Position numbers and translations under genes: made by a program
In this document: positions 1 through 64,000 of the stretch, in pieces
Numbering within the stretch: position 1 is the stretch's first letter
Layout of the letters: every line of letters begins with the position of its first letter
Source: Brevibacterium picturae
GTDB lineage: Bacteria > Actinomycetota > Actinomycetes > Actinomycetales > Brevibacteriaceae
NCBI RefSeq assembly: GCF_900105045.1
Contig: NZ_LT629739.1
Coordinates: 682,001 to 746,000, forward strand
Reading direction: 5' to 3'
Length of the DNA stretch: 64,000 nucleotides
The notes under the pieces: model-generated
Seen by the model: the letters and a program-made list of their open reading frames with translations, nothing else
The model's database searches: none
Told to the model about the DNA's origin: nothing

Positions 1-358
1 AACCCGGCAGATCCACACCAGGAAGACTCAACGAAGCATCGATGAAGCAGCCGGTGGAGAAGATCACCGCATCATAACGGTCCGTCAGCTCCTCCAGATT
101 GATATCAACGCCGTATTCTACATTGGAGAACAGGCGGATGTCTCCCCGATCGAGGACCTTGATCAAAGCGTTGATGATGCCCTTGATCCGCGGATGATCC
201 GGAGCCACCCCGTAGCGGACCAACCCGAACGGAGTCGGCAGACGCTCGAAGAGATCAATGCTGATCTCGAAGTCACGCTCGGCCTTGGTCAGCAGATCGG
301 CCGCATAGATCCCGGCAGGACCGGCACCCACTATGGCCACACGGAAGGGACGCGTCAT
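1..358 (-). CDS. fprA: Ferredoxin/adrenodoxin-type NADP+ reductase, N-terminal part (cut by window edge)
   Basis: The gene runs off the left edge, so only about 119 N-terminal residues are visible. Residues 7-16 hold the FAD-binding glycine motif VAIVGAGPAG. They are followed by LPTPFGLVRYGVAPDHP, the signature of mycobacterial FprA and mitochondrial adrenodoxin reductase, which pass electrons between NADPH and ferredoxins in the cytoplasm. The ATG at 358 is preceded by GAGAGG about seven bases upstream, so the start is well supported. It is divergent from rarD across 139 bp. Family assignment is confident; the physiological ferredoxin partner cannot be inferred here. Confidence 0.85.
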   Translation of the reverse strand, partial: MTRPFRVAIVGAGPAGIYAADLLTKAERDFEISIDLFERLPTPFGLVRYGVAPDHPRIKGIINALIKVLDRGDIRLFSNVEYGVDINLEELTDRYDAVIFSTGCFIDASLSLPGVDLPG

Positions 359-485
359 TCTCACACCTCTCTAGTAAGTCATCTCCAATTGTATCGGCAA
401 TGAAGGACCTCCTAACAAACACGTGACGAAACTCGCATTCCCATCCCATCTGTCAGACCGGGGCGGAATCCGGCCGCGACATCAT

Positions 486-491
486 TAGACT
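486..491 (+). promoter_or_regulatory. -10 box of a leaderless rarD promoter
   Basis: TAGACT ends six bases before the GTG start, the spacing expected when transcription begins at the start codon. There is no Shine-Dalgarno sequence upstream of that GTG, and the ATG two bases earlier is followed at once by a stop. Confidence 0.5.
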
Positions 492-497
492 CTGCAT

Positions 498-1412
498 GTG
501 AGCCCAGATCCGAGCCCAGACGAGAACGCCATCCGCAGATCCGGACTGGTCAACGGCCTCTCCGCCTACCTGCTGTGGGGTCTCATCCCGCTCCTGTTCG
601 CGGCCGCCGCACCGACCGGAGCCCTCGAACTCGTGTCACATCGCGTCATCTGGTCACTGCTCTTCTGTGCCGTCCTCCTGATCTTCACCGGCGGCTTCCA
701 ACGCACGTGGCAGGTCGTCCGGTCCGGTCGCACATTCTGGCTGCTGGCCTTGGCCGCTATCCTCATCGCCATCAATTGGACGGCGTTCGTCTATGGGGTC
801 GAGACTGGCCACCTCGTCGAGGTGTCACTGGGCTATTACCTCAACCCCCTGATCTCCATCGGCCTGGGTGTCATCTTCCTCGGTGAGAAGCTGCGCCCCC
901 TGCAGTGGACTGCCGCCGGGTTCGGACTGATCGCCGTCATCATCGTCGGCGTCGGCCTCGGCCGCATGCCGTATCTCTCGTTCACGGTGGCCCTGTCCTT
1001 CGGACTCTACGGACTGGTGAAGAACAAGGTGGGCAATCGGGTCGGCGCCCTGGAGGGAATGACCGTCGAGTCCGCCGTGCTGGCCGTACCCAGCGCCATC
1101 TTCCTTCTCATCCTCGGAGCTCAGGGGCTGTCCACATTCACCGGATTCGGGGCCAGCCACGTCATCATCATCCTTGTCACCGGTCCGGCAACCGCGATTC
1201 CTCTGATCCTCTTCAGCGCGGCGGCCAGAAGGATCCCCTTGTCCTGGGTGGGCATGCTGCAGTACATCACTCCGACGATGCAGTTCATCACCGGCGTCTT
1301 CATTCTCGGAGAGATGATGTCGACAACCCGCTGGGTCGGCTTCTTCGTCATCTGGATCGCGGTGCTCCTTCTCTGCATCGACCTCGTCCGCCACAGTCGC
1401 CGCAAGCTGTAG
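498..1412 (+). CDS. rarD: RarD-type EamA/DMT-superfamily transporter
   Basis: This 304-residue integral membrane protein has about ten hydrophobic segments in two EamA repeats. The N-terminal motif NGLSAYLLWGLIPLLF and the length fit the RarD group (named for chloramphenicol sensitivity), whose substrates are not firmly known. The start is a GTG at 498 with a -10-like box six bases before it and no Shine-Dalgarno, so the mRNA is probably leaderless. The stop codon lies inside a 24-bp tandem duplication. It stands alone, divergent from fprA. Family is clear; the cargo is unknown. Confidence 0.85.
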   Translation: MSPDPSPDENAIRRSGLVNGLSAYLLWGLIPLLFAAAAPTGALELVSHRVIWSLLFCAVLLIFTGGFQRTWQVVRSGRTFWLLALAAILIAINWTAFVYGVETGHLVEVSLGYYLNPLISIGLGVIFLGEKLRPLQWTAAGFGLIAVIIVGVGLGRMPYLSFTVALSFGLYGLVKNKVGNRVGALEGMTVESAVLAVPSAIFLLILGAQGLSTFTGFGASHVIIILVTGPATAIPLILFSAAARRIPLSWVGMLQYITPTMQFITGVFILGEMMSTTRWVGFFVIWIAVLLLCIDLVRHSRRKL

Positions 1413-1440
1413 CCGCTCCAGCTGCGCAAGCTGTAGCCGC
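1401..1440 (+). repeat. 24-bp imperfect tandem duplication across the rarD stop codon
   Basis: CGCAAGCTGTAGCCGC occurs at 1401-1416 and again at 1425-1440, so the final codons and the TAG stop are duplicated downstream of the gene. Confidence 0.85.
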
Positions 1441-1466
1441 CGGACCAGAACTCCTCACATGATCTC

Positions 1467-1513
1467 TTGACACGACTCTTGGTTCCATGGTTAGTTGGTT
1501 CAGTAACTAACCA
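1467..1513 (+). promoter_or_regulatory. Promoter and palindromic operator of the GntR-ABC operon
   Basis: TTGACA (1467-1472) is a consensus -35 box. About 17-18 bp downstream the -10 region falls inside a perfect inverted repeat, TGGTTAGTT (1488-1496) and AACTAACCA (1505-1513), with an 8-bp spacer. The dyad sits between the -35 box and the GTG of the regulator at 1531, a layout in which a bound dimer would block RNA polymerase. YtrA-type GntR regulators are known to repress their own operons this way. The regulator-site match is an inference. Confidence 0.7.
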
Positions 1514-1530
1514 ACACACATGGAGCTGAT

Positions 1531-1932
1531 GTGATCGACGAAGCCAAGCCACTGTTCGCACAGATCGCCGAGCAGGTCGAAGACTCGATCATCAACGGCA
1601 CCCTGCCGGAGATGTCCCGAGCACCATCGACGAACGAGCTCTCAAGCTTCTACTCGATCAACCCCGCGACTGCGGCCAAGGGAGTCAACCAGCTCGTGGC
1701 CAAAGGTGTCCTCGAGAAACGACGCGGCATCGGAATGTTCGTGAAGGAAGGAGCCCGAACATTGCTCATCAACGAATACAGGACCGCCTTCTCCGACAAC
1801 TTCATCGCACCACTCCTCTCCGAAGCGAACAGGCTCGGACTCGAGCGCGATGATGTCATCACACTCATTGCCGAACGCTCCCAGGAGATCGGCACCTCCC
1901 ACACCCTCGACCCGACCGCTACGAAGGGATGA
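1531..1932 (+). CDS. GntR-family transcriptional regulator, YtrA type
   Basis: At 133 residues this protein has only the winged-helix DNA-binding domain (about residues 8-76, with the PSTNELSSFYSINPATAAKG recognition region) and a short C-terminal dimerisation tail. It lacks the large effector domain of FadR or HutC types. That architecture defines the YtrA subfamily, which represses adjacent ABC transporter operons. The GTG start follows a GGAG at proper spacing. Four bases separate its stop from the ATPase gene. The palindrome at 1488-1513 is its likely binding site. The inducing signal is unknown. Confidence 0.88.
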   Translation: MIDEAKPLFAQIAEQVEDSIINGTLPEMSRAPSTNELSSFYSINPATAAKGVNQLVAKGVLEKRRGIGMFVKEGARTLLINEYRTAFSDNFIAPLLSEANRLGLERDDVITLIAERSQEIGTSHTLDPTATKG

Positions 1933-1935
1933 AAG

Positions 1936-2844
1936 ATGACCTCCGTCATCGACGTACGCGATCTCACGAAGACGTACAAGCAGACCGCCGCTCTCGACCA
2001 CGTCAGTCTCTCGATCGAAGAGGGCTCGATCCACGGCCTCCTCGGTCGCAACGGCGCAGGAAAGACCACACTGATGTCGATCCTCACCGCACAGAACTTC
2101 GCCACCAGCGGAGTTGTCGAAGTATTCGGCGAGCAGCCTTATGAAAACGCCCGGGTGCTCAATCGAATGTGCTTCGTCAGGGAGAGCCAGAAGTATCCCG
2201 ACGATGCCAACGCCAAGCACGCCCTGTCCACAGCCCCGCTGTTCTTCCCACGATGGAATCAGGATCTCGCCGATCAGCTCATCAGCGACTTCCGCCTGCC
2301 GATGAAGACCCCTATCAAGAAGCTCTCACGCGGACAGCAGTCGGCCATCGGAGTCATCATCGGTCTGGCTTCGCGAGCTGAGATCACGTTCTTCGATGAG
2401 CCCTATCTCGGCTTCGACGCCGTCGCTCGGCAGATGTTCTACGACCATCTCATCGCCGATTACGCCGAACATCCGCGGACGATCATCCTGTCGAGCCATC
2501 TCATCAACGAGGTGGCCGACCTCATCGAGAATGTCATCGTCATCGACCAGGGTCGGATCATCATGGACGAGTCCACTGAGACAGCGCGAACACGTGCAGT
2601 CAACGTCGTCGGCGATGCCGACGCCATCGAACGCCTCGTGGCCGACCGCGAGGTCATTCACAGCGAATCCCTCGGCCGCGTGACATCGACAACGATCCTC
2701 GGTCAGCTGACTGACGCCGACCGTGAGTTCATTTCCGCAGCAAACCTCGACCTCACACCGGTCTCCCTTCAGCAACTCATCGTGCGCGCCACGCAGGAGG
2801 GCACGTCACTCAATGACACCGCAGTCAGGAGTCTGCAATCATGA
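1936..2844 (+). CDS. ABC transporter ATP-binding protein (YtrB-like)
   Basis: A 302-residue ABC ATPase. Walker A is GRNGAGKT at 37-44, the signature is LSRGQQ at 130-135, Walker B is TFFDEP at 151-156, and the H-loop histidine is near 188. The signature has R and Q where LSGGQ is usual. The last 90 residues form a separate C-terminal region. It lies between the GntR regulator and a permease with which it overlaps by 4 bp, so it should energise that membrane partner. In related operons such pairs respond to cell-envelope or peptide-antibiotic stress, but no substrate can be read from this sequence. Confidence 0.88.
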   Translation: MTSVIDVRDLTKTYKQTAALDHVSLSIEEGSIHGLLGRNGAGKTTLMSILTAQNFATSGVVEVFGEQPYENARVLNRMCFVRESQKYPDDANAKHALSTAPLFFPRWNQDLADQLISDFRLPMKTPIKKLSRGQQSAIGVIIGLASRAEITFFDEPYLGFDAVARQMFYDHLIADYAEHPRTIILSSHLINEVADLIENVIVIDQGRIIMDESTETARTRAVNVVGDADAIERLVADREVIHSESLGRVTSTTILGQLTDADREFISAANLDLTPVSLQQLIVRATQEGTSLNDTAVRSLQS

Positions 2845-3584
2845 CCACCGCAGCCGAAACCTTCAGTCCTCAGCCCACCGGCCATTCGAGGAGTCGAACC
2901 CTCGGCGTCGTCAAGCTCCAATTCATGAACACCCAGACCTTCGTTTGGGTACCGGTCCTCGTTCTCGGCGGTGCCTGGCTGGCCACCCTGCTGATCTATT
3001 GGATCATCTCCGCCTCCGGGGTCGAGGGGCCGATGTTCAGCGGCGGGTCGCAGGCACCTCTGTGGTACTTCGCGGTGGTCGGTGCGCAGGCGATGAATCT
3101 GACTTACTACTTCTCTCAGGCGATGAGTCTCACGCGCCGCGAGTTCTACCTCGGTTCGCTGGCCGCTGCGGCGATCAGCGCCCTGGGAATCTCAACGGTC
3201 TTCGTACTCCTCGGGCTGTTAGAACGGGCCACCGATGGCTATGGCATCAACGGATACTTCGCCTATCTTCCTTGGATATGGGCCGAGGGCCCGTTCGCCG
3301 CGGGCCTGACCTACTTCGTCCTGACCATGCTCACATTCATCCTCGGCTTCTGGTTCGCCATCGTGAACAAACGTTTCGGGCCCCTCATCCTCACCACGGT
3401 GCTGATCTCCATTGCACTCCTCCTGCTCGGGGGTGCCGCGCTGGTGAGCCTCAACAGTGCCTGGTCGGACGTGTGGATGTGGTTCGTCGAGACCCAGAGC
3501 CTGGGACTCACGCTCTGGGCACTCGGAGTCTGCGCGGTCTTGTCCATCGGTTCGTACCTCACCCTGCGCCGGCTGACCTCCTGA
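2841..3584 (+). CDS. ABC transporter permease-like membrane protein
   Basis: This 247-residue protein has a soluble N-terminus of about 30 residues followed by roughly six membrane segments, the first near residues 34-55. No solute-binding protein is encoded nearby, which points to export or a sensing role rather than uptake. The ATG overlaps the ATPase stop in an ATGA, implying translational coupling. Sequence similarity in this group is low, so the permease role rests mainly on operon position and membrane topology. It converges with the gene downstream. Confidence 0.75.
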   Translation: MTTAAETFSPQPTGHSRSRTLGVVKLQFMNTQTFVWVPVLVLGGAWLATLLIYWIISASGVEGPMFSGGSQAPLWYFAVVGAQAMNLTYYFSQAMSLTRREFYLGSLAAAAISALGISTVFVLLGLLERATDGYGINGYFAYLPWIWAEGPFAAGLTYFVLTMLTFILGFWFAIVNKRFGPLILTTVLISIALLLLGGAALVSLNSAWSDVWMWFVETQSLGLTLWALGVCAVLSIGSYLTLRRLTS

Positions 3585-3593
3585 ACAGGAGCC

Positions 3594-4655
3594 TCAGCTG
3601 GCGAGCATGAGGACGACCCCGGAGAGTACCCCACCGATCGCCACGGCACTGCCCATCGCCGAGGTGGTGCGCCAGCCGAGTGACTTTCCGACCATGACCA
3701 TGGACGGAATGCTCAGAGCCGGAAGCGCAATCAGCAGAGCTCCGGTGACGCCCGCACCCACTCCGACGCCGAGCAGCGCGATGATGATGGGGATCTCCCC
3801 GCCGGTGGGGATCACCAGGAGCGTGGCCACAACAGCGGCGATGAGCACCGCGATGGCACCCACCTGAGCTTCGAGCCCGTAGACACCCGACAACCAGGGA
3901 CTGATGAGCCCGATGACGAAGACCAGGGCGAGGTGCTCGGGGACGAGGATGAGAGTGAATTTCGACAGCGACCGCAGGTAGCGCACGGGAAGCGCCGAAA
4001 CCGTGATCGGTTCGGAGCTCGGCTCGGCGGCCACCTCGGCGCGGCCCTTGATCCAACGGCCGATGAGCGCGCTGGCCCCGACGGCGATGAGGACGCCCAC
4101 GACCAGGCGGGTCAGTGCGTACTGCCAGGGCAGAACGAGCCCGAGGAAAATTAGAACAGCAGGGTTGAGGAGCGGATTGCCGACCCAGTAGGCCAAGGCG
4201 GCACTTCGCATGACGCCGGAACTGCGCAGGCCGGCAGCCACCGGAGCCGCGCAGCAGGTGCACATCATGGACGGCAGCGACAACGTCGCACCGACGAGCG
4301 ACTGACTGGTGTGGGTCCGCCGATTCATCACTCGCAGCAACCAGTCGCGCGGCACCAAAGCATCGATGGCGGCAGCCACCACCAGCGCCACGAGCAGGGC
4401 CTTCCACACGGCGGTGAAGTACACGAGGGTGAAGTCCCAGGCTCCTGCCAGGGAGAACGTGTCCCCCGCCGCTTCGAAGAGCGGGCTGCCGTCCCAGACC
4501 GAGGTCTGGCTCAGCGTCCAGGCTTTGCCCCAATAGGGCATCCACTTCGACCAGCTCAGCCCCACCACAAGGAAGAGCACGAGGACGCCGAGTCCGACCC
4601 AGTCGACCGGAGTCAGACGTCGCCGGTCACCAGCATCGATCGACTGCGCCTGCAC
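3594..4655 (-). CDS. YraQ/UPF0718-family permease (DUF318)
   Basis: A 353-residue protein with about eight membrane segments. Residues 132-135 form a CTCC cluster in the context MMCTCCAAPVAAGL, followed by GNPLLNPAV near 149-157. Both are hallmarks of the predicted permease family UPF0718 (YraQ), and the cysteine cluster suggests metal or thiol chemistry. The function of the family is not settled; some members are implicated in metal or metalloid handling. GTG start at 4655. It lies downstream of, and co-directional with, the polyprenyl synthase after a 14-bp gap, so it may be co-transcribed with the menaquinone genes. No arsenic or mercury genes are adjacent. Confidence 0.75.
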   Translation of the reverse strand: MQAQSIDAGDRRRLTPVDWVGLGVLVLFLVVGLSWSKWMPYWGKAWTLSQTSVWDGSPLFEAAGDTFSLAGAWDFTLVYFTAVWKALLVALVVAAAIDALVPRDWLLRVMNRRTHTSQSLVGATLSLPSMMCTCCAAPVAAGLRSSGVMRSAALAYWVGNPLLNPAVLIFLGLVLPWQYALTRLVVGVLIAVGASALIGRWIKGRAEVAAEPSSEPITVSALPVRYLRSLSKFTLILVPEHLALVFVIGLISPWLSGVYGLEAQVGAIAVLIAAVVATLLVIPTGGEIPIIIALLGVGVGAGVTGALLIALPALSIPSMVMVGKSLGWRTTSAMGSAVAIGGVLSGVVLMLAS

Positions 4656-4669
4656 CGTATCCGAGATGG

Positions 4670-5695
4670 TCAGGCGCTGCGCGAGACCACGGAATCGGCG
4701 AACGTGAACAACGACTCCTTGACCAGGCCCTCGGGCAGCGGTGCCAGCGCTGCCTTCGCATCGTCGGCCCAGCGGACCGCCTCGGCGCGGGCGCGAGCCG
4801 TCACCGGGTGGGCAGCCAACGCTGCGCGAGCGGTCTCGAGTGAGTCATCGGAGCTCAGGTCGCCATCCAGCAGCTCAACCACCTCGGCGGCGACGACGTC
4901 ACCGTCGGCTGCGGCCGCGCGGGCGTAGAGCACCGGAAGGGTGGGGACGCGTTCGCGCAGGTCGGTGCCCGGAGTCTTGCCCGACACCGACGAGGTGGTC
5001 GTCAGGTCGATGATGTCATCGGCGAGTTGGAAGGCAATGCCGACGCGTTCGCCGAAGATCCGCACGGGTTCCGCCAGGGCCTGATCCGCTTGTGAGAACA
5101 TGACCCCGAACTGCGCCGAGGTGGCGATGAGGGATCCGGTCTTGTCCGCGAGCACCTGAATGTAGTGCTCGACCGCATCCGTGTCCTCCGGCGGGCCGGC
5201 GAATTCGTTGAGTTGACCGAGGACGAGACGTTCGAAGGTTTCGGCCTGGACCCGCACAGCCTCTGGACCCAGCTTCGCGGTGACGCCCGAAGCCTTTGAG
5301 AACAGGAGATCGCCGGTGAGGATGGCCACGGAATTGCCCCACACCTCGTGCGCGGCAGGTGCACCACGGCGCACGGGAGCATCGTCCATCACATCGTCGT
5401 GGTACAGGGAGGCCAGGTGGATGAGCTCCACGGCGACGGCCGCGTCGATGATCTCATCACGATCAGCCTCGCCGAGGCGTGCCGTGAGAAGCAGCAGATT
5501 GGGACGGGCACGTTTTCCACCGGCTGCGAGGAGATGCTTGGACGTGGTGTCCGGCAGTTTCCGTGTCTGCTCGGTCACCTCATAGAGCCTGCGCTCGACG
5601 GATTCCAACTGAGTAGAGATATCCGCCGCAAGCTGGGCATCGGCACCGATAAAAGTCGCCGGAGAGGCTAGGTGGCTCATGTCCTCGTCATTCAT
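4670..5695 (-). CDS. Trans-polyprenyl diphosphate synthase (menaquinone side chain)
   Basis: A 341-residue all-trans prenyltransferase that condenses isopentenyl diphosphate onto allylic primers. The first aspartate-rich motif is DDVMDD (100-105), the second is DDIID (226-230), and GKR (60-62), GQLNE (160-164) and KTGS (185-188) are in place. Just before the first motif is a small or medium-sized residue set, as expected for a long product. Placed after menG and menJ, it parallels the mycobacterial menG-menJ-grcC1 group and probably makes the MenA tail donor. Product chain length cannot be read. The ATG at 5695 is used; a second Met is at codon 6. Confidence 0.9.
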   Translation of the reverse strand: MNDEDMSHLASPATFIGADAQLAADISTQLESVERRLYEVTEQTRKLPDTTSKHLLAAGGKRARPNLLLLTARLGEADRDEIIDAAVAVELIHLASLYHDDVMDDAPVRRGAPAAHEVWGNSVAILTGDLLFSKASGVTAKLGPEAVRVQAETFERLVLGQLNEFAGPPEDTDAVEHYIQVLADKTGSLIATSAQFGVMFSQADQALAEPVRIFGERVGIAFQLADDIIDLTTTSSVSGKTPGTDLRERVPTLPVLYARAAAADGDVVAAEVVELLDGDLSSDDSLETARAALAAHPVTARARAEAVRWADDAKAALAPLPEGLVKESLFTFADSVVSRSA

Positions 5696-5724
5696 CGTAG
5701 TCAGTGTTGTAGTCGCTGGTGAGC

Positions 5725-7026
5725 TCAGGCATTGCTGGTAGCCGGCACGATTCGGGTGAGAGCTGCAATCACCCGGTCGATGAGATCGGCCTCAGAGACC
5801 TTCGGGTCGCGGTAGAGGTTCGCCAACAATTTCACGACGAATTCCATCACAACCTCAACACCCATACCGTACTTGATTCCGAACTGCATGAGTGCAGGGT
5901 GGCCGATAATGGCGGAGAAAACGCGTCCCAGGGTGAAGTAGCCGCCCAGGGAATCACCCACCAGCGCCGGGTATTCCTGCAGTTTCTCCCGCATCACGCG
6001 CTGCGGGTAGCGGGAATAGGTGGAGATCACTTCGGCGGCCAGGCGAGCGGATTCGAGGGCATAGTCGATGCCCTCCCCGTTGAAGGGATTGACCATCCCA
6101 CCCGAATCGCCGACAAGGAGGAGTCCCTTGTGGAAATGCGGGGTGCGGTTGAAGGCCATCGGCAGCGCCGCGGATTTGATCGGACCCAAGGAGGTCGACT
6201 CGTCGATGCCCCATTCGTATCCCATGTCCGCAATCCACTGCCCCATCATCGCCCGGAAGTCCACGGAACCGAACTGTGGTGAGGAGTCCAGCAGGCCGGC
6301 TCCGATGTTGATCGTGCCGTCGCCTAAGGGGAAGAGCCAGCCGTACCCGGGCAGCACCTCGGACTCGCCCGCCGAATTGCGCGAGCGCATCTCGACCCAG
6401 CTCTCGATGTAGTCATCGGCATGCCTCGGCGAGGAATGATAGGCCCGCACAGCCACACCCATGGGGCGATCGTCGCGCTTTTCCAACCCCATGGCCACGG
6501 CCAGGCGTGAGGAGACGCCGTCGGCGGCAATGACGATCGGAGCCGTGAAATGGGCCTCGGGCCCGACCCTGCGGCCGCGATGGTCGGTGCCGGAGGCGTG
6601 GACACCTTGGATCCAGCCGTCCTCACCGATGTCCGGGGACATGGCCTTGACCTGCTCGAACAGCCTGGCACCGCTGCGCTGAGCGTGGCGGGCGAAGGCC
6701 TCGTCCATCGTCATCCGCGGCTTCGTCAGCCCATAGTTCGGGGTGCCGTCGATGTCGGGCCAATCGAGCTCCAAACGGTGCCCGCCGCCGATGAGGCGCA
6801 GTCCTCTGTTCCTATGCCACCCCTCGGATTCGGGGGTGTCCATGCCCAGAAAGCCGACCTCTTTGACCGCGCGGGGTGTCAGGGCATCGCCACAGATCTT
6901 GTCCCGCGGGAACCCGGACTTCTCCAGAATGATGACCTCGTGGCCGGCCTGGGCGAGGTAGGCACCGATGGCCGATCCGGCCGGGCCTGCCCCGACGACG
7001 ATGACCTCGGCGTCGAAGTTATTCAC
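5725..7026 (-). CDS. menJ: Geranylgeranyl reductase-family flavoprotein, probable menaquinone beta-reductase
   Basis: A 433-residue FAD-dependent reductase. The dinucleotide motif GAGPAG is at 12-17, a [14 protein letters not shown] element follows near 40-53, and [15 protein letters not shown] marks the second FAD contact. It matches the geranylgeranyl reductase family. In mycobacteria the neighbour of menG in this family (MenJ) saturates one isoprene unit of menaquinone. The GTG start overlaps the menG stop in a GTGA, so the two should be translationally coupled. A role in lipid saturation other than menaquinone is possible but less likely in this setting. Confidence 0.82.
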
Positions 7027-7715
7027 GGCTTAAGAGCGTGATGAACGGCGACGATTCCGCCGGTGAGGTTGCGATGTTTGACCTGGTCGAAGCCGGCGTC
7101 GAGGATCTGATGGGCGAACTCGTCCTGGTCAGGCCAGGCACGGATCGATTCGGCCAGGTAGACGTAGGCCTCGGGGTTCGAGGACACGGCCTTCGCCACG
7201 GCGGGCAGGGCCCGCATCAGGTACTCCTTGTAGACGAGGCTGAAGGGGTCGAACGTCGGCGTCGAGAACTCGCAGATGATGAGGCGGCCACCGGGCTTGA
7301 GCACGCGCAGCATCTCCGACAGCGCTGCATCCACGTCATTGACGTTGCGGATGCCGAAGGAGATGGTGACGACGTCGAAGCTGTCATCAGAGAACGGCAG
7401 GTCCATCGCATCGGCGTAGATGAAGTCGATCTTGGGGTGCCGGCGACGGCCCTCGGCGAGCATTCCCTGTGAGATGTCACCGGCGACAACCTCGGCGCCG
7501 TGATGCGTGAACGTCATCGATGACGTTCCCGTTCCGGCCGCGAGATCGAGGACGCGTTCGCCGGGTCCGGCAGCCACCGAGTACGCAACCGTCCGGCGCC
7601 AGGTGCGCGCCAGACCGAAGGTGAGCACATCGTTGGTGAGGTCGTAGCGGGAGGCGACATCATCGAACATCGACGCGACGTCGTCGGGCTGCTTGTCCAG
7701 CTGTGCACGGTTCAT
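7023..7715 (-). CDS. menG: Demethylmenaquinone methyltransferase
   Basis: A 230-residue class I methyltransferase of the UbiE/MenG family, which adds the ring methyl group in the last step of menaquinone synthesis using S-adenosylmethionine. The SAM motif LDLAAGTGT lies at 56-64. The family elements around [19 protein letters not shown] (23-41) and [14 protein letters not shown] are clear. The ATG at 7715 has GAGAAT six bases upstream and no convincing Shine-Dalgarno, so it may be leaderless. It heads a menG-menJ-polyprenyl synthase operon divergent from menF across 148 bp. Confidence 0.92.
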
Positions 7716-7863
7716 GGTTCCATTCTCTCAACACCTGCACCCGGGGGCGAATCTGCGAACCCGTTTCCGCGCTCGCCGTGGTGTGGAACTGGCCACAGTC
7801 AGCGCTCGACGGTGCATTCCGGCGCGTCGGCGGCCCTGATTTCTCGACTAGAGTGGGGCTGAA

Positions 7864-9228
7864 ATGACTACGACCTTCGATACCTCTGACATCCGCACCG
7901 CGCCCCCGCGCCTGCACGTGCGCTCTCGCTTCGTCGACGACGTCGAACCGGGGCCGGGATTCCCCTTCGAATCCGGCCTGCCCACGACCGTCGAACAGAC
8001 GCTGGAGCTCCTGCCCACCTCGGCGTTCTCCTGCTGGGTCCGCGACACCTCGGGCCTCATCGGCTTCGGCCGCACCCTGCGCATTCGCGCCCGCGGCCGT
8101 GATCGCTTCACCGAGCTCTCCGAGGCATGGAAGGCCATCACAGACGCTGCGAACATCGAGGACGAGGTCGATCTGCTCGGCTCGGGGCTGATGTGCTTCG
8201 CCACCGTTGCATACTCGGGCGAATCCGAGGTCGACTCCCTCATCCACGTCCCCGAGTTCGTGCTCGGTCGCCGAGGCGGTCGCGTCTGGATGACATCCAT
8301 CATCGCCGAGGGCGCTGCTCCGGTCCCTCCCGTGCTGAAGTCCGAGCCCCTGCGCCGCGTCACCTCGGCGACGTCCTCGGCCGGTGACCTCGACAGCGCT
8401 TCCTGGGCGGACCTGGTCGACAAGGTCTCGCGCATGCTCACGCCTGTCGGCGACTCCGCCGAGGTCGACGCCTTCACCGACGATTCCACGTTGCGCAAGA
8501 TCGTGTTGGCCCGCGATGAGCTGGTCACCACGGACGATGACATCGATGTGCGGTCCGTGCTGGGTGCACTCAACCGCAGCTACCCCAGCTGCTGGACCTT
8601 CGACGTCGCCGGCCTCATCGGGTCCACGCCGGAGCTGCTCATCGGCGTCGAGAACAACCGTGTGTCTTCTCGCGTGCTCGCGGGCACGTATCGGGTGGAG
8701 AATGACCCGACCGCCGAGATGCCCGCTGCCAGGAAGCTGCTGAGCGCGCACAAGGACAGCACCGAGCATGCCTTCGCGATCGCCTCGCTGCAGCGCAGCC
8801 TCAGCTCTGTCGCCGATGATGTGAGCGTCGATGAGCGGCCGCACCTGCTGCCCTTGGCCAACGTTATCCACTCGGCATCAGATGCTTCGGCCCACCTGCC
8901 GACAGACTCATGTCTCAATGCCCTCGACGTTGCGGCAGCGGTGCACCCGACCGCGGCCGTCGGCGGATATCCGCAGGCCAGCGCGGTCGCTCACGTGGAT
9001 GAGCTCGAGCCGCTCGATCGCGGCCGGTATTCGGGCCCGGTGGGCTGGATGGACGATCGCGGCAACGGACAGTTCGGCATCGCCCTGCGCTGCGGACAGC
9101 TCGAGGACCGCAACCGGATCCGTCTGTTCGCCGGTGCGGGCATCATGCCCGATTCGGACCCCGTCGCCGAGGTGGCCGAGACCGAAGCCAAATTCGCTCC
9201 GATGCGCCGGGCGCTGGGCTTGGAATAG
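7864..9228 (+). CDS. menF: Isochorismate synthase
   Basis: A 454-residue chorismate-utilising enzyme that turns chorismate into isochorismate, the committed step to menaquinone. The chorismate-binding domain fills the C-terminal two thirds, with TPELLI (255-260), HPTAAVGG (361-368), GPVGWMD (391-397) and GAGIM (424-428). The menaquinone context makes MenF more likely than a siderophore (EntC/DhbC) role. A TAGAGT lies nine bases before the ATG and there is no clear Shine-Dalgarno. It is divergent from menG, so the 148-bp gap must hold both promoters. Confidence 0.9.
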   Translation: MTTTFDTSDIRTAPPRLHVRSRFVDDVEPGPGFPFESGLPTTVEQTLELLPTSAFSCWVRDTSGLIGFGRTLRIRARGRDRFTELSEAWKAITDAANIEDEVDLLGSGLMCFATVAYSGESEVDSLIHVPEFVLGRRGGRVWMTSIIAEGAAPVPPVLKSEPLRRVTSATSSAGDLDSASWADLVDKVSRMLTPVGDSAEVDAFTDDSTLRKIVLARDELVTTDDDIDVRSVLGALNRSYPSCWTFDVAGLIGSTPELLIGVENNRVSSRVLAGTYRVENDPTAEMPAARKLLSAHKDSTEHAFAIASLQRSLSSVADDVSVDERPHLLPLANVIHSASDASAHLPTDSCLNALDVAAAVHPTAAVGGYPQASAVAHVDELEPLDRGRYSGPVGWMDDRGNGQFGIALRCGQLEDRNRIRLFAGAGIMPDSDPVAEVAETEAKFAPMRRALGLE

Positions 9229-9284
9229 GGCGCGGACTGGTGGCCTTGGCGCTTCGCGGCCTTGCTGCCCCGCGGCCTTCCAGG

Positions 9285-9301
9285 CTTGACACAGTGTCAA
9301 G
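9285..9301. promoter_or_regulatory. Perfect 17-bp palindrome upstream of the DUF222-HNH gene
   Basis: CTTGACAC, a central A, and GTGTCAAG form an uninterrupted dyad about 55 bp before the HNH start. It contains a TTGACA. It could be an operator or a small stem-loop; no bound protein can be named. Confidence 0.5.
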
Positions 9302-9343
9302 GTATGTCGATCTCGTGTCAGTGGCTATGTCAGTGCCTCCGCA

Positions 9344-9349
9344 TAGTCT
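9344..9349 (+). promoter_or_regulatory. -10 box of a leaderless promoter for the HNH gene
   Basis: TAGTCT ends six bases before the ATG at 9356, and no Shine-Dalgarno is present. Confidence 0.45.
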
Positions 9350-9355
9350 CGTCAC

Positions 9356-10840
9356 ATGTTCACGCACCCCGCGGATGACCCGGACCACCCCGATTATCGG
9401 GGCCCTGGTTCGTGGGCCCCGCTTCCGGGCATCACCACCGAGATCGATCGGTGGTGCCGGACTCTGCGTGACCTCGAACAGGCGGACAATGCCTGGGAGG
9501 CGCAGACGCGTATTCGGGCGCTCGAGGAGCTCGCATCGGCGACCGCAGCCGCTCAGGCGCGTGAGGCTGTCGTCTTCCATACGCATCGCCAACGCGAAGA
9601 CGCTGCCAATGACGTGCCCACACGCGAACAGGGAAAGTACGCCGGCAATGAGATCGCGCTGGCCAAGAGAGTCTCACCTTCGACGGGTCGCAAGTTCCTC
9701 TCGACCTCCAAGGCAGTGATCAACGATCTTCCCCACACCTATGAGGCCCTGGCCGCTGGTTCCATCTCCGAAGCCAAGGCTCGCATTATCGCCGATGAGA
9801 CGGCATGGCTCACGCCCGAAGAGCGTCTCTTCGTCGATGAAGAGCTCAAGGACCGTGCCTCTGTGGCCGGCAGTCGCCGGCTGCGGACCGAGGCCCGCTC
9901 TCTGGCGGCAAATGTGTCCTCCGACAATGCGCATGAGAGGGCCGAAGCGGCGAGCACAGGCCGACATGTGTCCTTGCAGGCGCTCAACAATGGCATGGCT
10001 CAGCTCAGCGCCACCCTGCCTCTGCAGCAGGCCGTCGCCGCCTATGAGAATCTGGAGGCCGCTGCCGCCGAGCGCAAGTTGGACGGCCTGGACTTCGATC
10101 GCACTCGCAACCAGCTGATGGCCGATGTGTTGGTGGAACGACTCACTGGGCAGGGCTCTGCCAGCGATGTGCCCACCGAAGTCCACGTCGTCATGGAAGC
10201 CGAGAGCCTCTTCTCAGACGGGCAGGTGCCGGCATGGATTCCGAGCTATGGACCGTTGCCCGTGAAAACAGCACGCAACTTCCTCGCCGCGAACCAGGCT
10301 CGAACCTTCATCCGCCGTATGTTCACATCACCGGATACCGGGCAACTGGTCGGCATGGATTCTCGACGGCGAACCTTCGGCGGCTTGCTGCGTCGAATGG
10401 TTGTCTTCCGCGACGATTTGTGTCGAACCCCGTGGTGTGACGCCCCGATCAGGCACGCCGATCACGTGGCTCCTGTTGCCGGTGGCGGCGAAACCACATG
10501 GTCAAACGCATCCGGACTGTGCGCGGCCTGCAACTATGCCAAGGAACATCCCGGTTGGAAGCACAAGGCGACTGTCGATGACCTCACTGTTTCCACCCCT
10601 ACCGGCGAAGAATACGAAACGGCCACTCCCCCGTTCGTCACCAAGTTCGGTGACCTCAAGCGAGATCAGCCCACACGAGATCACCCCTCACGAGGTCAAC
10701 CCAATCGGCGAAAGCCCGGCAATGACGATGGAGACGAGGAGCCACCGGCTGGTGAGACAGCCGACGATATCCTCGACTTCCCGGATCGGAGTCCTGCGGA
10801 GGAGCTTTTCGAGGACCTGATCCTCAGAGATACCGGGTGA
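9356..10840 (+). CDS. DUF222 and HNH endonuclease domain protein (13E12-like family)
   Basis: A 494-residue protein: an N-terminal helical DUF222 region (about 30-310) and a C-terminal HNH nuclease module. The module has C356 and C361, the HxDH stretch ending at H370, N384, C389 and C392, and H398, so the metal and catalytic residues look complete. A basic, repetitive tail with three 15-bp units follows (10661-10705). Actinobacterial genomes often carry several copies of this family; its role is unclear and homing or DNA-processing functions have been proposed. It sits alone between menF and menD, on menF's strand, which suggests insertion into the menaquinone island. Confidence 0.88.
   Translation: MFTHPADDPDHPDYRGPGSWAPLPGITTEIDRWCRTLRDLEQADNAWEAQTRIRALEELASATAAAQAREAVVFHTHRQREDAANDVPTREQGKYAGNEIALAKRVSPSTGRKFLSTSKAVINDLPHTYEALAAGSISEAKARIIADETAWLTPEERLFVDEELKDRASVAGSRRLRTEARSLAANVSSDNAHERAEAASTGRHVSLQALNNGMAQLSATLPLQQAVAAYENLEAAAAERKLDGLDFDRTRNQLMADVLVERLTGQGSASDVPTEVHVVMEAESLFSDGQVPAWIPSYGPLPVKTARNFLAANQARTFIRRMFTSPDTGQLVGMDSRRRTFGGLLRRMVVFRDDLCRTPWCDAPIRHADHVAPVAGGGETTWSNASGLCAACNYAKEHPGWKHKATVDDLTVSTPTGEEYETATPPFVTKFGDLKRDQPTRDHPSRGQPNRRKPGNDDGDEEPPAGETADDILDFPDRSPAEELFEDLILRDTG
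10661..10705 (+). repeat. Three 15-bp units in the HNH protein tail
   Basis: Units start at 10661, 10676 and 10691 with CGAGATCA or CGAGGTCA and encode RDQPT, RDHPS and RGQPN. The tail is hydrophilic and basic. Confidence 0.75.
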
Positions 10841-10904
10841 CGAATCTCTGCGTCTCCTGTGGCGCCGGGCTTACCCGAGCACCCGGCATACCCGAGCGCC
10901 GCGT

Positions 10905-12656
10905 TCACGCAAGATCAACTTCGATGATCTTGCGATGTGTGCCCTGGCGATCGCTCCGGTCCTTCTCGAACTCTGCCTCGAACTCTGCGACGAAGTCATC
11001 CAACTCGCTCACTTCTGCGTACCCCCACCCGTACGCGTTGGCGAGATCCCTGAAATCTCGACCGTGGGGAACGGTGAAGTATCTTTCGAGGTACGGCGCC
11101 ACGTGATCCTGTGAGTGCTCGAGGCCCGAAAAGATCGCGCCCCCGTCGTCGTTGAGAGCGACGATGAGCACCTCCCCCTGCACTTCGGCACTGGGATTGA
11201 GCAGACCGCCCACGTCGTGGAGCATTGCGACATCACCGATGACCAGCACAACCTGCTCGTCGAGAGCGAGCGAGATTCCAGTGGCCGTCGAGATGAGACC
11301 ATCGATGCCGGCCAGGCCGCGAGAGGCATGGATGTGCGCCCGAATGTCGTTGGCGTCGCTGAGATAGCGGATCGTGTTCGAGCTGGCAGCGAAGAGATTG
11401 ATCGCACTGCCGGCCAAATATTCGGTGATCGCTCGTGCAAGTGTCTGCTTGGGCAGGGGCTGCTTGGGCAGAGGCTGCGTCGCGGTCAAAGGCCGACGGT
11501 CACGCCGCGAGTCGGCAACGACAGCTTCGCCCACCCCCACCCACTCATCGCGCCAGGCCATAGCATCAGCCGTCTCCGCCCCCTCATCGGCAGACGCAGA
11601 GAGCGCGACTGCATCGACATCATCAGGCAGGCGTTGAATCAATATTTCCGGGTCCGCAAGAAGTGCCGCCACAGGTCTGGTCAGAGTCGGCTTTCCGTGC
11701 ACAATCACAGAGCGGATCGCCGAGCGCAGACTTTCACAATCGGCAAGCACACGAGCATGTGCCGGAACAAGTGTGTGCGAGGCTCGCAGTTCGAACGCCA
11801 GTGGGCTCGATGGTTCAGCCAAGACCGGAGTGGCGTACTCCTCGGCCAACGCAGACAGCGAATCGGCCGAGTGGCCACCAGCGTCTCCGGCAACGATGAC
11901 CGTGCCCGGAAGAATCCGGACCGAGACGGTTCGTTCAGCGGCAGGCGCGTTGCCCGTCGTACTCGCGGACTTCGCCGCCAGCGTCTGAACGTCAGTCTTC
12001 CACTGGGCAAGCTCGTCGACCGTTGGCACGAGCGGCACATCGAATTGGACGTTGAACTGGACAGGTCCGGATTCGTCCCCGAGGCCGAGCGTGTCCTGAC
12101 CTGCGCCCAACGACCGGGCAACCGCCTCGGCGATCAGATCCTCTGCATCGGCACTTCCGGCGGGCACATCGAATCGGGCACGCACATCGCTGAGCACCTG
12201 CGACTGATCATCGATCGTCTGATTCGCACCCGTCCCCCGCAGTCGAGCGGGTCGATCTGCTGTGATCGCAATGAGCGGAAGATGCCCGTACGAGGCTTCG
12301 AGCACCGCAGGATGCAGGTTCGCCACAGCCGAACCGGAGGTCGTCACCAGCGCAACGGCGCCACTCCCCGCAGCACCGGCGCCACCATCGCCAGCATTGC
12401 CACCATCGGCACCAGCACTCTGCTTCGCGCGCAGACCCCGTGCCAGTCCCAGTGCCAGGAACCCTGCATCACGCTCATCGATGCGCACATGGGTACGGAT
12501 CACCCCCGCCTCGGCGAGGGGGGCGAGCGCATAGATCAACGGTGCCGACCGGGACCCGGGCGCGATGACGACCTCGGTGACTCCGGACGAAGCCACCCCA
12601 CGGGCAATCTGCTGCGCCACTGCGCTCGAATTCAACATCACCTCATATTCAACCAC
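10905..12656 (-). CDS. menD: SEPHCHC synthase (2-succinyl-5-enolpyruvyl-6-hydroxy-3-cyclohexene-1-carboxylate synthase)
   Basis: A thiamine-diphosphate enzyme of up to 583 residues that joins isochorismate and 2-oxoglutarate. The N-terminal PYR domain begins NSSAVAQQIARGVASSGV and carries VIAPGSRSAPL, the MenD motif. The C-terminal ThDP domain carries VIGDVAMLHDVGGLLNP and LNDDGGAIFSGLEH. Two starts are possible. The GTG at 12656 has AGGTGG shortly upstream, while the ATG at 12638 gives the more usual N-terminus but has a Shine-Dalgarno almost touching it. A glycine/alanine-rich insert near residue 85 looks like a species-specific loop. It is divergent from the esterase gene. Confidence 0.92.
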   Translation of the reverse strand: MVEYEVMLNSSAVAQQIARGVASSGVTEVVIAPGSRSAPLIYALAPLAEAGVIRTHVRIDERDAGFLALGLARGLRAKQSAGADGGNAGDGGAGAAGSGAVALVTTSGSAVANLHPAVLEASYGHLPLIAITADRPARLRGTGANQTIDDQSQVLSDVRARFDVPAGSADAEDLIAEAVARSLGAGQDTLGLGDESGPVQFNVQFDVPLVPTVDELAQWKTDVQTLAAKSASTTGNAPAAERTVSVRILPGTVIVAGDAGGHSADSLSALAEEYATPVLAEPSSPLAFELRASHTLVPAHARVLADCESLRSAIRSVIVHGKPTLTRPVAALLADPEILIQRLPDDVDAVALSASADEGAETADAMAWRDEWVGVGEAVVADSRRDRRPLTATQPLPKQPLPKQTLARAITEYLAGSAINLFAASSNTIRYLSDANDIRAHIHASRGLAGIDGLISTATGISLALDEQVVLVIGDVAMLHDVGGLLNPSAEVQGEVLIVALNDDGGAIFSGLEHSQDHVAPYLERYFTVPHGRDFRDLANAYGWGYAEVSELDDFVAEFEAEFEKDRSDRQGTHRKIIEVDLA

Positions 12657-12685
12657 TAACCCACCTGCGGTTCACATTAACTCTC

Positions 12686-12691
12686 TACGGT
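12686..12691 (+). promoter_or_regulatory. Possible -10 box of a leaderless esterase promoter
   Basis: TACGGT ends six bases before the ATG at 12698. The 41-bp gap to divergent menD leaves little room for a leader. Confidence 0.35.
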
Positions 12692-12697
12692 TGACCC

Positions 12698-14257
12698 ATG
12701 CGCCGATCGATTCTCTTCGCGGTTGGGGCGCGTGCGATCCGTTCGCTGACCGCTGCCCGCTCTCACAGAGGACGTTTCCCAACCCTCGACCAGAACAGCT
12801 CGTTCCTCGGTCCCGAGCCACGCGGAAAGGACGCGAGGAAGTGGCACATCCGCGATAAACGCAAGCTGTCGAACCGGCTGCGGGAGTTCTTCATCTACTC
12901 TCCCGCGCTGGGTCGCACCGTTGGTGTGCGCGTGCTGCTGCCCGGAATTCCACAGGAGGTCAGCCCGGTCATCCACCTCTATCACGGTGGTGGCGACGAT
13001 TTCCGATCGTGGACGGACTTCGGTGCGGCCGAGGAGCTCACACTCGACTCGCCCTACCTGGTCGTCATGCCCGATGCGGGAGCAGGAACCTACTCTCGGG
13101 TGGCGGTCGGCAGTGCGGTCCATGACTGGCCGACCTTCCACACCAAGGAGATCCCAGAATTCCTGCGCAAGAACTACTCGGTGGACTTCGCGCCGGAGAA
13201 CCAGCTCCTGGCGGGACTGTCCATGGGCGGATACGGGGCGATGAAGTATGCCGCCTGGCACCCGGACCGCTACAGTTGGGCGGCGGCCTTCTCCTCCCCA
13301 CTCGACCCCTTGGCTGCGATACCGGCATTCGACATCATCGCCATGCGGGAGGGCGCGAAGTCGATGACCCTGTTCGGTGATCCCGTTGCCGACCGCAGCG
13401 AATGGATCGCCAACTCTCCCTACGGCCTGGCGGAGAACCTGCAGGGCCTGAACCTGTGGCTCAGTGCCGGCTCCGGCAGCCTCGAAGAGTCAAAGGATCG
13501 CGACCTCCTCGAATCAATGGTCAACCAGCAGGGTGAACGATTCTCCGCGCGGCTGAATGCGCTGGGCATCCGACACTCGTGGTTCCCTCGCACCACAGGC
13601 CTGCACAACTGGACCAGCTGGGAACGAGAGTTGGGAGCTTGGCTGAAGACCCTGCGTCGCCAACGCGACTACGCCAGCTCCGACAACCGCAGCGCCGAGC
13701 GTCGAGGTGCCAATCTCGATGATCGCAGAGGGAACAGTTCCGACGGCCGCCGAGGCGGTCCCCGCGTCGCCGACGGTGGTGAGTTCTCGTATCTGACAGG
13801 TCATGCCCTCTTCGATATTCACGGGTGGCGAGTCGAGATTTCGCGACGGCGCGCCCAGATCGTGTGTTTCGGCTCCGTCAGCACGGCAGGCTTCTCCCTG
13901 ACCGGCACCGGAAGCTTCCGGGTACGCACACCTGGCCTGTACGAACCCGGTCGCCGCTATGACATCTCCGTCGTCGGACTCACCGGCACGAACGACTATC
14001 CGCAGCGAGCCGACAAGAAGGGGCGTCTGACATTCACCGGTCGACTGGCTGCGGCCATGCACGACCCGATCATCCCCGGCAAGCGCACCCAGCACTTCAC
14101 GACGGTGGGTCAGTCCGAGGTCACGACGGTTCGCATCGCGTCAGCGCCGGATGACTCGCCCCCCGCACGTCCCCAACGCTCGAGTCCTCGAGGCGCAGAC
14201 TGCAGAGGCGCAAGCCGGCCCGACGCAAGCCGGCCCGACGCAGGCCGGAGCGACTGA
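12698..14257 (+). CDS. Esterase-family alpha/beta hydrolase with extra C-terminal domain
   Basis: A 519-residue protein. Residues about 55-320 form an esterase D/antigen 85-like alpha/beta hydrolase with the oxyanion stretch YHGGGDDFRSW (95-105), the nucleophile elbow GLSMGG (173-178, Ser175) and a probable catalytic His in GLHNWTSW. A basic linker of about 40 residues leads to a second domain of roughly 110 residues that I do not recognise, then three ASRPD-type pentapeptides. There is no clear signal peptide. It lies between menD and menC, but the size, fold subgroup and N-terminus do not fit MenH. The substrate is unknown. Confidence 0.75.
   Translation: MRRSILFAVGARAIRSLTAARSHRGRFPTLDQNSSFLGPEPRGKDARKWHIRDKRKLSNRLREFFIYSPALGRTVGVRVLLPGIPQEVSPVIHLYHGGGDDFRSWTDFGAAEELTLDSPYLVVMPDAGAGTYSRVAVGSAVHDWPTFHTKEIPEFLRKNYSVDFAPENQLLAGLSMGGYGAMKYAAWHPDRYSWAAAFSSPLDPLAAIPAFDIIAMREGAKSMTLFGDPVADRSEWIANSPYGLAENLQGLNLWLSAGSGSLEESKDRDLLESMVNQQGERFSARLNALGIRHSWFPRTTGLHNWTSWERELGAWLKTLRRQRDYASSDNRSAERRGANLDDRRGNSSDGRRGGPRVADGGEFSYLTGHALFDIHGWRVEISRRRAQIVCFGSVSTAGFSLTGTGSFRVRTPGLYEPGRRYDISVVGLTGTNDYPQRADKKGRLTFTGRLAAAMHDPIIPGKRTQHFTTVGQSEVTTVRIASAPDDSPPARPQRSSPRGADCRGASRPDASRPDAGRSD
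14210..14254 (+). repeat. Three 15-bp tandem units ending at the esterase stop codon
   Basis: GCAAGCCGGCCCGAC occurs twice (14210, 14225), followed by a diverged copy at 14240. The TGA stop follows immediately at 14255. Confidence 0.85.
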
Positions 14258-14330
14258 CAAGACATTCTGAACCGCCGATGTGTCCGATTCGGCACATGAT
14301 CGCACCGAAACTCAACCTGACACTGTTTGT

Positions 14331-14396
14331 GGTTATACCGACACCACAGTTATACCGACACGGCTTATGGTGGGACCGACACAGCTTATGGTGATG
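14331..14396 (+). repeat. Short direct repeats upstream of the lipoprotein gene
   Basis: GTTATACCGACAC appears twice (from 14332 and 14349), merging into two 21-bp units, CCGACACGGCTTATGGTG and CCGACACAGCTTATGGTG (14355, 14376). They lie 65-130 bp before the lipoprotein start. Confidence 0.7.
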
Positions 14397-14460
14397 ACGG
14401 TCGCAATGCCGTGACAGTCATCCCTCCTACTGATTGAACGCTGACTTCGAAAGGTCACCC

Positions 14461-15171
14461 ATGAAACGCGTACTCCCAGCCCTCGCTCTCATCGCCGGAC
14501 TCAGCCTGGCCGGCTGTACGGGAAATGATCCCCAGGACGACAAGGCAGAGAACGGTTCCACCGCCCAACCCACCTCAGAAGAGACACCCAAGGCCACTCA
14601 GCTCGACAAGGATCAGCTCACAGAGATCATCGAATCCACCGATGTCGACGGACAGTCGTACACAACCTTCGACATGTCCGCGGCATCGGGCAGCGACGCG
14701 GTCAAAGTACTCGAAACCTCCGAGTTCGAACCCGCCAAATGCAAGAACCTCTCGATGGCGGCCCTCAACGTCGCCCAGCAGAGCAAGGGAAACACCGTCG
14801 GCGGAATCTCGTCCGACAACACCTTGAGCGTGGCGCTCATGAGCTTCTCCGACGATGATGCCGCCGATTCACAGCTGAAGAGCTCCACCAAGATCACCGA
14901 GGAGTGCAAGGACGTCACGGTCAAATCTCAGGGCATCGAGATGAATATGTCCTACGAAACCTTTGATGCCGCAGTCCCCAGTGCCGACGAAACCGTCGGC
15001 GTCCGCGCCAAGATCAGCGCCGGTGGTCAGACGGTCCTCAACGCGGACACAGTCACCGGCCGAGTCGGGAACAACATCGTCACCGCGGCCAATGTCGCCG
15101 ACACCGATGATGAGAAGTCAGTGCCCGAAACCGCCGAGGCGTTCGTCGACGCCGTCAAGAACGCCGGCTGA
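14461..15171 (+). CDS. Putative lipoprotein of unknown function
   Basis: A 236-residue secreted protein with a short basic N-terminus, a hydrophobic stretch and the lipobox LAGC, so Cys19 should be lipidated and anchored to the outer face of the membrane. Residues 20-50 are an acidic, Ser/Thr-rich linker. The remaining soluble domain has two cysteines (in AKCKNLS and EECKDV) that could form a disulfide. The ATG at 14461 with AAAGG upstream is preferred to a TTG 27 bp earlier because only it gives a proper signal peptide. I recognise no family. It converges with menC. Confidence 0.8.
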   Translation: MKRVLPALALIAGLSLAGCTGNDPQDDKAENGSTAQPTSEETPKATQLDKDQLTEIIESTDVDGQSYTTFDMSAASGSDAVKVLETSEFEPAKCKNLSMAALNVAQQSKGNTVGGISSDNTLSVALMSFSDDDAADSQLKSSTKITEECKDVTVKSQGIEMNMSYETFDAAVPSADETVGVRAKISAGGQTVLNADTVTGRVGNNIVTAANVADTDDEKSVPETAEAFVDAVKNAG

Positions 15172-15200
15172 GCAGACTCAAGAACGCCGGCTGAGCAGAC
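15155..15200 (+). repeat. 23-bp perfect tandem duplication across the lipoprotein stop codon
   Basis: TCAAGAACGCCGGCTGAGC plus AGAC occurs at 15155-15177 and identically at 15178-15200. The first copy contains the lipoprotein stop (15169-15171), and the second ends one base before the menC stop, so the duplication fills the convergent gap. Confidence 0.95.
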
Positions 15201-16301
15201 TCACGACATTGAACTGAGCAGCGTCGGCCGCAGTACTCTCCAGCACTCCTGCAGCCGTGTCGACCACCAGTCGAATCGTCCCCGATCCACCGCCAGCCCC
15301 TTCAGGCGCCGTGGGTCCGGGACGATTCGAGTGACCGGGATCTGCCCGTCAACGGGGCTCAGGTTCTGATCCGTGCTCACCACATCCTCGGCGAAGAGTC
15401 GCGCCGTACCCAAACCGCACGCCGGCTTCTCGCCGAGGATCTCCCGGCTTCGCTGTGTGCTCGGCAACGTGGCAGCCAACTGAGCACCGGCAGCCAGCCC
15501 AACCGAGGACTCCAACGCCGACGACACCACAGCCGGCAGACCGCAGGCTTCGAGCACCGACCGTGCGGCAGCGACCCCGCCCAGCGGCTGGACCTTGACG
15601 ATGACAACCTCGGCGGCGCCCAATTCCGCCACGCGGAGGGGGTCCTCGGCCTTTCGGATCGATTCGTCTGCAGCCAGGACCACCGGCACTCCCCGATCCG
15701 AGAGCTGCTCGCGCAGCCGAGCCATGTCCTCGACTGCTGCGACAGGCTGCTCGAAGTACTGCAGGTCGAAGGACGCGAATTCGGTGCAGGCGGTCAGCGC
15801 GTCGGGCAGCGCATACCCGGCATTCGCATCGAGTCGCAGCGTCGTCGTGGGAGACAACCGCCGGAATTCCCGCAGCCGCTCCAGATCCTCGGGTAGGGAA
15901 GCGATCCCGTGTTCGGCGACCTTCGCCTTGACCGTATCAACAGGCCCGTAGCGGGCAAGGAGCGATCCGACCTCAGATGTCGCGCATGCCGGCAGGGTCG
16001 CATTGACCGCGACAGACTCACCGACAGGCCGGTGAGCAGACTGGTCGACGGCCGCAGATCCAGCCTCGGCTGCCCCCGGCAGCAGCCCAGCGAACTCGAG
16101 CGCGGCCCGCAGCCAGCGCGAGGACTCACCTGCATCGTATTCAGTGAATGGAGAGAATTCAGTCCATCCACCGGGACCTTCGAAGAGCATGACCTCTCGC
16201 TCCGTGATTGACCGGAAGCGGGTGACCATGGGGAGAGCGAGAACGTGGAAATTCGGCACGAGTTCGGTGATCGACTCAGGAATCTGCTGCGTATCAGCCA
16301 T
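15201..16301 (-). CDS. menC: o-Succinylbenzoate synthase
   Basis: A 366-residue enolase-superfamily enzyme that dehydrates SHCHC to o-succinylbenzoate. The catalytic KxK lysines are in VKAKV, and the metal ligands are in LDANAGY, YFEQP and LAADES, followed by VIVKVQPLGG with the second general-base lysine. The ATG at 16301 has TATGGT six bases upstream and no Shine-Dalgarno, so it is probably leaderless. It is divergent from menB across only 44 bp. A C-terminal tail of about 40 residues extends beyond the barrel. Confidence 0.92.
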   Translation of the reverse strand: MADTQQIPESITELVPNFHVLALPMVTRFRSITEREVMLFEGPGGWTEFSPFTEYDAGESSRWLRAALEFAGLLPGAAEAGSAAVDQSAHRPVGESVAVNATLPACATSEVGSLLARYGPVDTVKAKVAEHGIASLPEDLERLREFRRLSPTTTLRLDANAGYALPDALTACTEFASFDLQYFEQPVAAVEDMARLREQLSDRGVPVVLAADESIRKAEDPLRVAELGAAEVVIVKVQPLGGVAAARSVLEACGLPAVVSSALESSVGLAAGAQLAATLPSTQRSREILGEKPACGLGTARLFAEDVVSTDQNLSPVDGQIPVTRIVPDPRRLKGLAVDRGRFDWWSTRLQECWRVLRPTLLSSMS

Positions 16302-16307
16302 GGGCCA

Positions 16308-16313
16308 ACCATA
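16308..16313 (-). promoter_or_regulatory. -10 box of a leaderless menC promoter
   Basis: On the minus strand TATGGT ends six bases before the menC ATG. It occupies the position where the menB -35 element should lie, so the two promoters overlap face to face. Confidence 0.5.
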
Positions 16314-16332
16314 GCGGTCGGGCGACAGGCGA

Positions 16333-16338
16333 TAGGCT
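16333..16338 (+). promoter_or_regulatory. -10 box of a leaderless menB promoter
   Basis: TAGGCT ends seven bases before the menB ATG. No separate ribosome-binding leader fits in the gap. Confidence 0.5.
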
Positions 16339-16345
16339 GGGGGCC

Positions 16346-17263
16346 ATGACGGTTTCTGAAATCTTTGACCCCTCCCAGTGGCGCGAAGTCTCCGGATTCG
16401 ACTTCACCGACATCACCTACCACCGCGCGGTCAAGCCCGACGGCACCGACCTGGGTTGCGTACGTATCGCCTTCGACCGTCCCGATACCCGCAACGCCTT
16501 CCGCCCCCACACCGTCGACGAACTCTATCGAGCCCTCGACCACGCCCGCCAGACCTCGGACGTCGGCGCGGTCCTGCTCACGGGCAACGGTCCCAGTTCA
16601 CGCGATGGCGGCTGGGCCTTCTGCTCCGGCGGTGACCAGCGCATCCGTGGCCGCTCCGGCTACCAGTACGCCGCCGGCGAGACCCGCGAATCCGTGGATC
16701 CGGCCCGTGCCGGTCGTCTCCACATCCTCGAGGTTCAACGACTCATCCGCACCATGCCCAAGGTCGTCATCGCCGTCGTCCCCGGCTGGGCGGCCGGGGG
16801 CGGACACAGCCTCCACGTCGTCTGCGACATCACCATCGCCTCACGCCAGCATGCGAAGTTCAAACAGACCGATGCCGACGTCGGCTCATACGACGCCGGC
16901 TACGGCTCTGCTTACCTCGCGAAGATGGTCGGTCAGAAGAAGGCCCGAGAGATCTTCTTCCTCGGCCGCACCTACTCGGCCCAGGACATGGCCGACATGG
17001 GTGCAGTCAACGAGGTCGTGGACCATGCGGACCTCGAGACCGCGGCGATGACCATGGCCACGGAGATCCTCGGCAAGTCCCCCAACGCCCAGCGGATGCT
17101 GAAGTTCGCGTTCAACCTCGTCGACGACGGCCTCATGGGCCAGCAGGTCTTCGCAGGTGAGGCCACTCGTCTGGGCTACATGACCGACGAAGCCGTCGAG
17201 GGCCGCGACTCCTTCCTGGAAAAGCGCGACCCCGACTGGTCCCCCTACCCCTGGTACTACTGA
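16346..17263 (+). CDS. menB: 1,4-Dihydroxy-2-naphthoyl-CoA synthase
   Basis: A 305-residue crotonase-fold enzyme that closes the second ring of the naphthoquinone. Diagnostic MenB features are the flexible loop GDQRIRGRSGYQY, the oxyanion region AGGGHSLHVVCD, DVGSYDAGYGSAYLAK, and the C-terminal PDWSPYPWYY ending. Length and motifs are canonical. It begins a menB-menE-menA series on the plus strand, with 13 bp to menE. It probably starts from a leaderless transcript facing menC. Confidence 0.96.
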   Translation: MTVSEIFDPSQWREVSGFDFTDITYHRAVKPDGTDLGCVRIAFDRPDTRNAFRPHTVDELYRALDHARQTSDVGAVLLTGNGPSSRDGGWAFCSGGDQRIRGRSGYQYAAGETRESVDPARAGRLHILEVQRLIRTMPKVVIAVVPGWAAGGGHSLHVVCDITIASRQHAKFKQTDADVGSYDAGYGSAYLAKMVGQKKAREIFFLGRTYSAQDMADMGAVNEVVDHADLETAAMTMATEILGKSPNAQRMLKFAFNLVDDGLMGQQVFAGEATRLGYMTDEAVEGRDSFLEKRDPDWSPYPWYY

Positions 17264-17276
17264 GCGCGACCGCTCC

Positions 17277-18506
17277 ATGACCGCACAGCCCGTAGAGGAC
17301 CTTCCCGGTGCAATCGATCGCGCCCTGGAGGGCCGGTCGATCCTCGTCCTGCCCCGCAATCGCGATGACTCCATCACCGAGGTGGCCCCCAGTCAGTGGA
17401 CCGGTGCCGGCCGGGCGCCGGCGCTGATCCTCTTCACATCGGGTTCGACTGGGACGGCCAAGGCCGTCGCCCTGTCCGCCGAGGCTCTGACCACCTCGGC
17501 GCGGGCGACCGAACGATTCCTCGCCGGCCCCGGCGATTGGCATCTGAGCCTGCCCATCAACCATATTGCGGGATTCCAGGTGGAGCTGCGCGCCCGGCTC
17601 GCGGGCTGGGAGCCGGTCCGGGCCACCTCGGCGACATTCACCGCCGACGCCTTCGCGGACGAGGCCGCCGAACTTTTCGCACGATCCGGTGACCGGCCCA
17701 GCTACACCTCGCTGGTGCCCACCCAGCTCCACCGAATTCTCGCCGACGCACGGGCCAGCGAGGCAGCGGCGAAGTTCGACGCGATCCTCCTCGGCGGATC
17801 CGCGATCTCGCCGGCGCTGCTCGAACGCGCCGATGCACGGGGCCTGCACATCGTGCGCACCTATGGAATGAGCGAGACCGCAGGTGGATGCGTATACAAC
17901 GGGGTTCCCTTCGACGGCCTCGAGATCACGATCACGGAGTCCTCGACGATCGATCTGCGCGGCCAGGTCGTGGCCGATTCCTATGTCGAGATCACGCCTG
18001 AGGGGCACATCGCTCCCGTCGACGACCAGGCGCTGACCACCGACGATGACGGGGCGAGATCCATGCACACGAGCGATCTGGGCCGACTCGACGATGGGGT
18101 TCTCACGGTGCTCGGCCGGGCCGACGACATCATCGTCTCCGGAGGCACGAACGTCTCACCCCATGCGCTCGAAACCGGGCTGCTGCCCACCTGGCAGCAC
18201 CATGGGATCGCCGAGGTGCTCGTGACCTGGGTGCCCGATGAGGAGTGGGGCAAACTGCTCGTGGCCCTCGTGAGGACCGATGGCCGGATTCCACCTGCTG
18301 TGGCGAAGGTTCACGATTCGCCGCGTGAGTTCGCGCGCTACCTGGGCGGACTCGACCACCGGATGCAAGGGCAGCTTCTGCCGCGGCTGGCCTTTCCTGT
18401 CACGGAGATCCCCCAACGTTCAATCGGCAAACCCGACAGACGGACCGCGGCCCGACTCGCGGAAGAGTTGGCTGAGCTAGCTGACACTGCTGAGACGGAG
18501 GAATGA
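17277..18506 (+). CDS. menE: o-Succinylbenzoate-CoA ligase
   Basis: A 409-residue acyl-adenylating enzyme that activates o-succinylbenzoate with ATP and CoA. The phosphate-binding loop LFTSGSTGTAKA spans 52-63, the A5 motif YGMSETAGG lies at 196-204, and the C-terminal catalytic lysine is in SIGKPDRR. It is shorter than typical acyl-CoA synthetases, as is usual for actinobacterial MenE. It follows menB by 13 bp and supplies MenB's substrate. Confidence 0.92.
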   Translation: MTAQPVEDLPGAIDRALEGRSILVLPRNRDDSITEVAPSQWTGAGRAPALILFTSGSTGTAKAVALSAEALTTSARATERFLAGPGDWHLSLPINHIAGFQVELRARLAGWEPVRATSATFTADAFADEAAELFARSGDRPSYTSLVPTQLHRILADARASEAAAKFDAILLGGSAISPALLERADARGLHIVRTYGMSETAGGCVYNGVPFDGLEITITESSTIDLRGQVVADSYVEITPEGHIAPVDDQALTTDDDGARSMHTSDLGRLDDGVLTVLGRADDIIVSGGTNVSPHALETGLLPTWQHHGIAEVLVTWVPDEEWGKLLVALVRTDGRIPPAVAKVHDSPREFARYLGGLDHRMQGQLLPRLAFPVTEIPQRSIGKPDRRTAARLAEELAELADTAETEE

Positions 18507-18592
18507 TGGGTTTCGGAGCGCGAATACCCTATTAGGTGAACAGTCGGTAATATGAAACGGTTCGAATTCTCGTGAGGAAGGTATCCCGCCCA

Positions 18593-19525
18593 ATGGCAAC
18601 TGCCGCGCAGTGGATCTCCGGAGCCCGATTACGAACATTGCCGCTGGCTGTTGCACCCGTCCTCATCGGCACTGGTGCCGCAATCGGCTCCGTCGGCGGT
18701 TTCACTTCGTTCATCATCGGCGACTACACGCGCAACGGCCACGACCATTCGCTTCCGCAGATCTTCCTGCGGGCGGTGCTTGCCTTCATGGTCTCACTCT
18801 GCCTGCAGATCGGGTCGAACTACGCCAATGACTACTCTGACGGTGTCCGCGGCACTGACGACGTGCGCGTCGGTCCGGTCCGTCTCACGGCCACGGGCCT
18901 GGCCGAGCCGAGCACGGTCAAACGTGCGGCGTTCCTCTTCTTCGGTCTCGCCGGGATCGTCGGAATCGTCCTCGTCCTCATCTCGCAGGCGTGGTGGTTC
19001 CTCATCGTCGGCGCCGCAGCAGTGGCGGCCGCCTGGTTCTACACGGGCGGCAAGAAGCCCTACGGATACATGGGTCTGGGCGAAGTCTTCGTCTTCGTCT
19101 TCTTCGGTCTCGTGGCCACCCTGGGAACGATGTGGATGCAGGTCGGCGGACTCAGCCTCGCCGGCTGGGCCGGTGCCGTTGCCATCGGTTCCCTCGCCTC
19201 GGCGGTGCTCATGGTCAACAACCTGCGCGACATCCCGACCGACATCGCGGCCGACAAGATCACTCTGGCCGTTCGCCTCGGCGACAATCGGTCACGAATC
19301 GCGTACGCGAGCCTCGTCCTTATGCCCTTCGCGCTGCTGGCCCTGGCGATCCTCGATGGGCACCCTGCCGTGGCACTGGCCATCCTCGCGCTGGTGCCCG
19401 CGCTCAACCCGTTGAAGACGGTGCTGCGCGGAACCACCGGCCCCGGGCTCATTCCGCCGATCAAGTCGACAGGGCTGACCGCGCTGGCCTTCGCCGCTCT
19501 GATGGGGTTGGGACTGTCTCTTTAA
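18593..19525 (+). CDS. menA: 1,4-Dihydroxy-2-naphthoate polyprenyltransferase
   Basis: A 310-residue UbiA-family membrane enzyme with about nine membrane segments that attaches the polyprenyl tail to dihydroxynaphthoate. The first metal-diphosphate motif is NYANDYSDGVRGTD, and the second lies in VNNLRDIPTDIAADK. I chose the ATG at 18593, which gives the usual MATAAQWISGAR start with GAGGAAGG upstream, over a GTG 21 bases earlier. It is the last plus-strand gene of the menaquinone set and converges with the DUF4229 gene. Confidence 0.93.
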   Translation: MATAAQWISGARLRTLPLAVAPVLIGTGAAIGSVGGFTSFIIGDYTRNGHDHSLPQIFLRAVLAFMVSLCLQIGSNYANDYSDGVRGTDDVRVGPVRLTATGLAEPSTVKRAAFLFFGLAGIVGIVLVLISQAWWFLIVGAAAVAAAWFYTGGKKPYGYMGLGEVFVFVFFGLVATLGTMWMQVGGLSLAGWAGAVAIGSLASAVLMVNNLRDIPTDIAADKITLAVRLGDNRSRIAYASLVLMPFALLALAILDGHPAVALAILALVPALNPLKTVLRGTTGPGLIPPIKSTGLTALAFAALMGLGLSL

Positions 19526-19555
19526 TCCGACCCGACCTGAGGCCCGTAGCCTGGA

Positions 19556-19822
19556 TCAGTTCTCGTCGTCGACGATGCGGTCTTCTGTGTCCTCGTCTTC
19601 GCCCTTCTGCTTGGGGGTCTTGGCCCGTTTGGCCACGCGGGTTTCGATATCATCGGCCACCTTGGCGCGCATGCCGCCCAGGAAGATGTAACTGAGGATT
19701 GCTCCGATGATGATCGCGGCCATGGCCATGACGAGGTTGAATCCGAGGAATGGCTGCAGAATGAGCCCAACGGCGACGATGATGCCAAGACGAGCCAATG
19801 TGTAGATCCAGAAGTTGCGCAT
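19556..19822 (-). CDS. DUF4229 small membrane protein
   Basis: An 88-residue protein with two membrane segments (about 8-25 and 30-48), a conserved GGMRAKVADDIETRV stretch and an acidic tail. This matches the actinobacterial DUF4229 family, often found beside menaquinone or cytochrome c maturation genes. Its function is unknown. The ATG at 19822 has a strong -10 box, TAAAAT, seven bases upstream and no Shine-Dalgarno, so it is probably leaderless. It is divergent from the PLD N-domain gene. Confidence 0.8.
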   Translation of the reverse strand: MRNFWIYTLARLGIIVAVGLILQPFLGFNLVMAMAAIIIGAILSYIFLGGMRAKVADDIETRVAKRAKTPKQKGEDEDTEDRIVDDEN

Positions 19823-19829
19823 TGCACCT

Positions 19830-19835
19830 ATTTTA
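19830..19835 (-). promoter_or_regulatory. -10 box of a leaderless DUF4229 promoter
   Basis: On the minus strand TAAAAT ends seven bases before the ATG. It is the closest match to the -10 consensus among the leaderless-type sites in this window. Confidence 0.6.
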
Positions 19836-19894
19836 GTTCGTCCGAATCAGTGATTCATCACAGCCCGTGTGGGCAGGTGTTCAGGTTAGTGGAC

Positions 19895-19900
19895 TATCCT
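19895..19900 (+). promoter_or_regulatory. -10 box of a leaderless PLD N-domain gene promoter
   Basis: TATCCT ends six bases before the ATG at 19907. Confidence 0.5.
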
Positions 19901-19906
19901 GGATGC

Positions 19907-20359
19907 ATGGCTCGATTTCTCATTGCCGCGATTGTCCTTGCGGCAGCGGTCACACTGTACGGACTCTTCGATTGCCTTTTGCGTGATCGTGGTCTGATTC
20001 GAGTCCTGCCCAAACCCGTCTGGGCAATCATCATCCTGGTCATTCCCGTGATCGGCTTCGTGCTGTGGTATCTGTTTGGCCGCGGTTCCGAAGACAAGCC
20101 CTCAGCAGCGCCTCGCCGTCGCGGCCCCAGCGCCCCCGACGATGACGACGACTACCTGCGGCAGGTTGATCGCGACGTGAAACTCGGCAAGCACGCGCCC
20201 GAAGCGCAGACACCCGAGGACACGACTCCCGACGCTGATGACAGCGACGACGAAGACTCCTCCGATTCCAACACTCATTCCGCCGACGCTCCTTCCGCCG
20301 ACACCGACGAACATGGTTCGAACGGATCCACCGGCGACGGCCGCGGCCACTCGAGCTGA
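19907..20359 (+). CDS. Phospholipase D N-terminal-domain (PLDc_N) membrane protein
   Basis: A 150-residue protein. Two membrane segments (about 4-22 and 37-57) enclose the PLDc_N signature around DCLLRDRGLIRVLPKPVW and end in GFVLWYLFGRG. No HKD catalytic domain follows; instead there is a long acidic, Asp/Ser-rich cytoplasmic tail. Such short proteins are common in actinobacteria and have no assigned function. The ATG at 19907 is chosen because it places the first membrane helix at the N-terminus and has a -10 box six bases upstream. Its stop lies in the first of three 17-bp repeats. Confidence 0.78.
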   Translation: MARFLIAAIVLAAAVTLYGLFDCLLRDRGLIRVLPKPVWAIIILVIPVIGFVLWYLFGRGSEDKPSAAPRRRGPSAPDDDDDYLRQVDRDVKLGKHAPEAQTPEDTTPDADDSDDEDSSDSNTHSADAPSADTDEHGSNGSTGDGRGHSS

Positions 20360-20396
20360 GCCGGCACTCGAGCTGAGTTGGCGCTCGATCTGAGCC
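20346..20396 (+). repeat. Three 17-bp tandem units spanning the stop codon
   Basis: Units at 20346, 20363 and 20380 share GGCACTCGAGCTGAG with small changes. The real stop is the TGA in the first unit. Confidence 0.85.
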
Positions 20397-20774
20397 ACCC
20401 GTCGAGGCGGCCCGGAGGCTCAGCGGTTTCCGGGCGGAAGCGGGTTCCGGGCAGATCTGTTTGCCTGGACTGAAGCCCACACAGTGCTCAGGGCCGATCC
20501 GGATGCAACCCTCGGCGGACTCGCCCGGACTCCTTCGCAGACTGTCCGGAACCTCTGCAGATCGCGCAGTCCGAGCCTCACCGTGCATCCGGTTCCTCCG
20601 TGTGCGTCCGAGCCTCACCGTGCGTCCGGATCTTCCGAAAGCGCCCGGGCACCTGGCATGATCAGCCGCGGCTCAGCCATCGCTCGACTCGGCCATCAAA
20701 GCCCATCAGAATCGACAGTGTGATCAGTCAGGGACGCAGACGGCGAACTCTCCGGCGTCAACCGATCGGCTCGA
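20360..20774. other. 415-bp intergenic region without a supported gene
   Basis: Between the PLDc_N gene and the ccsB stop I see no credible coding region. It holds the second and third 17-bp units (to 20396) and a 24-bp sequence beginning GTCCGAGCCTCACCGTGC that is repeated at 20569 and 20606, a 37-bp period with one mismatch. No convincing terminator hairpin was found. Confidence 0.6.
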
Positions 20775-21779
20775 CTACAGTCCCGAGTACGAGTGCAGGC
20801 CGTTGAAATACATGTTGACGACGGTGAAGTTGAAGATCACGGTGGCGATGCCGATGAGGTTGAGCACGGCGACCTTCGTCGGTCCCCAGCCGCGTGTGGC
20901 TCGAGCGTGCAGGTATGCGGCGTAGATGACCCAGACGACGAATGTCCAGATCTCCTTCGAGTCCCAGCCCCAGTAACGGCTCCAGGCCACCTCGGCCCAG
21001 ATGGCGCCGGCGATGAGGGTGAACGTCCAAGTGATGAAGCCGACCGCGGCGATCGTGTAGGAGAACCGTTCCAGGTCGATGCTTGCCGGCATCCGCCGCA
21101 TGAACCGCAGCCACTTCGGGTCCTTGTTCTCCTGCGAGCTCTTCAGTATCTGGAACACGGCGAGGATCGCGGAGATGTAGAGCAGCGAGGTCGACAGGAT
21201 CGCGATCGGCACGTGAATGGCGATCCAGTACGAATCGAGCGCCGGGATGAGCTTCGCAGCAGGGGTGTAGAAGACCGTGATCGCCAACCCCAGGCACAGG
21301 AGGACTCCGCCTGCCACGATGGTTCCCAGGTAGCGGATGTCCTTCTTCACGTTGACGATGAGGAACACGATGACGGTGATCGCAGTGGCGGTGAGGACGT
21401 ACTCCATCATGTTGCCCCACGGCACACGCATCACGGACAGTGCACGAGTCAGCACAGCAGCCGCATGGAGGATGACGGCAAGAACGAGAAGTGAGGTGCC
21501 GATCCTCGCCCCGCGCCGAGGCTTATCCCTGCCCGATCCGGTCGTGGTCTCAACCGAAGCGTCGGTCTGCGGCGGATCGAGAAGTGCTGTGGTGGTCTTC
21601 CTGTTCGTCCGGCGCACATTCGACGGCTTCGCAGCGCTGGCCGCGCCGGCTTCGGACTGTTTGAGCTCTCGCCCGCCGAACAGGTCGAAAGCATAGAAGA
21701 TCATGGCGACGGCGTAGACGATCATCGCCGAGATGATGAGCTGGTTCGACCACATTGCTAGGTCAGTGTTGACGTCCAT
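20775..21779 (-). CDS. ccsB: Cytochrome c biogenesis protein CcsB (ResC)
   Basis: A 334-residue multi-spanning membrane protein. With ResB it forms the system II synthase that delivers haem and attaches it to apocytochrome c outside the membrane. The tryptophan-rich haem motif WGWDSKEIW and a following HARATRGW are present. I moved the start to the ATG at 21779 because GGAGG lies five bases before it; upstream in-frame codons would only add an unlikely extension. It follows resB by 109 bp and closes the haem/cytochrome c series. Confidence 0.92.
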   Translation of the reverse strand: MDVNTDLAMWSNQLIISAMIVYAVAMIFYAFDLFGGRELKQSEAGAASAAKPSNVRRTNRKTTTALLDPPQTDASVETTTGSGRDKPRRGARIGTSLLVLAVILHAAAVLTRALSVMRVPWGNMMEYVLTATAITVIVFLIVNVKKDIRYLGTIVAGGVLLCLGLAITVFYTPAAKLIPALDSYWIAIHVPIAILSTSLLYISAILAVFQILKSSQENKDPKWLRFMRRMPASIDLERFSYTIAAVGFITWTFTLIAGAIWAEVAWSRYWGWDSKEIWTFVVWVIYAAYLHARATRGWGPTKVAVLNLIGIATVIFNFTVVNMYFNGLHSYSGL

Positions 21780-21888
21780 ACATCCTCCGCACCAGCGGTG
21801 CTCTTCCATTGCGTCGGGCTGTTGCTGTGTTCGGGTCGCCTGTGTCGGTGCCGACCCGCGACAATTCTACTCCGCGTAGTACCTAAAG

Positions 21889-23571
21889 CTAATCAATCGT
21901 CTTCCCCGACCTTGCGACCTCCGGCCCTGCGGCCCCGTCCTTTCGCTGTCCGGAGCTCCGACCTTCGGCTTCGTCCGCAGAATCGTCGGCAGTTTCGTCG
22001 GCGAGGTCCTTCGCCAGGTCCTTCGCCGCGCGTTCGACCATCGAGTCCTCACCTCGGGCCAGAGCCGCGACTTCTGCCTGGCCGTCCTTGATCCGCACCC
22101 ACATACGTCGACGCGGGATGAACAGGGACAACCCGAGCCCCAGCAGCACTGCGATCGCGCTGGCGAGCATCAGACCCTGCGTCGGGTCCTGGGAGATATC
22201 GACGGCGATGTAGCGTTTGACGCCGTCGAACGTCACCGAACCGCCATCGGGCAACTCCTGAGTCTCTCCCGGTGACAGCTGGATGAGCAGAGGATTGCCG
22301 GAGGCATCGGTCATCTCCGTCATATTCTCGGCCTCGATCGTGTACACCGACTGCGGCGTCCCGTCGTCGAGGCCCAGGTCACCGGTGTATCCGCTCATCA
22401 CAAGGTAAGGGTTGCGCAGCCCGGCAAAGCTCGACACCAGTTCGCCGTTCTCATTCTGGGTCGCGGTCGGTAGGAAGACACCGACGAATCCCATCTGAGT
22501 CCCCGCAGCGTCGGGGACCTTCATAACGCCCTCGGAGGTGTAGCCGGGATCCCCACCATCAGGGATGAACACCTGCGGGCCGGACTGCACGACCTGCCCC
22601 TTGGCGTCCTTGACCGTGACTTCCGGGGCGTACCCGTTTCCTGTCAGATAGACGCCCGTCCCGGCCACGCGCACGGGTTCGTTGACCCGCAGGGTGTGCT
22701 TCTCACTCTTCCCATCGGCAGTGGTCGTGACCTTCGCATCGAAGGTACGAGGCTGACCGAACTGGCTGCCCGGGGCCTGATCGTCGAAGGTGGCGTGGAA
22801 GTCGTCGAGTCTGAGCCGGAAGTCCGGCAGGTTGTCTGCGTCGTAATAGGAGCCCGGTTCGAACGAGTCGTAGGAGACCAGGGAGTTCGTGAAGGTGTCC
22901 CCTTCGACGAGGATCCGCTGACCCTCATAGCCGAACAGAGAACCGATCGCCATCGTCAGAGTCGCGACGAGGAGAGCGATGTGGAAGACGAGGTTGCCGG
23001 TCTCGCGCAGGTAGCCGCGTTCAGCCGCCACATGGTCCGTGTTGCGCACGGTCCGGTAGCCGAGCCTCTTCAGTCGGGCTTGGGCTGCATCGAGGAAATC
23101 CTGGTCCGCGGTTTCACGGGATTCGGCAGATCCCGTCGCCGAGGTGAAGGTTTCGTATCCGGGCATCCGACCCAACCGCCTCGGTGCCTTGGGCGGGGCC
23201 GAGCGCATGGCCTTCCAATGCTGGGCCGAACGAGGGATCACACAGCCGATGAGTGAGATCATCAGCAGGAGATAAATGGCGGAGAACCAGATCGAGGAGT
23301 ACACATCGAACATCTGGATCGTGTCGAGGAACTGGCCCCAGGCGCCGTTGGATTCGAGGAACGTGTTGACTCGGCCCGGGTCCTGGATGCGCTGCGGCAG
23401 CAATGAGCCCGGGATCGCCGCCATGGCGAGGACGAGGAGGAGGATCAGCGCCACGCGCATGGTCGTCAGCTGGCGCCACGCCCACCGGCACATGCCGATG
23501 AAGCCCAGCTGCGGCTGGCTCACTGCAGGCTTGCTGCTGCCGGCCTTCTTGTCGGCGGTCTTCTTCGCCAC
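21889..23571 (-). CDS. resB: Cytochrome c biogenesis protein ResB
   Basis: A 560-residue protein with a hydrophobic N-terminal part containing three membrane segments, a large external domain (about 230-460) and a further segment near 470. This is the ResB architecture of system II cytochrome c assembly. The GTG start shares one base with the ccdA stop. The last 60 residues are a charged, low-complexity cytoplasmic tail beyond the family core. It acts with CcsB, ResA and CcdA encoded around it. Confidence 0.9.
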   Translation of the reverse strand: MAKKTADKKAGSSKPAVSQPQLGFIGMCRWAWRQLTTMRVALILLLVLAMAAIPGSLLPQRIQDPGRVNTFLESNGAWGQFLDTIQMFDVYSSIWFSAIYLLLMISLIGCVIPRSAQHWKAMRSAPPKAPRRLGRMPGYETFTSATGSAESRETADQDFLDAAQARLKRLGYRTVRNTDHVAAERGYLRETGNLVFHIALLVATLTMAIGSLFGYEGQRILVEGDTFTNSLVSYDSFEPGSYYDADNLPDFRLRLDDFHATFDDQAPGSQFGQPRTFDAKVTTTADGKSEKHTLRVNEPVRVAGTGVYLTGNGYAPEVTVKDAKGQVVQSGPQVFIPDGGDPGYTSEGVMKVPDAAGTQMGFVGVFLPTATQNENGELVSSFAGLRNPYLVMSGYTGDLGLDDGTPQSVYTIEAENMTEMTDASGNPLLIQLSPGETQELPDGGSVTFDGVKRYIAVDISQDPTQGLMLASAIAVLLGLGLSLFIPRRRMWVRIKDGQAEVAALARGEDSMVERAAKDLAKDLADETADDSADEAEGRSSGQRKDGAAGPEVARSGKTID

Positions 23572-24335
23572 TAGATCACCACTTCGAAATCATAGATCAG
23601 ACCCTGCAGAGAGGTCATCCACGCGTTCCACAGCCCCGAGGCCATGAGCACGCCCAATACGATGAGCATGATGCCCCCAGCACGCACGATCGCAGTCTGG
23701 TGCCTGCGTACCCAGGTGAGACGGCCGGCGCCCTTGTGGATCGCCACCGCCAAGATGATGAAAGGAATGCCCAGACCCAGGCAGTACACGAATGCCAAGA
23801 GTGCCCCGCGCCAGATCGTTCCGTCTCCGCCGAAGCTCACCGACATCGACAGCACTGCCGACAGCGTCGGGCCCACGCAGGGTGCCCAGCCGAGGGCGAA
23901 GGTGGCACCGAGGACCGGTGCACCCCAGAGGCCTGCCTTGGGACGACCCCGGATCCGATGCTCGGTCTGGAGCAGGCCGAACCCGCCCATGAAGACGAAG
24001 CCGGCGATGATGACGACACCGCCGAGGATCCGGATGAGCACGCCCTGCCACTGCGAGAACATCGCGCCCAGGGCTGAGAACCCGGTCCCCAGCAGCACGA
24101 AGATTATGGTGAACCCGAGGACGAAGAGTGCAATCCCGACGACGACCCGCCAGGTCTCTTTGTCCCTGAGGGAGGATCCACTCAGCCCGGTGACATAGCC
24201 GACGTAGCCGGGGACCAACGGCAGCACGCAGGGTGAGGCGAAGGAGACGAGCCCGGCCAGTGCAGCCGCACCGGCAGCCAGAAGCAGCGGCCCGGTGAGA
24301 ACCGTTTGGGCGAACTCCGCCCCGATCCCACTCAC
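23571..24335 (-). CDS. ccdA: CcdA-type thiol-disulfide transmembrane transporter
   Basis: A 254-residue protein with six membrane segments. The conserved cysteine pair is in SFASPCVLPLVPG (Cys36) and GWAPCVGP (Cys153). CcdA carries reducing equivalents from cytoplasmic thioredoxin to external thioredoxin-like proteins, here ResA, so that apocytochrome cysteines are ready for haem. The GTG start overlaps the resA stop in a GTGA. Confidence 0.93.
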   Translation of the reverse strand: MSGIGAEFAQTVLTGPLLLAAGAAALAGLVSFASPCVLPLVPGYVGYVTGLSGSSLRDKETWRVVVGIALFVLGFTIIFVLLGTGFSALGAMFSQWQGVLIRILGGVVIIAGFVFMGGFGLLQTEHRIRGRPKAGLWGAPVLGATFALGWAPCVGPTLSAVLSMSVSFGGDGTIWRGALLAFVYCLGLGIPFIILAVAIHKGAGRLTWVRRHQTAIVRAGGIMLIVLGVLMASGLWNAWMTSLQGLIYDFEVVI

Positions 24336-24925
24336 TCTGCCTGCACGTCCTCGATGAGTCCCTTGAGCGTCGACTCATCGACCTCTCCCACGACTCGGGC
24401 CGCGGCGCGACCCTTCGCATCGAGGACGACCGTGGAAGGCGTGGCCTGGGGTGGGAGGACTCCCGAGAGCAGCGCCACCATGGCGCCGTCGGTGTCGAGC
24501 ATATTCGCGTAGGGGATCTGGTAATTCGAGATGAACGCGTTGGCCGCGGCCTCCTGGTCACGGACGTTGACGCCGAGGAACTGCACCTCATCGCCGAACT
24601 CTTCGGCCAGTGACTTCAGCGCCGGGGCTTCCTTCCGGCACGGCGGGCAGGCCGCGTACCAGAGGTTGATGACGACCGGGGTGGGTCGGATATCGGCCAG
24701 CGACATCGACTTCCCTTCGAGCGTCTCGAAGCTCAGCTCCAGCGGTTCGCCGCGTTCCTCGACAGCCACTTGAGACACGACACCGGAACCGGACACATAG
24801 CCCTGGTCGGATCCGGCCTGATCGGCCAGTTCATCGTTCTCGCTGCAGGCGCTGAGGACAACAGCGGTGCCGGCGACCAGTCCGGTCAGGAGTGTGCGGC
24901 GGTTCATCGGGTTGCGGGCATTCAT
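24332..24925 (-). CDS. resA: ResA/TlpA-like thioredoxin lipoprotein
   Basis: A 197-residue membrane-anchored thiol reductase. The N-terminus carries NRRTLLTG, which resembles a twin-arginine signal, and a lipobox LSAC with Cys27. The redox site is WYAACPPC (Cys93, Cys96) in a thioredoxin fold that ends near residue 195. It should reduce apocytochrome c cysteines outside the cell. The ATG overlaps the histidine phosphatase stop, and a second Met at codon 7 could also start translation. Confidence 0.9.
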   Translation of the reverse strand: MNARNPMNRRTLLTGLVAGTAVVLSACSENDELADQAGSDQGYVSGSGVVSQVAVEERGEPLELSFETLEGKSMSLADIRPTPVVINLWYAACPPCRKEAPALKSLAEEFGDEVQFLGVNVRDQEAAANAFISNYQIPYANMLDTDGAMVALLSGVLPPQATPSTVVLDAKGRAAARVVGEVDESTLKGLIEDVQAE

Positions 24926-25563
24926 GCTCCCGCCACCGCTTGCCCGGGTTGCAGATCTGCGCAGATGCTCTCGTAACTCACGGATACAAGTGTGGACGAT
25001 TCGAATGTGAAACTGGTGATAGATGCCAGGTCACACTCCCGTTTCCGAGGGTCGTGGACGAGCGAGCGCTCCTCCCCCGCCAGGCGTGTCATCCAAATCG
25101 GAAGCTGATGGGAGACGATGACTCCCACGGCCTCGGGGCCGTGCTTGGCGAGTTTTGTGCGCAGACTGGCCATGGCTGCCTGCATGCGGAGCACGATCTG
25201 CCTGTAGGGCTCGCCCCAGGACGGCGTCAGCGGGTTGTACAGGCGCACCAGATTGCGCGGCTCAGCCAGCCTGCGACCGTTGATCTTCTGCCCCTCGAAG
25301 GAGTTGGCGGCCTCGATCACACGGTCGTCGGTGAAGACAGGCAGGTCGAGTCGCTGATGCAGCGGCGTGATCGTCTGCTGGGCCCGCAGCAGCGGTGAGG
25401 CCACCAGCTCGACTGGGGGCACCGCGGCCGTGGCGAAATGCTCGCCGACGCGTCGGGCCATCTCGTGGCCGCGTTCGGTCAGGCCGAAGTTCGGCAGCCG
25501 ACCGTAGAGGATGCCCTCGGGGTTGTCTACCTCCCCGTGCCGGACCAGGTGGATCGTGGTCAT
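24922..25563 (-). CDS. Histidine phosphatase family protein (phosphoglycerate mutase-like)
   Basis: A 213-residue protein with the phosphohistidine motif RHGE at 8-11, a supporting arginine in YGRLPNFGLTERG and a later catalytic His in VIVSHQLPIW. Such enzymes remove phosphate from varied small molecules; no substrate can be read. Actinobacterial haem/cytochrome c clusters often carry this gene between hemL and resA, so a role linked to that pathway is possible. It overlaps both neighbours by ATGA junctions. Confidence 0.85.
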   Translation of the reverse strand: MTTIHLVRHGEVDNPEGILYGRLPNFGLTERGHEMARRVGEHFATAAVPPVELVASPLLRAQQTITPLHQRLDLPVFTDDRVIEAANSFEGQKINGRRLAEPRNLVRLYNPLTPSWGEPYRQIVLRMQAAMASLRTKLAKHGPEAVGVIVSHQLPIWMTRLAGEERSLVHDPRKRECDLASITSFTFESSTLVSVSYESICADLQPGQAVAGA

Positions 25564-26900
25564 CAGTTCGCCTGGGTGTTCGGTACCGCCGCTGCGGCCT
25601 TGGCCGCGGCGGGCAGGGCCGAGATGATCCGGTCGAGGATCTCATCGGTGTGGGCGTAGGAGAGGAACCAGGCTTCGAAGGCGCTGGGCGGCATGTGGAT
25701 GCCCTGATCGAGCATCGCGTTGAAGAACGCGGAGTAGCGTTCGACGTTCTGCGTGCGCGCATCGCCGTAGTTGATGACCTCGCGGTCGGTGAAGAAGACG
25801 GAGAACATCGAATTCGCCGACTGGATGGTGTGTGCGACTCCTTCGGCCTCCAGCGCCGAGGTGACCGCGGGCCGCAGAGCGTCTGCTGCGCGAGAGATGT
25901 GAGAGTACACATCGAGTTCGGTCGTCAGTTTCAGCGTGGTCAGACCGGCGGCCGTGGCCACGGGATTCCCCGACAGGGTCCCCGCCTGGTAGACGGGGCC
26001 GGTCGGTGCCAGGTGCTCCATCACGTCGGAGCGTCCGCCGAACGCCGCGGCTGGGAAGCCTCCGCCCATGACCTTGCCGAAGGTGAACAGGTCGGCAGGG
26101 CCTTCCGGGTAGCCGAGCGATTCGGCTTCGAAGCCGTACCAGCCTGCGGCGGAGACGCGGAAGCCGGTCATCACCTCGTCGCTGATCATCAGCGCGCCGT
26201 GGGCCTTGGTCAGGCGCCGAATGGTGTTGGTGAAGCCATCGCGTGGAGGCACGACGCCCATGTTTCCCGGGCTGGCCTCTGTGATGACGCAGGCGATCTC
26301 GTCACCGTGTTCGTTGAAGACGGCCTCCAGGCCGGCCGCATCGTTGTAGTCGACGACGATCGTGTCTGAGGCTTGGGCCCCGGTCACGCCCGGGGTGTCG
26401 GGCAGGGAGAAGGTGGCCAGACCGGAGCCGGCCTGAGCCAGCAGTGCATCGACGTGGCCGTGGTAGCAGCCGGCGAACTTCACGATCTTCGCCCGGCCGG
26501 TGTAGCCGCGGGCCAGGCGGATGGCGCTCATAGTGGCTTCGGTGCCCGAGGACACGAGTCGAACCTGGTCGACGGGGTCGACGCGGGCCACGATCTCCTC
26601 GGCGAGTTCGACCTCACCGGTCGACGGGGTGCCGAAGGAGAAGCCGTTGACGGCGGCTTCCTGCACGGCGGCGAGCACCTCGGGGCGGGAATGGCCCATG
26701 ATCATGGGCCCCCACGAACCGATGAGATCGATGTAGTCGTTGCCGTCGGCGTCGCGCAGCCATGCTCCCGTCGCCGAGGTGACGAAGCGCGGGGTGCCTC
26801 CGACGGCCTTGAAGGCCCGCACCGGTGAGTTCACTCCACCGGGGATGACGTGTTCGGCGCGCTCGAACAGCGCTGCCGACTTCGCGGTCTCGTGTTTCAT
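25563..26900 (-). CDS. hemL: Glutamate-1-semialdehyde 2,1-aminomutase
   Basis: A 445-residue PLP enzyme that makes 5-aminolevulinate from glutamate-1-semialdehyde, the product of HemA. The PLP lysine is in [10 protein letters not shown], the N-terminus has [13 protein letters not shown], and the aspartate is in [10 protein letters not shown] start at the ATG at 26900 because AGGAGA lies five bases before it. The open frame continues 45 codons upstream but would overlap the marR 3' end and encode unrelated sequence. It is 37 bp after marR. Confidence 0.95.
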
Positions 26901-26937
26901 GCGTTCTCCTGAAGTAGTCGCCGGGTCGGTGATCTGC

Positions 26938-27453
26938 TCAGTCGGCAGACGTCGTTGGTTCGATGTCGGACGGTGGTGTGTCGACGGGGCCCTTGCCGAT
27001 CTCACGCATATGTGCGGTGACCTTTCCGAACACACGCCCCAGGGTCGCCATCTCCTCCGGTTCGAGCAGATCGACGAGGTGGTCGCGGACGCCTCCCACG
27101 TGGAGGGGTGCCATGGTGACGAGGAGTTCCCAGCCGGCCTCGGTCATCTGGCAGTTGACCCCGCGCCCGTCTTCGGGGATGGCGAAGCGCTCGAGGAGGC
27201 CCTTCTTCTCCATCCGGGCCACGCTGTGGGTCAGCCGGGAGCGCGACATCGTGGTGTCCATCGCGAGCAGAGCCATCCGCATCGTGCGGTTGTCATGTTC
27301 GCTCAGCCGCACCAGGATCTCGTATTCGGGCATGCCGATGCCGTGGTTGTCACGCAGCTCCTTGTCCAGCTGCACGGTCAGCAGCTGTGAGCCGGTGAGG
27401 TAGCTCCTCCAAGCCTTCTGATCGGGACTGCTCAGCCATCGTGGCTCACTCAT
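26938..27453 (-). CDS. MarR-family transcriptional regulator inside the haem operon
   Basis: A 171-residue winged-helix regulator. The recognition region is around [22 protein letters not shown] with the DGRGVNC wing, typical of MarR. Its ATG overlaps the hemB stop in an ATGA, and hemL follows after 37 bp, so it is made together with haem enzymes. That position suggests haem- or redox-responsive control, but no ligand residues can be named and an unrelated target is possible. Confidence 0.88.
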
Positions 27454-28457
27454 CAGTACGCTCCGCTCGGTTTCTGAGAATTCAGTCGCTGGGCGACTTC
27501 CGTGGCCCAGTAGGTCAGCACAGCATCGGCACCGGCGCGTTTGAAGGCGATGAGGGACTCGTCGATTGCCCGTTCACGGTCGATGGCTCCGGCTGCGGCC
27601 GCGAATTCGATCATCGCGTATTCCCCGGACACCTGATAGGCCCACACGGGCACCGGCGATTCGCAGGCCGCCTCGGCGAGGACGTCGAGGTAGGGCATGC
27701 CGGGTTTGACCATGACGACATCGGCGCCTTCGGCCAGGTCGAGGTCGAGTTCGCGCATCGCCTCGCGGCCGTTCGCGGGATCCTGCTGGTACGTTTTGCG
27801 GTCGCCCTGAAGTTCCGAGTCCACAGCCTCGCGGAAGGGACCGAAGAACGCCGAAGCATACTTCGCCGAGTAGGCCATCACGACGACGTCGGTGAAGCCT
27901 TCGAGGTCGAGCGCCTCTCGGCAGACCCCGACCTGGCCATCCATCATGCCCGACAGTCCCACCACGTGGGCTCCGGCGCGTGCCTGGGCCACGGCCATGG
28001 AGGCGTAGCGCGTCAGTGTTGCGTCGTTGTCGACTCCGCCGGCGGAGTCGAGGACTCCGCAGTGCCCGTGGGAGGTGAACTCGTCGAGGCAGAGATCGGC
28101 CATGATGACCGTCGTATCGCCGAGGTTGTCCCGCAGCAGCGTCAATGCGCGGTTGAGGATGCCCTCGGGGTCATCGGCCTGGGAGCCGTCGTTGTCCTTG
28201 TGCTCCGGGATCCCGAAGAGCATGAGCCCGCCGACTCCGGCGTCCACAGCCTCGTTGGCGGCTTCGAGCAGGGAGTCCAAGGTGTGCTGGACGACCCCGG
28301 GCATGCTGGTCAGCGGCGCCGGTTCCCTCAGTGTCTCCTTGACGAACAGGGGCAGGATGAGATCGGCCGGGTGCAGGCGCGCCTCGGAGACGAGCCGGCG
28401 CAGTGCCGGTGTCGTCCGCAGGCGACGGGGCCGAACGGTTCCGGGGACCAATGTCAT
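27453..28457 (-). CDS. hemB: Delta-aminolevulinic acid dehydratase (porphobilinogen synthase)
   Basis: A 334-residue enzyme joining two 5-aminolevulinate molecules. The Schiff-base lysines lie in [11 protein letters not shown] and [11 protein letters not shown]. In the metal-binding stretch, [14 protein letters not shown], the usual three zinc cysteines are replaced by Cys123, Asp125 and Cys133, so the site is mixed. One base separates the hemD stop from its ATG. The family call is certain; metal preference is open. Confidence 0.95.
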
Positions 28458-28458
28458 G

Positions 28459-30051
28459 TCAGGCCTTCTTTCTGCGGCGCTTCTGGCTGGGGCGCGTCGG
28501 GGTGGTCCCCGCCGCCAGGTCGTCCTCGCGTGCGGACATCGCGAACTCGACGAGTCCGTCGATGAGGGAGGTGAGGTTGGCCTCCTCGGCGAGGACGTCG
28601 ACTCGCAGTCCGTGTTCGGCCGCGGTGTTCGCCGTGGCCGGTCCGATGCAGCAGATCACCGAGGTGGGCGCCGGTTTGCCCGCAATCCCGACGAGGTTGC
28701 GCACCGTCGACGAGGAGGTGAAGAGGAAGGCGTCGAAGTCGCCGGCCTTGATGGCCTCCCGAATCGGGGCGGGCGGCGGTGAGGCGCGCACGGTTCGGTA
28801 GGCCGTGACGTCGTCGGGGTCCCAGCCCTTTTCCAGCAGGCCGGCCACGAGGACCTCGGTGGCTATGTCGGCGCGCGGCAGCAGCACCGCGTTCATGGGA
28901 TCGATGTCATCGACGTAGTCGGGCCAGGCTGCGGCCAGGCCGCGAGCCGAATGTTCGCCGTCGGGAACCAGATCGGGGGTGATGCCCCAGTCGATGAGGG
29001 CGGCGGCGGTGCGTCCTCCCACGGCCGCGACCTTCACGCCCGAGAGTGAGCGCGAGTCGAGGCCGAAGTCCTCGAACCACATGCGCACCGCGCGGACGGC
29101 GTTGACCGAGGTGAAGCCCACCCATTCGTAGGATCCGTCGACGAGGCCGCGGATCGCCTTCTCCATCTGCGTCGGTGTGCGTGGGGGTTGGACGGCGATC
29201 GTGGGGACAACGGTGCCGACGGCACCCAGCTCACCCAGCGCCTCGGCGGTGGAGGTGCCCTGTTCCTTCGTCCGCGGAATGAGAACCTGCCAACCGAAGA
29301 GTGGCTTGGTTTCGAACCAGCTGAGTGCCCCTCGTGATTCCACGCCCTGTCCCATGATGACCACCATACGATCTCCACCGGTCTGCGCCATCGTCAGGGC
29401 CTGCCCCAAGGTGGTCTCCACACTCGTCTGATCGGTGGTGGAGATGCCCCAGCCCAGGAGTACCTTCGTGTCCTCGTCCCACCCGTCGTCGAGCAGGGCG
29501 CGGAGGGCCTGTTCGTGGTCGGCTGTCGTGCCCGTGAGCACGTGGGTCGTATTGCGGTGTCGGGAGACGTCGACGTGGGTCTGCGGGCCGGCCTCGATGA
29601 AGCGGACCGAACGAACACGGTTCGTGGTCAGGGCGGTGCCCGTGTACGCGGAGGTGGCCGCGGACAGTCCGACCCCGGGCACGATCTCGACCTCGACCTC
29701 GGCCTTGCGGCACACGGCGGCCTCTGCCGTCGTCGTGGTGAAGAGGATGCCGTCGTCGCTGCTCAGCCGCACCACGGTCTTATCGGGGCGAGCCAACTCG
29801 GCGAGCTTGCGTCCCCGGGTGGAGGCCGTTGCACCCAATTGCGCGGCCTCGATGATCTCCGTGGCCTGCGGCACGTAGGCGGTGACGATCTCCGAATGCA
29901 CGTGGGTGTCGTAGACGACGATCTCTGCATTCGCGAGGATGTCGGCACCGCGAATCGTCATCAGACCCGACTCACCGGGACCGCTGCCGACGAAGACGAC
30001 GCGGGGTGAGACGGGCAGAAGGCGACGGGGCTGGACCTGGCCGGTTGTCAT
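28459..30051 (-). CDS. hemD: Uroporphyrinogen-III synthase with N-terminal SUMT-like domain
   Basis: A 530-residue two-domain protein. Residues about 15-250 resemble SAM-dependent uroporphyrinogen-III methyltransferase (CobA), with [16 protein letters not shown] near the N-terminus. Residues about 260-500 are a HemD cyclase that closes hydroxymethylbilane to uroporphyrinogen III. The loop normally reading GGDPxxFGRG is replaced by [14 protein letters not shown], so methyltransferase activity is doubtful. The ATG overlaps the hemA-hemC stop. Actinobacteria often encode this fusion, and HemD is the function needed here. Confidence 0.85.
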
Positions 30052-32525
30052 ACCTGCTCCTGGACTTTGACAGGGGTGAGGTGATCTTCGGACTGCGCCG
30101 GATCGATGCCGAGCTGCCCGAGCAGATCCTCGGCCGCCGCGGTGCCGAGTTCATCGGCGAGACGAGCGAGCTCCTTACCTGTGATCGACAGTTGGTTCGC
30201 GCTGCTCGATCCCAGATCCACGTCCGGAGTCACGGGCAGCGGGGCGGACTTGCGGGTGCGGGCGAGGATTCCGTCGTCATCGGCCATGACCGCGTCGACG
30301 ACGAACTCCGAACCCTGGATCGCGGCCAAGGCACCGATGGGAGCCGAACAGCCGGCCTCGGCCCGAGACAGGATCGCTCTCTCACAGGTCACAGCCAGAT
30401 CGGTGGTTTCGTCATGGAGACGCTTGAGCTCATCGCGGACCTCGGCATCTGCGACCATGACCTCGTTGTCGAGGGCGAAGGGACTGTCGGCGCCTCGGGT
30501 CTCCACGGCCAGGGCGCCCTGGCCGGGGGCCGGAAGCATCGTGTCGAAGTCGAGCAGATCGGTGGCCTCGGCCAGACGACCGATGCGACGGACTCCGGCC
30601 GCTGCCAGCACGACGGCGTCGAGCCGACCGTCGCGGACGTGGGCGATGCGGGTGTCGACGTTTCCGCGCACCCCGCGGACCTCGATGTCGGGGCGCGCGG
30701 CACGCAGCTGCACGGCACGCCTGGGTGATCCGGTGCCGACGACGCTGCCCGCGGGCAGCTGGGCGAAGCTGAGGCCGTCGCGGCCGATGAGGACATCGGC
30801 CGGATCGACCCGCGGAGGGATGGCAGCCATCTGGATGCCCGCCTCGGGGGTGGTGGGGAGATCCTTGAGCGAGTGCACGGCGATGTCGATCTTGCCCTGG
30901 TGCAGGGCCTGCCGCACGGCGGAGACGAAGACCCCGGTGCCGCCGAATCCGGTCAGGGGCGACATATTGACATCGCCTTCGGTCACGACCTCGACGATCT
31001 CGACGCGCCAACCCGTCAGGGCCGCCAGCTGATGGGCGATCGCCGTGGACTGGGAGCGTGCGAGTTTCGAGCGGCGGGTGCCCAGGCGAATCGTGCGTCC
31101 GGAGAAGTGCTCGGGTTCGACGATGTCGAGGGTGTGATCGGCCACCGGGCGCACACCGTCTGCTTCGACGTGGTTCGCGCTCGAGGCGGTTGCCACTTTG
31201 GTCTCGGGTTCCGTGATCGCATGGGCGACCTTGTTCGTGGGCAGATCGAAGAGCTGCATGAGCGCCTGCGCGTAGTCGACGTCGGACTCCGTGACGGCCA
31301 GTTCCTTGACCTTGACCGTCGGCGTGTGGATGAGCTTCTCCGCCACCCGGTGCAGGGACTTGCGGATCTCGGCGAAGGCCTTGTCATCGACCTCTGCGCC
31401 GATCTTCTTCTCCAGACGCTCCGTCTCCGCGGCGAGCACGTCCTTGGCATGACTGCGCAGGGCCGTGACCGTGGGTGCGACCGATCGCTCCTTGGCACCG
31501 GACTCGAGCTTGGTCAGCTCCTCCCCGATGATCGCGCGCACTGCTTCGACGGTCTCGACGACCGCAGCGTCGCGCTGGTTCGCGGAGCTCGTGAGCATGG
31601 TCCGGATCTCTGCGAGGCCGAAGAGTGCGACATGCTCGAATTCGCGCACCGTGGGATCGATGTCATGCGGCAGAGCAAGATCGACGAATGCCTTGTTCGC
31701 TGCGCCCTTGGGGTTCTGGGACAGTCCGGCCTGGATGTCCTCGCGAGTGACGACGACTTCGCGGGCACCGGTGCAGGAGATGATGAGATCGGCGTCTGCG
31801 ATCTCCTCGGCCAGGATCCGGGAGGTCAGTTCGCGGGCCCGGCCGCCCACCTCGGCGACGAGGCGCTCGGCCTTGTCCACGGTCCGGTTGAGCACGGTGG
31901 TCTGAGCCACGCCCTCCTTGTGCAGTCCGGAGACGACGAGGCCCGACATAGCACCGGCACCGATGACCAGTGCGTTCGCAGCCCGCAGAGAGCCGATGTG
32001 TGCCTGAGAGGCTTCGAGTGCGGCGCTGAAGAGTGAGCGGGCGACCTCGTCTAGTCCGGTCTCCGAGTGGGCGCGTTTGCCCACCCGCAGGCTCTGCTGC
32101 AGCGCATGGGAGAGGCCGGATGTCAGTGCGCCGGCCTGCAGGGATTCAGTGAAGGTGGAACGAAGCTGCCCCAGGATCTGGGCTTCGCCGATCGCCATCG
32201 AGTCCAGGCCGCAGGAGACCTTGAGCAGGTGTTCGAGGGCCTGGGTGTCGTAGTGGGCATAGAAGTGCCCGGCGATGTCCTGCCATTCCTTGTCGATCGA
32301 GGACACGAGGGCGTTGCCGAGGTCGGCGAGCCCACCGTGGAAGGCGGTGACATCGGCGATGAGCTCGAGACGGTTGCACGTCGAGAGGACCGCGAGTCCC
32401 TCGACATTGTCGCCGGCCAGAGCGTCGGTGCGCAGTGCTCCGACCTCACCGGTGCCGAATGCGAGAGCGTCCAACATGTCGATCGGGGCCGACTGATGGG
32501 AAATGCCGAGAACCAAGAGAGTCAA
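30048..32525 (-). CDS. hemA-hemC: Fused glutamyl-tRNA reductase and hydroxymethylbilane synthase (HemA-HemC)
   Basis: One 825-residue frame encodes two haem enzymes. Residues 1-440 are glutamyl-tRNA reductase: the catalytic Cys50 in STCNR, the Rossmann motif VIGAGAMSG near 187-195 and a C-terminal dimerisation helix. Residues about 476-800 are hydroxymethylbilane synthase, starting TIRLGTRRSKLARSQS and carrying the dipyrromethane-cofactor Cys726 in EAGCSAPIG. A linker of about 35 residues joins them with no stop or frameshift. A TTG start with GAGGAG eight bases upstream overlaps the rex stop in a TTGA. Both active sites look intact, so the protein should catalyse two non-consecutive steps. 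Confidence 0.93.
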   Translation of the reverse strand: MTLLVLGISHQSAPIDMLDALAFGTGEVGALRTDALAGDNVEGLAVLSTCNRLELIADVTAFHGGLADLGNALVSSIDKEWQDIAGHFYAHYDTQALEHLLKVSCGLDSMAIGEAQILGQLRSTFTESLQAGALTSGLSHALQQSLRVGKRAHSETGLDEVARSLFSAALEASQAHIGSLRAANALVIGAGAMSGLVVSGLHKEGVAQTTVLNRTVDKAERLVAEVGGRARELTSRILAEEIADADLIISCTGAREVVVTREDIQAGLSQNPKGAANKAFVDLALPHDIDPTVREFEHVALFGLAEIRTMLTSSANQRDAAVVETVEAVRAIIGEELTKLESGAKERSVAPTVTALRSHAKDVLAAETERLEKKIGAEVDDKAFAEIRKSLHRVAEKLIHTPTVKVKELAVTESDVDYAQALMQLFDLPTNKVAHAITEPETKVATASSANHVEADGVRPVADHTLDIVEPEHFSGRTIRLGTRRSKLARSQSTAIAHQLAALTGWRVEIVEVVTEGDVNMSPLTGFGGTGVFVSAVRQALHQGKIDIAVHSLKDLPTTPEAGIQMAAIPPRVDPADVLIGRDGLSFAQLPAGSVVGTGSPRRAVQLRAARPDIEVRGVRGNVDTRIAHVRDGRLDAVVLAAAGVRRIGRLAEATDLLDFDTMLPAPGQGALAVETRGADSPFALDNEVMVADAEVRDELKRLHDETTDLAVTCERAILSRAEAGCSAPIGALAAIQGSEFVVDAVMADDDGILARTRKSAPLPVTPDVDLGSSSANQLSITGKELARLADELGTAAAEDLLGQLGIDPAQSEDHLTPVKVQEQV

Positions 32526-33217
32526 TTCCTGTGCTCCTCAAAACCTGGATTGAGCGGTGCCGAATCAAGCGCCGAATAGTATGCGAGTACTTGCAGCTCA
32601 CTGGCCAGATCGACTTGATGCACACGGACCGAGTCCGGGGCGTCGAGCACGGTGGGTGCGAAGTTCAGGATGCCGCGCACGCCTGCGTCGGCGGCGATGT
32701 GCGCCGCCGCCGGTGCCGCGGATGCGGGTACTGCCATGACGACGAGGTCGATATCCTCGGGCCAGGTGGAAAGTTCGGTGAGGTCGGAGACCGGCAGAGT
32801 GCCGATCACGGTTCCGATCTTGGCCTCATCGGTGTCGAAGATCGCGGTCAGTGAGAGACCGCGACGCTTGAATCCTGCGTAATCGGCCAGGGCCGAGCCC
32901 AGCCGACCGGCACCGATGATGGCGACGGTGCGCGCCCGGTCGAGGCCGAGGAATGTCCGCAGAGTCGAGGCGAGGTCCTCGCAGGAGTAGCCGACCCCGC
33001 GCCGACCCGAGCGTCCCAATTGGGACAGGTCCTTGCGCAGAATCGACGACGAGACGCCGCTGCGGGCCGCCAACGCCTCCGAAGAGATGGTTGACTGGCC
33101 CGTCGCGGCGATCGTCTCAACCGTCTGCAGGTAGATCGGGAGTCGGGAGATGACGCGTTCGGGCACGTCCTTGCGAACGACACCCTCAATGCTGTTGGCG
33201 GACAGAATCTCGCCCAC
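32522..33217 (-). CDS. rex: Redox-sensing transcriptional repressor Rex
   Basis: A 231-residue protein. An N-terminal winged helix (about 20-85, with ALAARSGVSSSILRKDLSQL) is followed by a Rossmann domain with IIGAGRLGSALADY. Rex senses the NADH/NAD+ ratio and represses respiratory genes when NADH is low. Here it heads the haem series and overlaps hemA-hemC by TTGA, so it is produced with the pathway it may control. The GTG at 33217 follows AAGGAG at a rather long spacing. I found no obvious Rex operator in the short upstream gap. Confidence 0.94.
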   Translation of the reverse strand: MGEILSANSIEGVVRKDVPERVISRLPIYLQTVETIAATGQSTISSEALAARSGVSSSILRKDLSQLGRSGRRGVGYSCEDLASTLRTFLGLDRARTVAIIGAGRLGSALADYAGFKRRGLSLTAIFDTDEAKIGTVIGTLPVSDLTELSTWPEDIDLVVMAVPASAAPAAAHIAADAGVRGILNFAPTVLDAPDSVRVHQVDLASELQVLAYYSALDSAPLNPGFEEHRN

Positions 33218-33244
33218 GAAAACGCGTCACTCCTTCAATCGATC

Positions 33245-33490
33245 TCATGCGCCCAAAGCCACGAGGGCCTTGGACAGCCGGTTCGCATCGACACGATGGA
33301 AGCTGTGCTGCCGACCGTCGAGCAGGACGACTGGGACATCCCAGCCGTACTGTCCGGACAGATCGTCATCGGTGTCGATGTCGATCTCATGCACGCTCAC
33401 GTCTCTGCCGGCCACCGCCTCGGCGATGGTGTCCCTGGCTGTGTCGCACAGGTGGCAGTCGGCGCGTGTCAGGAAGGTCAATGCGACCAC
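33245..33490 (-). CDS. Glutaredoxin-family protein (DUF836-like)
   Basis: An 81-residue thioredoxin-fold protein with the redox motif CHLC in TRADCHLCDTA and a cis-proline region VPVVLLDG. It probably handles disulfide exchange in the cytoplasm. I choose the GTG at 33490, which has GAGGAG six bases upstream. A TTG nine codons earlier would start beside a terminator hairpin and lacks a ribosome site. It lies 27 bp before rex and appears to be the first gene of the haem series. Confidence 0.85.
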   Translation of the reverse strand: MVALTFLTRADCHLCDTARDTIAEAVAGRDVSVHEIDIDTDDDLSGQYGWDVPVVLLDGRQHSFHRVDANRLSKALVALGA

Positions 33491-33518
33491 TGCACACTCC
33501 TCATCGGGCGACAACAAA

Positions 33519-33546
33519 CCCCGCCGAATTCTTAATTCGAGCGGGG
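33519..33546 (-). terminator. Hairpin terminator of the bS22 transcript
   Basis: CCCCGC pairs with GCGGGG and CGAATT with AATTCG around a CTT loop, a 12-bp stem with one bulged base. On the minus strand it is followed by a T-rich run, TTTGTTGT. Confidence 0.7.
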
Positions 33547-33566
33547 GCGTAGGACCGTGTCCGGTC

Positions 33567-33665
33567 TTACTTCTTGTTGCGACGCTGGTGACGTGTCTTG
33601 CGAAGCTGCTTACGGTGCTTCTTCTTCGACATACGCTTGCGGCGCTTCTTGATGACTGAGCCCAC
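33567..33665 (-). CDS. Small ribosomal subunit protein bS22 (AURKAIP1/COX24 domain)
   Basis: A 32-residue, extremely basic peptide. MGSVIKKRRKRMSKKKHRK matches the actinobacterial bS22 peptide, first recognised in mycobacterial ribosomes, almost residue for residue. It is related to the mitochondrial mS38 family. A GTG start has AAGGGG seven bases upstream. It ends in a hairpin terminator before the glutaredoxin gene, so it is mostly its own transcript. Genes this short are usually missed by automatic callers. Confidence 0.93.
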   Translation of the reverse strand: MGSVIKKRRKRMSKKKHRKQLRKTRHQRRNKK

Positions 33666-33825
33666 GCGGGTACCCCTTGTGATCGTCGGTGGAGGTGAAC
33701 ATCAGGTGCCCACCCTTTGAACTAACCGTGCAATTCTATCGCCTGGGCCTCTGCTTTCCCAAAACTGTGTCGAGATCCACAGCGGTGACCGAACGTCAGC
33801 CGGATCGGCGGTCTCGAGTCATGCC

Positions 33826-35022
33826 TCAGTCGAAGTAGGGGTCGAGGCCGAAGAACGGGAACAGATTCTTCCGGGTGCCCATCACGGCTCGGTCGAGTTC
33901 GGATTCGGGGTCGAAGCCGTTCGACCAACGGGTGAAGGCCCCGTCGAAGCCATCGGTCATCGACAGAGGGGCTTCTCGTCCGGTCTTCGTCTGCGCATAG
34001 TCGGCCCACCGACCCGGAATGCGGGCACCGGGATCGATGTCGAGCCCCGCAGAGATAGCGAGCACATTTGTCCAAGCCCGGGGCACCACGTCGATGATCG
34101 CGTAGCCGCCTCCCCCGGTTGCCAACCACTTGCCGCCCGCGTGCTCGGCGGCGAGGTCACGGACCCGTTCGGTGGCCACCCGCATCGCATCGACGCTGAG
34201 GCGCATATGCGTCAGGGGGTCGCTGCGATGCCCGTCGCAGCCGTGCTGGGAGACGATGACCTGCGGTTCGAATCCCCCGACGATCGCCGGGATGGTGGCG
34301 TCGAAGGCTCGCAGCCAGTCCGCATCGAGGGTGCGCGGGGGCAGTGCGATATTGGCCGCCGAGGCGGCCGCTCGCAGTCCGCCGATGTCTGCGGGAAAGC
34401 CGGAGCCGGGGAACAGGAATTTCCCGGATTCGTGCATGGAGATCGTCAGCACCCGAGGATCATCCCAGAAGAACTTCTCGACACCGTCCCCATGGTGGGC
34501 GTCGAGGTCGATGTAGGCGATGCGTTCGTATCCGGCACCCAGAAATTCGGTGATGGCGCCGGCGATGTCGTTGTAGACGCAGAACCCGCTCGCATGATCG
34601 GGCATCGCATGGTGCATCCCGCCGGTGAAGTTCACGGCATGGCGATAGTCGCCGGAGGTGATCGCCCGTGCCGAGTCGACGGAACCCTGAAACAGCATCG
34701 CCGAGGCGGCGTGCATATTCTCGAAGCCGGGGACGTCCTCGGTGCCGATGCCGTATTTCCTCGCGTCCTCGTCGCTGAGGACAGCTCCGTCCCCGATCGC
34801 CTTCACCGCTGCGATGAAGTCCGCGTCGTGGAGGTTCGCCAGAGTGTCCTCTTCGACCTCGCCGATGCCGTGGACATGAACGTTGTCGGCATCGAAGAGG
34901 CCGAAGTCCATGGCCAGTTTCGCGGTCAGATCGAGCCTGAGGGGGTGCATGGGATGGCTGGGACCGAAATTGTATCCGGTCACCGCATCGTCCCAGACGA
35001 CATACACATCGCTATCGGCCAT
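33826..35022 (-). CDS. acuC: AcuC-like acetoin utilisation / class II histone deacetylase-family protein
   Basis: A 398-residue arginase/deacetylase-fold protein. The zinc and catalytic elements appear as NFTGGMHHAMPDHASGFC, YIDLDAHHGDGV and SQHGCDGHRSDP. Bacterial AcuC deacetylates acetyl-CoA synthetase lysines and so activates acetate use; that fits an acetate transporter 5 kb away. I choose the ATG at 35022, the only start with a -10-like box (TAGCAT) seven bases before it and the expected N-terminus. In-frame starts at 35031 and 35043 are alternatives. Confidence 0.85.
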   Translation of the reverse strand: MADSDVYVVWDDAVTGYNFGPSHPMHPLRLDLTAKLAMDFGLFDADNVHVHGIGEVEEDTLANLHDADFIAAVKAIGDGAVLSDEDARKYGIGTEDVPGFENMHAASAMLFQGSVDSARAITSGDYRHAVNFTGGMHHAMPDHASGFCVYNDIAGAITEFLGAGYERIAYIDLDAHHGDGVEKFFWDDPRVLTISMHESGKFLFPGSGFPADIGGLRAAASAANIALPPRTLDADWLRAFDATIPAIVGGFEPQVIVSQHGCDGHRSDPLTHMRLSVDAMRVATERVRDLAAEHAGGKWLATGGGGYAIIDVVPRAWTNVLAISAGLDIDPGARIPGRWADYAQTKTGREAPLSMTDGFDGAFTRWSNGFDPESELDRAVMGTRKNLFPFFGLDPYFD

Positions 35023-35029
35023 GCAGACC

Positions 35030-35035
35030 ATGCTA
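35030..35035 (-). promoter_or_regulatory. -10 box of a leaderless acuC promoter
   Basis: On the minus strand TAGCAT ends seven bases before the ATG at 35022. Confidence 0.4.
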
Positions 35036-35077
35036 TATGGCACACCTCACCTACGGAGATTCCGGCCCGGTGGGATC

Positions 35078-35083
35078 TACCAT
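35078..35083 (+). promoter_or_regulatory. -10 box of a leaderless ktrB promoter
   Basis: TACCAT ends seven bases before the GTG at 35091. This decides the ktrB start against an ATG at 35037, which lacks any signal and would overlap acuC's promoter. Confidence 0.5.
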
Positions 35084-35090
35084 AGAACTT

Positions 35091-36500
35091 GTGTCAAAGA
35101 ATTCCACGCCGCGCTTCGACCGGCTCCTGCGGCCTGGTCGGTGGGTCCGCGACTTCGTCGACGACCTCGCCGTCGCCTCGCCGGCACGTCTGGCGATCGG
35201 CTCCTTCGTCGCGGTTGTGGCGCTCTTCGCAATCCTCCTGATGCTGCCGGCCAGCGTGCGCGATCCTGGTTCGGTGCCCCAGACCGAGCACATTGCGAAT
35301 GCTGTGTTCGTGGCCGTCTCGGCCGTCTGTGTGACGGGGCTGACGCCGGTTGTGACGGAGAGCTACTGGTCGGACTTCGGGATCTCGGTCATCACCGCCG
35401 GCATCCAGGTCGGCGGTCTGGGCATCCTCACCGTCGCCTCGGTGCTGGGAATGGCGGTCTCCCGGAGGCTGGGAGTCAGGCAGCGCCTCATCGCCCAGCA
35501 GGCCACCTCGGCGCTCAACCTGGGTCAGGTCGGCAGTCTGCTCAAGACCGTCGTGATCACCATCGTCACCGCCGAGGCGATTCTGGCGGTGCTGTTCTTC
35601 CCGCGGTTCCTCATCCGCGGTGAGAGCATCGGCGATGCCCTGTGGTATTCGGTGTTCTACTCCATCTCCGCGTTCAACAATGCGGGCTTCACGATCCACC
35701 CCGGCGGCGGAGCCTATTTCGCCTCCGATCCGTGGATCCTCTCCCTTCTGATGCTCGGTGTCTTCGTCGGGGCGCTGGGCTTCCCTGTCGTGCTCATGAT
35801 CGCGATGCAGTGGAACCATCCGAAGCGGTGGGATCTGCACACGAAGCTGACCTTGACGACGACGACCGCGGTCCTGGCCATCGGCCTCCTGTTCCTCCTC
35901 ATCTTCGAATCCGCCAATCCCGCCACCCTGGGCGACAAGAACGCGGGCCACACCTTCGTCGAGGTTCTGTTCATGGCGGTGATGCCGCGTTCGGGCGGAT
36001 TCTCGACCATGGAAATCGCGGATATGAGCCAGTCCTCGCATCTGCTCATGGACCTCATGATGTTCATCGGCGGCGGATCGTCGTCGACGGCTGGCGGCAT
36101 CAAGGTCACGACCGTCGCTGTGCTGGTCTTGGCCGCCTATACTGAGGCCCGAGGTCTGCAGAACGTGCACGTCTTCGGTCGGCGCCTGACCTCATCGACG
36201 ATCAAGCTCTCCATCTCGGTTCTGCTCACGGGTGCGATCATCGTCTTCATCGGCACCCTGACGATGCTCCAGATCAGCGCAGAGCCACTCGACAAAGTGC
36301 TGTTCGAGGTGATCTCCGCATTCGGCACGGTCGGACTGAGCTCCGGGGTGTCGGCCACTGTCGATGAGGTGGGGCTGTACTGCCTGTCCGTGATCATGCT
36401 CATCGGCCGTCTCGGTACGATTACACTGGCGGCAGCCCTGTCCATGCAGGACTCGGTTCGCCTGTACCGCTATCCCGAAGAAAGGCCAGTCGTTGGCTAA
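35091..36500 (+). CDS. ktrB: TrkH/KtrB-type potassium uptake channel subunit
   Basis: A 469-residue membrane protein with four pore-loop repeats of the Trk/Ktr/HKT family. Selectivity-filter regions appear around AVSAVCVTGLTPV, FNNAGFTIHP, MPRSGGFSTME and FGTVGLSSGV. Together with KtrA it forms a potassium (or sodium-coupled potassium) uptake system important in osmotic adjustment. The start is a GTG, probably leaderless. The frame overlaps ktrA by 8 bp. It is divergent from acuC. Confidence 0.92.
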   Translation: MSKNSTPRFDRLLRPGRWVRDFVDDLAVASPARLAIGSFVAVVALFAILLMLPASVRDPGSVPQTEHIANAVFVAVSAVCVTGLTPVVTESYWSDFGISVITAGIQVGGLGILTVASVLGMAVSRRLGVRQRLIAQQATSALNLGQVGSLLKTVVITIVTAEAILAVLFFPRFLIRGESIGDALWYSVFYSISAFNNAGFTIHPGGGAYFASDPWILSLLMLGVFVGALGFPVVLMIAMQWNHPKRWDLHTKLTLTTTTAVLAIGLLFLLIFESANPATLGDKNAGHTFVEVLFMAVMPRSGGFSTMEIADMSQSSHLLMDLMMFIGGGSSSTAGGIKVTTVAVLVLAAYTEARGLQNVHVFGRRLTSSTIKLSISVLLTGAIIVFIGTLTMLQISAEPLDKVLFEVISAFGTVGLSSGVSATVDEVGLYCLSVIMLIGRLGTITLAAALSMQDSVRLYRYPEERPVVG

Positions 36501-37155
36501 CGAACACACCTCAATCCTGGTCATCGGCCTCGGACGCTTCGGGTCATCGACCGCGGCCACGCTGGCGAAGCTCGGTCGAGAGGTCATGGCGATCGAGCAC
36601 AGTGCCGAACTGGTCAAGGACTGGAGCGGAAAGCTCACCCACGTCGTCGAAGCCGATGCCACGAACATCGATGCGCTGCGGCAGGTGGGCGCCAGTGACT
36701 TCTCCACGGCCGTGGTCGGCATCGGGACCTCGATCGAGGACAGCGTGCTGACGACGGCCAACCTCGTCGATCTGGGCGTGGGCCAGGTGTGGGCGAAGGC
36801 CATCTCCCCCGCGCACGGCAAGATCCTCCACCGCATCGGCGCCCACCACGTGCTCTACCCCGAATCGGATGCCGGACGACGCGTGGCGCACCTGGTGAGC
36901 TCGCGGATGATGGAGTACATCGAATTCGACGAGGGCCACTTCGCGGTCGTGAAGATGCGGCCCCCGCGTGAGATCCAGGGCTTCACCCTCAGCGAGTCAG
37001 GGGTGCGCGACAAGTACGGCGTGACGATCGTGGGCATCAAGAGCCCCGGCCGTGACTTCACCTACGCCGAGCCCACGACCCGCGTGGGCAAGCAGGACCT
37101 TCTCATCGTCGCCGGCCACGTGGAGCTGCTGGGACGTTTCGCCGGCCGCCCGTAG
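36493..37155 (+). CDS. ktrA: TrkA/KtrA-type potassium channel gating subunit
   Basis: A 220-residue cytoplasmic RCK protein. The nucleotide-binding Rossmann motif VIGLGRFGSSTA lies at about 9-20 and a TrkA-C domain fills about 135-218. It forms a ring that gates KtrB according to bound ATP/ADP or NAD(H). A TTG start with AAAGG upstream overlaps the ktrB end by 8 bp. A G-rich repetitive stretch begins immediately after the stop. Confidence 0.92.
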   Translation: MANEHTSILVIGLGRFGSSTAATLAKLGREVMAIEHSAELVKDWSGKLTHVVEADATNIDALRQVGASDFSTAVVGIGTSIEDSVLTTANLVDLGVGQVWAKAISPAHGKILHRIGAHHVLYPESDAGRRVAHLVSSRMMEYIEFDEGHFAVVKMRPPREIQGFTLSESGVRDKYGVTIVGIKSPGRDFTYAEPTTRVGKQDLLIVAGHVELLGRFAGRP

Positions 37156-37512
37156 GGGGGCCTGGGGCGCTGGGGAGCTTGCGGGGCTGGGGTGCTTGCG
37201 GGGCTGGGCCTGTGCGGCGCTGTGGTTCTGGGGCGCTTGCGGGGCTGTGGCTGCTTGCGGGGCCGTGGCTCTGGGTCTGTGCGCTGCGGGGCTGGGCCAG
37301 TGCGGCGCTGCGGCGCTGGGCCTGTGCGCAGTGTGCTGTGCGCGGGACCGTTGCGGTGCGGACACCAAACGCGCGCGGCACAGCAGGGCAGATAGGATCC
37401 GCTTGCCGAACGTGCTCAGGTAGGGCACACATGACGAACGAATACACGTTTGGCAAGCTGAAGCTCCGCAATTGGGCTTCGCAGCTTCGCAGGAGCGATT
37501 CACCACGTCTGC
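37156..37512. repeat. Low-complexity G-rich array (to about 37390) in a 357-bp non-coding gap
   Basis: After the ktrA stop, roughly 230 bp are built from degenerate copies of GCTTGCGGGGCTG and GGGCCTGTGCGG, strongly G-rich on the plus strand. The remainder holds one copy of a 32-bp direct repeat (37419-37450). Open frames here have biased composition and are not credible genes. Confidence 0.75.
37419..37450 (+). repeat. 32-bp direct repeat, left copy
   Basis: The core GCACACATGACGAACGAAT is identical in both copies; only three of 32 positions differ. The right copy is at 38871-38902, so the pair brackets the orphan gene. Confidence 0.85.
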
Positions 37513-38568
37513 TCAGCGGCTCCGGGCGGCGCGCAGCCACGGTGCTTGACCGAACAGTTTGGTGGCCAGGGCTTCCAGATCGAGAGTTTCATCGAAGCTG
37601 AGTCGGATGATTCGATACCCCATCGCGATGAGCCGGTTGTACTGTGCCGATTCTTTTCGCATGAGTGAGAACCCGTGGTCGACGTACTTCGTGACACCAT
37701 CAACAAGGATGATCGTCTTCGTCTCCCTGTGCATGAAATCAACTCGCGCGATGTGGCGACTGCCATCGAACACATCGACTTGCTGATCGAAACCCTCAAT
37801 CTTCAGGAGCGCAAGGTTATAGCCGCATCTGCTTTCAGCGTAGCTCTCCGACAGCGGCCCGACGCCGACCAGGAGACGTTCCGCGCGCGTCTGGCCTTTC
37901 GAGAGCCTTCGGAGCGCCGGAACAAAACTCTCCTCCATCTTCGCCCGAGCCATCAACTCGGTGTTCTTCGGATAACCGAATCGCGCCGCATTGTCGGCGT
38001 TGATGTCCGAACCGAACACCGCCTTTCGCAGGACCCTCTCCAGCGCGGCAAATGCCTCCGGCTCCCCGAGCTGGCCGATGAGATCGAATGCCGTCCTGAC
38101 GGGTGCGGTGAGTGCCAGTTTGCCGATGTGGACTGTGTCTTCTGCCGGTATCGACTTGGTCGTGCGGGAGAGATCATTGCTCTTCCACCTCAGGGAGGGG
38201 TTCGCCACATGGATCAGACCACGAGGCGGCCGGTACAGCGGCAGATCATGGATGTAGGCCGCCGAGACTCCGCACACCACATCGTCGTTCCGGTACAGCG
38301 GATATGACGCGACCCGCAGCTTCTCGATCGTGTCGAGGAGAGTGAAGCTCTTGCGTCCCGACGCGTCCGTCTGAGCACCAACCTGCTCTATCCACGCATC
38401 GTCACTGATGAGGTTCCCAATTCTGCTGTGACGTGGGTTCTGGCACCTGGCGACGATCGAGTACATCCCGTGTGTGAGCTTGAGCAGGCAACAGCCGACC
38501 GCACTTCTGATGGCCCGGCTGAGAACCCCTTGGGCATTCAGTTGTCGAGTTCGCACAATGTTGTACAT
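37513..38568 (-). CDS. AbiEi-like winged-helix / DUF559-like endonuclease-fold protein
   Basis: A 351-residue orphan. The first 60 residues resemble the winged-helix segment of AbiEi-type antitoxin domains. The C-terminal 110 residues resemble the DUF559/Vsr-like nuclease fold, with RVDFMHRETKTIILVDGVTKY and a later GYRIIRLSFDE. The usual ExK-type metal site is not clean, since Gly occupies the position after VD. No toxin partner is adjacent. Actinobacteria carry many such proteins with no firm function. It is flanked by 32-bp direct repeats and has GAGCAT six bases before its ATG. Confidence 0.65.
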   Translation of the reverse strand: MYNIVRTRQLNAQGVLSRAIRSAVGCCLLKLTHGMYSIVARCQNPRHSRIGNLISDDAWIEQVGAQTDASGRKSFTLLDTIEKLRVASYPLYRNDDVVCGVSAAYIHDLPLYRPPRGLIHVANPSLRWKSNDLSRTTKSIPAEDTVHIGKLALTAPVRTAFDLIGQLGEPEAFAALERVLRKAVFGSDINADNAARFGYPKNTELMARAKMEESFVPALRRLSKGQTRAERLLVGVGPLSESYAESRCGYNLALLKIEGFDQQVDVFDGSRHIARVDFMHRETKTIILVDGVTKYVDHGFSLMRKESAQYNRLIAMGYRIIRLSFDETLDLEALATKLFGQAPWLRAARSR

Positions 38569-38985
38569 GAGTCAATGCTCGAGCTCGGACCCGGCGCCAT
38601 TCAAGAGACTCGCACATCCCTGTGGAAACCGGTACTTCGTCCACAGGCATGATGCACGCGAGTCCATATGTCATCCACGATGAAACGAACACGAGTCAGC
38701 TGCGGGCACTGCGAGGGCACAATGGGCACCGGGACAGCCAGAGACGCAGGACGAAGCGAAGAAATCACCACCGCCGGGCTGGCACAGTACCAATGACTGC
38801 CTGTCCTTCTCGCGTTGCGCGGTGCCGACTTCTGATGGCGGCCTGCACAACCGCTGGACATAAGTGCGCGGGTAGAGCACACATGACGAACGAATGCATG
38901 TTCGCCTAGCGGTTGTGCTCTTCGGCACAGGCAGGGCCTCAGAAAAGACTGGAACGCCTCAGTATGGACGACCGGAACGGGCCAC
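38569..38985. other. 417-bp gap without a supported gene
   Basis: Contains the right copy of the 32-bp direct repeat and otherwise no credible frame, hairpin or promoter that I can support. Open frames in it have no ribosome site and no recognisable family. Confidence 0.6.
38871..38902 (+). repeat. 32-bp direct repeat, right copy
   Basis: Matches 37419-37450 at 29 of 32 positions. It lies 84 bp from the 3' end of the tRNA-Gly gene. Confidence 0.85.
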
Positions 38986-39059
38986 TGGAGCGGGCGACGG
39001 GAATCGAACCCGCGTCATCGGCTTGGGAAGCCGAGGCTCTACCATTAAGCTACGCCCGC
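38986..39059 (-). tRNA. tRNA-Gly(CCC)
   Basis: A 74-nt gene with encoded CCA. The acceptor stem GCGGGCG pairs with CGCCCGC, the D-arm is TAGCTTAATGGTAGAGC, the anticodon stem CGGC/GCCG encloses the loop TTCCCAA giving anticodon CCC, and the T-loop is GGTTCGATTCC. The cloverleaf folds without mismatches in the acceptor stem. Confidence 0.96.
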
Positions 39060-39246
39060 GTATCGCCGTCGGGATGCAGGCCCACCAGCACCGATGATCT
39101 GCTGCGACAGTGGGTCTCCCCTGACGACTCGTTCCCCAGTGTATATCCTCGGCTCGAGGTCGAGGCACGAAGTCGATACACGCTGGCTCCACCTTCCTGC
39201 ATACGGCCTTCTGCGACAGCGCCTTTCGCCCGCGTTGCGGCAACGA

Positions 39247-39276
39247 CTGAGGGGGCGGCCACAGCCGCCCCCTCAG
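39247..39276 (-). terminator. Strong hairpin downstream of the symporter gene
   Basis: CTGAGGGGGCGGC and its exact complement form a 13-bp stem around a CACA loop, 25 bp past the actP stop. It lacks a long T run. It could also stop transcription from the other side. Confidence 0.65.
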
Positions 39277-39300
39277 AAGTTTCCGCGCTCGGTGTCCCGC

Positions 39301-40947
39301 TCAGTGCTCGTTTGCCTCCTCTGCACCGAAACCGGTGTGGGCGCGCACGTCCATCTCCGCTGCGAGCTCAGGGCTCTCCTCGGTCTTGTCGGTGACAGAC
39401 GCGATCCAGCCGAGGAGGAAGCCGAGTGGAATCGAGATGATTCCGGGATTCGACAGTGGGAAGATCACGAAGTCAGCGCTCGAGATCATCGCGGTCTCCG
39501 AACCGGAGACGACCGGCGAGAACGCGATCAGGAGGATAGCCGATCCCAGACCGCCGTAGATCGACCACACCGCACCGCGCGTGGTGAAGCGCTTCCAGAA
39601 CAGCGAGTAGATGATCGTCGGCAGGTTTGCACTGGCCGCGACGGCGAAGGCGAGTGCCACGAGGAACGCGATGTTCTGACCTTGCACTCCGATGCCGCCG
39701 ATGATCGCCACAGCACCGATGACGATGACTGTGCGGCGGGCGATCTTGACCTCCGCGTCGGGGTCCTCGACCTTGCCCTTCTTGATCACGCTGGCGTAGA
39801 TGTCGTGGGCGAACGATGCCGCCGCGGTGATCGCCAGGCCTGCGACAACCGCGAGGATCGTCGCAAAGGCCACGGCCGAGATGAAGCCCATGAGGATGGG
39901 CCCGCCGAGGTGGAGTGCCAGCAGCGGTGCCGCCGAATTCACTCCGCCCGGTGCGTTTTCAATCGCATCGGCACCCACGAGTGCTGCCGCACCGTATCCG
40001 AGGATGAGGGTGAACAGGTAGAACCCACCGATAAGCCAGATCGCCCAGACGACCGAACGACGAGCCTCCTTCGCTGAAGGCACCGTGTAGAAGCGCATCA
40101 GGACGTGGGGCAGACCGGCGGTGCCGAGCACCAGCGCAAGCGCCAAGGAGATGAAGTCGAGCGGATTCTCACCGTATTTCTGGCCCGGTTCGAGGATTGC
40201 CTCACCGACGCCCGAGTTGTTGACTGCTGAGGACAGCAGGGTCGAGAGGTTGAACCCGTTGAGTGCGAGGACCCAGATGGTCATGGCGAAGGCGCCGAGG
40301 ATGAGCAGGACCGCCTTGACGATCTGCACCCAGGTCGTTCCCTTCATGCCGCCCACGAGCACGTAGATGATCATGAGCGCACCGACGACGGCGACGACCA
40401 GCGACTGGCCGACCTTGCCGTCGATGCCCATCAGCAGCGACACCAGGCCACCGGCTCCTGCCATCTGCGCCAGGAGGTAGAAGAAGCAGACCGCCAACGT
40501 CGACAGGGCTGCCGCCATCCGAACAGGGCGCTGTTTGAGGCGGAACGACAGCACGTCGGCCATCGTGAACTTGCCCGTGTTGCGCATCAGCTCTGCAACG
40601 ATGAGCAGGGCGACGAGCCAGGCGACGAGGAAGCCGATCGAGTACAGGAAGCCGTCGTAGCCGTTGACTGCAATGGCTCCGCAGATGCCCAGGAACGAGG
40701 CCGCGGACAGGTAGTCGCCCGAGATCGCGAAGCCGTTCTGGGGGCCGGTGAAGGATCTGCCGCCCGCGTAGTAGTCGGAGGCAGACTTGTTGTTCTTGCT
40801 GGCCCGCAGGACGATGAACATCGTCACCGCGACGAAGGCGGCGAAGATCGTGATGTTGAGAATCGGATTGTTCTCGACCTCGGTCACTCCCTGGGACACT
40901 GTGTCGAGGCCGGAGGCGAAAATGTCTCCTATGGCAATTGCGCTCAT
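39301..40947 (-). CDS. actP: Cation/acetate-type solute:sodium symporter (ActP/MctC family)
   Basis: A 548-residue protein with about 13 membrane segments of the SSS family. SDYYAGGRSFTGPQNGFAISGDYLSAASFLG and FYTVPSAKEARRS are typical of acetate/pyruvate/propionate permeases such as ActP and corynebacterial MctC. The ATG overlaps the DUF485 stop, the classic yjcH-actP pair. The neighbouring RamA-like regulator and the prp genes fit growth on short-chain acids. Confidence 0.9.
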   Translation of the reverse strand: MSAIAIGDIFASGLDTVSQGVTEVENNPILNITIFAAFVAVTMFIVLRASKNNKSASDYYAGGRSFTGPQNGFAISGDYLSAASFLGICGAIAVNGYDGFLYSIGFLVAWLVALLIVAELMRNTGKFTMADVLSFRLKQRPVRMAAALSTLAVCFFYLLAQMAGAGGLVSLLMGIDGKVGQSLVVAVVGALMIIYVLVGGMKGTTWVQIVKAVLLILGAFAMTIWVLALNGFNLSTLLSSAVNNSGVGEAILEPGQKYGENPLDFISLALALVLGTAGLPHVLMRFYTVPSAKEARRSVVWAIWLIGGFYLFTLILGYGAAALVGADAIENAPGGVNSAAPLLALHLGGPILMGFISAVAFATILAVVAGLAITAAASFAHDIYASVIKKGKVEDPDAEVKIARRTVIVIGAVAIIGGIGVQGQNIAFLVALAFAVAASANLPTIIYSLFWKRFTTRGAVWSIYGGLGSAILLIAFSPVVSGSETAMISSADFVIFPLSNPGIISIPLGFLLGWIASVTDKTEESPELAAEMDVRAHTGFGAEEANEH

Positions 40948-41285
40948 GGGGTGTTTCCTTCCGACTGCTGCTGGAGGCGGTCACGGATCGCGGATGCCTG
41001 CGGATCGAGTTTCTTGTTCGCGAACGAGACATAGAACATCGTGATTGCGAAGGTCGTCACGAACTGCAGGAGGCCGAGGATCAAACCGAGGTTGATCTCG
41101 CCGACGACCTTTGTGGACATGAAGTCGTGCGCATAGGTACTCAGGATGACGTAGAGGAAGTACCACGCCATGAATCCGATCGACAGTGGTATCACCACCG
41201 AGAACCGTTTGCGCTTGAGCGCTTTGAATTCGGGATTCTCCTCTTCGACGAGGAAATCGACCCGCGTAGTGTCAGGTTCGGTCAT
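40944..41285 (-). CDS. DUF485 membrane protein, symporter partner (YjcH-like)
   Basis: A 113-residue protein with two membrane segments (about 35-57 and 70-90). FKALKRKRFSVVIPLSIGFM is characteristic of DUF485, a family nearly always encoded just before ActP-type symporters. Its exact role is unknown, probably a small accessory subunit. It overlaps actP by an ATGA junction and is divergent from the regulator at 41397. Confidence 0.9.
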   Translation of the reverse strand: MTEPDTTRVDFLVEEENPEFKALKRKRFSVVIPLSIGFMAWYFLYVILSTYAHDFMSTKVVGEINLGLILGLLQFVTTFAITMFYVSFANKKLDPQASAIRDRLQQQSEGNTP

Positions 41286-41368
41286 AGCTTCTCCATTCGA
41301 AACGTGCGTCGAGCATCAGTGGTCTGAATCACACGACTTTAAACTAACGGCCAGCTAGCACTGGGGAA

Positions 41369-41390
41369 TACCACCGAAAGTTGGTAGCTT
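41369..41390. promoter_or_regulatory. Dyad and leaderless -10 box in the symporter/regulator gap
   Basis: TACCA and TGGTA form a 17-bp dyad (41369-41385) overlapping TAGCTT (41385-41390), which ends six bases before the regulator ATG. A CTGGGGA at 41361-41367 resembles the G-run sites described for RamA. The gap is 111 bp and serves both divergent genes. Confidence 0.4.
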
Positions 41391-41396
41391 GTTCAC

Positions 41397-42278
41397 ATGA
41401 ACGTCAAAGCCAAAGAATCTCGGGCGCTGAAGGCCGAGACGCGTCGACTCTTCGTCGAAGCCATCGACTCACTGCATCGGAACGGGACCGGTGACGTCAT
41501 CTTCGGCGGCATGGTTGAGGACGACAAGGTCTCAGTCGAAGCAGTCGCCGGAGGCGGTCAGGACCGTCTGACCTCTCTCATCGTCAGCACCGGGCGCGGG
41601 CTCGGCGGACGTGCACTCACCGAAGGCACCCCACAGCTGACCAAAGACTACGGAATCGATCCCTACATCACCCATCACTACGACGAGGAGATCCTCGGTG
41701 AGGGGATCCAGGTGCTCATCGCAGTGCCGACCCTGCGCGGTGGTGAGGTCACGGGCATGATGTACTGCGGTCACCGCAAGAACTACAATGCGGCGGCGCC
41801 GCAGACAGGCGACCTGGTCAAACGGGTCAGGCAGCTGTCGGTGGATCTGGGACGGCTGAGACAGCCTCGACCGCCCGAGGAGCCCGTCGAGACCGAGCGC
41901 CTGTACTCCGATCTCGAATCCTCGAGCCGGGAAGCCCTGCGCCGCACCTATGCGGAACTGCGCTCGATCCGCTCAGGCGTCGATGAGAACGAAATGCGGC
42001 AGCGACTGACCGACGTCGAGAATCGTCTGGCAGACATCCTCTCCGGGCACAATTCGGATCTGTTTCCGAATCCGACGCCCACCGTCAGCCTCTCCCCCAG
42101 GGAGACGGACATTCTCTCGCACGTGGCGCTGGGATGGTCGAATGCCCGGATCGCCGAGGCACTGGGGCTGCGGGAGTCGACGGTGAAGTCCTACCTGAAC
42201 ACGGTCATGGTCAAACTCTCGGCCGGCACCAGGCATGAAGCCGTGTCCATCGCGAGGTCGGCAGGGGCACTGCCCTGA
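41397..42278 (+). CDS. LuxR-family regulator with GAF-like domain (RamA-like)
   Basis: A 293-residue regulator: a GAF-like sensory part (about 15-145) and a C-terminal LuxR helix-turn-helix with LSPRETDILSHVALGWSNARIAEAL and STVKSYLNTVMVKL. Corynebacterial RamA has the same arrangement and length, and activates acetate metabolism including the MctC transporter. Divergent placement next to the DUF485-actP pair supports that analogy, which remains an inference. The ATG has a -10-like box six bases upstream and is probably leaderless. Confidence 0.8.
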   Translation: MNVKAKESRALKAETRRLFVEAIDSLHRNGTGDVIFGGMVEDDKVSVEAVAGGGQDRLTSLIVSTGRGLGGRALTEGTPQLTKDYGIDPYITHHYDEEILGEGIQVLIAVPTLRGGEVTGMMYCGHRKNYNAAAPQTGDLVKRVRQLSVDLGRLRQPRPPEEPVETERLYSDLESSSREALRRTYAELRSIRSGVDENEMRQRLTDVENRLADILSGHNSDLFPNPTPTVSLSPRETDILSHVALGWSNARIAEALGLRESTVKSYLNTVMVKLSAGTRHEAVSIARSAGALP

Positions 42279-42306
42279 CCCATGGCGGCCGAGCTGACCC
42301 TGCCTC

Positions 42307-43143
42307 TCAGCCGTTGATGACCTCGGAGTTCTCCTTCTCCATCTCGAGGGAGCGGTCGCCCGCGGCCTGCGCAGCCGCCTCGGCGATGTCGAAGATTCCC
42401 GCATCGATGAAGGTATTCAGCCCTGCGAGTGTCGTCCCGCCCTTGCTGCTGACGGCCTGTCGCTGGGCGCTCGGGTCCGGCTTCTCGATCAGGAGCCGTC
42501 CGGCTCCGTCCGCGGTGGCCACGACCATCTGTTTGGCGGTCTCCTCGCTCAGCCCCATCTTCACACCGGCCGCGATCATCGACTCCGCCAGAAGGAAGAA
42601 ATAGGCCACACCCGAGCCGGAGATCCCGGTCATGGCGGGAATCTCGGTCTCGTCGAGTTCCACGACGAGCCCGGCCCCGGACAGCATGGTCCGCAGGGTC
42701 TCCGTGGTCGTCTCGGCCACCTCGGCGGAGGGAGCCAGCGCAATGACGCCGTGCCCGATGGAACTGGGCGTGTTGGGCATGATGCGCACGATCGGGCTCT
42801 CGGGAGCCAGAACGGCCAGATCGGCCATGGCGACGCCGGCGGCCATCGACACGAGCACTGTGTCGGCGCTCAGGCTCGGGGCCAGGTCCCGCACCGTCTC
42901 GGCCATCATCCACGGTTTGACCCCGAGGAAGACGAAGTCAGCGCCCGCGGCGGCCTTCCGGTTGGCCTCGGCATCGTCCTCCGCCGAGGTGACGGTGGCG
43001 CTCGGGAGCTCCGCTGCGAGTCGCCTCGCCGAGGCGGCCGAGTTCGTTGTCGCGCGGACGTCGAGCTTCTCGTCGGCGCTGAGGATTCCCTTGATCAGTG
43101 CCGTGCCCATGTTTCCGGTGCCGATGGAGGCGATGGAGGTCAA
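42307..43143 (-). CDS. proC: Pyrroline-5-carboxylate reductase
   Basis: A 278-residue enzyme for the last step of proline synthesis, using NAD(P)H. The Rossmann motif SIGTGNMGTALIKG is at the N-terminus, and the C-terminal dimerisation domain carries GISGSGVAYFF and SSKGGTTLAGL. The true start is taken as the TTG at 43143, with AGG upstream; the open frame continues 111 codons further but that part is basic low-complexity antisense to the neighbour. It is 55 bp after the TIM-barrel gene. Confidence 0.92.
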   Translation of the reverse strand: MTSIASIGTGNMGTALIKGILSADEKLDVRATTNSAASARRLAAELPSATVTSAEDDAEANRKAAAGADFVFLGVKPWMMAETVRDLAPSLSADTVLVSMAAGVAMADLAVLAPESPIVRIMPNTPSSIGHGVIALAPSAEVAETTTETLRTMLSGAGLVVELDETEIPAMTGISGSGVAYFFLLAESMIAAGVKMGLSEETAKQMVVATADGAGRLLIEKPDPSAQRQAVSSKGGTTLAGLNTFIDAGIFDIAEAAAQAAGDRSLEMEKENSEVING

Positions 43144-43198
43144 ATCAGACCTGCCCTTCTGTGGTTGTTCGATGATCGTTGACTGGTTCGCGGTGCGT

Positions 43199-44257
43199 TC
43201 AGGAGTTCGACTGTCCGTCGTTGGCGCGCATCTCGCTCGTGCGCGTCTGGCCCGTGCGCATCTGGCTCGTGCGCACATGGCTCGAGGCATTGCGGTGGCG
43301 GACCTCGGACTCGAGACCGAGGTGGGTACGGGCGAAGGCAATGGAATCGGCGAGCATCTGCTCTCTGGTGGCCTGCTTCGTGACGAAGCGCGTGTTAACC
43401 TCGACGACGACGTCGCCGGCCCAATCGTGTTTGGCGAGGTATTGCATGGTCTCGGCCACGGGCATGGTGCCGGCACCGGGGATCAGGTGCTCGTCCTTGA
43501 GAGATCCGGAACCGTCGGTGAGGTGGACGTGGCGCAGTTTGTCGAAGATCTCCGACACGGTTTCGACGGCGTTCATTCCGGCCGTCGAGGCGTGGGAGAA
43601 GTCGAAGGTCAGGGCATCGTAGTCCTCGTCGAGCGGGTTCCAGTCGGGGTAGTAGACGAGGATCTCGCGCACGCCGGCCCGCCAGGGGTACATGTTCTCC
43701 ACGGCGAGGGTGACTCCGGTCTCCTGTGACACCTGGCGCACACCGTCGACGAAGCCCAGAGCATATTCGCCCTGCCACCGAAACGGCGGGTGCAGAACCA
43801 CGGTCTTGGCTCCGACGGCCTTCGCGAGGTTCGCGGTGATGCGCAGCTTCTCCCAGTGGTCCTTGTGCAGAACGCGCGGCAGGAAGAGCAGGGTCGGGGC
43901 ATGCAGTGACATGACCTCGAGGCCGGTCTTCGCAGCCAGGCCGTTGATGAGGTCGACATCTCGTGTCTCGGCATTGTGAGTGACCATGATCTCGACACCG
44001 TCGTAGCCGTGCTTGGCCGCTTGGGAGAATGTCTCGGCCACGGTCATCGGCGACACCGAGGAGCTGGAGAGGCCGATCCGGATCCTGTGCTCCGAACTGT
44101 GCTGAATCTCGTGGTCGTAGACCTCATGGCTGTCGAAGTACTCACGGTGCCGTCGCGAATTGGACCGCGCGGAATTCTTGGCGGTGTACACCTTGCGCGT
44201 TGACTTCGACCGTTTCGCCCTGCTCATCTCACCCAGTTTAGTCCTCGAAGATTCCAT
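43199..44257 (-). CDS. Sugar phosphate isomerase/epimerase-like TIM-barrel protein
   Basis: A 352-residue protein of the AP-endonuclease-2 (xylose isomerase-like) TIM-barrel fold. GLSSSSVSPMTVAETF begins the barrel near residue 62, followed by TVVLHPPF, LAVENMYP, FDFSHAS, VHLTDG and VVVEVN, which supply likely metal ligands. Residues 1-45 are an unusual, very basic extension. The tail has four pentapeptide repeats. The ATG at 44257 has GAGG five bases upstream, which supports the long N-terminus. The substrate is unknown. It shares a strand with proC. Confidence 0.75.
   Translation of the reverse strand: MESSRTKLGEMSRAKRSKSTRKVYTAKNSARSNSRRHREYFDSHEVYDHEIQHSSEHRIRIGLSSSSVSPMTVAETFSQAAKHGYDGVEIMVTHNAETRDVDLINGLAAKTGLEVMSLHAPTLLFLPRVLHKDHWEKLRITANLAKAVGAKTVVLHPPFRWQGEYALGFVDGVRQVSQETGVTLAVENMYPWRAGVREILVYYPDWNPLDEDYDALTFDFSHASTAGMNAVETVSEIFDKLRHVHLTDGSGSLKDEHLIPGAGTMPVAETMQYLAKHDWAGDVVVEVNTRFVTKQATREQMLADSIAFARTHLGLESEVRHRNASSHVRTSQMRTGQTRTSEMRANDGQSNS
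43226..43285 (-). repeat. Four 15-bp tandem units in the TIM-barrel protein tail
   Basis: Units at 43226, 43241, 43256 and 43271 begin GCGCATCTGGCTCGT with small changes and encode MRTSQ-like pentapeptides about 25 bp before the stop. Confidence 0.85.
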
Positions 44258-44289
44258 ATTCCCTCAGAAAGCATAAGCCCTGAAGACGC

Positions 44290-44295
44290 TAAGCT
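44290..44295 (+). promoter_or_regulatory. -10 box of a leaderless GNAT promoter
   Basis: TAAGCT ends six bases before the ATG at 44302. The divergent TIM-barrel start is only 44 bp away. Confidence 0.5.
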
Positions 44296-44301
44296 CGACG
44301 A

Positions 44302-44865
44302 ATGGTTGATTATCGAGTTCGCCGGGCCCGCGTCGATGATTCCGCGCAGATCGCCGAAATCCACATCGCAGCGTGGACGGCCGCCTACCGCGGCATCATG
44401 GCGGATACGGTCCTCGACTCCCTCGACATCGACCGGCAGAGGGCAGAGTGGTCGCGCAACCTCAGCGCGGAAGAGAATCCGATGTCGACGCTGGTCGCGG
44501 TGCAGACCGACGGCAGTCCCTCCGCCGATGACCGAGTTCTCGGCTTCGGCGGGGTGTGCCCTCCCAGGGACACCGCCGAGGTGCTCGACCGGCTCCCCGA
44601 GGCCACTGGACTGGGGCAGCTGGCGTCGATCAATCTCCATCCCGAGGCCTTCGGCACCGGTGCCGGCGCGCTGCTCCTCCACGCCTTGGAGGGCGAGCTG
44701 CGGGCGCTGGGGTACGGCCGCGCCTATCTCATGGTCGCCGAAGGCAATGGGCGCGCGATGCGCTTCTATGCCAAACACCGCTGGCACCGCACGGAGATCA
44801 CCCACGTCTTCGATGGGGTGTCCCCGGCGGTGCCAGAGCGCATGTTCACGATCGACCTCGGCTGA
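44302..44865 (+). CDS. GNAT-family N-acetyltransferase
   Basis: A 187-residue acetyl-CoA-dependent transferase. The N-terminus has the typical YRVRRARVDDSAQIAEIH, and motif A, the acetyl-CoA pyrophosphate loop, falls around HPEAFGTGAGALLLHAL. The C-terminus has MRFYAKHRWHRT. The acceptor could be an amine, peptide or antibiotic; nothing nearby decides. The 3' end is 19 bp from the convergent glpK stop. Confidence 0.85.
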   Translation: MVDYRVRRARVDDSAQIAEIHIAAWTAAYRGIMADTVLDSLDIDRQRAEWSRNLSAEENPMSTLVAVQTDGSPSADDRVLGFGGVCPPRDTAEVLDRLPEATGLGQLASINLHPEAFGTGAGALLLHALEGELRALGYGRAYLMVAEGNGRAMRFYAKHRWHRTEITHVFDGVSPAVPERMFTIDLG

Positions 44866-44884
44866 GGCCCACCTCGGCGAGGGA

Positions 44885-46417
44885 TCAGCCTTGAAGCTCT
44901 TCGACGTCCTCGTCGACCCACTTCTTCGACTTCTCGACGGCCTTGTTCCACAGACGGTAGACGCGGGCGACCGTGTCCTCGTCCATGGACGGCTCCCAGC
45001 GTTTGCCCTCGCGCCAATTGGCCTTGACATCGTCCTCGCCGTTCCAGAACTTCACGGCGATGCCAGCCGCGTATGCCGCGCCCAGGGCCGTGGTCTCGAC
45101 GACCTCGGGACGGATGACGGGCACGCCGAGGAGGTCGGCCTGGAACTGCATGAGGGTCTCGTTGGCAACCATGCCGCCGTCGACCTTGAGCTCGGTGAGC
45201 GCAACACCCGAATCGAGATCCATTGCGTCGAGGACCTCACGGGACTGGAACGCCACCGATTCGAGAGCCGCACGAGCGATGTGGTTCTTGTTGACGTAGC
45301 GGGTCAGGCCCACCATCACACCACGCGCGTCGGATTCCCAATGCGGGGCGAAGAGTCCCGAGAAGGCCGGCACGATGTAGCAGCCGCCGTTGTCGTCGAC
45401 CTGCTTCGCCAAGGTCTCGACCTCGGGGGCACTCGAGATGATTCCGAGATTGTCGCGCAGCCACTGCACGAGCGACCCCGTCACGGCGATGGATCCCTCG
45501 AGGGCGTAGACCGCCTCGGCGTCGCCGATCTTGTAGGCCACGGTTGTGAGCAGACCGTTTTTGCTGGCCACAGGCTCGGTACCGGTGTTGATGAGCATGA
45601 AGTTGCCGGTGCCGTAGGTGTTCTTGGCCTGCCCCTTCTCGAAGCATGCCTGGCCGAAGGTCGCCGCCTGCTGATCACCAAGGATGCCGCAGATCGGGGT
45701 GTCGATGATGAGACCGTTCTTGGCGCCGTAGCCGTAGACCTCCGAACAGGACTTGATCTCCGGCAGCATCGACACGGGGATGCCCATGTCGCCGGCGATC
45801 TCCTCGTTCCAGTCGAGGCTCTTGACGTTCATGAGCATCGTGCGCGAAGCATTCGTCACGTCGGTGACGTGGATTCCGCCGTTGACGCCGCCGGTGAGGT
45901 TCCAGATCACCCAGGTGTCCATGGTGCCGAAGAGCAGTTCCCCGGCCTCGGCGGACTCCCTGACTCCATCGACGTTGTCGAAGACCCACTTGGCCTTCGG
46001 CCCGGCGAAGTAGGTGGCCAGAGGAAGGCCGACCCGTTCCTTGTACTTGTCTGGTCCCTCGTCTCCGGCGAGCTCATCGCAGATCTTCTGGGTCCTGGTG
46101 TCCTGCCAGACGATCGCGTTGTAGACGGGCTTTCCGGTGTTCTTGTTCCAGATGACAGTGGTCTCACGCTGATTCGTGATCCCCACGCCTTCGAGCTGGT
46201 GGCGGTTGATGTCGGCACGGGCCAGGGCCTGACCGATCGCCTCGTTCGTATTCCTGACGATCTCCATCGGGTCGTGTTCGACCCAGCCGGCGCGGGGGAA
46301 GATCTGTTCGTGCTCGAGCTGGCCCGAGGACACGATCTGACCGTCGTGGTCGAAGACGATGGCCCTCGACGAGGTGGTGCCCTGGTCGATGGCGAGGATG
46401 TACTTTTCCTGACTCAT
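44885..46417 (-). CDS. glpK: Glycerol kinase
   Basis: A 510-residue FGGY-family kinase that phosphorylates glycerol to glycerol-3-phosphate. [14 protein letters not shown] gives the N-terminal phosphate loop, and [20 protein letters not shown] and the family stretch [16 protein letters not shown] are standard. Length is canonical. The ATG at 46417 follows CAGGAG. It is the last gene of a glpD-glpF-glpK series on the minus strand. Confidence 0.96.
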
Positions 46418-46478
46418 TCTGACTCCTGTGTCTCGATGTGTGTCGATGGTGCTGGTGGCTCAGAGATCGGCGTGTGGC

Positions 46479-47201
46479 TCAAACGAAGGCCTGCGAGGCC
46501 ACGCCGGCGATGACGCCGCCGACGATGGGGCCGGCGACCGGCACCCACGAATACGCCCAGTCGGAACTGCCCTTGTTCTGGATCGGCAGCAGGGCGTGGA
46601 CGATGCGGGGCCCGAGGTCACGTGCGGGGTTGATCGCGTAGCCGGTGGGCCCACCCAGTGAGGCGCCGATGGCGACGACGAGGAGGCCGACGGCCAGTGG
46701 TCCCAATTCGTGCGGGGTCTCTCCGAAGAGCAGGATGACGAAGACGAGGACGAAGGTGGCGATGACCTCGGTGACGAAGTTCCAGCCGTAGCTGCGGACC
46801 TCGGGACCGGTGGAGAAGGTGCCGAGGATGTTGCCGGCCTCTTTCTCCTCGTCGTAGTGCTTCTTGTACACGGCCCAGGCGAGGAAGGCACCGATCATGG
46901 CACCGATCATCTCCGCCGCGAGGTAGGCGATGGTGTTGCCGAAGTTCACGGCGATGCCGGGAGCGTACTCTTCGGCCCCGCTGGCGAGGATGCCGAAGGT
47001 CACCGCCGGGTTGATGTGCGCACCGGTCTTGAAGGCGACGAAGACACCGGCGAAGACGGCCAGGCCCCAGCCGAACGAGATGAGGAGCCATCCTCCCCCA
47101 TTGCCCTTCGTCTTGCCCAGAACGACATTGGCGACGACGCCGACGCCGAGCAGTATGAGCATCGCCGTGCCGGCGATCTCGTAGAGGAATATGGTACCCA
47201 T
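46479..47201 (-). CDS. glpF: Glycerol uptake facilitator (aquaglyceroporin)
   Basis: A 240-residue MIP-family channel with six membrane segments. The two pore motifs are present as NPA in INPAVTFG and again in YAINPARDLGPR, with Asp after the second NPA-R as expected for glycerol-conducting members. It lets glycerol diffuse into the cell for GlpK to trap. It lies between glpD (39 bp) and glpK (61 bp). Confidence 0.94.
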   Translation of the reverse strand: MGTIFLYEIAGTAMLILLGVGVVANVVLGKTKGNGGGWLLISFGWGLAVFAGVFVAFKTGAHINPAVTFGILASGAEEYAPGIAVNFGNTIAYLAAEMIGAMIGAFLAWAVYKKHYDEEKEAGNILGTFSTGPEVRSYGWNFVTEVIATFVLVFVILLFGETPHELGPLAVGLLVVAIGASLGGPTGYAINPARDLGPRIVHALLPIQNKGSSDWAYSWVPVAGPIVGGVIAGVASQAFV

Positions 47202-47240
47202 ATCTCACAAACTCCTATTGTTTGTTTTTCCTGTGTGCGG

Positions 47241-48965
47241 TTACTGCGGTTTGAGGGACTCCTCCACCAGCGCCGCGGCTGAGGCATCGTCGTGGGTGGT
47301 TTCCGCGGTGATCTGCGCATCGACGTGGGCGTTGAAGCCCGCGATTTCACTCGCCTCTCGGTCCGCGTCCCACCCGAGGATCGGAGCGACGATGGCGGCG
47401 ACCGCCTCGGCGGCAGCCTTGCCGCGGTCCCTGACCTCGTAGTTCAGCCGCATCCGGCGCTCCAGAATATCGCCGAGGTGGACGGCCCCTTCCGAGGTCG
47501 CCGCGTAGTGGGCTTCGGCGCGGAGGTAGCGCTGCGCACCCGGCAGCGGCCGGCCGAGTTCGGGGTCCTCGTCAACGAGGTCGAAGATGTCCTCGACCAG
47601 GGTGCCGTAGCGGCGGATGAGTCGCTGCACACGGTCTTCGTCCCAGCCGTACTTCTCGGCGATGCCGGACTGTCCGCGTCTCACGGCACCGACTCCCTGG
47701 GCGCCGAGCAGCGGAATCGATTCGGTCAGTGAGCGCCGGTCCTTCGCATCGTCGCCGAGGACGAAGTCGACGGCGTCTTCGGCCATCACGCGATAGGTCG
47801 TGAACTTGCCGCCGGCGATCGCAGCCAGCGCGGGTTCGACCTCCATCACCGTGTGTTCGCGCGAGACCTTCGTCGAGGCCTGACCCTCCTTGACCACGGG
47901 CTGCAGCAGCGGGCGGAGGCCGGAGTAGACGCCGATGACGTCGTTGCGGGTGAGCTTCTCGGTCAGGATCGCGTTCGCGTGCTTGAGCAGGTATTCGATG
48001 TCGTCGGAGTTGGCCACCGGTGAGTCGACGTCCTGGTCCCACGGTGTGTCCGTGGTGCCGATGACCCAGTAGCCCTCCCACGGGATCACGAAGAGCACGG
48101 ACTTCTCCGTCTTCGAGATGATGCCGGTGTTCGGGTCCGCCTTGATCTTGTCCTGGTCGACGGTGATGTGCACGCCCTTCGAGGCGAGCACTTTCAGACC
48201 GGCGTCGGCCTGGGCCAGGTCCTGCTGTTCCTCGGTCCAGACTCCCCCGGCCAGGATCGTGCGGCGAGCGTGGATATCGAACTCGCGGCCGGTCATCTCA
48301 TCCCGGGCGCGGACGCCGGAGACCCTGTCGCCGTCGTGGAGGTAGTCGATGACGGACACGTGGTTGGCCGCCGCGGCACCGTAGCCTGCGGCCGAGCGGA
48401 TGAGCGTCATCACGAAGCGGGCGTCATCGACCTTCGCATCGTAGTATTCGAGGGCACCGACGGCGGCCTCGTCGGCAAGACCGGGGAAATGCGATGACAA
48501 TGCCTTCTTGCCCAGGTGCCGGTGCATCGGCACGGCACGTTTGCGCCCCGGACGGGTGGCCATTGTGTCGTAGAGCAGAACGCCCGAGCCGATGAAGGCA
48601 CGATCGATGAGACGGTGTTCGAAGGGGAAGACGAAGGCGACGGGCTCGACCAGATGGGGAGCCGTGTGCTGGAGGAGGAGATCGCGTTCCTTCAGCGCCT
48701 CGGCCACGAGCTTGAAGTCGAGCATCTCGAGGTAGCGCAGTCCGCCGTGCATGAGCTTCGAGGACCGCGAGGAGGTGCCCGAGGCCCAGTCCTTGGCGTC
48801 GACGACCCCGACCTTCAGTCCGCGGGTGGCCGCATCGAACGCGGAGCCGGCTCCCGTGACGCCGCCGCCCACGACGAAGACGTCCAGGGGGTTGTCGGGG
48901 GATGTGTTCTCAAGGGTGTGCAGTGCTTCATCGCGGAACGATGGGGACAACTCGCCATTTCGCAT
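47241..48965 (-). CDS. glpD: Aerobic glycerol-3-phosphate dehydrogenase
   Basis: A 574-residue FAD enzyme at the membrane that oxidises glycerol-3-phosphate to dihydroxyacetone phosphate and passes electrons to menaquinone. The FAD motif VVGGGVTGAGSAFDAATRG lies near 30-48, with SSKLMHGGLRYLE and IPWEGYWVIGTTDT. I use the ATG at 48965, which gives the family-like MRNGELSPSFR start; a GTG 42 bases earlier is possible. It is first in the glp series, with 143 bp upstream to the ppx gene end. Confidence 0.94.
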   Translation of the reverse strand: MRNGELSPSFRDEALHTLENTSPDNPLDVFVVGGGVTGAGSAFDAATRGLKVGVVDAKDWASGTSSRSSKLMHGGLRYLEMLDFKLVAEALKERDLLLQHTAPHLVEPVAFVFPFEHRLIDRAFIGSGVLLYDTMATRPGRKRAVPMHRHLGKKALSSHFPGLADEAAVGALEYYDAKVDDARFVMTLIRSAAGYGAAAANHVSVIDYLHDGDRVSGVRARDEMTGREFDIHARRTILAGGVWTEEQQDLAQADAGLKVLASKGVHITVDQDKIKADPNTGIISKTEKSVLFVIPWEGYWVIGTTDTPWDQDVDSPVANSDDIEYLLKHANAILTEKLTRNDVIGVYSGLRPLLQPVVKEGQASTKVSREHTVMEVEPALAAIAGGKFTTYRVMAEDAVDFVLGDDAKDRRSLTESIPLLGAQGVGAVRRGQSGIAEKYGWDEDRVQRLIRRYGTLVEDIFDLVDEDPELGRPLPGAQRYLRAEAHYAATSEGAVHLGDILERRMRLNYEVRDRGKAAAEAVAAIVAPILGWDADREASEIAGFNAHVDAQITAETTHDDASAAALVEESLKPQ

Positions 48966-49046
48966 TGACAGTTCTTTTCCTTCTCGGAGCGTGTGCGTTC
49001 CCACCATTATTGCGCCCGGGTTTCAACATGTGGTCCGTGCACGGCA

Positions 49047-49063
49047 GTTAGGAAAAATCTAAC
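49047..49063. promoter_or_regulatory. Small dyad upstream of glpD
   Basis: GTTAG and CTAAC flank GAAAAAT, an A-rich dyad about 80 bp before glpD. It may be part of a promoter or operator; evidence is weak. Confidence 0.3.
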
Positions 49064-49108
49064 AGGCAATGCGCAGAAGGGAAACACAACGCTCAATTGC
49101 GAAAGGGC

Positions 49109-50074
49109 TCAGACCAGCTCCACCCGCATCGCCGAGGAGGTCTCCGCGGAATCGAGCAGGTCGAGTTTGCGCATGATGATGCCTTCGCGCAGTGCCCATG
49201 GTGAGATATTCATGACATTGACATCGAAGATCGCGAAGGCGGCGTCGGCGACGATGGCGCCGGCCAGGACCTGACCGGCCCGCGCCTGGGAGACGCCCGG
49301 CAGCGTCGCACGCTCTTCCGGGGTCCGTGAGGACAGGGTCTCGATGATTCCTGAGAGGTCGCGGCGGAAGAGTTTGCGTGGGGCGTAGATGCCGTCCCCG
49401 CTCGGTGCCGCACCCGCGATCCGGGCCAGCGACCGGAATGTCTTCGACGATCCCACGACTTGATCGGCGGAGCCCACTCGGTTGATCTTGCCGGCGATGC
49501 GCCCGATTTGGGACCGGGCGTATTTCTGCAGACTGTGAATGTCCTCGGCGCTGGGCAGAGGGTCGGGGAGGAATTCGGAATAGGTGCGACCGGCGCCCAG
49601 CGGCACGGACACTGCGGCTTCCGGATATTCGTCCTGTCCGGCGGCGATCTCAAGGGAACCTCCGCCGATGTCAAGCAGCAGGATCTTCCCGGCCGACCAG
49701 CCGAACCAGCGTCTCACTGCGAGGAACGTGACTCGGGCCTCGTCCTTGCCCGACATCACGTTGAGGGTGACACCGAGCTGTGAGTTGATCGCTTCGATGA
49801 GTTCGGCACCGTTCGGTGCGTCCCTGACCGCCGAGGTGGCGAACGCCAGGATCTGTTCCGACCCCTGGTCCTCGGCGATCTCCACCGCCTCGGCGATGAA
49901 GCTGTGCAGCCGTTCCTGTCCGGCGGTGTCGATCATTCCATCGTCACCGAGGTACTCAGCGAGGCGCAGGATCTCTTTGTGGGAGGTGGCGGGCAAGGGA
50001 GGGGCTCCGACATGGGCGTCGACCACGAGGAGGTGGACGCTGTTGGACCCGATATCGAGGACTGCTAGGCGCAT
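49109..50074 (-). CDS. Ppx/GppA-family exopolyphosphatase
   Basis: A 321-residue member of the ASKHA fold that removes phosphate from polyphosphate or pppGpp. Conserved stretches are LDIGSNSVHLLVVD at the N-terminus, FATSAVRDAPNG and LLLDIGGGSLEIA. It is the short, two-domain form common in actinobacteria. The ATG at 50074 has TAAACT six bases upstream and no Shine-Dalgarno. Polyphosphate and pppGpp cannot be told apart as substrates from sequence. Confidence 0.9.
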   Translation of the reverse strand: MRLAVLDIGSNSVHLLVVDAHVGAPPLPATSHKEILRLAEYLGDDGMIDTAGQERLHSFIAEAVEIAEDQGSEQILAFATSAVRDAPNGAELIEAINSQLGVTLNVMSGKDEARVTFLAVRRWFGWSAGKILLLDIGGGSLEIAAGQDEYPEAAVSVPLGAGRTYSEFLPDPLPSAEDIHSLQKYARSQIGRIAGKINRVGSADQVVGSSKTFRSLARIAGAAPSGDGIYAPRKLFRRDLSGIIETLSSRTPEERATLPGVSQARAGQVLAGAIVADAAFAIFDVNVMNISPWALREGIIMRKLDLLDSAETSSAMRVELV

Positions 50075-50080
50075 TCGATC

Positions 50081-50086
50081 AGTTTA
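50081..50086 (-). promoter_or_regulatory. -10 box of a leaderless ppx promoter
   Basis: On the minus strand TAAACT ends six bases before the ATG at 50074, inside the 22-bp gap to the enoyl-CoA hydratase gene. Confidence 0.45.
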
Positions 50087-50096
50087 ACCACAGAAT

Positions 50097-50888
50097 TCAT
50101 TCCTCGACCCAGTCCGTGCCCCGGAAGCCGAACTCAGGCGGGCGCTTCGCGAAGAACGCCTCCTGTCCGCGGGCGATCTCGTCCCGATAGGCCTCGTCGA
50201 GCCACTGTGGTGGGGCGGCTTCGTCACTCAGCTCGCCGTTAAGAACCGCCTTCGACCCGATCTGGGACAGACGTGAGAGACCGACGATCTTCTCCCCCAT
50301 CGTCTGCGCCGACTCCAGAGGAGTCTCGGAGACCTCATGGAAGAAGCCGAGCTCGCGCATCTGGTCGAACTTCACGATCGAGGCCGTGACCAGCAGGTAC
50401 CTGGCCCACGAGTCACCAAGGACAGTGGCCAGACGGCGGGTCGGTCCCGGCGGGTAGACGAGACCGAGCTTCGCTGCGGTGACGCCGAAGATCGAACCGG
50501 GGGCGGCGATGCGGATGTCGCAGGCAGCGGCGATCTCGGTGCCCCCGCCCACGCAGTTGCCGGTGATGGCCGCGATGGTCGTCGTTCGGGCATCGGCCAC
50601 GGCAGCCTCGGCGGTGGAATTGAGCTCCCAGAAGTCGTCCAGTGCGACGTTGAGGTCGGCGATGTCGGAGCCGGCGGAGAAGTGCCCGGCCGCACCGGTG
50701 ATCACCAGCGCTCCGATCGAGTCATCGGCGTCGACACCGGCGATGATGTCGGGCAGCGCCCGCCACATCGGGCGGGAGATGGCGTTGCGTTTTTCAGGCC
50801 GATCAATGACGAGGGTTCCGACTCCACCTGTGACGGTGAAGTCGAAACCCTCGAGATCGACCGGACGGTAGATTCCGTCAGCGGTCAT
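50097..50888 (-). CDS. Enoyl-CoA hydratase/isomerase-family protein
   Basis: A 263-residue crotonase-fold protein. DRPEKRNAISRPMW and HFSAGSDIADL give the first oxyanion element, and CVGGGTEIAAACD the second with its Glu. Crotonases act on many acyl-CoA substrates. I prefer the ATG at 50888, eight bases after AAAGG, to the ATG two codons earlier, which nearly touches it. It follows prpC after 26 bp, so it may be transcribed with the propionate genes, though no such step is needed in the methylcitrate cycle. Confidence 0.85.
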   Translation of the reverse strand: MTADGIYRPVDLEGFDFTVTGGVGTLVIDRPEKRNAISRPMWRALPDIIAGVDADDSIGALVITGAAGHFSAGSDIADLNVALDDFWELNSTAEAAVADARTTTIAAITGNCVGGGTEIAAACDIRIAAPGSIFGVTAAKLGLVYPPGPTRRLATVLGDSWARYLLVTASIVKFDQMRELGFFHEVSETPLESAQTMGEKIVGLSRLSQIGSKAVLNGELSDEAAPPQWLDEAYRDEIARGQEAFFAKRPPEFGFRGTDWVEE

Positions 50889-50914
50889 GTGCATAGCCTT
50901 TCAGCTGCGGCGCT

Positions 50915-52036
50915 TCAGCCCCGGTCCTCGGGAACTTCGCGCTGCTCGTGACCGTCGTAGGCACTCAGCGGACGGATCAGGGCATTATCGGCCTGCTGCT
51001 CCATGATGTGAGCGGTCCAGCCCGTGATGCGGGCCATGACGAAGATCGGGGTGAACTGATCGGTGTCGAAGCCCATGAGGTGGTACGCCGGACCCGAGGG
51101 ATAGTCGAGATTCGGGTAGATGCCCTTGCGTGAGACGAAGTCCTCTTCGAAGGCGTTGTAGAGATCGAGAAGATCGGTTGCGCCCTTGGCCGCGACCATA
51201 TTCTCGAAGGCCTTGCGCATGGTCGGCACACGCGAGTCGCCGTTCTTGTAGACGCGGTGACCGAAGCCCATGATCTTGGCCTTGTTGGCCAGAGCGTCAT
51301 CGATCCAAGCCGAAGCCTTGTCGGCGCTGCCGACTTCTTCGAGCATCGCCATGACGGCCTCGTTGGCGCCGCCGTGCAGAGGACCCTTGAGAGCCCCGAT
51401 GCCACCGGCGACCGCCGAGTACAGGTCGGACGTCGTGGAGGTGATGACACGGCTGGTGAACGTCGAAGCGTTGAACGAGTGCTCCGCATAGAGGATCATC
51501 GAGATGTCGAAGCAGCGCACGACCTCCTCGGTGGGAACCTCGTCGAAGACCATCTTGAAGAAGTTCGCGGCGTAGCCGAGGTCCTTCGTCGGTGCGATCG
51601 GATCGAGTCCGTGGCGGCGACGGTGGTCGATGGCCACGATCGTCGGCAGCTGTGCGTAGAGACGCTCGGCCTTCGCGAGGTTGGCTTCGACGCCTTCCAC
51701 ATCAGCATCGGGGTCGACAGCGCCGAGGTAGGCCACCGCGGTCTGCACCACGTGCATCGGGTGGCAGTCCTTGGGCAGGTCGAGGATGAGCTGGACGAGC
51801 TTGTCGTCGATGGTCCGCTGAGCACGCTCGCGGGCCGTGAACTCCTCGAGCTGAGCCGCGGTCGGCAGTTCGCCGTTCCAGATCAGGTAGGAGACTTCCT
51901 CGGAGCTGCACTTGGCGGCGAGTTCCTGCACGGGGTAACCGCGGTAGGTGAGCGAGTTCGTTTCCTGGACTACTTTCGAAACGGCCGTGGTATCGACGAC
52001 GACGCCGGCGAGGCCCTTCTTGATTTCTTCGGTCAC
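50915..52036 (-). CDS. prpC: 2-Methylcitrate synthase
   Basis: A 373-residue citrate synthase-family enzyme that condenses propionyl-CoA with oxaloacetate. Catalytic residues are in AEHSFNASTF, GFGHRVYKNGD and a later Asp. The short N-terminus and its place after prpB in the prp operon support methylcitrate rather than citrate synthase. The GTG start follows AGGAGG and overlaps the prpB stop. Confidence 0.93.
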   Translation of the reverse strand: MTEEIKKGLAGVVVDTTAVSKVVQETNSLTYRGYPVQELAAKCSSEEVSYLIWNGELPTAAQLEEFTARERAQRTIDDKLVQLILDLPKDCHPMHVVQTAVAYLGAVDPDADVEGVEANLAKAERLYAQLPTIVAIDHRRRHGLDPIAPTKDLGYAANFFKMVFDEVPTEEVVRCFDISMILYAEHSFNASTFTSRVITSTTSDLYSAVAGGIGALKGPLHGGANEAVMAMLEEVGSADKASAWIDDALANKAKIMGFGHRVYKNGDSRVPTMRKAFENMVAAKGATDLLDLYNAFEEDFVSRKGIYPNLDYPSGPAYHLMGFDTDQFTPIFVMARITGWTAHIMEQQADNALIRPLSAYDGHEQREVPEDRG

Positions 52037-52938
52037 TGGTGACCCTCCTGTGAAAAGTTGAATACGGCAGCGTCAAAATCGTTGTACGCAGCGTAGTCGA
52101 TCGTGTCGTAGAGGTCCGCACGGTTCTGCATGCCCTCGAGCAGGTCCACCTGGGTGCCCTGATCGCGAATGGTCTGCAGGCCCGATTTGATCGCACCCAT
52201 GGCGAGTCGCAGAGTTGTGACCGGGTAGATCACGACTTTGACTCCGACGTTCGCCAACTGCTCGGTGGTGAACAGTTCGCTCTTTCCGAATTCTGTCATG
52301 TTCGCCAGAATCGGCACATCCACGCTGCTGGCGAACTTCTCGAACTCGCTCAGGTCACGCATGGCTTCGGGGAAGATCAGGTCCGCGCCGGCGTCGACGT
52401 AGGCCTTGGCACGGTCGATCGCCGCGTCGAGGCCCTCGCCTGCGCGAGAGTCGGTGCGGGCGCTGATGACGAAGTTCTCGTCCCGGCGGCCCTTGACGGC
52501 GGCTTTGATGCGCTTGCTCATCTCGGCAGCGGTGACAACCTCTTTGCCGTCGAGGTGGCCGCAGCGTTTCGGATTCACCTGGTCCTCGAGGTGCATGCCC
52601 GAGATTCCGGCGTCTTCGAATACCTGGATGGTGCGGGCCACGTTCATAGCCTCGCCCCAGCCGGTGTCGGCATCGATGAAGGTCGGCAGGTTCGTCACCC
52701 CGGCAATGTTGCGCCCGTGGTCGGCCACCTCGGTGAGCGTGGTCAGTCCGATATCGGGCAGGCCCATGGCTGCGGAGAACGCACCGCCGGAGATGTAGAC
52801 GCCTTCGAAGCCGGTCTGCTCGATGATCTGAGCATTGATCGGGTTGATGGCGCCGGGGAACTGGACGATCTGGTCACCGGCGAGGAGCTCGCGGAACTTC
52901 GCGCGGCGCTCGGCCGGCGTTGCTGTTGCCCCCAACAT
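52033..52938 (-). CDS. prpB: 2-Methylisocitrate lyase
   Basis: A 301-residue isocitrate lyase-superfamily enzyme that splits methylisocitrate into pyruvate and succinate. The catalytic loop PKRCGHLDGKEVV contains Cys126, and DADTGWG and HLEDQ supply metal ligands. It overlaps prpD upstream and prpC downstream by 4 bp or fewer, so the three are translationally coupled. Confidence 0.95.
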   Translation of the reverse strand: MLGATATPAERRAKFRELLAGDQIVQFPGAINPINAQIIEQTGFEGVYISGGAFSAAMGLPDIGLTTLTEVADHGRNIAGVTNLPTFIDADTGWGEAMNVARTIQVFEDAGISGMHLEDQVNPKRCGHLDGKEVVTAAEMSKRIKAAVKGRRDENFVISARTDSRAGEGLDAAIDRAKAYVDAGADLIFPEAMRDLSEFEKFASSVDVPILANMTEFGKSELFTTEQLANVGVKVVIYPVTTLRLAMGAIKSGLQTIRDQGTQVDLLEGMQNRADLYDTIDYAAYNDFDAAVFNFSQEGHQ

Positions 52939-54434
52939 CAGAAGATTCCCTTCGAACCGGTGTGCTCGAGTCCGTCGACGGTGAAGCTGAGCTCGGCCAC
53001 ACCCTTGGCATCGAGGTTCTCGAGGTTCTCGGCCAGGTCGATGAAGCGAGTCTGCTCGGCACCGGTCAGGATGCCCTCGGACAGGGTCTTGAACTTCTCG
53101 ATGTAGTTCGCGCGGGCGAAGGGACGGGCACCGAAGGGGTGCGCGTCGGCCACGGCGATGTCATCGACCAGGGTCGAGCCGTCCTCGAATTCGATCTCCA
53201 CGCGGCCGCCGAAGGCCTTCTCGTTGGGGTCAGTCGAGTGGTAGCGGCGAGTCCATTCCTTGTCCTCGGTGGTCTCGATCTTGTGCCACAGCTTGACGGT
53301 GTCGGGGCGTCCGGCGCGCTCAGGAGCGTATGAGTGCTCGTGGTGCCAACCCTGATCCTCCATGGCCACGGCGAAGATGTACATGATCGAGTGGTCGAGG
53401 GTCTCGCGGCTGGCCTTGGGATCCATCTTCTGCGGATCGTTGGCGCCGGTGCCGATGACGTTGTGCGTGTGGTGCGAGGTGTGGATGACGACGCGCTTGA
53501 TCTTCGACAGATCCTCGATCTGGCCACCGAGCTTGCGAGCGAGGTCGATGAGGGCCTGCGCCTGGTATTCGGCGGAGTGCTCCTTGGTGTAGGTGTCGAG
53601 GATTGCGCGCTTGGCCTCGCCCGCACCGGGCAGAGGAATGGTGTAGCGGGCCTCGGGACCCGACAGGATCCAGGCGATGAAGCCGTCTTCGCCTTCGTAG
53701 ATGGGGTTGGGTGCGCCTTCGCCGCGCATGGCACGGTCGACAGATTCGACGGCCATCTTGCCGGCGAATGCGGGGGCGTGTGCCTTCCACGAGGAGATCT
53801 CGCCCTTGCGGGACTGACGGGTCGCGGTGGTCACGTGCAGGGCCTGCTGGATCGCCTGGAAGGTGACCTCGGTGTCGAGGCCGAGCATGGCGCCGATGCC
53901 GGCTGCCGCGGAGGGGCCGAGGTGGGCGACGTGGTCGATCTTGTGTTCGTGCAGGCACATTCCCTTGACCAGGTCGACCTGGATCTCGTAGCCGGTGGCG
54001 ATGCCGTTGATGAGGTCTTTGCCGCTGATGCCCTTGTGCTGGGCAACCGCGAGGACCGGTGGGATGTTGTCGCCGGGGTGTGAGTATTCGGCGGCGAGGA
54101 AGGTGTCATGGAAGTCGAGTTCACGAACGGCGACCCCGTTGGCCCAGGCTGCCCATTCCGGGGAGAAGCGCTCCCCCAGGGGCAGGCCGAAGACGGTGGC
54201 TCCGGGTGTGTACGGGTGGGTCTGTGCCTGCTCGCGAGCGTGCAGCGGGGCCGAGCGGCGCACCGAGGCGGCGGCCACCGAGGCGTTGTCGATGACGCGG
54301 TTGATCACCATTTCGGTGACGTCCGAGTCCACCGGTGTCGTATCGGATGCGACCTCGGCGATCTTCCAGGCGAGTTGGTCTTCGCGAGCCAGGTTCTCTG
54401 AGCTCTTATGCGTGCGGACTTCATGATCGATCAT
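52938..54434 (-). CDS. prpD: 2-Methylcitrate dehydratase
   Basis: A 498-residue MmgE/PrpD-family enzyme that dehydrates 2-methylcitrate. Long conserved stretches include [19 protein letters not shown] and [20 protein letters not shown]. It starts the prpD-prpB-prpC series. The ATG at 54434 has AAGGGG seven bases upstream; the open frame runs 18 codons further but without a ribosome site. The 202-bp gap to the divergent NUDIX gene holds a palindrome that may be the operator. Confidence 0.94.
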
Positions 54435-54531
54435 GGTTAACCCCTTCAAACGTCCTTGACCGTTCAGGTCTTCCAGCGACTGACACAACTGTAGGTTACG
54501 TCACGTCTCTGTCACGGTCTGGCCAGAATTT

Positions 54532-54549
54532 TATCTCGACATCAAGATA
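54532..54549. promoter_or_regulatory. 18-bp near-perfect palindrome upstream of prpD
   Basis: TATCTCGA, CA, TCAAGATA: seven of eight arm positions match. It lies about midway between divergent prpD and the NUDIX gene, a usual place for an operator. The regulator is not encoded nearby and cannot be named. Confidence 0.5.
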
Positions 54550-54636
54550 CTTTACCCGACCGCATGGAGTCACCACCACCCGGCCCCCTCCGGTGGACCC
54601 TTCGAGCCCGCCAGTGAACTGTGCCACAATTGAGGA

Positions 54637-55176
54637 ATGACGCGCACTGCTCTGGACTTCGACGAAAACTGGTTTGATGATGCCGAGTTCGCTCAGCTGC
54701 GACGACGCCTGCCCATCCCCTATGTCAACGCGATCCCCGTGCGTGTGGGCGAAACAGGAAACGTCGAGCGAATCGGACTGCTGCTGCGCAGTCTTGATGA
54801 CGGATCCCTAGGACGAGAGGTCGTCGGCGGACGCATCCGCTTCCATGAGAGCATCCGCACTGCACTGATGCGCCACGCGGAGAATGACCTCGGCCCCATG
54901 GCCCTGCCGGTCATCCCGCCCGCGATCTCACCATTCCACATCGCGGAGTACTTCCCCACCGAGGGGTCATCTCTTCTCCACGACCCGCGACAGCATGCGA
55001 TCTCGATGTGCTTCATCCTCGAAGTCCGCGGGGAATGCACTCCCCGCGCAGATGCGCTGAGCCTCGACTGGCTGACTCCGGAAGAGACTCTGCGCCCCGA
55101 TATCGTCGGCGAGATGTGCCACGGGCAGGAGCACATCCTCCACTACGCCCTGGCCCATATGGGCTTCGCGATCTGA
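54637..55176 (+). CDS. NUDIX-like DUF4916-family protein
   Basis: A 179-residue protein resembling the DUF4916 branch of the NUDIX fold. A central region GRIRFHESIRTALMRHAENDLG sits where the NUDIX box would be but lacks the usual REXXEEXG catalytic residues, and HPRQHAISMCFILEVRG follows. Hydrolase activity is therefore uncertain. CACAAT lies six bases before the ATG and no spaced Shine-Dalgarno is present, so it could be leaderless. It is divergent from prpD. Confidence 0.7.
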   Translation: MTRTALDFDENWFDDAEFAQLRRRLPIPYVNAIPVRVGETGNVERIGLLLRSLDDGSLGREVVGGRIRFHESIRTALMRHAENDLGPMALPVIPPAISPFHIAEYFPTEGSSLLHDPRQHAISMCFILEVRGECTPRADALSLDWLTPEETLRPDIVGEMCHGQEHILHYALAHMGFAI

Positions 55177-55255
55177 AACCGGCTCCGTGCCTCAGGGACC
55201 GACTTCGCGCCTCGTGACCGAATACCCTGGCGTCGCTGCTTGGTAGACTGGGCCT

Positions 55256-55295
55256 GACGAGGACGGTTCTGATGATCGGGGGCATCGTCCTCGTC
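55256..55295 (+). other. Stem-loop in the usp 5' untranslated region
   Basis: GACGAGGACG and CGTCCTCGTC are exact complements with a 20-nt loop, ending 33 bp before the universal stress protein start. A TAGACT lies just upstream at about 55244. It may affect mRNA stability or end the NUDIX transcript; it lacks a T run. Confidence 0.45.
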
Positions 55296-55328
55296 CGGGT
55301 AGAGTCGGCCCCCATTTGGAGGCCTGCC

Positions 55329-56237
55329 ATGACTGCCGAGAATCTATCCGCTGACCAGACGCCGACGGACCTCGGCGTCCTCGTCGGCTATGACGGCTCC
55401 GAGCTCGCTGCGCGCGCCCTCGAGTATGGAGCGGCCGAAGCCGGCCGGCGCAGCATCGCCCTCACCGTCGTCTCCGCATACACCGTCCCGGTCATGGTCT
55501 ATCCGAACATTGCGTCCATGCCGGAGGAGAACGAGGCAGAGGCTGCGCAGCGGGCGGTCGAGGAACTCCTCGGCGAGGCGGCCGGGCTCCTGCGAGGTCA
55601 CTCCGGCAAGGTCTCCTACCGCGCCGACCAGGGCGATGCCGCTGGCGTTTTGAGGGACCTGAGCGCTCACGCCGGAACGGTTGTCGTGGGGGCACGAGGC
55701 CGCGGCGGATTCATGGGGCGAATCCTCGGCTCGGTCTCCACCGCCCTGCCCGCCCATTCGCACTGTCCGACGATCGTCGTTTCCGGCCGCCGATCGGATG
55801 CGGACGAGGGCGCAGTCGTCGTCGCGGTCGACGGTTCCGATGCCGGGCGCCTGGCAATGTTCACTGCCGCCGAGGCGGCCAGTTCACGTGCAGCCCGACT
55901 CGAGATCGTCTCCGTCCTTCCCTCCGGAAAGGAATGGCTCTATTGGTATCCCGAGCTGGAGCTCAATACCGAGGTGACCAGCCGGAGGAGGGCTGAGCTC
56001 GAGGCCGCGCTCGAGGCCGAGGTCGCGGCTGTGGCCGAGCAGTTCCCCGACCTCAAGGTCAGCGCAGCGGTGCCGATCGGAAATCCGACCGAGGTTCTCG
56101 CCGAGCTGACGGAGACTGCCCAGCTGACCGTCCTCGGCACCCGCGGTCGCGGAGCGGTCAGGAGCGCTCTGCTGGGGTCGATCTCACGCGGCGTCCTGCA
56201 CCAGGCCCAGGGTCCGGTCATGGTCGTTCCGAGCTGA
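55329..56237 (+). CDS. Universal stress protein, two UspA domains
   Basis: A 302-residue tandem UspA protein. Domain one (about 10-150) ends with the ATP-binding loop GARGRGGFMGRILGSVS; domain two (about 160-300) has GTRGRGAVRSALLGSIS and closes with VMVVPS. Such proteins bind ATP and help survive hypoxia, starvation or redox stress; targets vary. The ATG at 55329 follows GGAGG by six bases, ruling out the earlier in-frame ATG at 55272. It converges with the phosphoesterase gene. Confidence 0.92.
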   Translation: MTAENLSADQTPTDLGVLVGYDGSELAARALEYGAAEAGRRSIALTVVSAYTVPVMVYPNIASMPEENEAEAAQRAVEELLGEAAGLLRGHSGKVSYRADQGDAAGVLRDLSAHAGTVVVGARGRGGFMGRILGSVSTALPAHSHCPTIVVSGRRSDADEGAVVVAVDGSDAGRLAMFTAAEAASSRAARLEIVSVLPSGKEWLYWYPELELNTEVTSRRRAELEAALEAEVAAVAEQFPDLKVSAAVPIGNPTEVLAELTETAQLTVLGTRGRGAVRSALLGSISRGVLHQAQGPVMVVPS

Positions 56238-56274
56238 GTCGACGGCGTCGGCTCCGGCTGCGTCCGCCTCGGCG

Positions 56275-57648
56275 TCAATGGTCCGGGGACGGTTCTTCGT
56301 CACTCTGGCGCGAGATCTCGACATCGTCGATCGCCTCTGACGCGGCCTGAGTCCCGCCCTCGGCGGGAACCTCGTAGGTCGTCGCGCGCAGCGATTCGTC
56401 GCTCACGCGCACTCGGGTGAAGGCGGGGACGTCGTTGTGGACGCTTTTCGCCTCCCAGTCCAGGCCCGGAACGTAGTCGTAGAACTTCGAGCCTGAGGAA
56501 GAGGTCAGCGTCAGATACATCGTCTGCCCCTCCTCCTTCTGCTGTTCGAATCCAGCATCGGAGGACGCCACCTTCTTGCCTTCGGCGTCCATGAGGAAGG
56601 TGCGGTTATAGATGTGGTCGTGGCCGGAGACCACAAGGTCGATGTCGTTGCGTGCTGCGACCGGTGGGATGGCTTCGCGCAGCCTCTTCACCTCGAGATC
56701 ATCGTTGTGGGTCGCGGTCGAATAGATCGAATGGTGGAAACCGAGTACCGTCCAGCGTGCCTGGTCCCCGTGCTCGGCCACGACCTCGTCGATGAACTCC
56801 GCATGTTCGTCGGTGTTGGCGTCGTTCGAGTTGATGTTGATGAACAGCACGCCCGAATCGATGAACCAGTAGTCGCCGCCGGAGGTGATGGCGCCGCTTC
56901 CGCCGTGGTCGCCACTGACGTTGGGACGATTGAAGTGCTGCTCATAGGACTTCGAGGCAACGTCGTGGTTCCCGATCGTCGTCGCCTGCGGGACGGTCCG
57001 TGTCGCCTCCGGAGCCAGGTACTGCTCGTACTGCCCCTGGTCGCCTGCCGAGTTCACCTGGTCGCCCAGGGAGTAGAAGAACCGCGGATCCTGCCCGGTC
57101 TCCAGCGCGGAATTCAGGGTCCTGTCCCAGCCCGTCGCGTCATCGGGCTGACCGCCGGCGCCGATCTGTGGGTCGCCGAAGACGAGGAATTCGCTGTCAT
57201 CACCGGCGACACCAGTGTCGAACTGTGCCACGTCGGAGAAGCCGTCCTTCTCACTGCCGACCTGGTAGGAGTACTCCGTGTTCGGTTCCAGCTCAGTCAT
57301 GGACGCATGGTTGAAGTGCCGTTTGAGATCGGTCGACAGGCCTGATTCCGTGGTCTCAGCGCTTTCGGCGTCGTCGGGCAGTGCCGAACCGTTGAGCTCG
57401 GAGGTCTTGGCCCAGCGGACCTCTCCCCCGCCGGAGTTCTCGCTCATCCACGATAGCTTGCGCGAGCTCTCATCGGCACCGACCTGCAGGACGGTGTCGG
57501 TGATCGCGGACTCCTCATTCGCTTCGGCCTGGGTCGAGGACGCGTGCGCAGGCTCGGCGTGCGCGGGGATCGGCGCCGCGACGAGCGCCGCCAGCAGCGC
57601 CGAGACGGACAGGAGACTCATCGGTGTTCTCAGGTGTTGTGCTTTCAC
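56275..57648 (-). CDS. Secreted metallophosphoesterase (purple acid phosphatase-like)
   Basis: A 457-residue exported protein. A signal peptide with a hydrophobic core and a likely cut after PAHA is followed by an N-terminal fibronectin-like domain (about 45-145) and a calcineurin-type phosphoesterase domain. Metal-binding motifs appear in order: FGDPQIG, GDQVNSAG, GNHD, GFHHS and VSGHDHIYN. The GTG at 57648 follows AGGA. It probably releases phosphate outside the cell. There is no lipobox or sortase signal. Confidence 0.88.
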   Translation of the reverse strand: MKAQHLRTPMSLLSVSALLAALVAAPIPAHAEPAHASSTQAEANEESAITDTVLQVGADESSRKLSWMSENSGGGEVRWAKTSELNGSALPDDAESAETTESGLSTDLKRHFNHASMTELEPNTEYSYQVGSEKDGFSDVAQFDTGVAGDDSEFLVFGDPQIGAGGQPDDATGWDRTLNSALETGQDPRFFYSLGDQVNSAGDQGQYEQYLAPEATRTVPQATTIGNHDVASKSYEQHFNRPNVSGDHGGSGAITSGGDYWFIDSGVLFININSNDANTDEHAEFIDEVVAEHGDQARWTVLGFHHSIYSTATHNDDLEVKRLREAIPPVAARNDIDLVVSGHDHIYNRTFLMDAEGKKVASSDAGFEQQKEEGQTMYLTLTSSSGSKFYDYVPGLDWEAKSVHNDVPAFTRVRVSDESLRATTYEVPAEGGTQAASEAIDDVEISRQSDEEPSPDH

Positions 57649-57761
57649 CCGGTCATTCCTACCCGACGGTAATGAAAGCTCCGGCCCCGGTGGGCGACCA
57701 CCGAGTCAACGGCAGGTGAACTTTCCGCAGCGGGTGCAGCGCGTCGACTGGGGTACAGTGG

Positions 57762-57861
57762 GTCTCAACGACAGGGGAGCGCCGAAAGGGGCGCTGAGAG
57801 TGCAGATGAGCTGCAGACCCTCGAACCTGATGCGGCTAGCACCGCCGAAGGAAGTCGAGAC
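57762..57861 (+). ncRNA. TPP (thiamine pyrophosphate) riboswitch
   Basis: The conserved aptamer core is present: ACAGGGGAGC at 57771, GCTGAGAGTGC near 57792, and ACCCTCGAACCTGATGCGG from about 57817, then GCCGAAGGAAGT. GTCTC (57762-57766) and GAGAC (57857-57861) close the P1 stem. It lies directly upstream of the thiamine transporter genes, which thiamine pyrophosphate is expected to switch off. Confidence 0.95.
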
Positions 57862-57870
57862 TCTTCTACC

Positions 57871-57889
57871 CCTCCTTGATATTAGGAGG
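57871..57889 (+). promoter_or_regulatory. Shine-Dalgarno sequestering hairpin (riboswitch output)
   Basis: CCTCCT pairs exactly with AGGAGG, the ribosome-binding site of ykoE, around a 7-nt loop. The hairpin follows the aptamer by 9 bp, indicating control of translation initiation rather than termination. Confidence 0.7.
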
Positions 57890-57893
57890 CACA

Positions 57894-58523
57894 ATGCCAG
57901 AAATGACCGCGCCGGATTCCGCTGTGAAGACCGCGCCCCAGTATTCCCAGGTACCGGCGACGAAGCAGTGGCGGGTCGTCGACTACGTCGTCACCGCCGT
58001 CCTGGGAATCAGCGTCGGACTCATCTTCTGGGTCCTGGCCCTGAGCTGGAAGGTGCTCGAACTCGGATTCCAGGCCTTCCCACCCTCGATCGGCCTCATC
58101 GCCGGTCTCTGGGTCCTCGCCGGACCCCTGGCGGGCGCCATCATCCGCAAACCCGGAGCCGCCCTGCTGTGTGAGATGATCGCCGCCATCGTCGAGGCGG
58201 TCCTCGGCTCCCACTTCGGAGCCACTGTTCTGCTCTCCGGACTCGTCCAGGGCCTCGGCGCCGAGCTCATCTTCGCAGCCTTCGGCTATCGCAGGTTCAA
58301 TCTGTGGGTCACGAGCCTGGCCGGGCTGCTGGCCGCCGCCTTCATGTCCGTGAGCGAGAACATCATGTACAACGCCGAATGGCAGTTCGGCTATCAGGCC
58401 GCCTATGCGGTGTGCGCGATCATCTCCGGCATCGTCATCTCCGGCATCGGCGCCTGGTTCGCCTACCGCGCGATCGCCAAGACTGGAGCGCTGAGCTCCT
58501 TCGCCTCCGGCCGCCTGCGCTGA
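57894..58523 (+). CDS. ykoE: Thiamine-type ECF transporter substrate-binding subunit YkoE
   Basis: A 209-residue membrane protein with five or six membrane segments, matching the YkoE S-component family for thiamine-related substrates (thiamine or hydroxymethylpyrimidine). Motifs include WRVVDYVVTAVLGISVG and GLVQGLGAELIFAAFGYRR. The ATG at 57894 has AGGAGG five bases upstream and is under the TPP riboswitch. Its stop shares one base with the next ATG. Confidence 0.92.
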   Translation: MPEMTAPDSAVKTAPQYSQVPATKQWRVVDYVVTAVLGISVGLIFWVLALSWKVLELGFQAFPPSIGLIAGLWVLAGPLAGAIIRKPGAALLCEMIAAIVEAVLGSHFGATVLLSGLVQGLGAELIFAAFGYRRFNLWVTSLAGLLAAAFMSVSENIMYNAEWQFGYQAAYAVCAIISGIVISGIGAWFAYRAIAKTGALSSFASGRLR

Positions 58524-60061
58524 TGGCCCTGCCGATCACTGCCCACAGATTCTCGTGGCGCCATGCCGATCGCGATGAACCGGCGTTCGGTCCCCTCGAC
58601 CTCACCATCTCCGCAGGTGAAAAGGTGCTTCTGCTCGGTCCCTCCGGAGCAGGCAAGACCACCCTCCTGCATGCGATCGCCGGCGTCTTGCCTGCCGAGT
58701 CCGGTGAGGCAGCCGGCCGGCTGCTCATCGGTGATCGTCCGCCGGATCCTCGCCGAGATGAGACCGGGCTTGTCCTCCAAGATCCCGATTCGCAGGTGAT
58801 CTTCTCTCGCGTCGGCGACGATGTCGCCTTCGGAATGGAGAATCTGGGACTGCCCGCCGACGTCATCGCGGCTCGCATTCCCACTTCACTTGCGGCCATG
58901 GGTCTCGATCTTCCCCACGACCACCCCACCGCCGCACTGTCCGGAGGTCAGAAGCAGCGCTTGGCGATGGCCGGAATCCACGCGATGGCCCCGCAGATCG
59001 TCATCCTCGATGAGCCGACCGCGAACATCGATCCGGACTCGGCCGCCTCCGTTCGGGATGCTGTCCTCGAGACTCGGGCGGCCACCTCGGCGACCATGGT
59101 CATCGTCGAACACCGGGTCGAGCTGTGGCTCGATCACGTGGACACGGTCATCGTCCTCGGCCCCGGTGGTCTGCTTGCGCAGGGACCGCCGAGGTCGGTC
59201 TTCGGCGATCCCGCCCTCGCCGAGGTGCTGGTAGGGTGCGGCATCTGGGTGCCGGAGAGGACGGGGTCCGCACCCGAGGAGAATCGGAATTCATTGATGC
59301 CCTCGTCCAGGGCCGCCGCGAAGCCAGACGGCGAGGTCGTCCTCCGCACCGAGAAGCTGAGTGCGGCTCGTCCTGGTGCGAAGGTGCCGGCCGCGGCCGG
59401 TCTCGATCTGTCCATCCGGGCAGGCGAGGCTGTGGGAATCGTCGGCGCAAACGGGGCCGGCAAGTCGACGCTGGCGCTGACCCTGGCCGGCCTCATTCCG
59501 GAGTTCAGTGGTCAGGTCAGCGCACTGGGCTCTCTGCGCTCCGGCGTCAGACATGCCCGACCGTTCCGCTGGCCCTCGGCGGTTCTGGCGCCTCGCATCG
59601 GCATGGTGTTTCAGGAGCCTGAGCATCAGTTTCTGCGTTCGAGTGTCGCCGAGGAGCTGGCGTTGGGGCCGCGTCTGGCCGGATGGTCTGGGGCCCAGGT
59701 CGACGAACGTGTCGCCGAACTGTTGCAGGTTCTGAACCTTGAGAAGCTCGCCGAAGCGCATCCGCAAGGGCTCTCCGGTGGTGAGAAGAGGCGATTGTCG
59801 GTGGCGGCCATGATGGCTCCCCGACCGCAGGTCCTCATCGTCGACGAGCCGACCTTCGGCCAAGATGCTCTGACCTGGTCAGGTCTGGTCGAGCAGTTCC
59901 TCGATGTCCTCGAGCGCGGATCGACAGTGGTCGCCATCAGTCATGACCATGCCTTCCTCGATGCGATCGGGGCCAGACGGGTTGTCCTCAGCGTCGCTGA
60001 GGGACGAATAGCGGGGACCTCCGGAGCTGGAGAGTTCAGGAAGGAACAGCGAATTGAGTGA
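58523..60061 (+). CDS. ykoD: ECF transporter fused double ATPase YkoD
   Basis: A 512-residue protein with two ABC ATPase domains in one chain. Domain one has Walker A GPSGAGKTT (39-47), LSGGQKQR (139-146) and LDEPT (162-166); domain two has GANGAGKST (308-316), a second LSGGEKRR and VDEPTFGQD. It powers the YkoE/YkoC thiamine-precursor transporter. The ATG at 58523 sits in a TGATG junction with ykoE; the frame extends further upstream but inside ykoE. It overlaps ykoC by 8 bp. Confidence 0.93.
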   Translation: MALPITAHRFSWRHADRDEPAFGPLDLTISAGEKVLLLGPSGAGKTTLLHAIAGVLPAESGEAAGRLLIGDRPPDPRRDETGLVLQDPDSQVIFSRVGDDVAFGMENLGLPADVIAARIPTSLAAMGLDLPHDHPTAALSGGQKQRLAMAGIHAMAPQIVILDEPTANIDPDSAASVRDAVLETRAATSATMVIVEHRVELWLDHVDTVIVLGPGGLLAQGPPRSVFGDPALAEVLVGCGIWVPERTGSAPEENRNSLMPSSRAAAKPDGEVVLRTEKLSAARPGAKVPAAAGLDLSIRAGEAVGIVGANGAGKSTLALTLAGLIPEFSGQVSALGSLRSGVRHARPFRWPSAVLAPRIGMVFQEPEHQFLRSSVAEELALGPRLAGWSGAQVDERVAELLQVLNLEKLAEAHPQGLSGGEKRRLSVAAMMAPRPQVLIVDEPTFGQDALTWSGLVEQFLDVLERGSTVVAISHDHAFLDAIGARRVVLSVAEGRIAGTSGAGEFRKEQRIE

Positions 60062-60890
60062 AGCATCGTCTCCGCCCGCCGAGGTCGCGGTTCACGATCC
60101 CGGCCAGCTCATCCCACTTGCGCGCAGGACGGCGCTGGTCAGGTGCAATCCGCTGACGAAGATCGCTGTGGCGCTCATCCTCATGATCGGTTCATTGCTG
60201 AGCATCGACATGGTCTCGGCCGGAGTCGTCCTCGGGTTCTGCCTGCTGATGCTCCCGGCGACGGGACTCGATCTGACCGCGGCGCTCAAGCGATTGTGGT
60301 TCCTGCCTCTCGGCGCACTCTTGGCATCGTGGGGCACTGCGATCCTGGCAGAGAAGACCGGCGCGGTGGTCATCGACCTCGGCCCGGTTCTGATGACGAC
60401 CGGGTCGCTGACTGCCGCGGCAGCGATCTTCCTGCGGGCCTTGGCCTTGGCAATTCCGCTCATCGTCCTCGCCTCGACGATCGATCCCCGTGACCTCGCG
60501 GATGCGCTCGTCCAACGGCTGCGACTGCCCGAGACAGTTGTCGTCTCGGTGCTCGCGGCCACCAGACTCCTCGGGCTGCTCATCAGCGAATGGCAGACCT
60601 TGGCGATGGCCAGGAGGGCCAGGGGCATTGCCGGCGGTTCGATCGTGCGGCGCACGGGCAGTCTGTTCGCCGGCATCTTCGTGCTGCTGGTGCAGTCGAT
60701 CCGACGCGGCACCACTTTGGCCATGGCGATGGAAGGTCGAGCGTTCGGTCGGCCCGGACGGACCTGGCGCAGGCGCTCGACCTTCGGCACCGGGGACGGA
60801 GTGGCTGTGGCGGCATCGCTGGTCGTCTGTGCCCTCGCGATCGTGGGCGCTCACGTGCTCGGCACGTGGAATCCGATCGTCGGCGGCTGA
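60054..60890 (+). CDS. ykoC: ECF transporter transmembrane coupling subunit YkoC
   Basis: A 278-residue EcfT-type protein with about five membrane segments. The two coupling-helix motifs that contact the ATPase are recognisable as AMARRARG and MAMEGRAFG. A TTG start at 60054 has AAGGA eight bases upstream and overlaps the ykoD end. With YkoE and YkoD it completes the transporter; the YkoF thiamine-binding protein found in some operons is absent. Confidence 0.9.
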   Translation: MSEASSPPAEVAVHDPGQLIPLARRTALVRCNPLTKIAVALILMIGSLLSIDMVSAGVVLGFCLLMLPATGLDLTAALKRLWFLPLGALLASWGTAILAEKTGAVVIDLGPVLMTTGSLTAAAAIFLRALALAIPLIVLASTIDPRDLADALVQRLRLPETVVVSVLAATRLLGLLISEWQTLAMARRARGIAGGSIVRRTGSLFAGIFVLLVQSIRRGTTLAMAMEGRAFGRPGRTWRRRSTFGTGDGVAVAASLVVCALAIVGAHVLGTWNPIVGG

Positions 60891-60912
60891 GCCCGCGTCC
60901 GGCGGCAGTCGC

Positions 60913-61458
60913 TCACAGCTGGTGGAGGAGTTCCTTGAGGTCGGACCGCCACTCTTCGAGCCTCTCGGCGCTGGGCAGTTTGGAGACAGTGAGGACGAGG
61001 AGTGTTCGGTTGTCGTCCTTCGGTTCGGCGGCGGCCTCGACCTTGGTGCCGTCCTCGAGGTCCGCCCGCCAGAACGAGCGCTTGGCCGTCTTCGATGTGC
61101 GCGCCTCACCGTCGAGTGCCACACCTGCCAGGGTCCCATCGTCGATGAAGAAGGCGAAGCGGGTGATGATGTCGTCGCACTGACCGGGCACGGTGCGTGA
61201 GACCGCGACGTCGAAGGTGCCGTCGGCCCGCTGACCGGGCACGCGTCGACCGATCTCCTGTTCATAGGCGACGACCGCGCCCTGGACCCACCAGCCGTGC
61301 TTCTCCACGACCCCATCGAACTGCGGGTAGAGGGCGTCGGCGAGTTCCTTGTGACTCGCCGAGGCTCCTCCGGCCGCTTCGAGGCGGGCCCGGGTGTCCG
61401 CCCACGGTTCGCCAAGGGCCTTCTCGATGGCGTCGGTGTTCATCGCTTTGGTCACCAT
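60913..61458 (-). CDS. Conserved hypothetical protein (DUF4287-like N-terminus)
   Basis: A 181-residue soluble protein. The stretch HKELADALYPQF, then GWWVQGAVVAYEQEIGRRVPGQ, resembles the DUF4287 helical domain seen in actinobacteria. The C-terminal half, with TRFAFFIDDGTLAGVALDGEARTSKTAKRSFWR, looks like a START/SRPBCC-type fold. No function is known to me. The ATG at 61458 has TAGACT six bases upstream, suggesting a leaderless transcript; another Met is at codon 6. Confidence 0.65.
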   Translation of the reverse strand: MVTKAMNTDAIEKALGEPWADTRARLEAAGGASASHKELADALYPQFDGVVEKHGWWVQGAVVAYEQEIGRRVPGQRADGTFDVAVSRTVPGQCDDIITRFAFFIDDGTLAGVALDGEARTSKTAKRSFWRADLEDGTKVEAAAEPKDDNRTLLVLTVSKLPSAERLEEWRSDLKELLHQL

Positions 61459-61464
61459 GGGAGA

Positions 61465-61470
61465 AGTCTA
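61465..61470 (-). promoter_or_regulatory. -10 box of a leaderless promoter for the hypothetical gene
   Basis: On the minus strand TAGACT ends six bases before the ATG at 61458. Confidence 0.5.
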
Positions 61471-61536
61471 AGCATTCCCGAGCCGAAGCAACAGGGGGTC
61501 GGCGCTGGATTGCAGGCTGTGTGCCTGTGGTGCACA

Positions 61537-61857
61537 TCAGTCGATCTGCAGTTCGCCCATCTCGTCCCAGCCTTCACCGTCGATCTTGCGGGAGATGATC
61601 TTCGGCGTCGACGCCAGGTGAGGGCGCATGGCCTCGAGTCCGTTCTTGAAGTGCTCACCCTTGACATGGGGTTCAGCGCCTTCGTCGGTGAATGCTTCGA
61701 CGAGCACGAACTCGTTGTCCTTCTCCAGGCTCTTGGACCATTCGAACCACAGGTTTCCAGGTTCCGAGCGCGTCGCCTCGGTGAATTCCTTGACGGCGTC
61801 GGGGAAGCCGCCGACGCTCTCTGGCTTCACGTCGAACTTCACAACGATGAAAATCAT
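61537..61857 (-). CDS. Antibiotic biosynthesis monooxygenase (ABM)-family protein, putative quinol monooxygenase
   Basis: A 106-residue dimeric ferredoxin-like fold protein. VVKFDVKPESVGGFPDAVKEF, then WFEWSKSLEKDNEFVLVEAFTDEGAEPHV are typical of the ABM/YgiN family, which oxidises quinols or aromatic compounds without cofactors. The ATG at 61857 has AGGAG nine bases upstream; a longer frame reaching 61920 lacks a site. Its role beside these genes is unclear. Confidence 0.82.
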   Translation of the reverse strand: MIFIVVKFDVKPESVGGFPDAVKEFTEATRSEPGNLWFEWSKSLEKDNEFVLVEAFTDEGAEPHVKGEHFKNGLEAMRPHLASTPKIISRKIDGEGWDEMGELQID

Positions 61858-61973
61858 GAGGACCACTCCTGTGCTGATACGGGTACTGTCGACCCATTTC
61901 GAGCCGACGCCACAAGCCAATCATGTTTCCCGCACAGCTCCAAGAGTCACCTCATTGCGCGGACCAGCAGACA

Positions 61974-62576
61974 TCACACGTGTTCGGCGATGAGGACCAG
62001 GAATTCGCTGTCGGGCTCATAACGGTGGAGTTCCCAGGTCGAGAGTTTGAGGTTGACGAGCATGCCTGTCGACTTCACATCGTCGATGAAGTCGTCGAAG
62101 TCATAGCCGCGGCCGGCTCCGAAGCCGGCGACGAAGCGTCCACCGGGCTTCAGCGTCGATTTGATGTTCGACAGGGTCTGCCTGCGTGAGGCTGGGTCGA
62201 GGAAGGACAGGACGTTGCCGGCGCAGAACGCCACGTCGATGTCGTCGATGCCAGCTTCCGAGAAGTCGAATTCAGCCAAGTCGCCGGTGTGCCATTCACC
62301 GCTGGGGAAGTCCTCCTCTGCCACGGAGATGAGGAACTCGTCGAGATCGACACCGTAGACCGCGTGCCCATCGCCGATGAGCAGTCCGCCGGCGCGACCG
62401 GTACCGCAGCCCGCGTCGAGGATGCGCGCACCACGCGGGGCCATCGCGTTGACGAACCTCGCCTCTCCCCCGATGTCCTGCCCGGAGGCCACGATCTTGC
62501 GCCACCTTTCGGCGTAATTGGCGGAGTGGTCAGGGTTGGTCTCACGGATGCGGTTCCACTGGTGATCGAAGCTCAT
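61974..62576 (-). CDS. Class I SAM-dependent methyltransferase
   Basis: A 200-residue methyltransferase. ILDAGCGTGRAGGLL gives motif I, VYGVDLDEFLISVA motif II, and DVAFCAGNVLSFLDP motif IV. The substrate cannot be read. Its ATG overlaps the lysR stop in an ATGA, so the regulator and enzyme are produced together, an uncommon arrangement because LysR regulators are usually divergent from their targets. Confidence 0.85.
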   Translation of the reverse strand: MSFDHQWNRIRETNPDHSANYAERWRKIVASGQDIGGEARFVNAMAPRGARILDAGCGTGRAGGLLIGDGHAVYGVDLDEFLISVAEEDFPSGEWHTGDLAEFDFSEAGIDDIDVAFCAGNVLSFLDPASRRQTLSNIKSTLKPGGRFVAGFGAGRGYDFDDFIDDVKSTGMLVNLKLSTWELHRYEPDSEFLVLIAEHV

Positions 62577-63463
62577 GGCCCCATCCTAGGACGAAAGACC
62601 TCGGCCACCACCTCGGCGACGGCGGCGACCGGATCTGCCGGGTCTGGGGAGGTCAGGACGATGATCTCCCGGCCGCCCGCCTCGGCGATGGGATGCAGGC
62701 CGACGTCGGGTCCGCCCAAGGACATCATGATCGGAGTCGCCAGCGTCAGGCCGAGCCCCGTGCCGGCCAGGGCGAGCGCGACGGCGGTGTCGGTGACGAT
62801 GTGGGTCTCCTTCGCGGCGATTCCCAGCGCCGAGGTGGCCAGGCGCATCGCTCGGCCGAAGAGTTCTTCGGCCGGTGGCAGGATCCAATCCGCTTCGGCC
62901 AGGTCCTGCGGTGACGGTCTCGGTGCACCCGCAGGTACGACGATGCCGAAATCCTCACCGGCCACGGTGCTCCAGCTCAGACCCCGCATCGGCGGCAGTG
63001 GCACGGCCGGGTAGTTGATGCCGATGCCCAGATCGATGGCTCCGTCGATGACGGCCGCCGACATCGTCTCGACGTTGATCTCACGGGCCCGGACCTCGAT
63101 GTGCGGGTGCCGCTGGCCTAGGAGACGCACAATGGACGGCAGCGCTCTGGTAGAGGCTGAGCCGAAGACGCCGAGCGTGACGATGGCCTCGCTGCGGAAG
63201 TCCCTGCCCAGCATCGCCATCTCGGCCTGCTTCTGGGCGGCGAGGATGCTGCGGGCGCGCGGGAGCAGCGTTCGGCCGGCCTCGGCGAGGACCATTCCCC
63301 TGCCTCGGCGCAGGAAGAGTTCGGAGCCGACGGCCCGACGCAGGGCGCTCATGTGCTGGGAGACCGCGCCGATGCTGTAGCCCAGCTGCTCCGCGGCCCG
63401 GGTCATGGACCCCAGTTCGGCCACGGTGACGAAGGTGCGCAGCTGTCCCAAGGTCCATCCCAT
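62573..63463 (-). CDS. LysR-family transcriptional regulator
   Basis: A 296-residue regulator with the N-terminal helix-turn-helix TFVTVAELGSMTRAAEQLGYSIGAVSQHMSALRR in about 8-42 and a periplasmic-binding-like effector domain. I prefer the ATG at 63463 over a GTG two codons earlier because TAGGCT ends six bases before it. It is divergent from the FAD oxidoreductase at 63646, which may be its target, and overlaps the methyltransferase downstream. Confidence 0.9.
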   Translation of the reverse strand: MGWTLGQLRTFVTVAELGSMTRAAEQLGYSIGAVSQHMSALRRAVGSELFLRRGRGMVLAEAGRTLLPRARSILAAQKQAEMAMLGRDFRSEAIVTLGVFGSASTRALPSIVRLLGQRHPHIEVRAREINVETMSAAVIDGAIDLGIGINYPAVPLPPMRGLSWSTVAGEDFGIVVPAGAPRPSPQDLAEADWILPPAEELFGRAMRLATSALGIAAKETHIVTDTAVALALAGTGLGLTLATPIMMSLGGPDVGLHPIAEAGGREIIVLTSPDPADPVAAVAEVVAEVFRPRMGP

Positions 63464-63469
63464 GGCCAC

Positions 63470-63475
63470 AGCCTA
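63470..63475 (-). promoter_or_regulatory. -10 box of a leaderless lysR promoter
   Basis: On the minus strand TAGGCT ends six bases before the ATG at 63463, supporting that start codon. Confidence 0.5.
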
Positions 63476-63645
63476 GCTGTTTTCACCTTTCCTAAAAACA
63501 GTTTTCATGAACTCACTCTTGTTCTTAAACGTGACTGGAACCACAATGGGCAGTGAGCCGCAATCCGCCGACATCGAAATCGGCATTCCCCGCTGCCGCG
63601 AAGGCCAAGGACGGTCATCGCAGCAGAAGACGAAAGAGGTGGCAG

Positions 63646-64000
63646 TTGGAGAGCACATCACCGACAGACACGGCCCCGGCGAGCGCCGAGGTGGTCATCA
63701 TCGGCGCCGGCGTCATGGGAGCGTCCATCGCGTATCACCTGGCCAGACACGGCGTCGAGGACATCGTTCTCGTCGAACGCGACGTGCCCGGCTCGGGCTC
63801 GACGTCGAAGGCCGCCGGCGGGGTGCGCTGCCAGTTCTCCGATGAAGTCAACATCGCCCTGGCCACGCGCAGCCTCGAGGTACTACGCAACTTCGAGGCC
63901 GAGTTCGGCGTCGATATCGACCTGGTGAGCAACGGGTACCTATTCCTCCTCGATTCCGCCGAGGTTGCCGAGACCTTCGCAGCCAATGTCGAGCTCCAGC
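63646..64000 (+). CDS. FAD-dependent oxidoreductase (DAO family), N-terminal part (cut by window edge)
   Basis: The gene runs off the right edge, leaving about 118 codons. VVIIGAGVMGASIAYHLARHG is the FAD-binding motif near residue 16, and VERDVPGSGSTSKAAGG followed by VRCQFSDEVNIALATRSLE resembles sarcosine/dimethylglycine oxidase-type amine oxidases. A TTG start is taken because GAGG lies six bases upstream and no ATG or GTG precedes the motif in frame. It is divergent from lysR, a common regulator-target layout. The substrate is unknown. Confidence 0.82.
   Translation, partial: MESTSPTDTAPASAEVVIIGAGVMGASIAYHLARHGVEDIVLVERDVPGSGSTSKAAGGVRCQFSDEVNIALATRSLEVLRNFEAEFGVDIDLVSNGYLFLLDSAEVAETFAANVELQ

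Follow-up and report, generated by a model that had tools for sequence, protein, structure and literature searches.

A genus-wide HemA-HemC gene fusion in the haem operon of Brevibacterium

The window analysed here is a stretch of 64,000 nucleotides from Brevibacterium picturae. It carries a set of haem biosynthesis genes on the minus strand, preceded by the gene of the redox-sensing repressor Rex (rex, 32522..33217, from family matches). Downstream of rex lies hemAC, a HemA-HemC fusion recognised by reading the frame and by its domain matches: a single ORF of 825 codons (30048..32525), whose TTG start at 32525 overlaps the rex stop. The hemAC stop overlaps the start of the hemD gene, itself a cobA-hemD-like fusion (28459..30051; TP_methylase and HEM4 domains of Pfam), after which come hemB (27453..28457) and hemL (25563..27035), both assigned from family matches; for hemL the match begins at residue 50 and the true start may lie downstream. 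HemL and HemB are thus encoded by separate genes of the same operon as hemAC. The initial annotation of this DNA gave no strand for the hemAC frame, which is read on the minus strand.

That annotation described the frame as holding a complete HemA and a complete HemC, which the Pfam and NCBIfam matches bear out. The HemA half comprises, in order, the catalytic domain GlutR_N (PF05201; residues 6-156, 32058..32510), a Shikimate_DH-like nucleotide-binding domain (PF01488; residues 174-308, 31602..32006) and the dimerisation domain GlutR_dimer (PF00745; residues 329-428, 31242..31541), the last residues of which are LFDL. The HemC half is made of Porphobil_deam (PF01379; residues 479-681, 30483..31091) and the C-terminal domain Porphobil_deamC (PF03900; residues 711-778, 30192..30395). 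All of them score above the Pfam curated cut-offs, and the NCBIfam models TIGR01035 hemA (333.9 bits for a cut-off of 209.55) and TIGR00212 hemC (283 bits for a cut-off of 164) agree.

Across 22 aligned fused proteins, C50, R52, E54 and H99 of the HemA half are invariant, as are K554, D555, R602, R603, R620, R626 and C726 of the HemC half. Cys50 (in STCNR) and the cofactor residue Cys726 (in EAGCSAPIG) are where the initial annotation had placed them, and both are conserved in 22/22 proteins. Cys50 and His99, which we take to be the catalytic residues of HemA, fall in GlutR_N; Asp555 falls in Porphobil_deam and Cys726 in Porphobil_deamC. The latter two align with the HSMKD aspartate and the GCQVPIG cysteine of 1ah5; E. 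coli Asp84 and Cys242 are presumably the catalytic aspartate and the dipyrromethane-cofactor cysteine of HemC, respectively. HemA and HemC matches in the genome were found in the fused gene only, without a second copy of either. A single-domain name will call HemAC either HemA or HemC; the automatic annotation of UniProt, we believe, names some proteins of this type multifunctional fusion proteins.

From LFDL, the end of the HemA core, to RLGTRRS of HemC, we counted 51 residues in the window protein (32 variable and 19 more conserved), and not the approximately 35 initially proposed. The variable linker (residues 429-460, 32 aa, 31146..31241) ends in a conserved ADGxxP and is followed by the conserved junction peptide VADHTLDIVEPEHFSG (residues 461-476, 31098..31145). 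The linker preceding the conserved peptide varies from 32 to 151 aa among the 56 genomes of the genus that were measured, which argues against a fixed geometry. Within this otherwise loose region, a 17-residue peptide, ADGxxPVADHTLD(V/I)(V/I)EP, is nearly invariant in the genus. Calculated for 38 genomes, the dN/dS ratio is 0.21 in the linker and 0.14 in the junction peptide. In the coding frame, none of 57 Brevibacterium genomes has a stop in the linker (G015 being covered only for part of it, on its HemC contig), against 22/57 and 20/57 in the other two frames; a chance open frame in GC-rich DNA was rejected on these counts. The linker is evolving as protein, under in-frame purifying selection. 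An AlphaFold2 model from a 28-row alignment gave a mean pLDDT of 36.4 and a pTM of 0.25, the low diversity of the rows being the likely cause.

The initial annotation had left open whether the fusion is lineage-wide: it extends over the whole genus and was found in none of the three genomes from other genera of the family. HemA and HemC are joined at the junction in 56 of the 57 Brevibacterium genomes, and in 54 of them, several being one-contig assemblies, the fusion is an intact single frame of 820-963 aa. The exceptions are G030, joined but with a run of Ns inside HemC, G033, also joined but with one base deleted in HemC past the junction, and G015, whose contig ends within the linker. No reversion to separate genes was seen among the 57 genomes. 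The 54 intact proteins form one group in the tree (SH-aLRT 99), which G419, from another genus of the family, adjoins at 94 (a quick method, with long branches flagged). A stop or a frameshift at 31100-31250 was the outcome that the initial annotation had set against its own claim; the relatives speak against it, with a stop-free linker in the coding frame of all 57 genomes (for G015, in the part covered). The two genomes broken inside HemC and the one cut in the linker are what a sequencing or assembly artefact might look like, but the 54 intact frames make an artefact at this locus practically inconceivable, and an error at the junction was rejected since the relatives carry the same intact frame. 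With neither stop nor change of frame at the junction across the genus, and with a protein-like linker, hemAC behaves as a true gene fusion.

Outside the genus, the genes are organised differently. In the three genomes representing three other genera of the family, hemA and hemC are separate and overlap in different frames; in the nearest genera they are overlapping neighbours within a rex-hemA-hemC-hemD-hemB-hemL cluster. No HemA-HemC protein in one stop-free frame was found outside the genus in 396 genomes of the order, 394 of the class (among the matches listed) and 396 of the phylum, these samples overlapping one another; the search was made within the phylum, and a very diverged fusion could be hidden by the E limits of 1e-130 (phylum) and 1e-140 (order). 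Nine joined matches outside the genus (six from genus g114 and three from the phylum sample) were rejected as fusions because stops lie between the genes. In the six g114 genomes, which belong to another family, hemA and hemC share one frame and are separated by a single stop. Eight genomes of the order outside the genus, seven with a long HemC frame and one (G053) with a long HemA frame, were read and none proved fused. Among plasmid records, 118 gave a match and seven covered at least 80% of the query: three of these are annotated as two genes, and the other four bear no annotation there.

The junction peptide suggests how the fusion arose. HemC of G419 begins with VSDHTFDIVEP, which matches VADHTLDVVEP of the fused junction, so that the fused valine (Val461, 31143..31145) marks the old hemC start. 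Its codon is GTG in the window genome, and GTC in 33, GTG in 14, GTT in 6 and GTA in 4 of the 57 genomes; it is thus other than GTG in 43. The related genus looks like the pre-fusion state. HemA and HemC were apparently joined once, in the common ancestor of Brevibacterium, through a shift in frame: one net frame change would have joined the overlapping genes, and the old hemC start is now an internal valine. Descent from the N-terminus of HemC explains the right half of the conserved peptide; the left half, ADGxxP, did not belong to the pre-fusion HemC.

HemAC is probably a genuine bifunctional enzyme, with predicted glutamyl-tRNA reductase and hydroxymethylbilane synthase activities on one chain. 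Both halves would be active, judging from the catalytic residues that are kept. The HemA half would dimerise via its C-terminal domain and hence carry two HemC domains on tethers. HemL and HemB act between the HemA and HemC steps, and since they are encoded by separate genes, substrate channelling is not expected; direct channelling was not obvious to the initial annotation, and we regard it as unlikely. The most likely consequence of the fusion would instead be that the amount and lifetime of HemC are tied 1:1 to those of the committed enzyme, and a fixed ratio or a shared turnover is a plausible reason for keeping it.

Other readings differ as to whether the chain stays whole and why the fusion was kept. 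The chain might be cut at the junction peptide, or translation of HemC might also begin within the frame, the work being done by separate enzymes. A processing site might look like the conserved 17-residue peptide, which lies immediately ahead of HemC within a variable linker, and some in-frame ATG, GTG or TTG is present in the junction of 50/57 genomes; in 18 an in-frame start has a Shine-Dalgarno-like match scored at least 4. In the close group of the window genome, 11 of 12 genomes have in common a GTG three codons ahead of the relic start, 8 of these 11 with GAGG upstream. RLGTRRS is directly preceded by GTG or ATG in 27/57 genomes and GTG is over-used there: it encodes 26 of the 36 valines at this position versus 1387 of the 4453 valines in these genes (related and therefore not independent genomes). 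These in-frame starts, the over-used GTG and the GTG shared by the close group make some free HemC possible. Against this, the ancestral start codon is no longer GTG in three quarters of the genomes, 7/57 have no ATG, GTG or TTG between the HemA core and RLGTRRS, any one recounted start position is shared by about half of the genomes at most, and the commonest one lacks a Shine-Dalgarno-like match scored at least 4. Descent from HemC accounts for the peptide's right half, purifying selection acts on the linker in its coding frame, and no result suggests a protease. Separate chains are therefore improbable in our opinion, and an internal HemC start is not favoured by these sequence comparisons. 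It is also improbable that the 17-residue peptide is a new functional element, be it a docking segment or a hinge responsive to haem or to a protease, by which the committed enzyme exerts control over HemC; if it were, it would make HemAC a unit of haem synthesis that balances itself.

A serious rival to retention for a fixed ratio or a shared turnover, which we hold to have somewhat less than an even chance, is neutral fixation: a frame change at the overlapping stop and start would have fused the genes once, and the product would have been inherited without specific advantage, harmless because the HemA C-terminus and the HemC N-terminus tolerate extensions. With the genes already overlapping, in the same order, in the three genomes of other family genera, or a single stop apart in the six of another family, fusion needs only one small change; the very variable linker length and the single origin found in our samples fit as well. 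The persistence of the joined genes wherever the junction could be read in the genus, without reversion, and the near-invariance of the peptide inside its loose linker speak for the contrary. It is also conceivable, though rather unlikely, that the fusion is a regulatory tether placing HemC under the degradation or haem feedback of HemA (e.g. pupylation), so that the use of porphobilinogen falls with its supply. According to the review PMC10991733, mycobacterial GtrR is pupylated and its level goes up more than 2-fold when Pup is absent; GtrR of M. tuberculosis, as a soluble recombinant protein, was isolated with bound haem; a Pup match is present in the genome of the window. However, lowering HemC while HemB continues would, by simple reasoning, risk a build-up of porphobilinogen.

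The HemA-HemC fusion is real, though as a variation on the haem-enzyme fusions already known it is a modest one. No such fusion is described by title or opening of the abstract among the open-licence PMC papers listed, nor is it named in the cofactor section of PMC11237513. The gene order rex-hemA-hemC-hemD-hemB is that of the Streptomyces rex-hemACD(B) operon, where, according to PMC5355995, hemA and hemC have separate locus tags, unlike the one ORF found here. As regards regulation in this comparison, the region upstream of rex did not show the consensus of the Rex operator; the window has two weak matches elsewhere, and 14 of 100 shuffles give as many or more. Like the HemC-HemD fusion (porphobilinogen deaminase and uroporphyrinogen-III synthase) listed in Table 3 of PMC4921024, HemAC is a haem-pathway fusion involving HemC; HemC and HemD, however, catalyse consecutive steps around hydroxymethylbilane, whereas HemL and HemB act between HemA and HemC. 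CobA-HemD and HemC-(CobA-HemD) fusions, reported in PMC11237513, belong to the same pathway with different partners; CobA-HemD, common in Actinobacteria (3448/5525), is the type of the gene directly downstream of hemAC. The same paper gives a fusion of HemA with HemB, from a single assembly of Sulfolobus, in which HemA is likewise fused to a later, non-consecutive enzyme, but with HemB as partner and in one assembly, while HemA-HemC spans a whole genus. Metabolic fusions are often explained, according to PMC4921024, by the handling of an unstable intermediate between consecutive steps. Joining non-consecutive steps, present genus-wide and having an apparent pre-fusion relative, HemAC offers a natural test of fusion retention, namely whether a link of enzyme ratio or turnover to the committed enzyme suffices to keep a fusion.

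The hemAC gene (window 30048-32525, minus strand) is read from a TTG start as one frame of 825 residues, which joins HemA (glutamyl-tRNA reductase) to HemC (hydroxymethylbilane synthase); its start overlaps the rex stop codon, and its stop overlaps the hemD start. Along the product the Pfam order is GlutR_N, a Rossmann-type domain, GlutR_dimer, Porphobil_deam and Porphobil_deamC, all above the curated cut-offs, and the product also passes the cut-offs of both NCBIfam equivalogs, TIGR01035 (hemA) and TIGR00212 (hemC): this bears out the single uninterrupted 825-codon frame described in the initial annotation. The B. picturae genome (one contig, 4.44 Mb) contains no second GlutR_N or Porphobil_deam match. 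When 22 fused proteins were aligned, C50, R52, E54 and H99 of the HemA half were invariant, as were K554, D555, R602, R603, R620, R626 and C726 of the HemC half, all of them known catalytic residues.

The minus-strand order is rex, hemAC, cobA/hemD-like, hemB, a MarR-family gene, hemL, and genes for a histidine phosphatase, a thioredoxin-like protein, a DsbD_TM protein, ResB and a cytochrome c assembly protein. The last four, of cytochrome c maturation type (window 20775-24925), come after the haem genes in the same orientation, which suggests one haem-to-cytochrome c unit. In the cobA/hemD-like product (window 28459-30051), the CobA-like half is above the Pfam cut-off but reaches only 98 bits where the cobA-type model of NCBIfam asks for 185, and among the matches listed the HemD half, too, stays below the NCBIfam cut-offs; the protein is diverged, and its CobA and HemD activities are putative. 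The MarR-family regulator gene (PF01047, window 26938-27453) overlaps the longest hemL ORF at its N-terminal end; the true hemL start probably lies further downstream. Rex precedes hemA-hemC-hemD-hemB-hemL in 51 of the 57 Brevibacterium genomes and in all three genomes of other family genera; for G015, the count covers its rex-HemA contig alone. A Rex consensus was searched for upstream of the window's rex and not found. In the stretch read, rex has no match at five Brevibacterium loci (L048, L049, L050, L065 and L068), where hemAC may have lost its redox control or have it from elsewhere.

The search for HemA-HemC single chains that the initial annotation had called for places the fusion, in the genomes sampled, within one genus. 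Within the family it covered 57 Brevibacterium genomes and three from other genera, and the fused frame is intact in 54 of the 57, with a length of 820 to 963 aa. The three exceptions are G015, where hemAC is split across two contigs within the linker, G030, whose HemC part contains a run of Ns, and G033, whose HemC part has lost one base; the junction is joined in the latter two. Three wider samples, overlapping one another, came from the order (396 genomes), the class (394) and the phylum (396); in these, full-length stop-free matches occurred in 35, at least two and one genomes, respectively, all Brevibacterium, with none outside the genus among the matches listed (E limits 1e-130 and 1e-140, which a very diverged fusion could escape). 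Nine genomes of other genera, six from a single genus (perhaps mycobacterial) and three from the phylum sample, carry hemA and hemC in one frame with at least one stop between them. In those six (L112-L117) a single TAG separates the two genes, one base change from a fusion.

In the three genomes of other family genera, hemA and hemC overlap at stop and start, hemC being read in frame +2 with respect to hemA. One of them, G419, has a HemC that starts VSDHTFDIVEP and continues to the HemC landmark RLGTRRS, an extension absent from the other two; in most of the fused proteins, PVADHTLD(V/I)VEP stands ahead of the same landmark. The G419 GTG start falls at Val461 of the fused protein, and because the two match, the Brevibacterium junction contains the old HemC N-terminus. 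When the HemA and HemC cores were joined for a tree, all 54 intact fused proteins clustered together (SH-aLRT 99) with G419 next to them (support 94), a position for G419 made less certain by the quick method and the flagged long branches. A single fusion event through a net frame change is the simplest account, whatever the exact change.

At the relic start, Val461, the codon is GTC in 33 genomes, GTG in 14, GTT in 6 and GTA in 4: the amino acid was retained and the start codon lost. Upstream of it, the linker (residues 429-460) is 32 aa long in 38 of the 56 genomes measured, and 151 aa at the longest. Six linkers of 100 to 151 aa (L061, L063, L069, L070, L072 and L046) consist of A, G, P, S and T to a fraction of 0.70 to 0.76; five of these genomes fall in one six-member clade, whose sixth member, G032, has 56 aa. 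The linker end is nearly invariant (ADGxxPVADHTLD(V/I)(V/I)EP), with D at -5 in 56 of 57 genomes and G at -4 and V, H, T, D, E and P in all 57. ADGxxP was not found in the G419 HemA tail; RRAGGRL, encoded in the hemC frame upstream of the G419 start, is a possible source of this left half of the junction. Over the 38 genomes sharing the 32-residue linker (broken G033 included), simple Nei-Gojobori dN/dS was 0.16 in HemA, 0.21 in the linker, 0.14 in the junction peptide (residues 461-476) and 0.07 in HemC residues 477-676. Most likely, then, the linker is translated and its protein sequence is under constraint.

In favour of a single chain, seven of the 57 genomes have no ATG, GTG or TTG from the HemA core to RLGTRRS. 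Additional free HemC might nevertheless be made in some species from an internal start: an in-frame start codon lies somewhere in the junction in the other 50, 18 of them with a Shine-Dalgarno-like match of score 4 or higher. The codon directly before RLGTRRS is GTG in 26 genomes and ATG in one, so that GTG encodes 26 of the 36 valines there, against 1387 of 4453 across these genes, and in the window's close group a GTG stands three codons before the relic start in 11 of 12. Shared ancestry, however, may account for these counts, and the GTG before RLGTRRS is possibly a cryptic HemC start or mere shared descent. The window has Ile479, not valine, at that codon (31089-31091, minus strand). The full chain might also be cleaved after translation.

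At the level of sequence, the architecture of hemAC, its conservation, its single tree group and the loss of a separate start in most genomes are established. Both halves would be active, the protein forming a dimer through the HemA C-terminal domain that bears two tethered HemC domains, with the HemC level tied to HemA. Passages of PMC4921024 give channelling, complex assembly and equal expression as reasons for fusions. Direct transfer is not expected because HemL and HemB, separate proteins, act between the two steps, and the variable linker speaks against a fixed geometry; equal expression fits HemAC most easily. By analogy, HemA and HemC might share turnover: mycobacterial glutamyl-tRNA reductase (GtrR) is pupylated, according to part of PMC10991733, and the B. 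picturae genome contains a Pup match. That the fusion was fixed neutrally is roughly as probable as any one specific advantage.

Fusions within the haem pathway are already known; we rate the HemA-HemC pairing as new. It is unnamed in those passages of PMC4921024 and in the cofactor section of PMC11237513, and no report of it appeared among the matches listed in the literature searched. The fusions in the PMC4921024 passages (precorrin-2 oxidase/ferrochelatase with methyltransferase, methyltransferase with HemD, HemC with HemD) join neighbouring enzymes, unlike the two halves of HemAC. The section of PMC11237513 has HemC with CobA-HemD, and HemA-HemB in one Sulfolobus assembly, whereas HemAC runs through a whole genus. 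Another likeness is the Rex-controlled operon of Streptomyces described in PMC5355995: it shares the order rex-hemA-hemC-hemD-hemB, but hemA and hemC are separate there and fused in the window.
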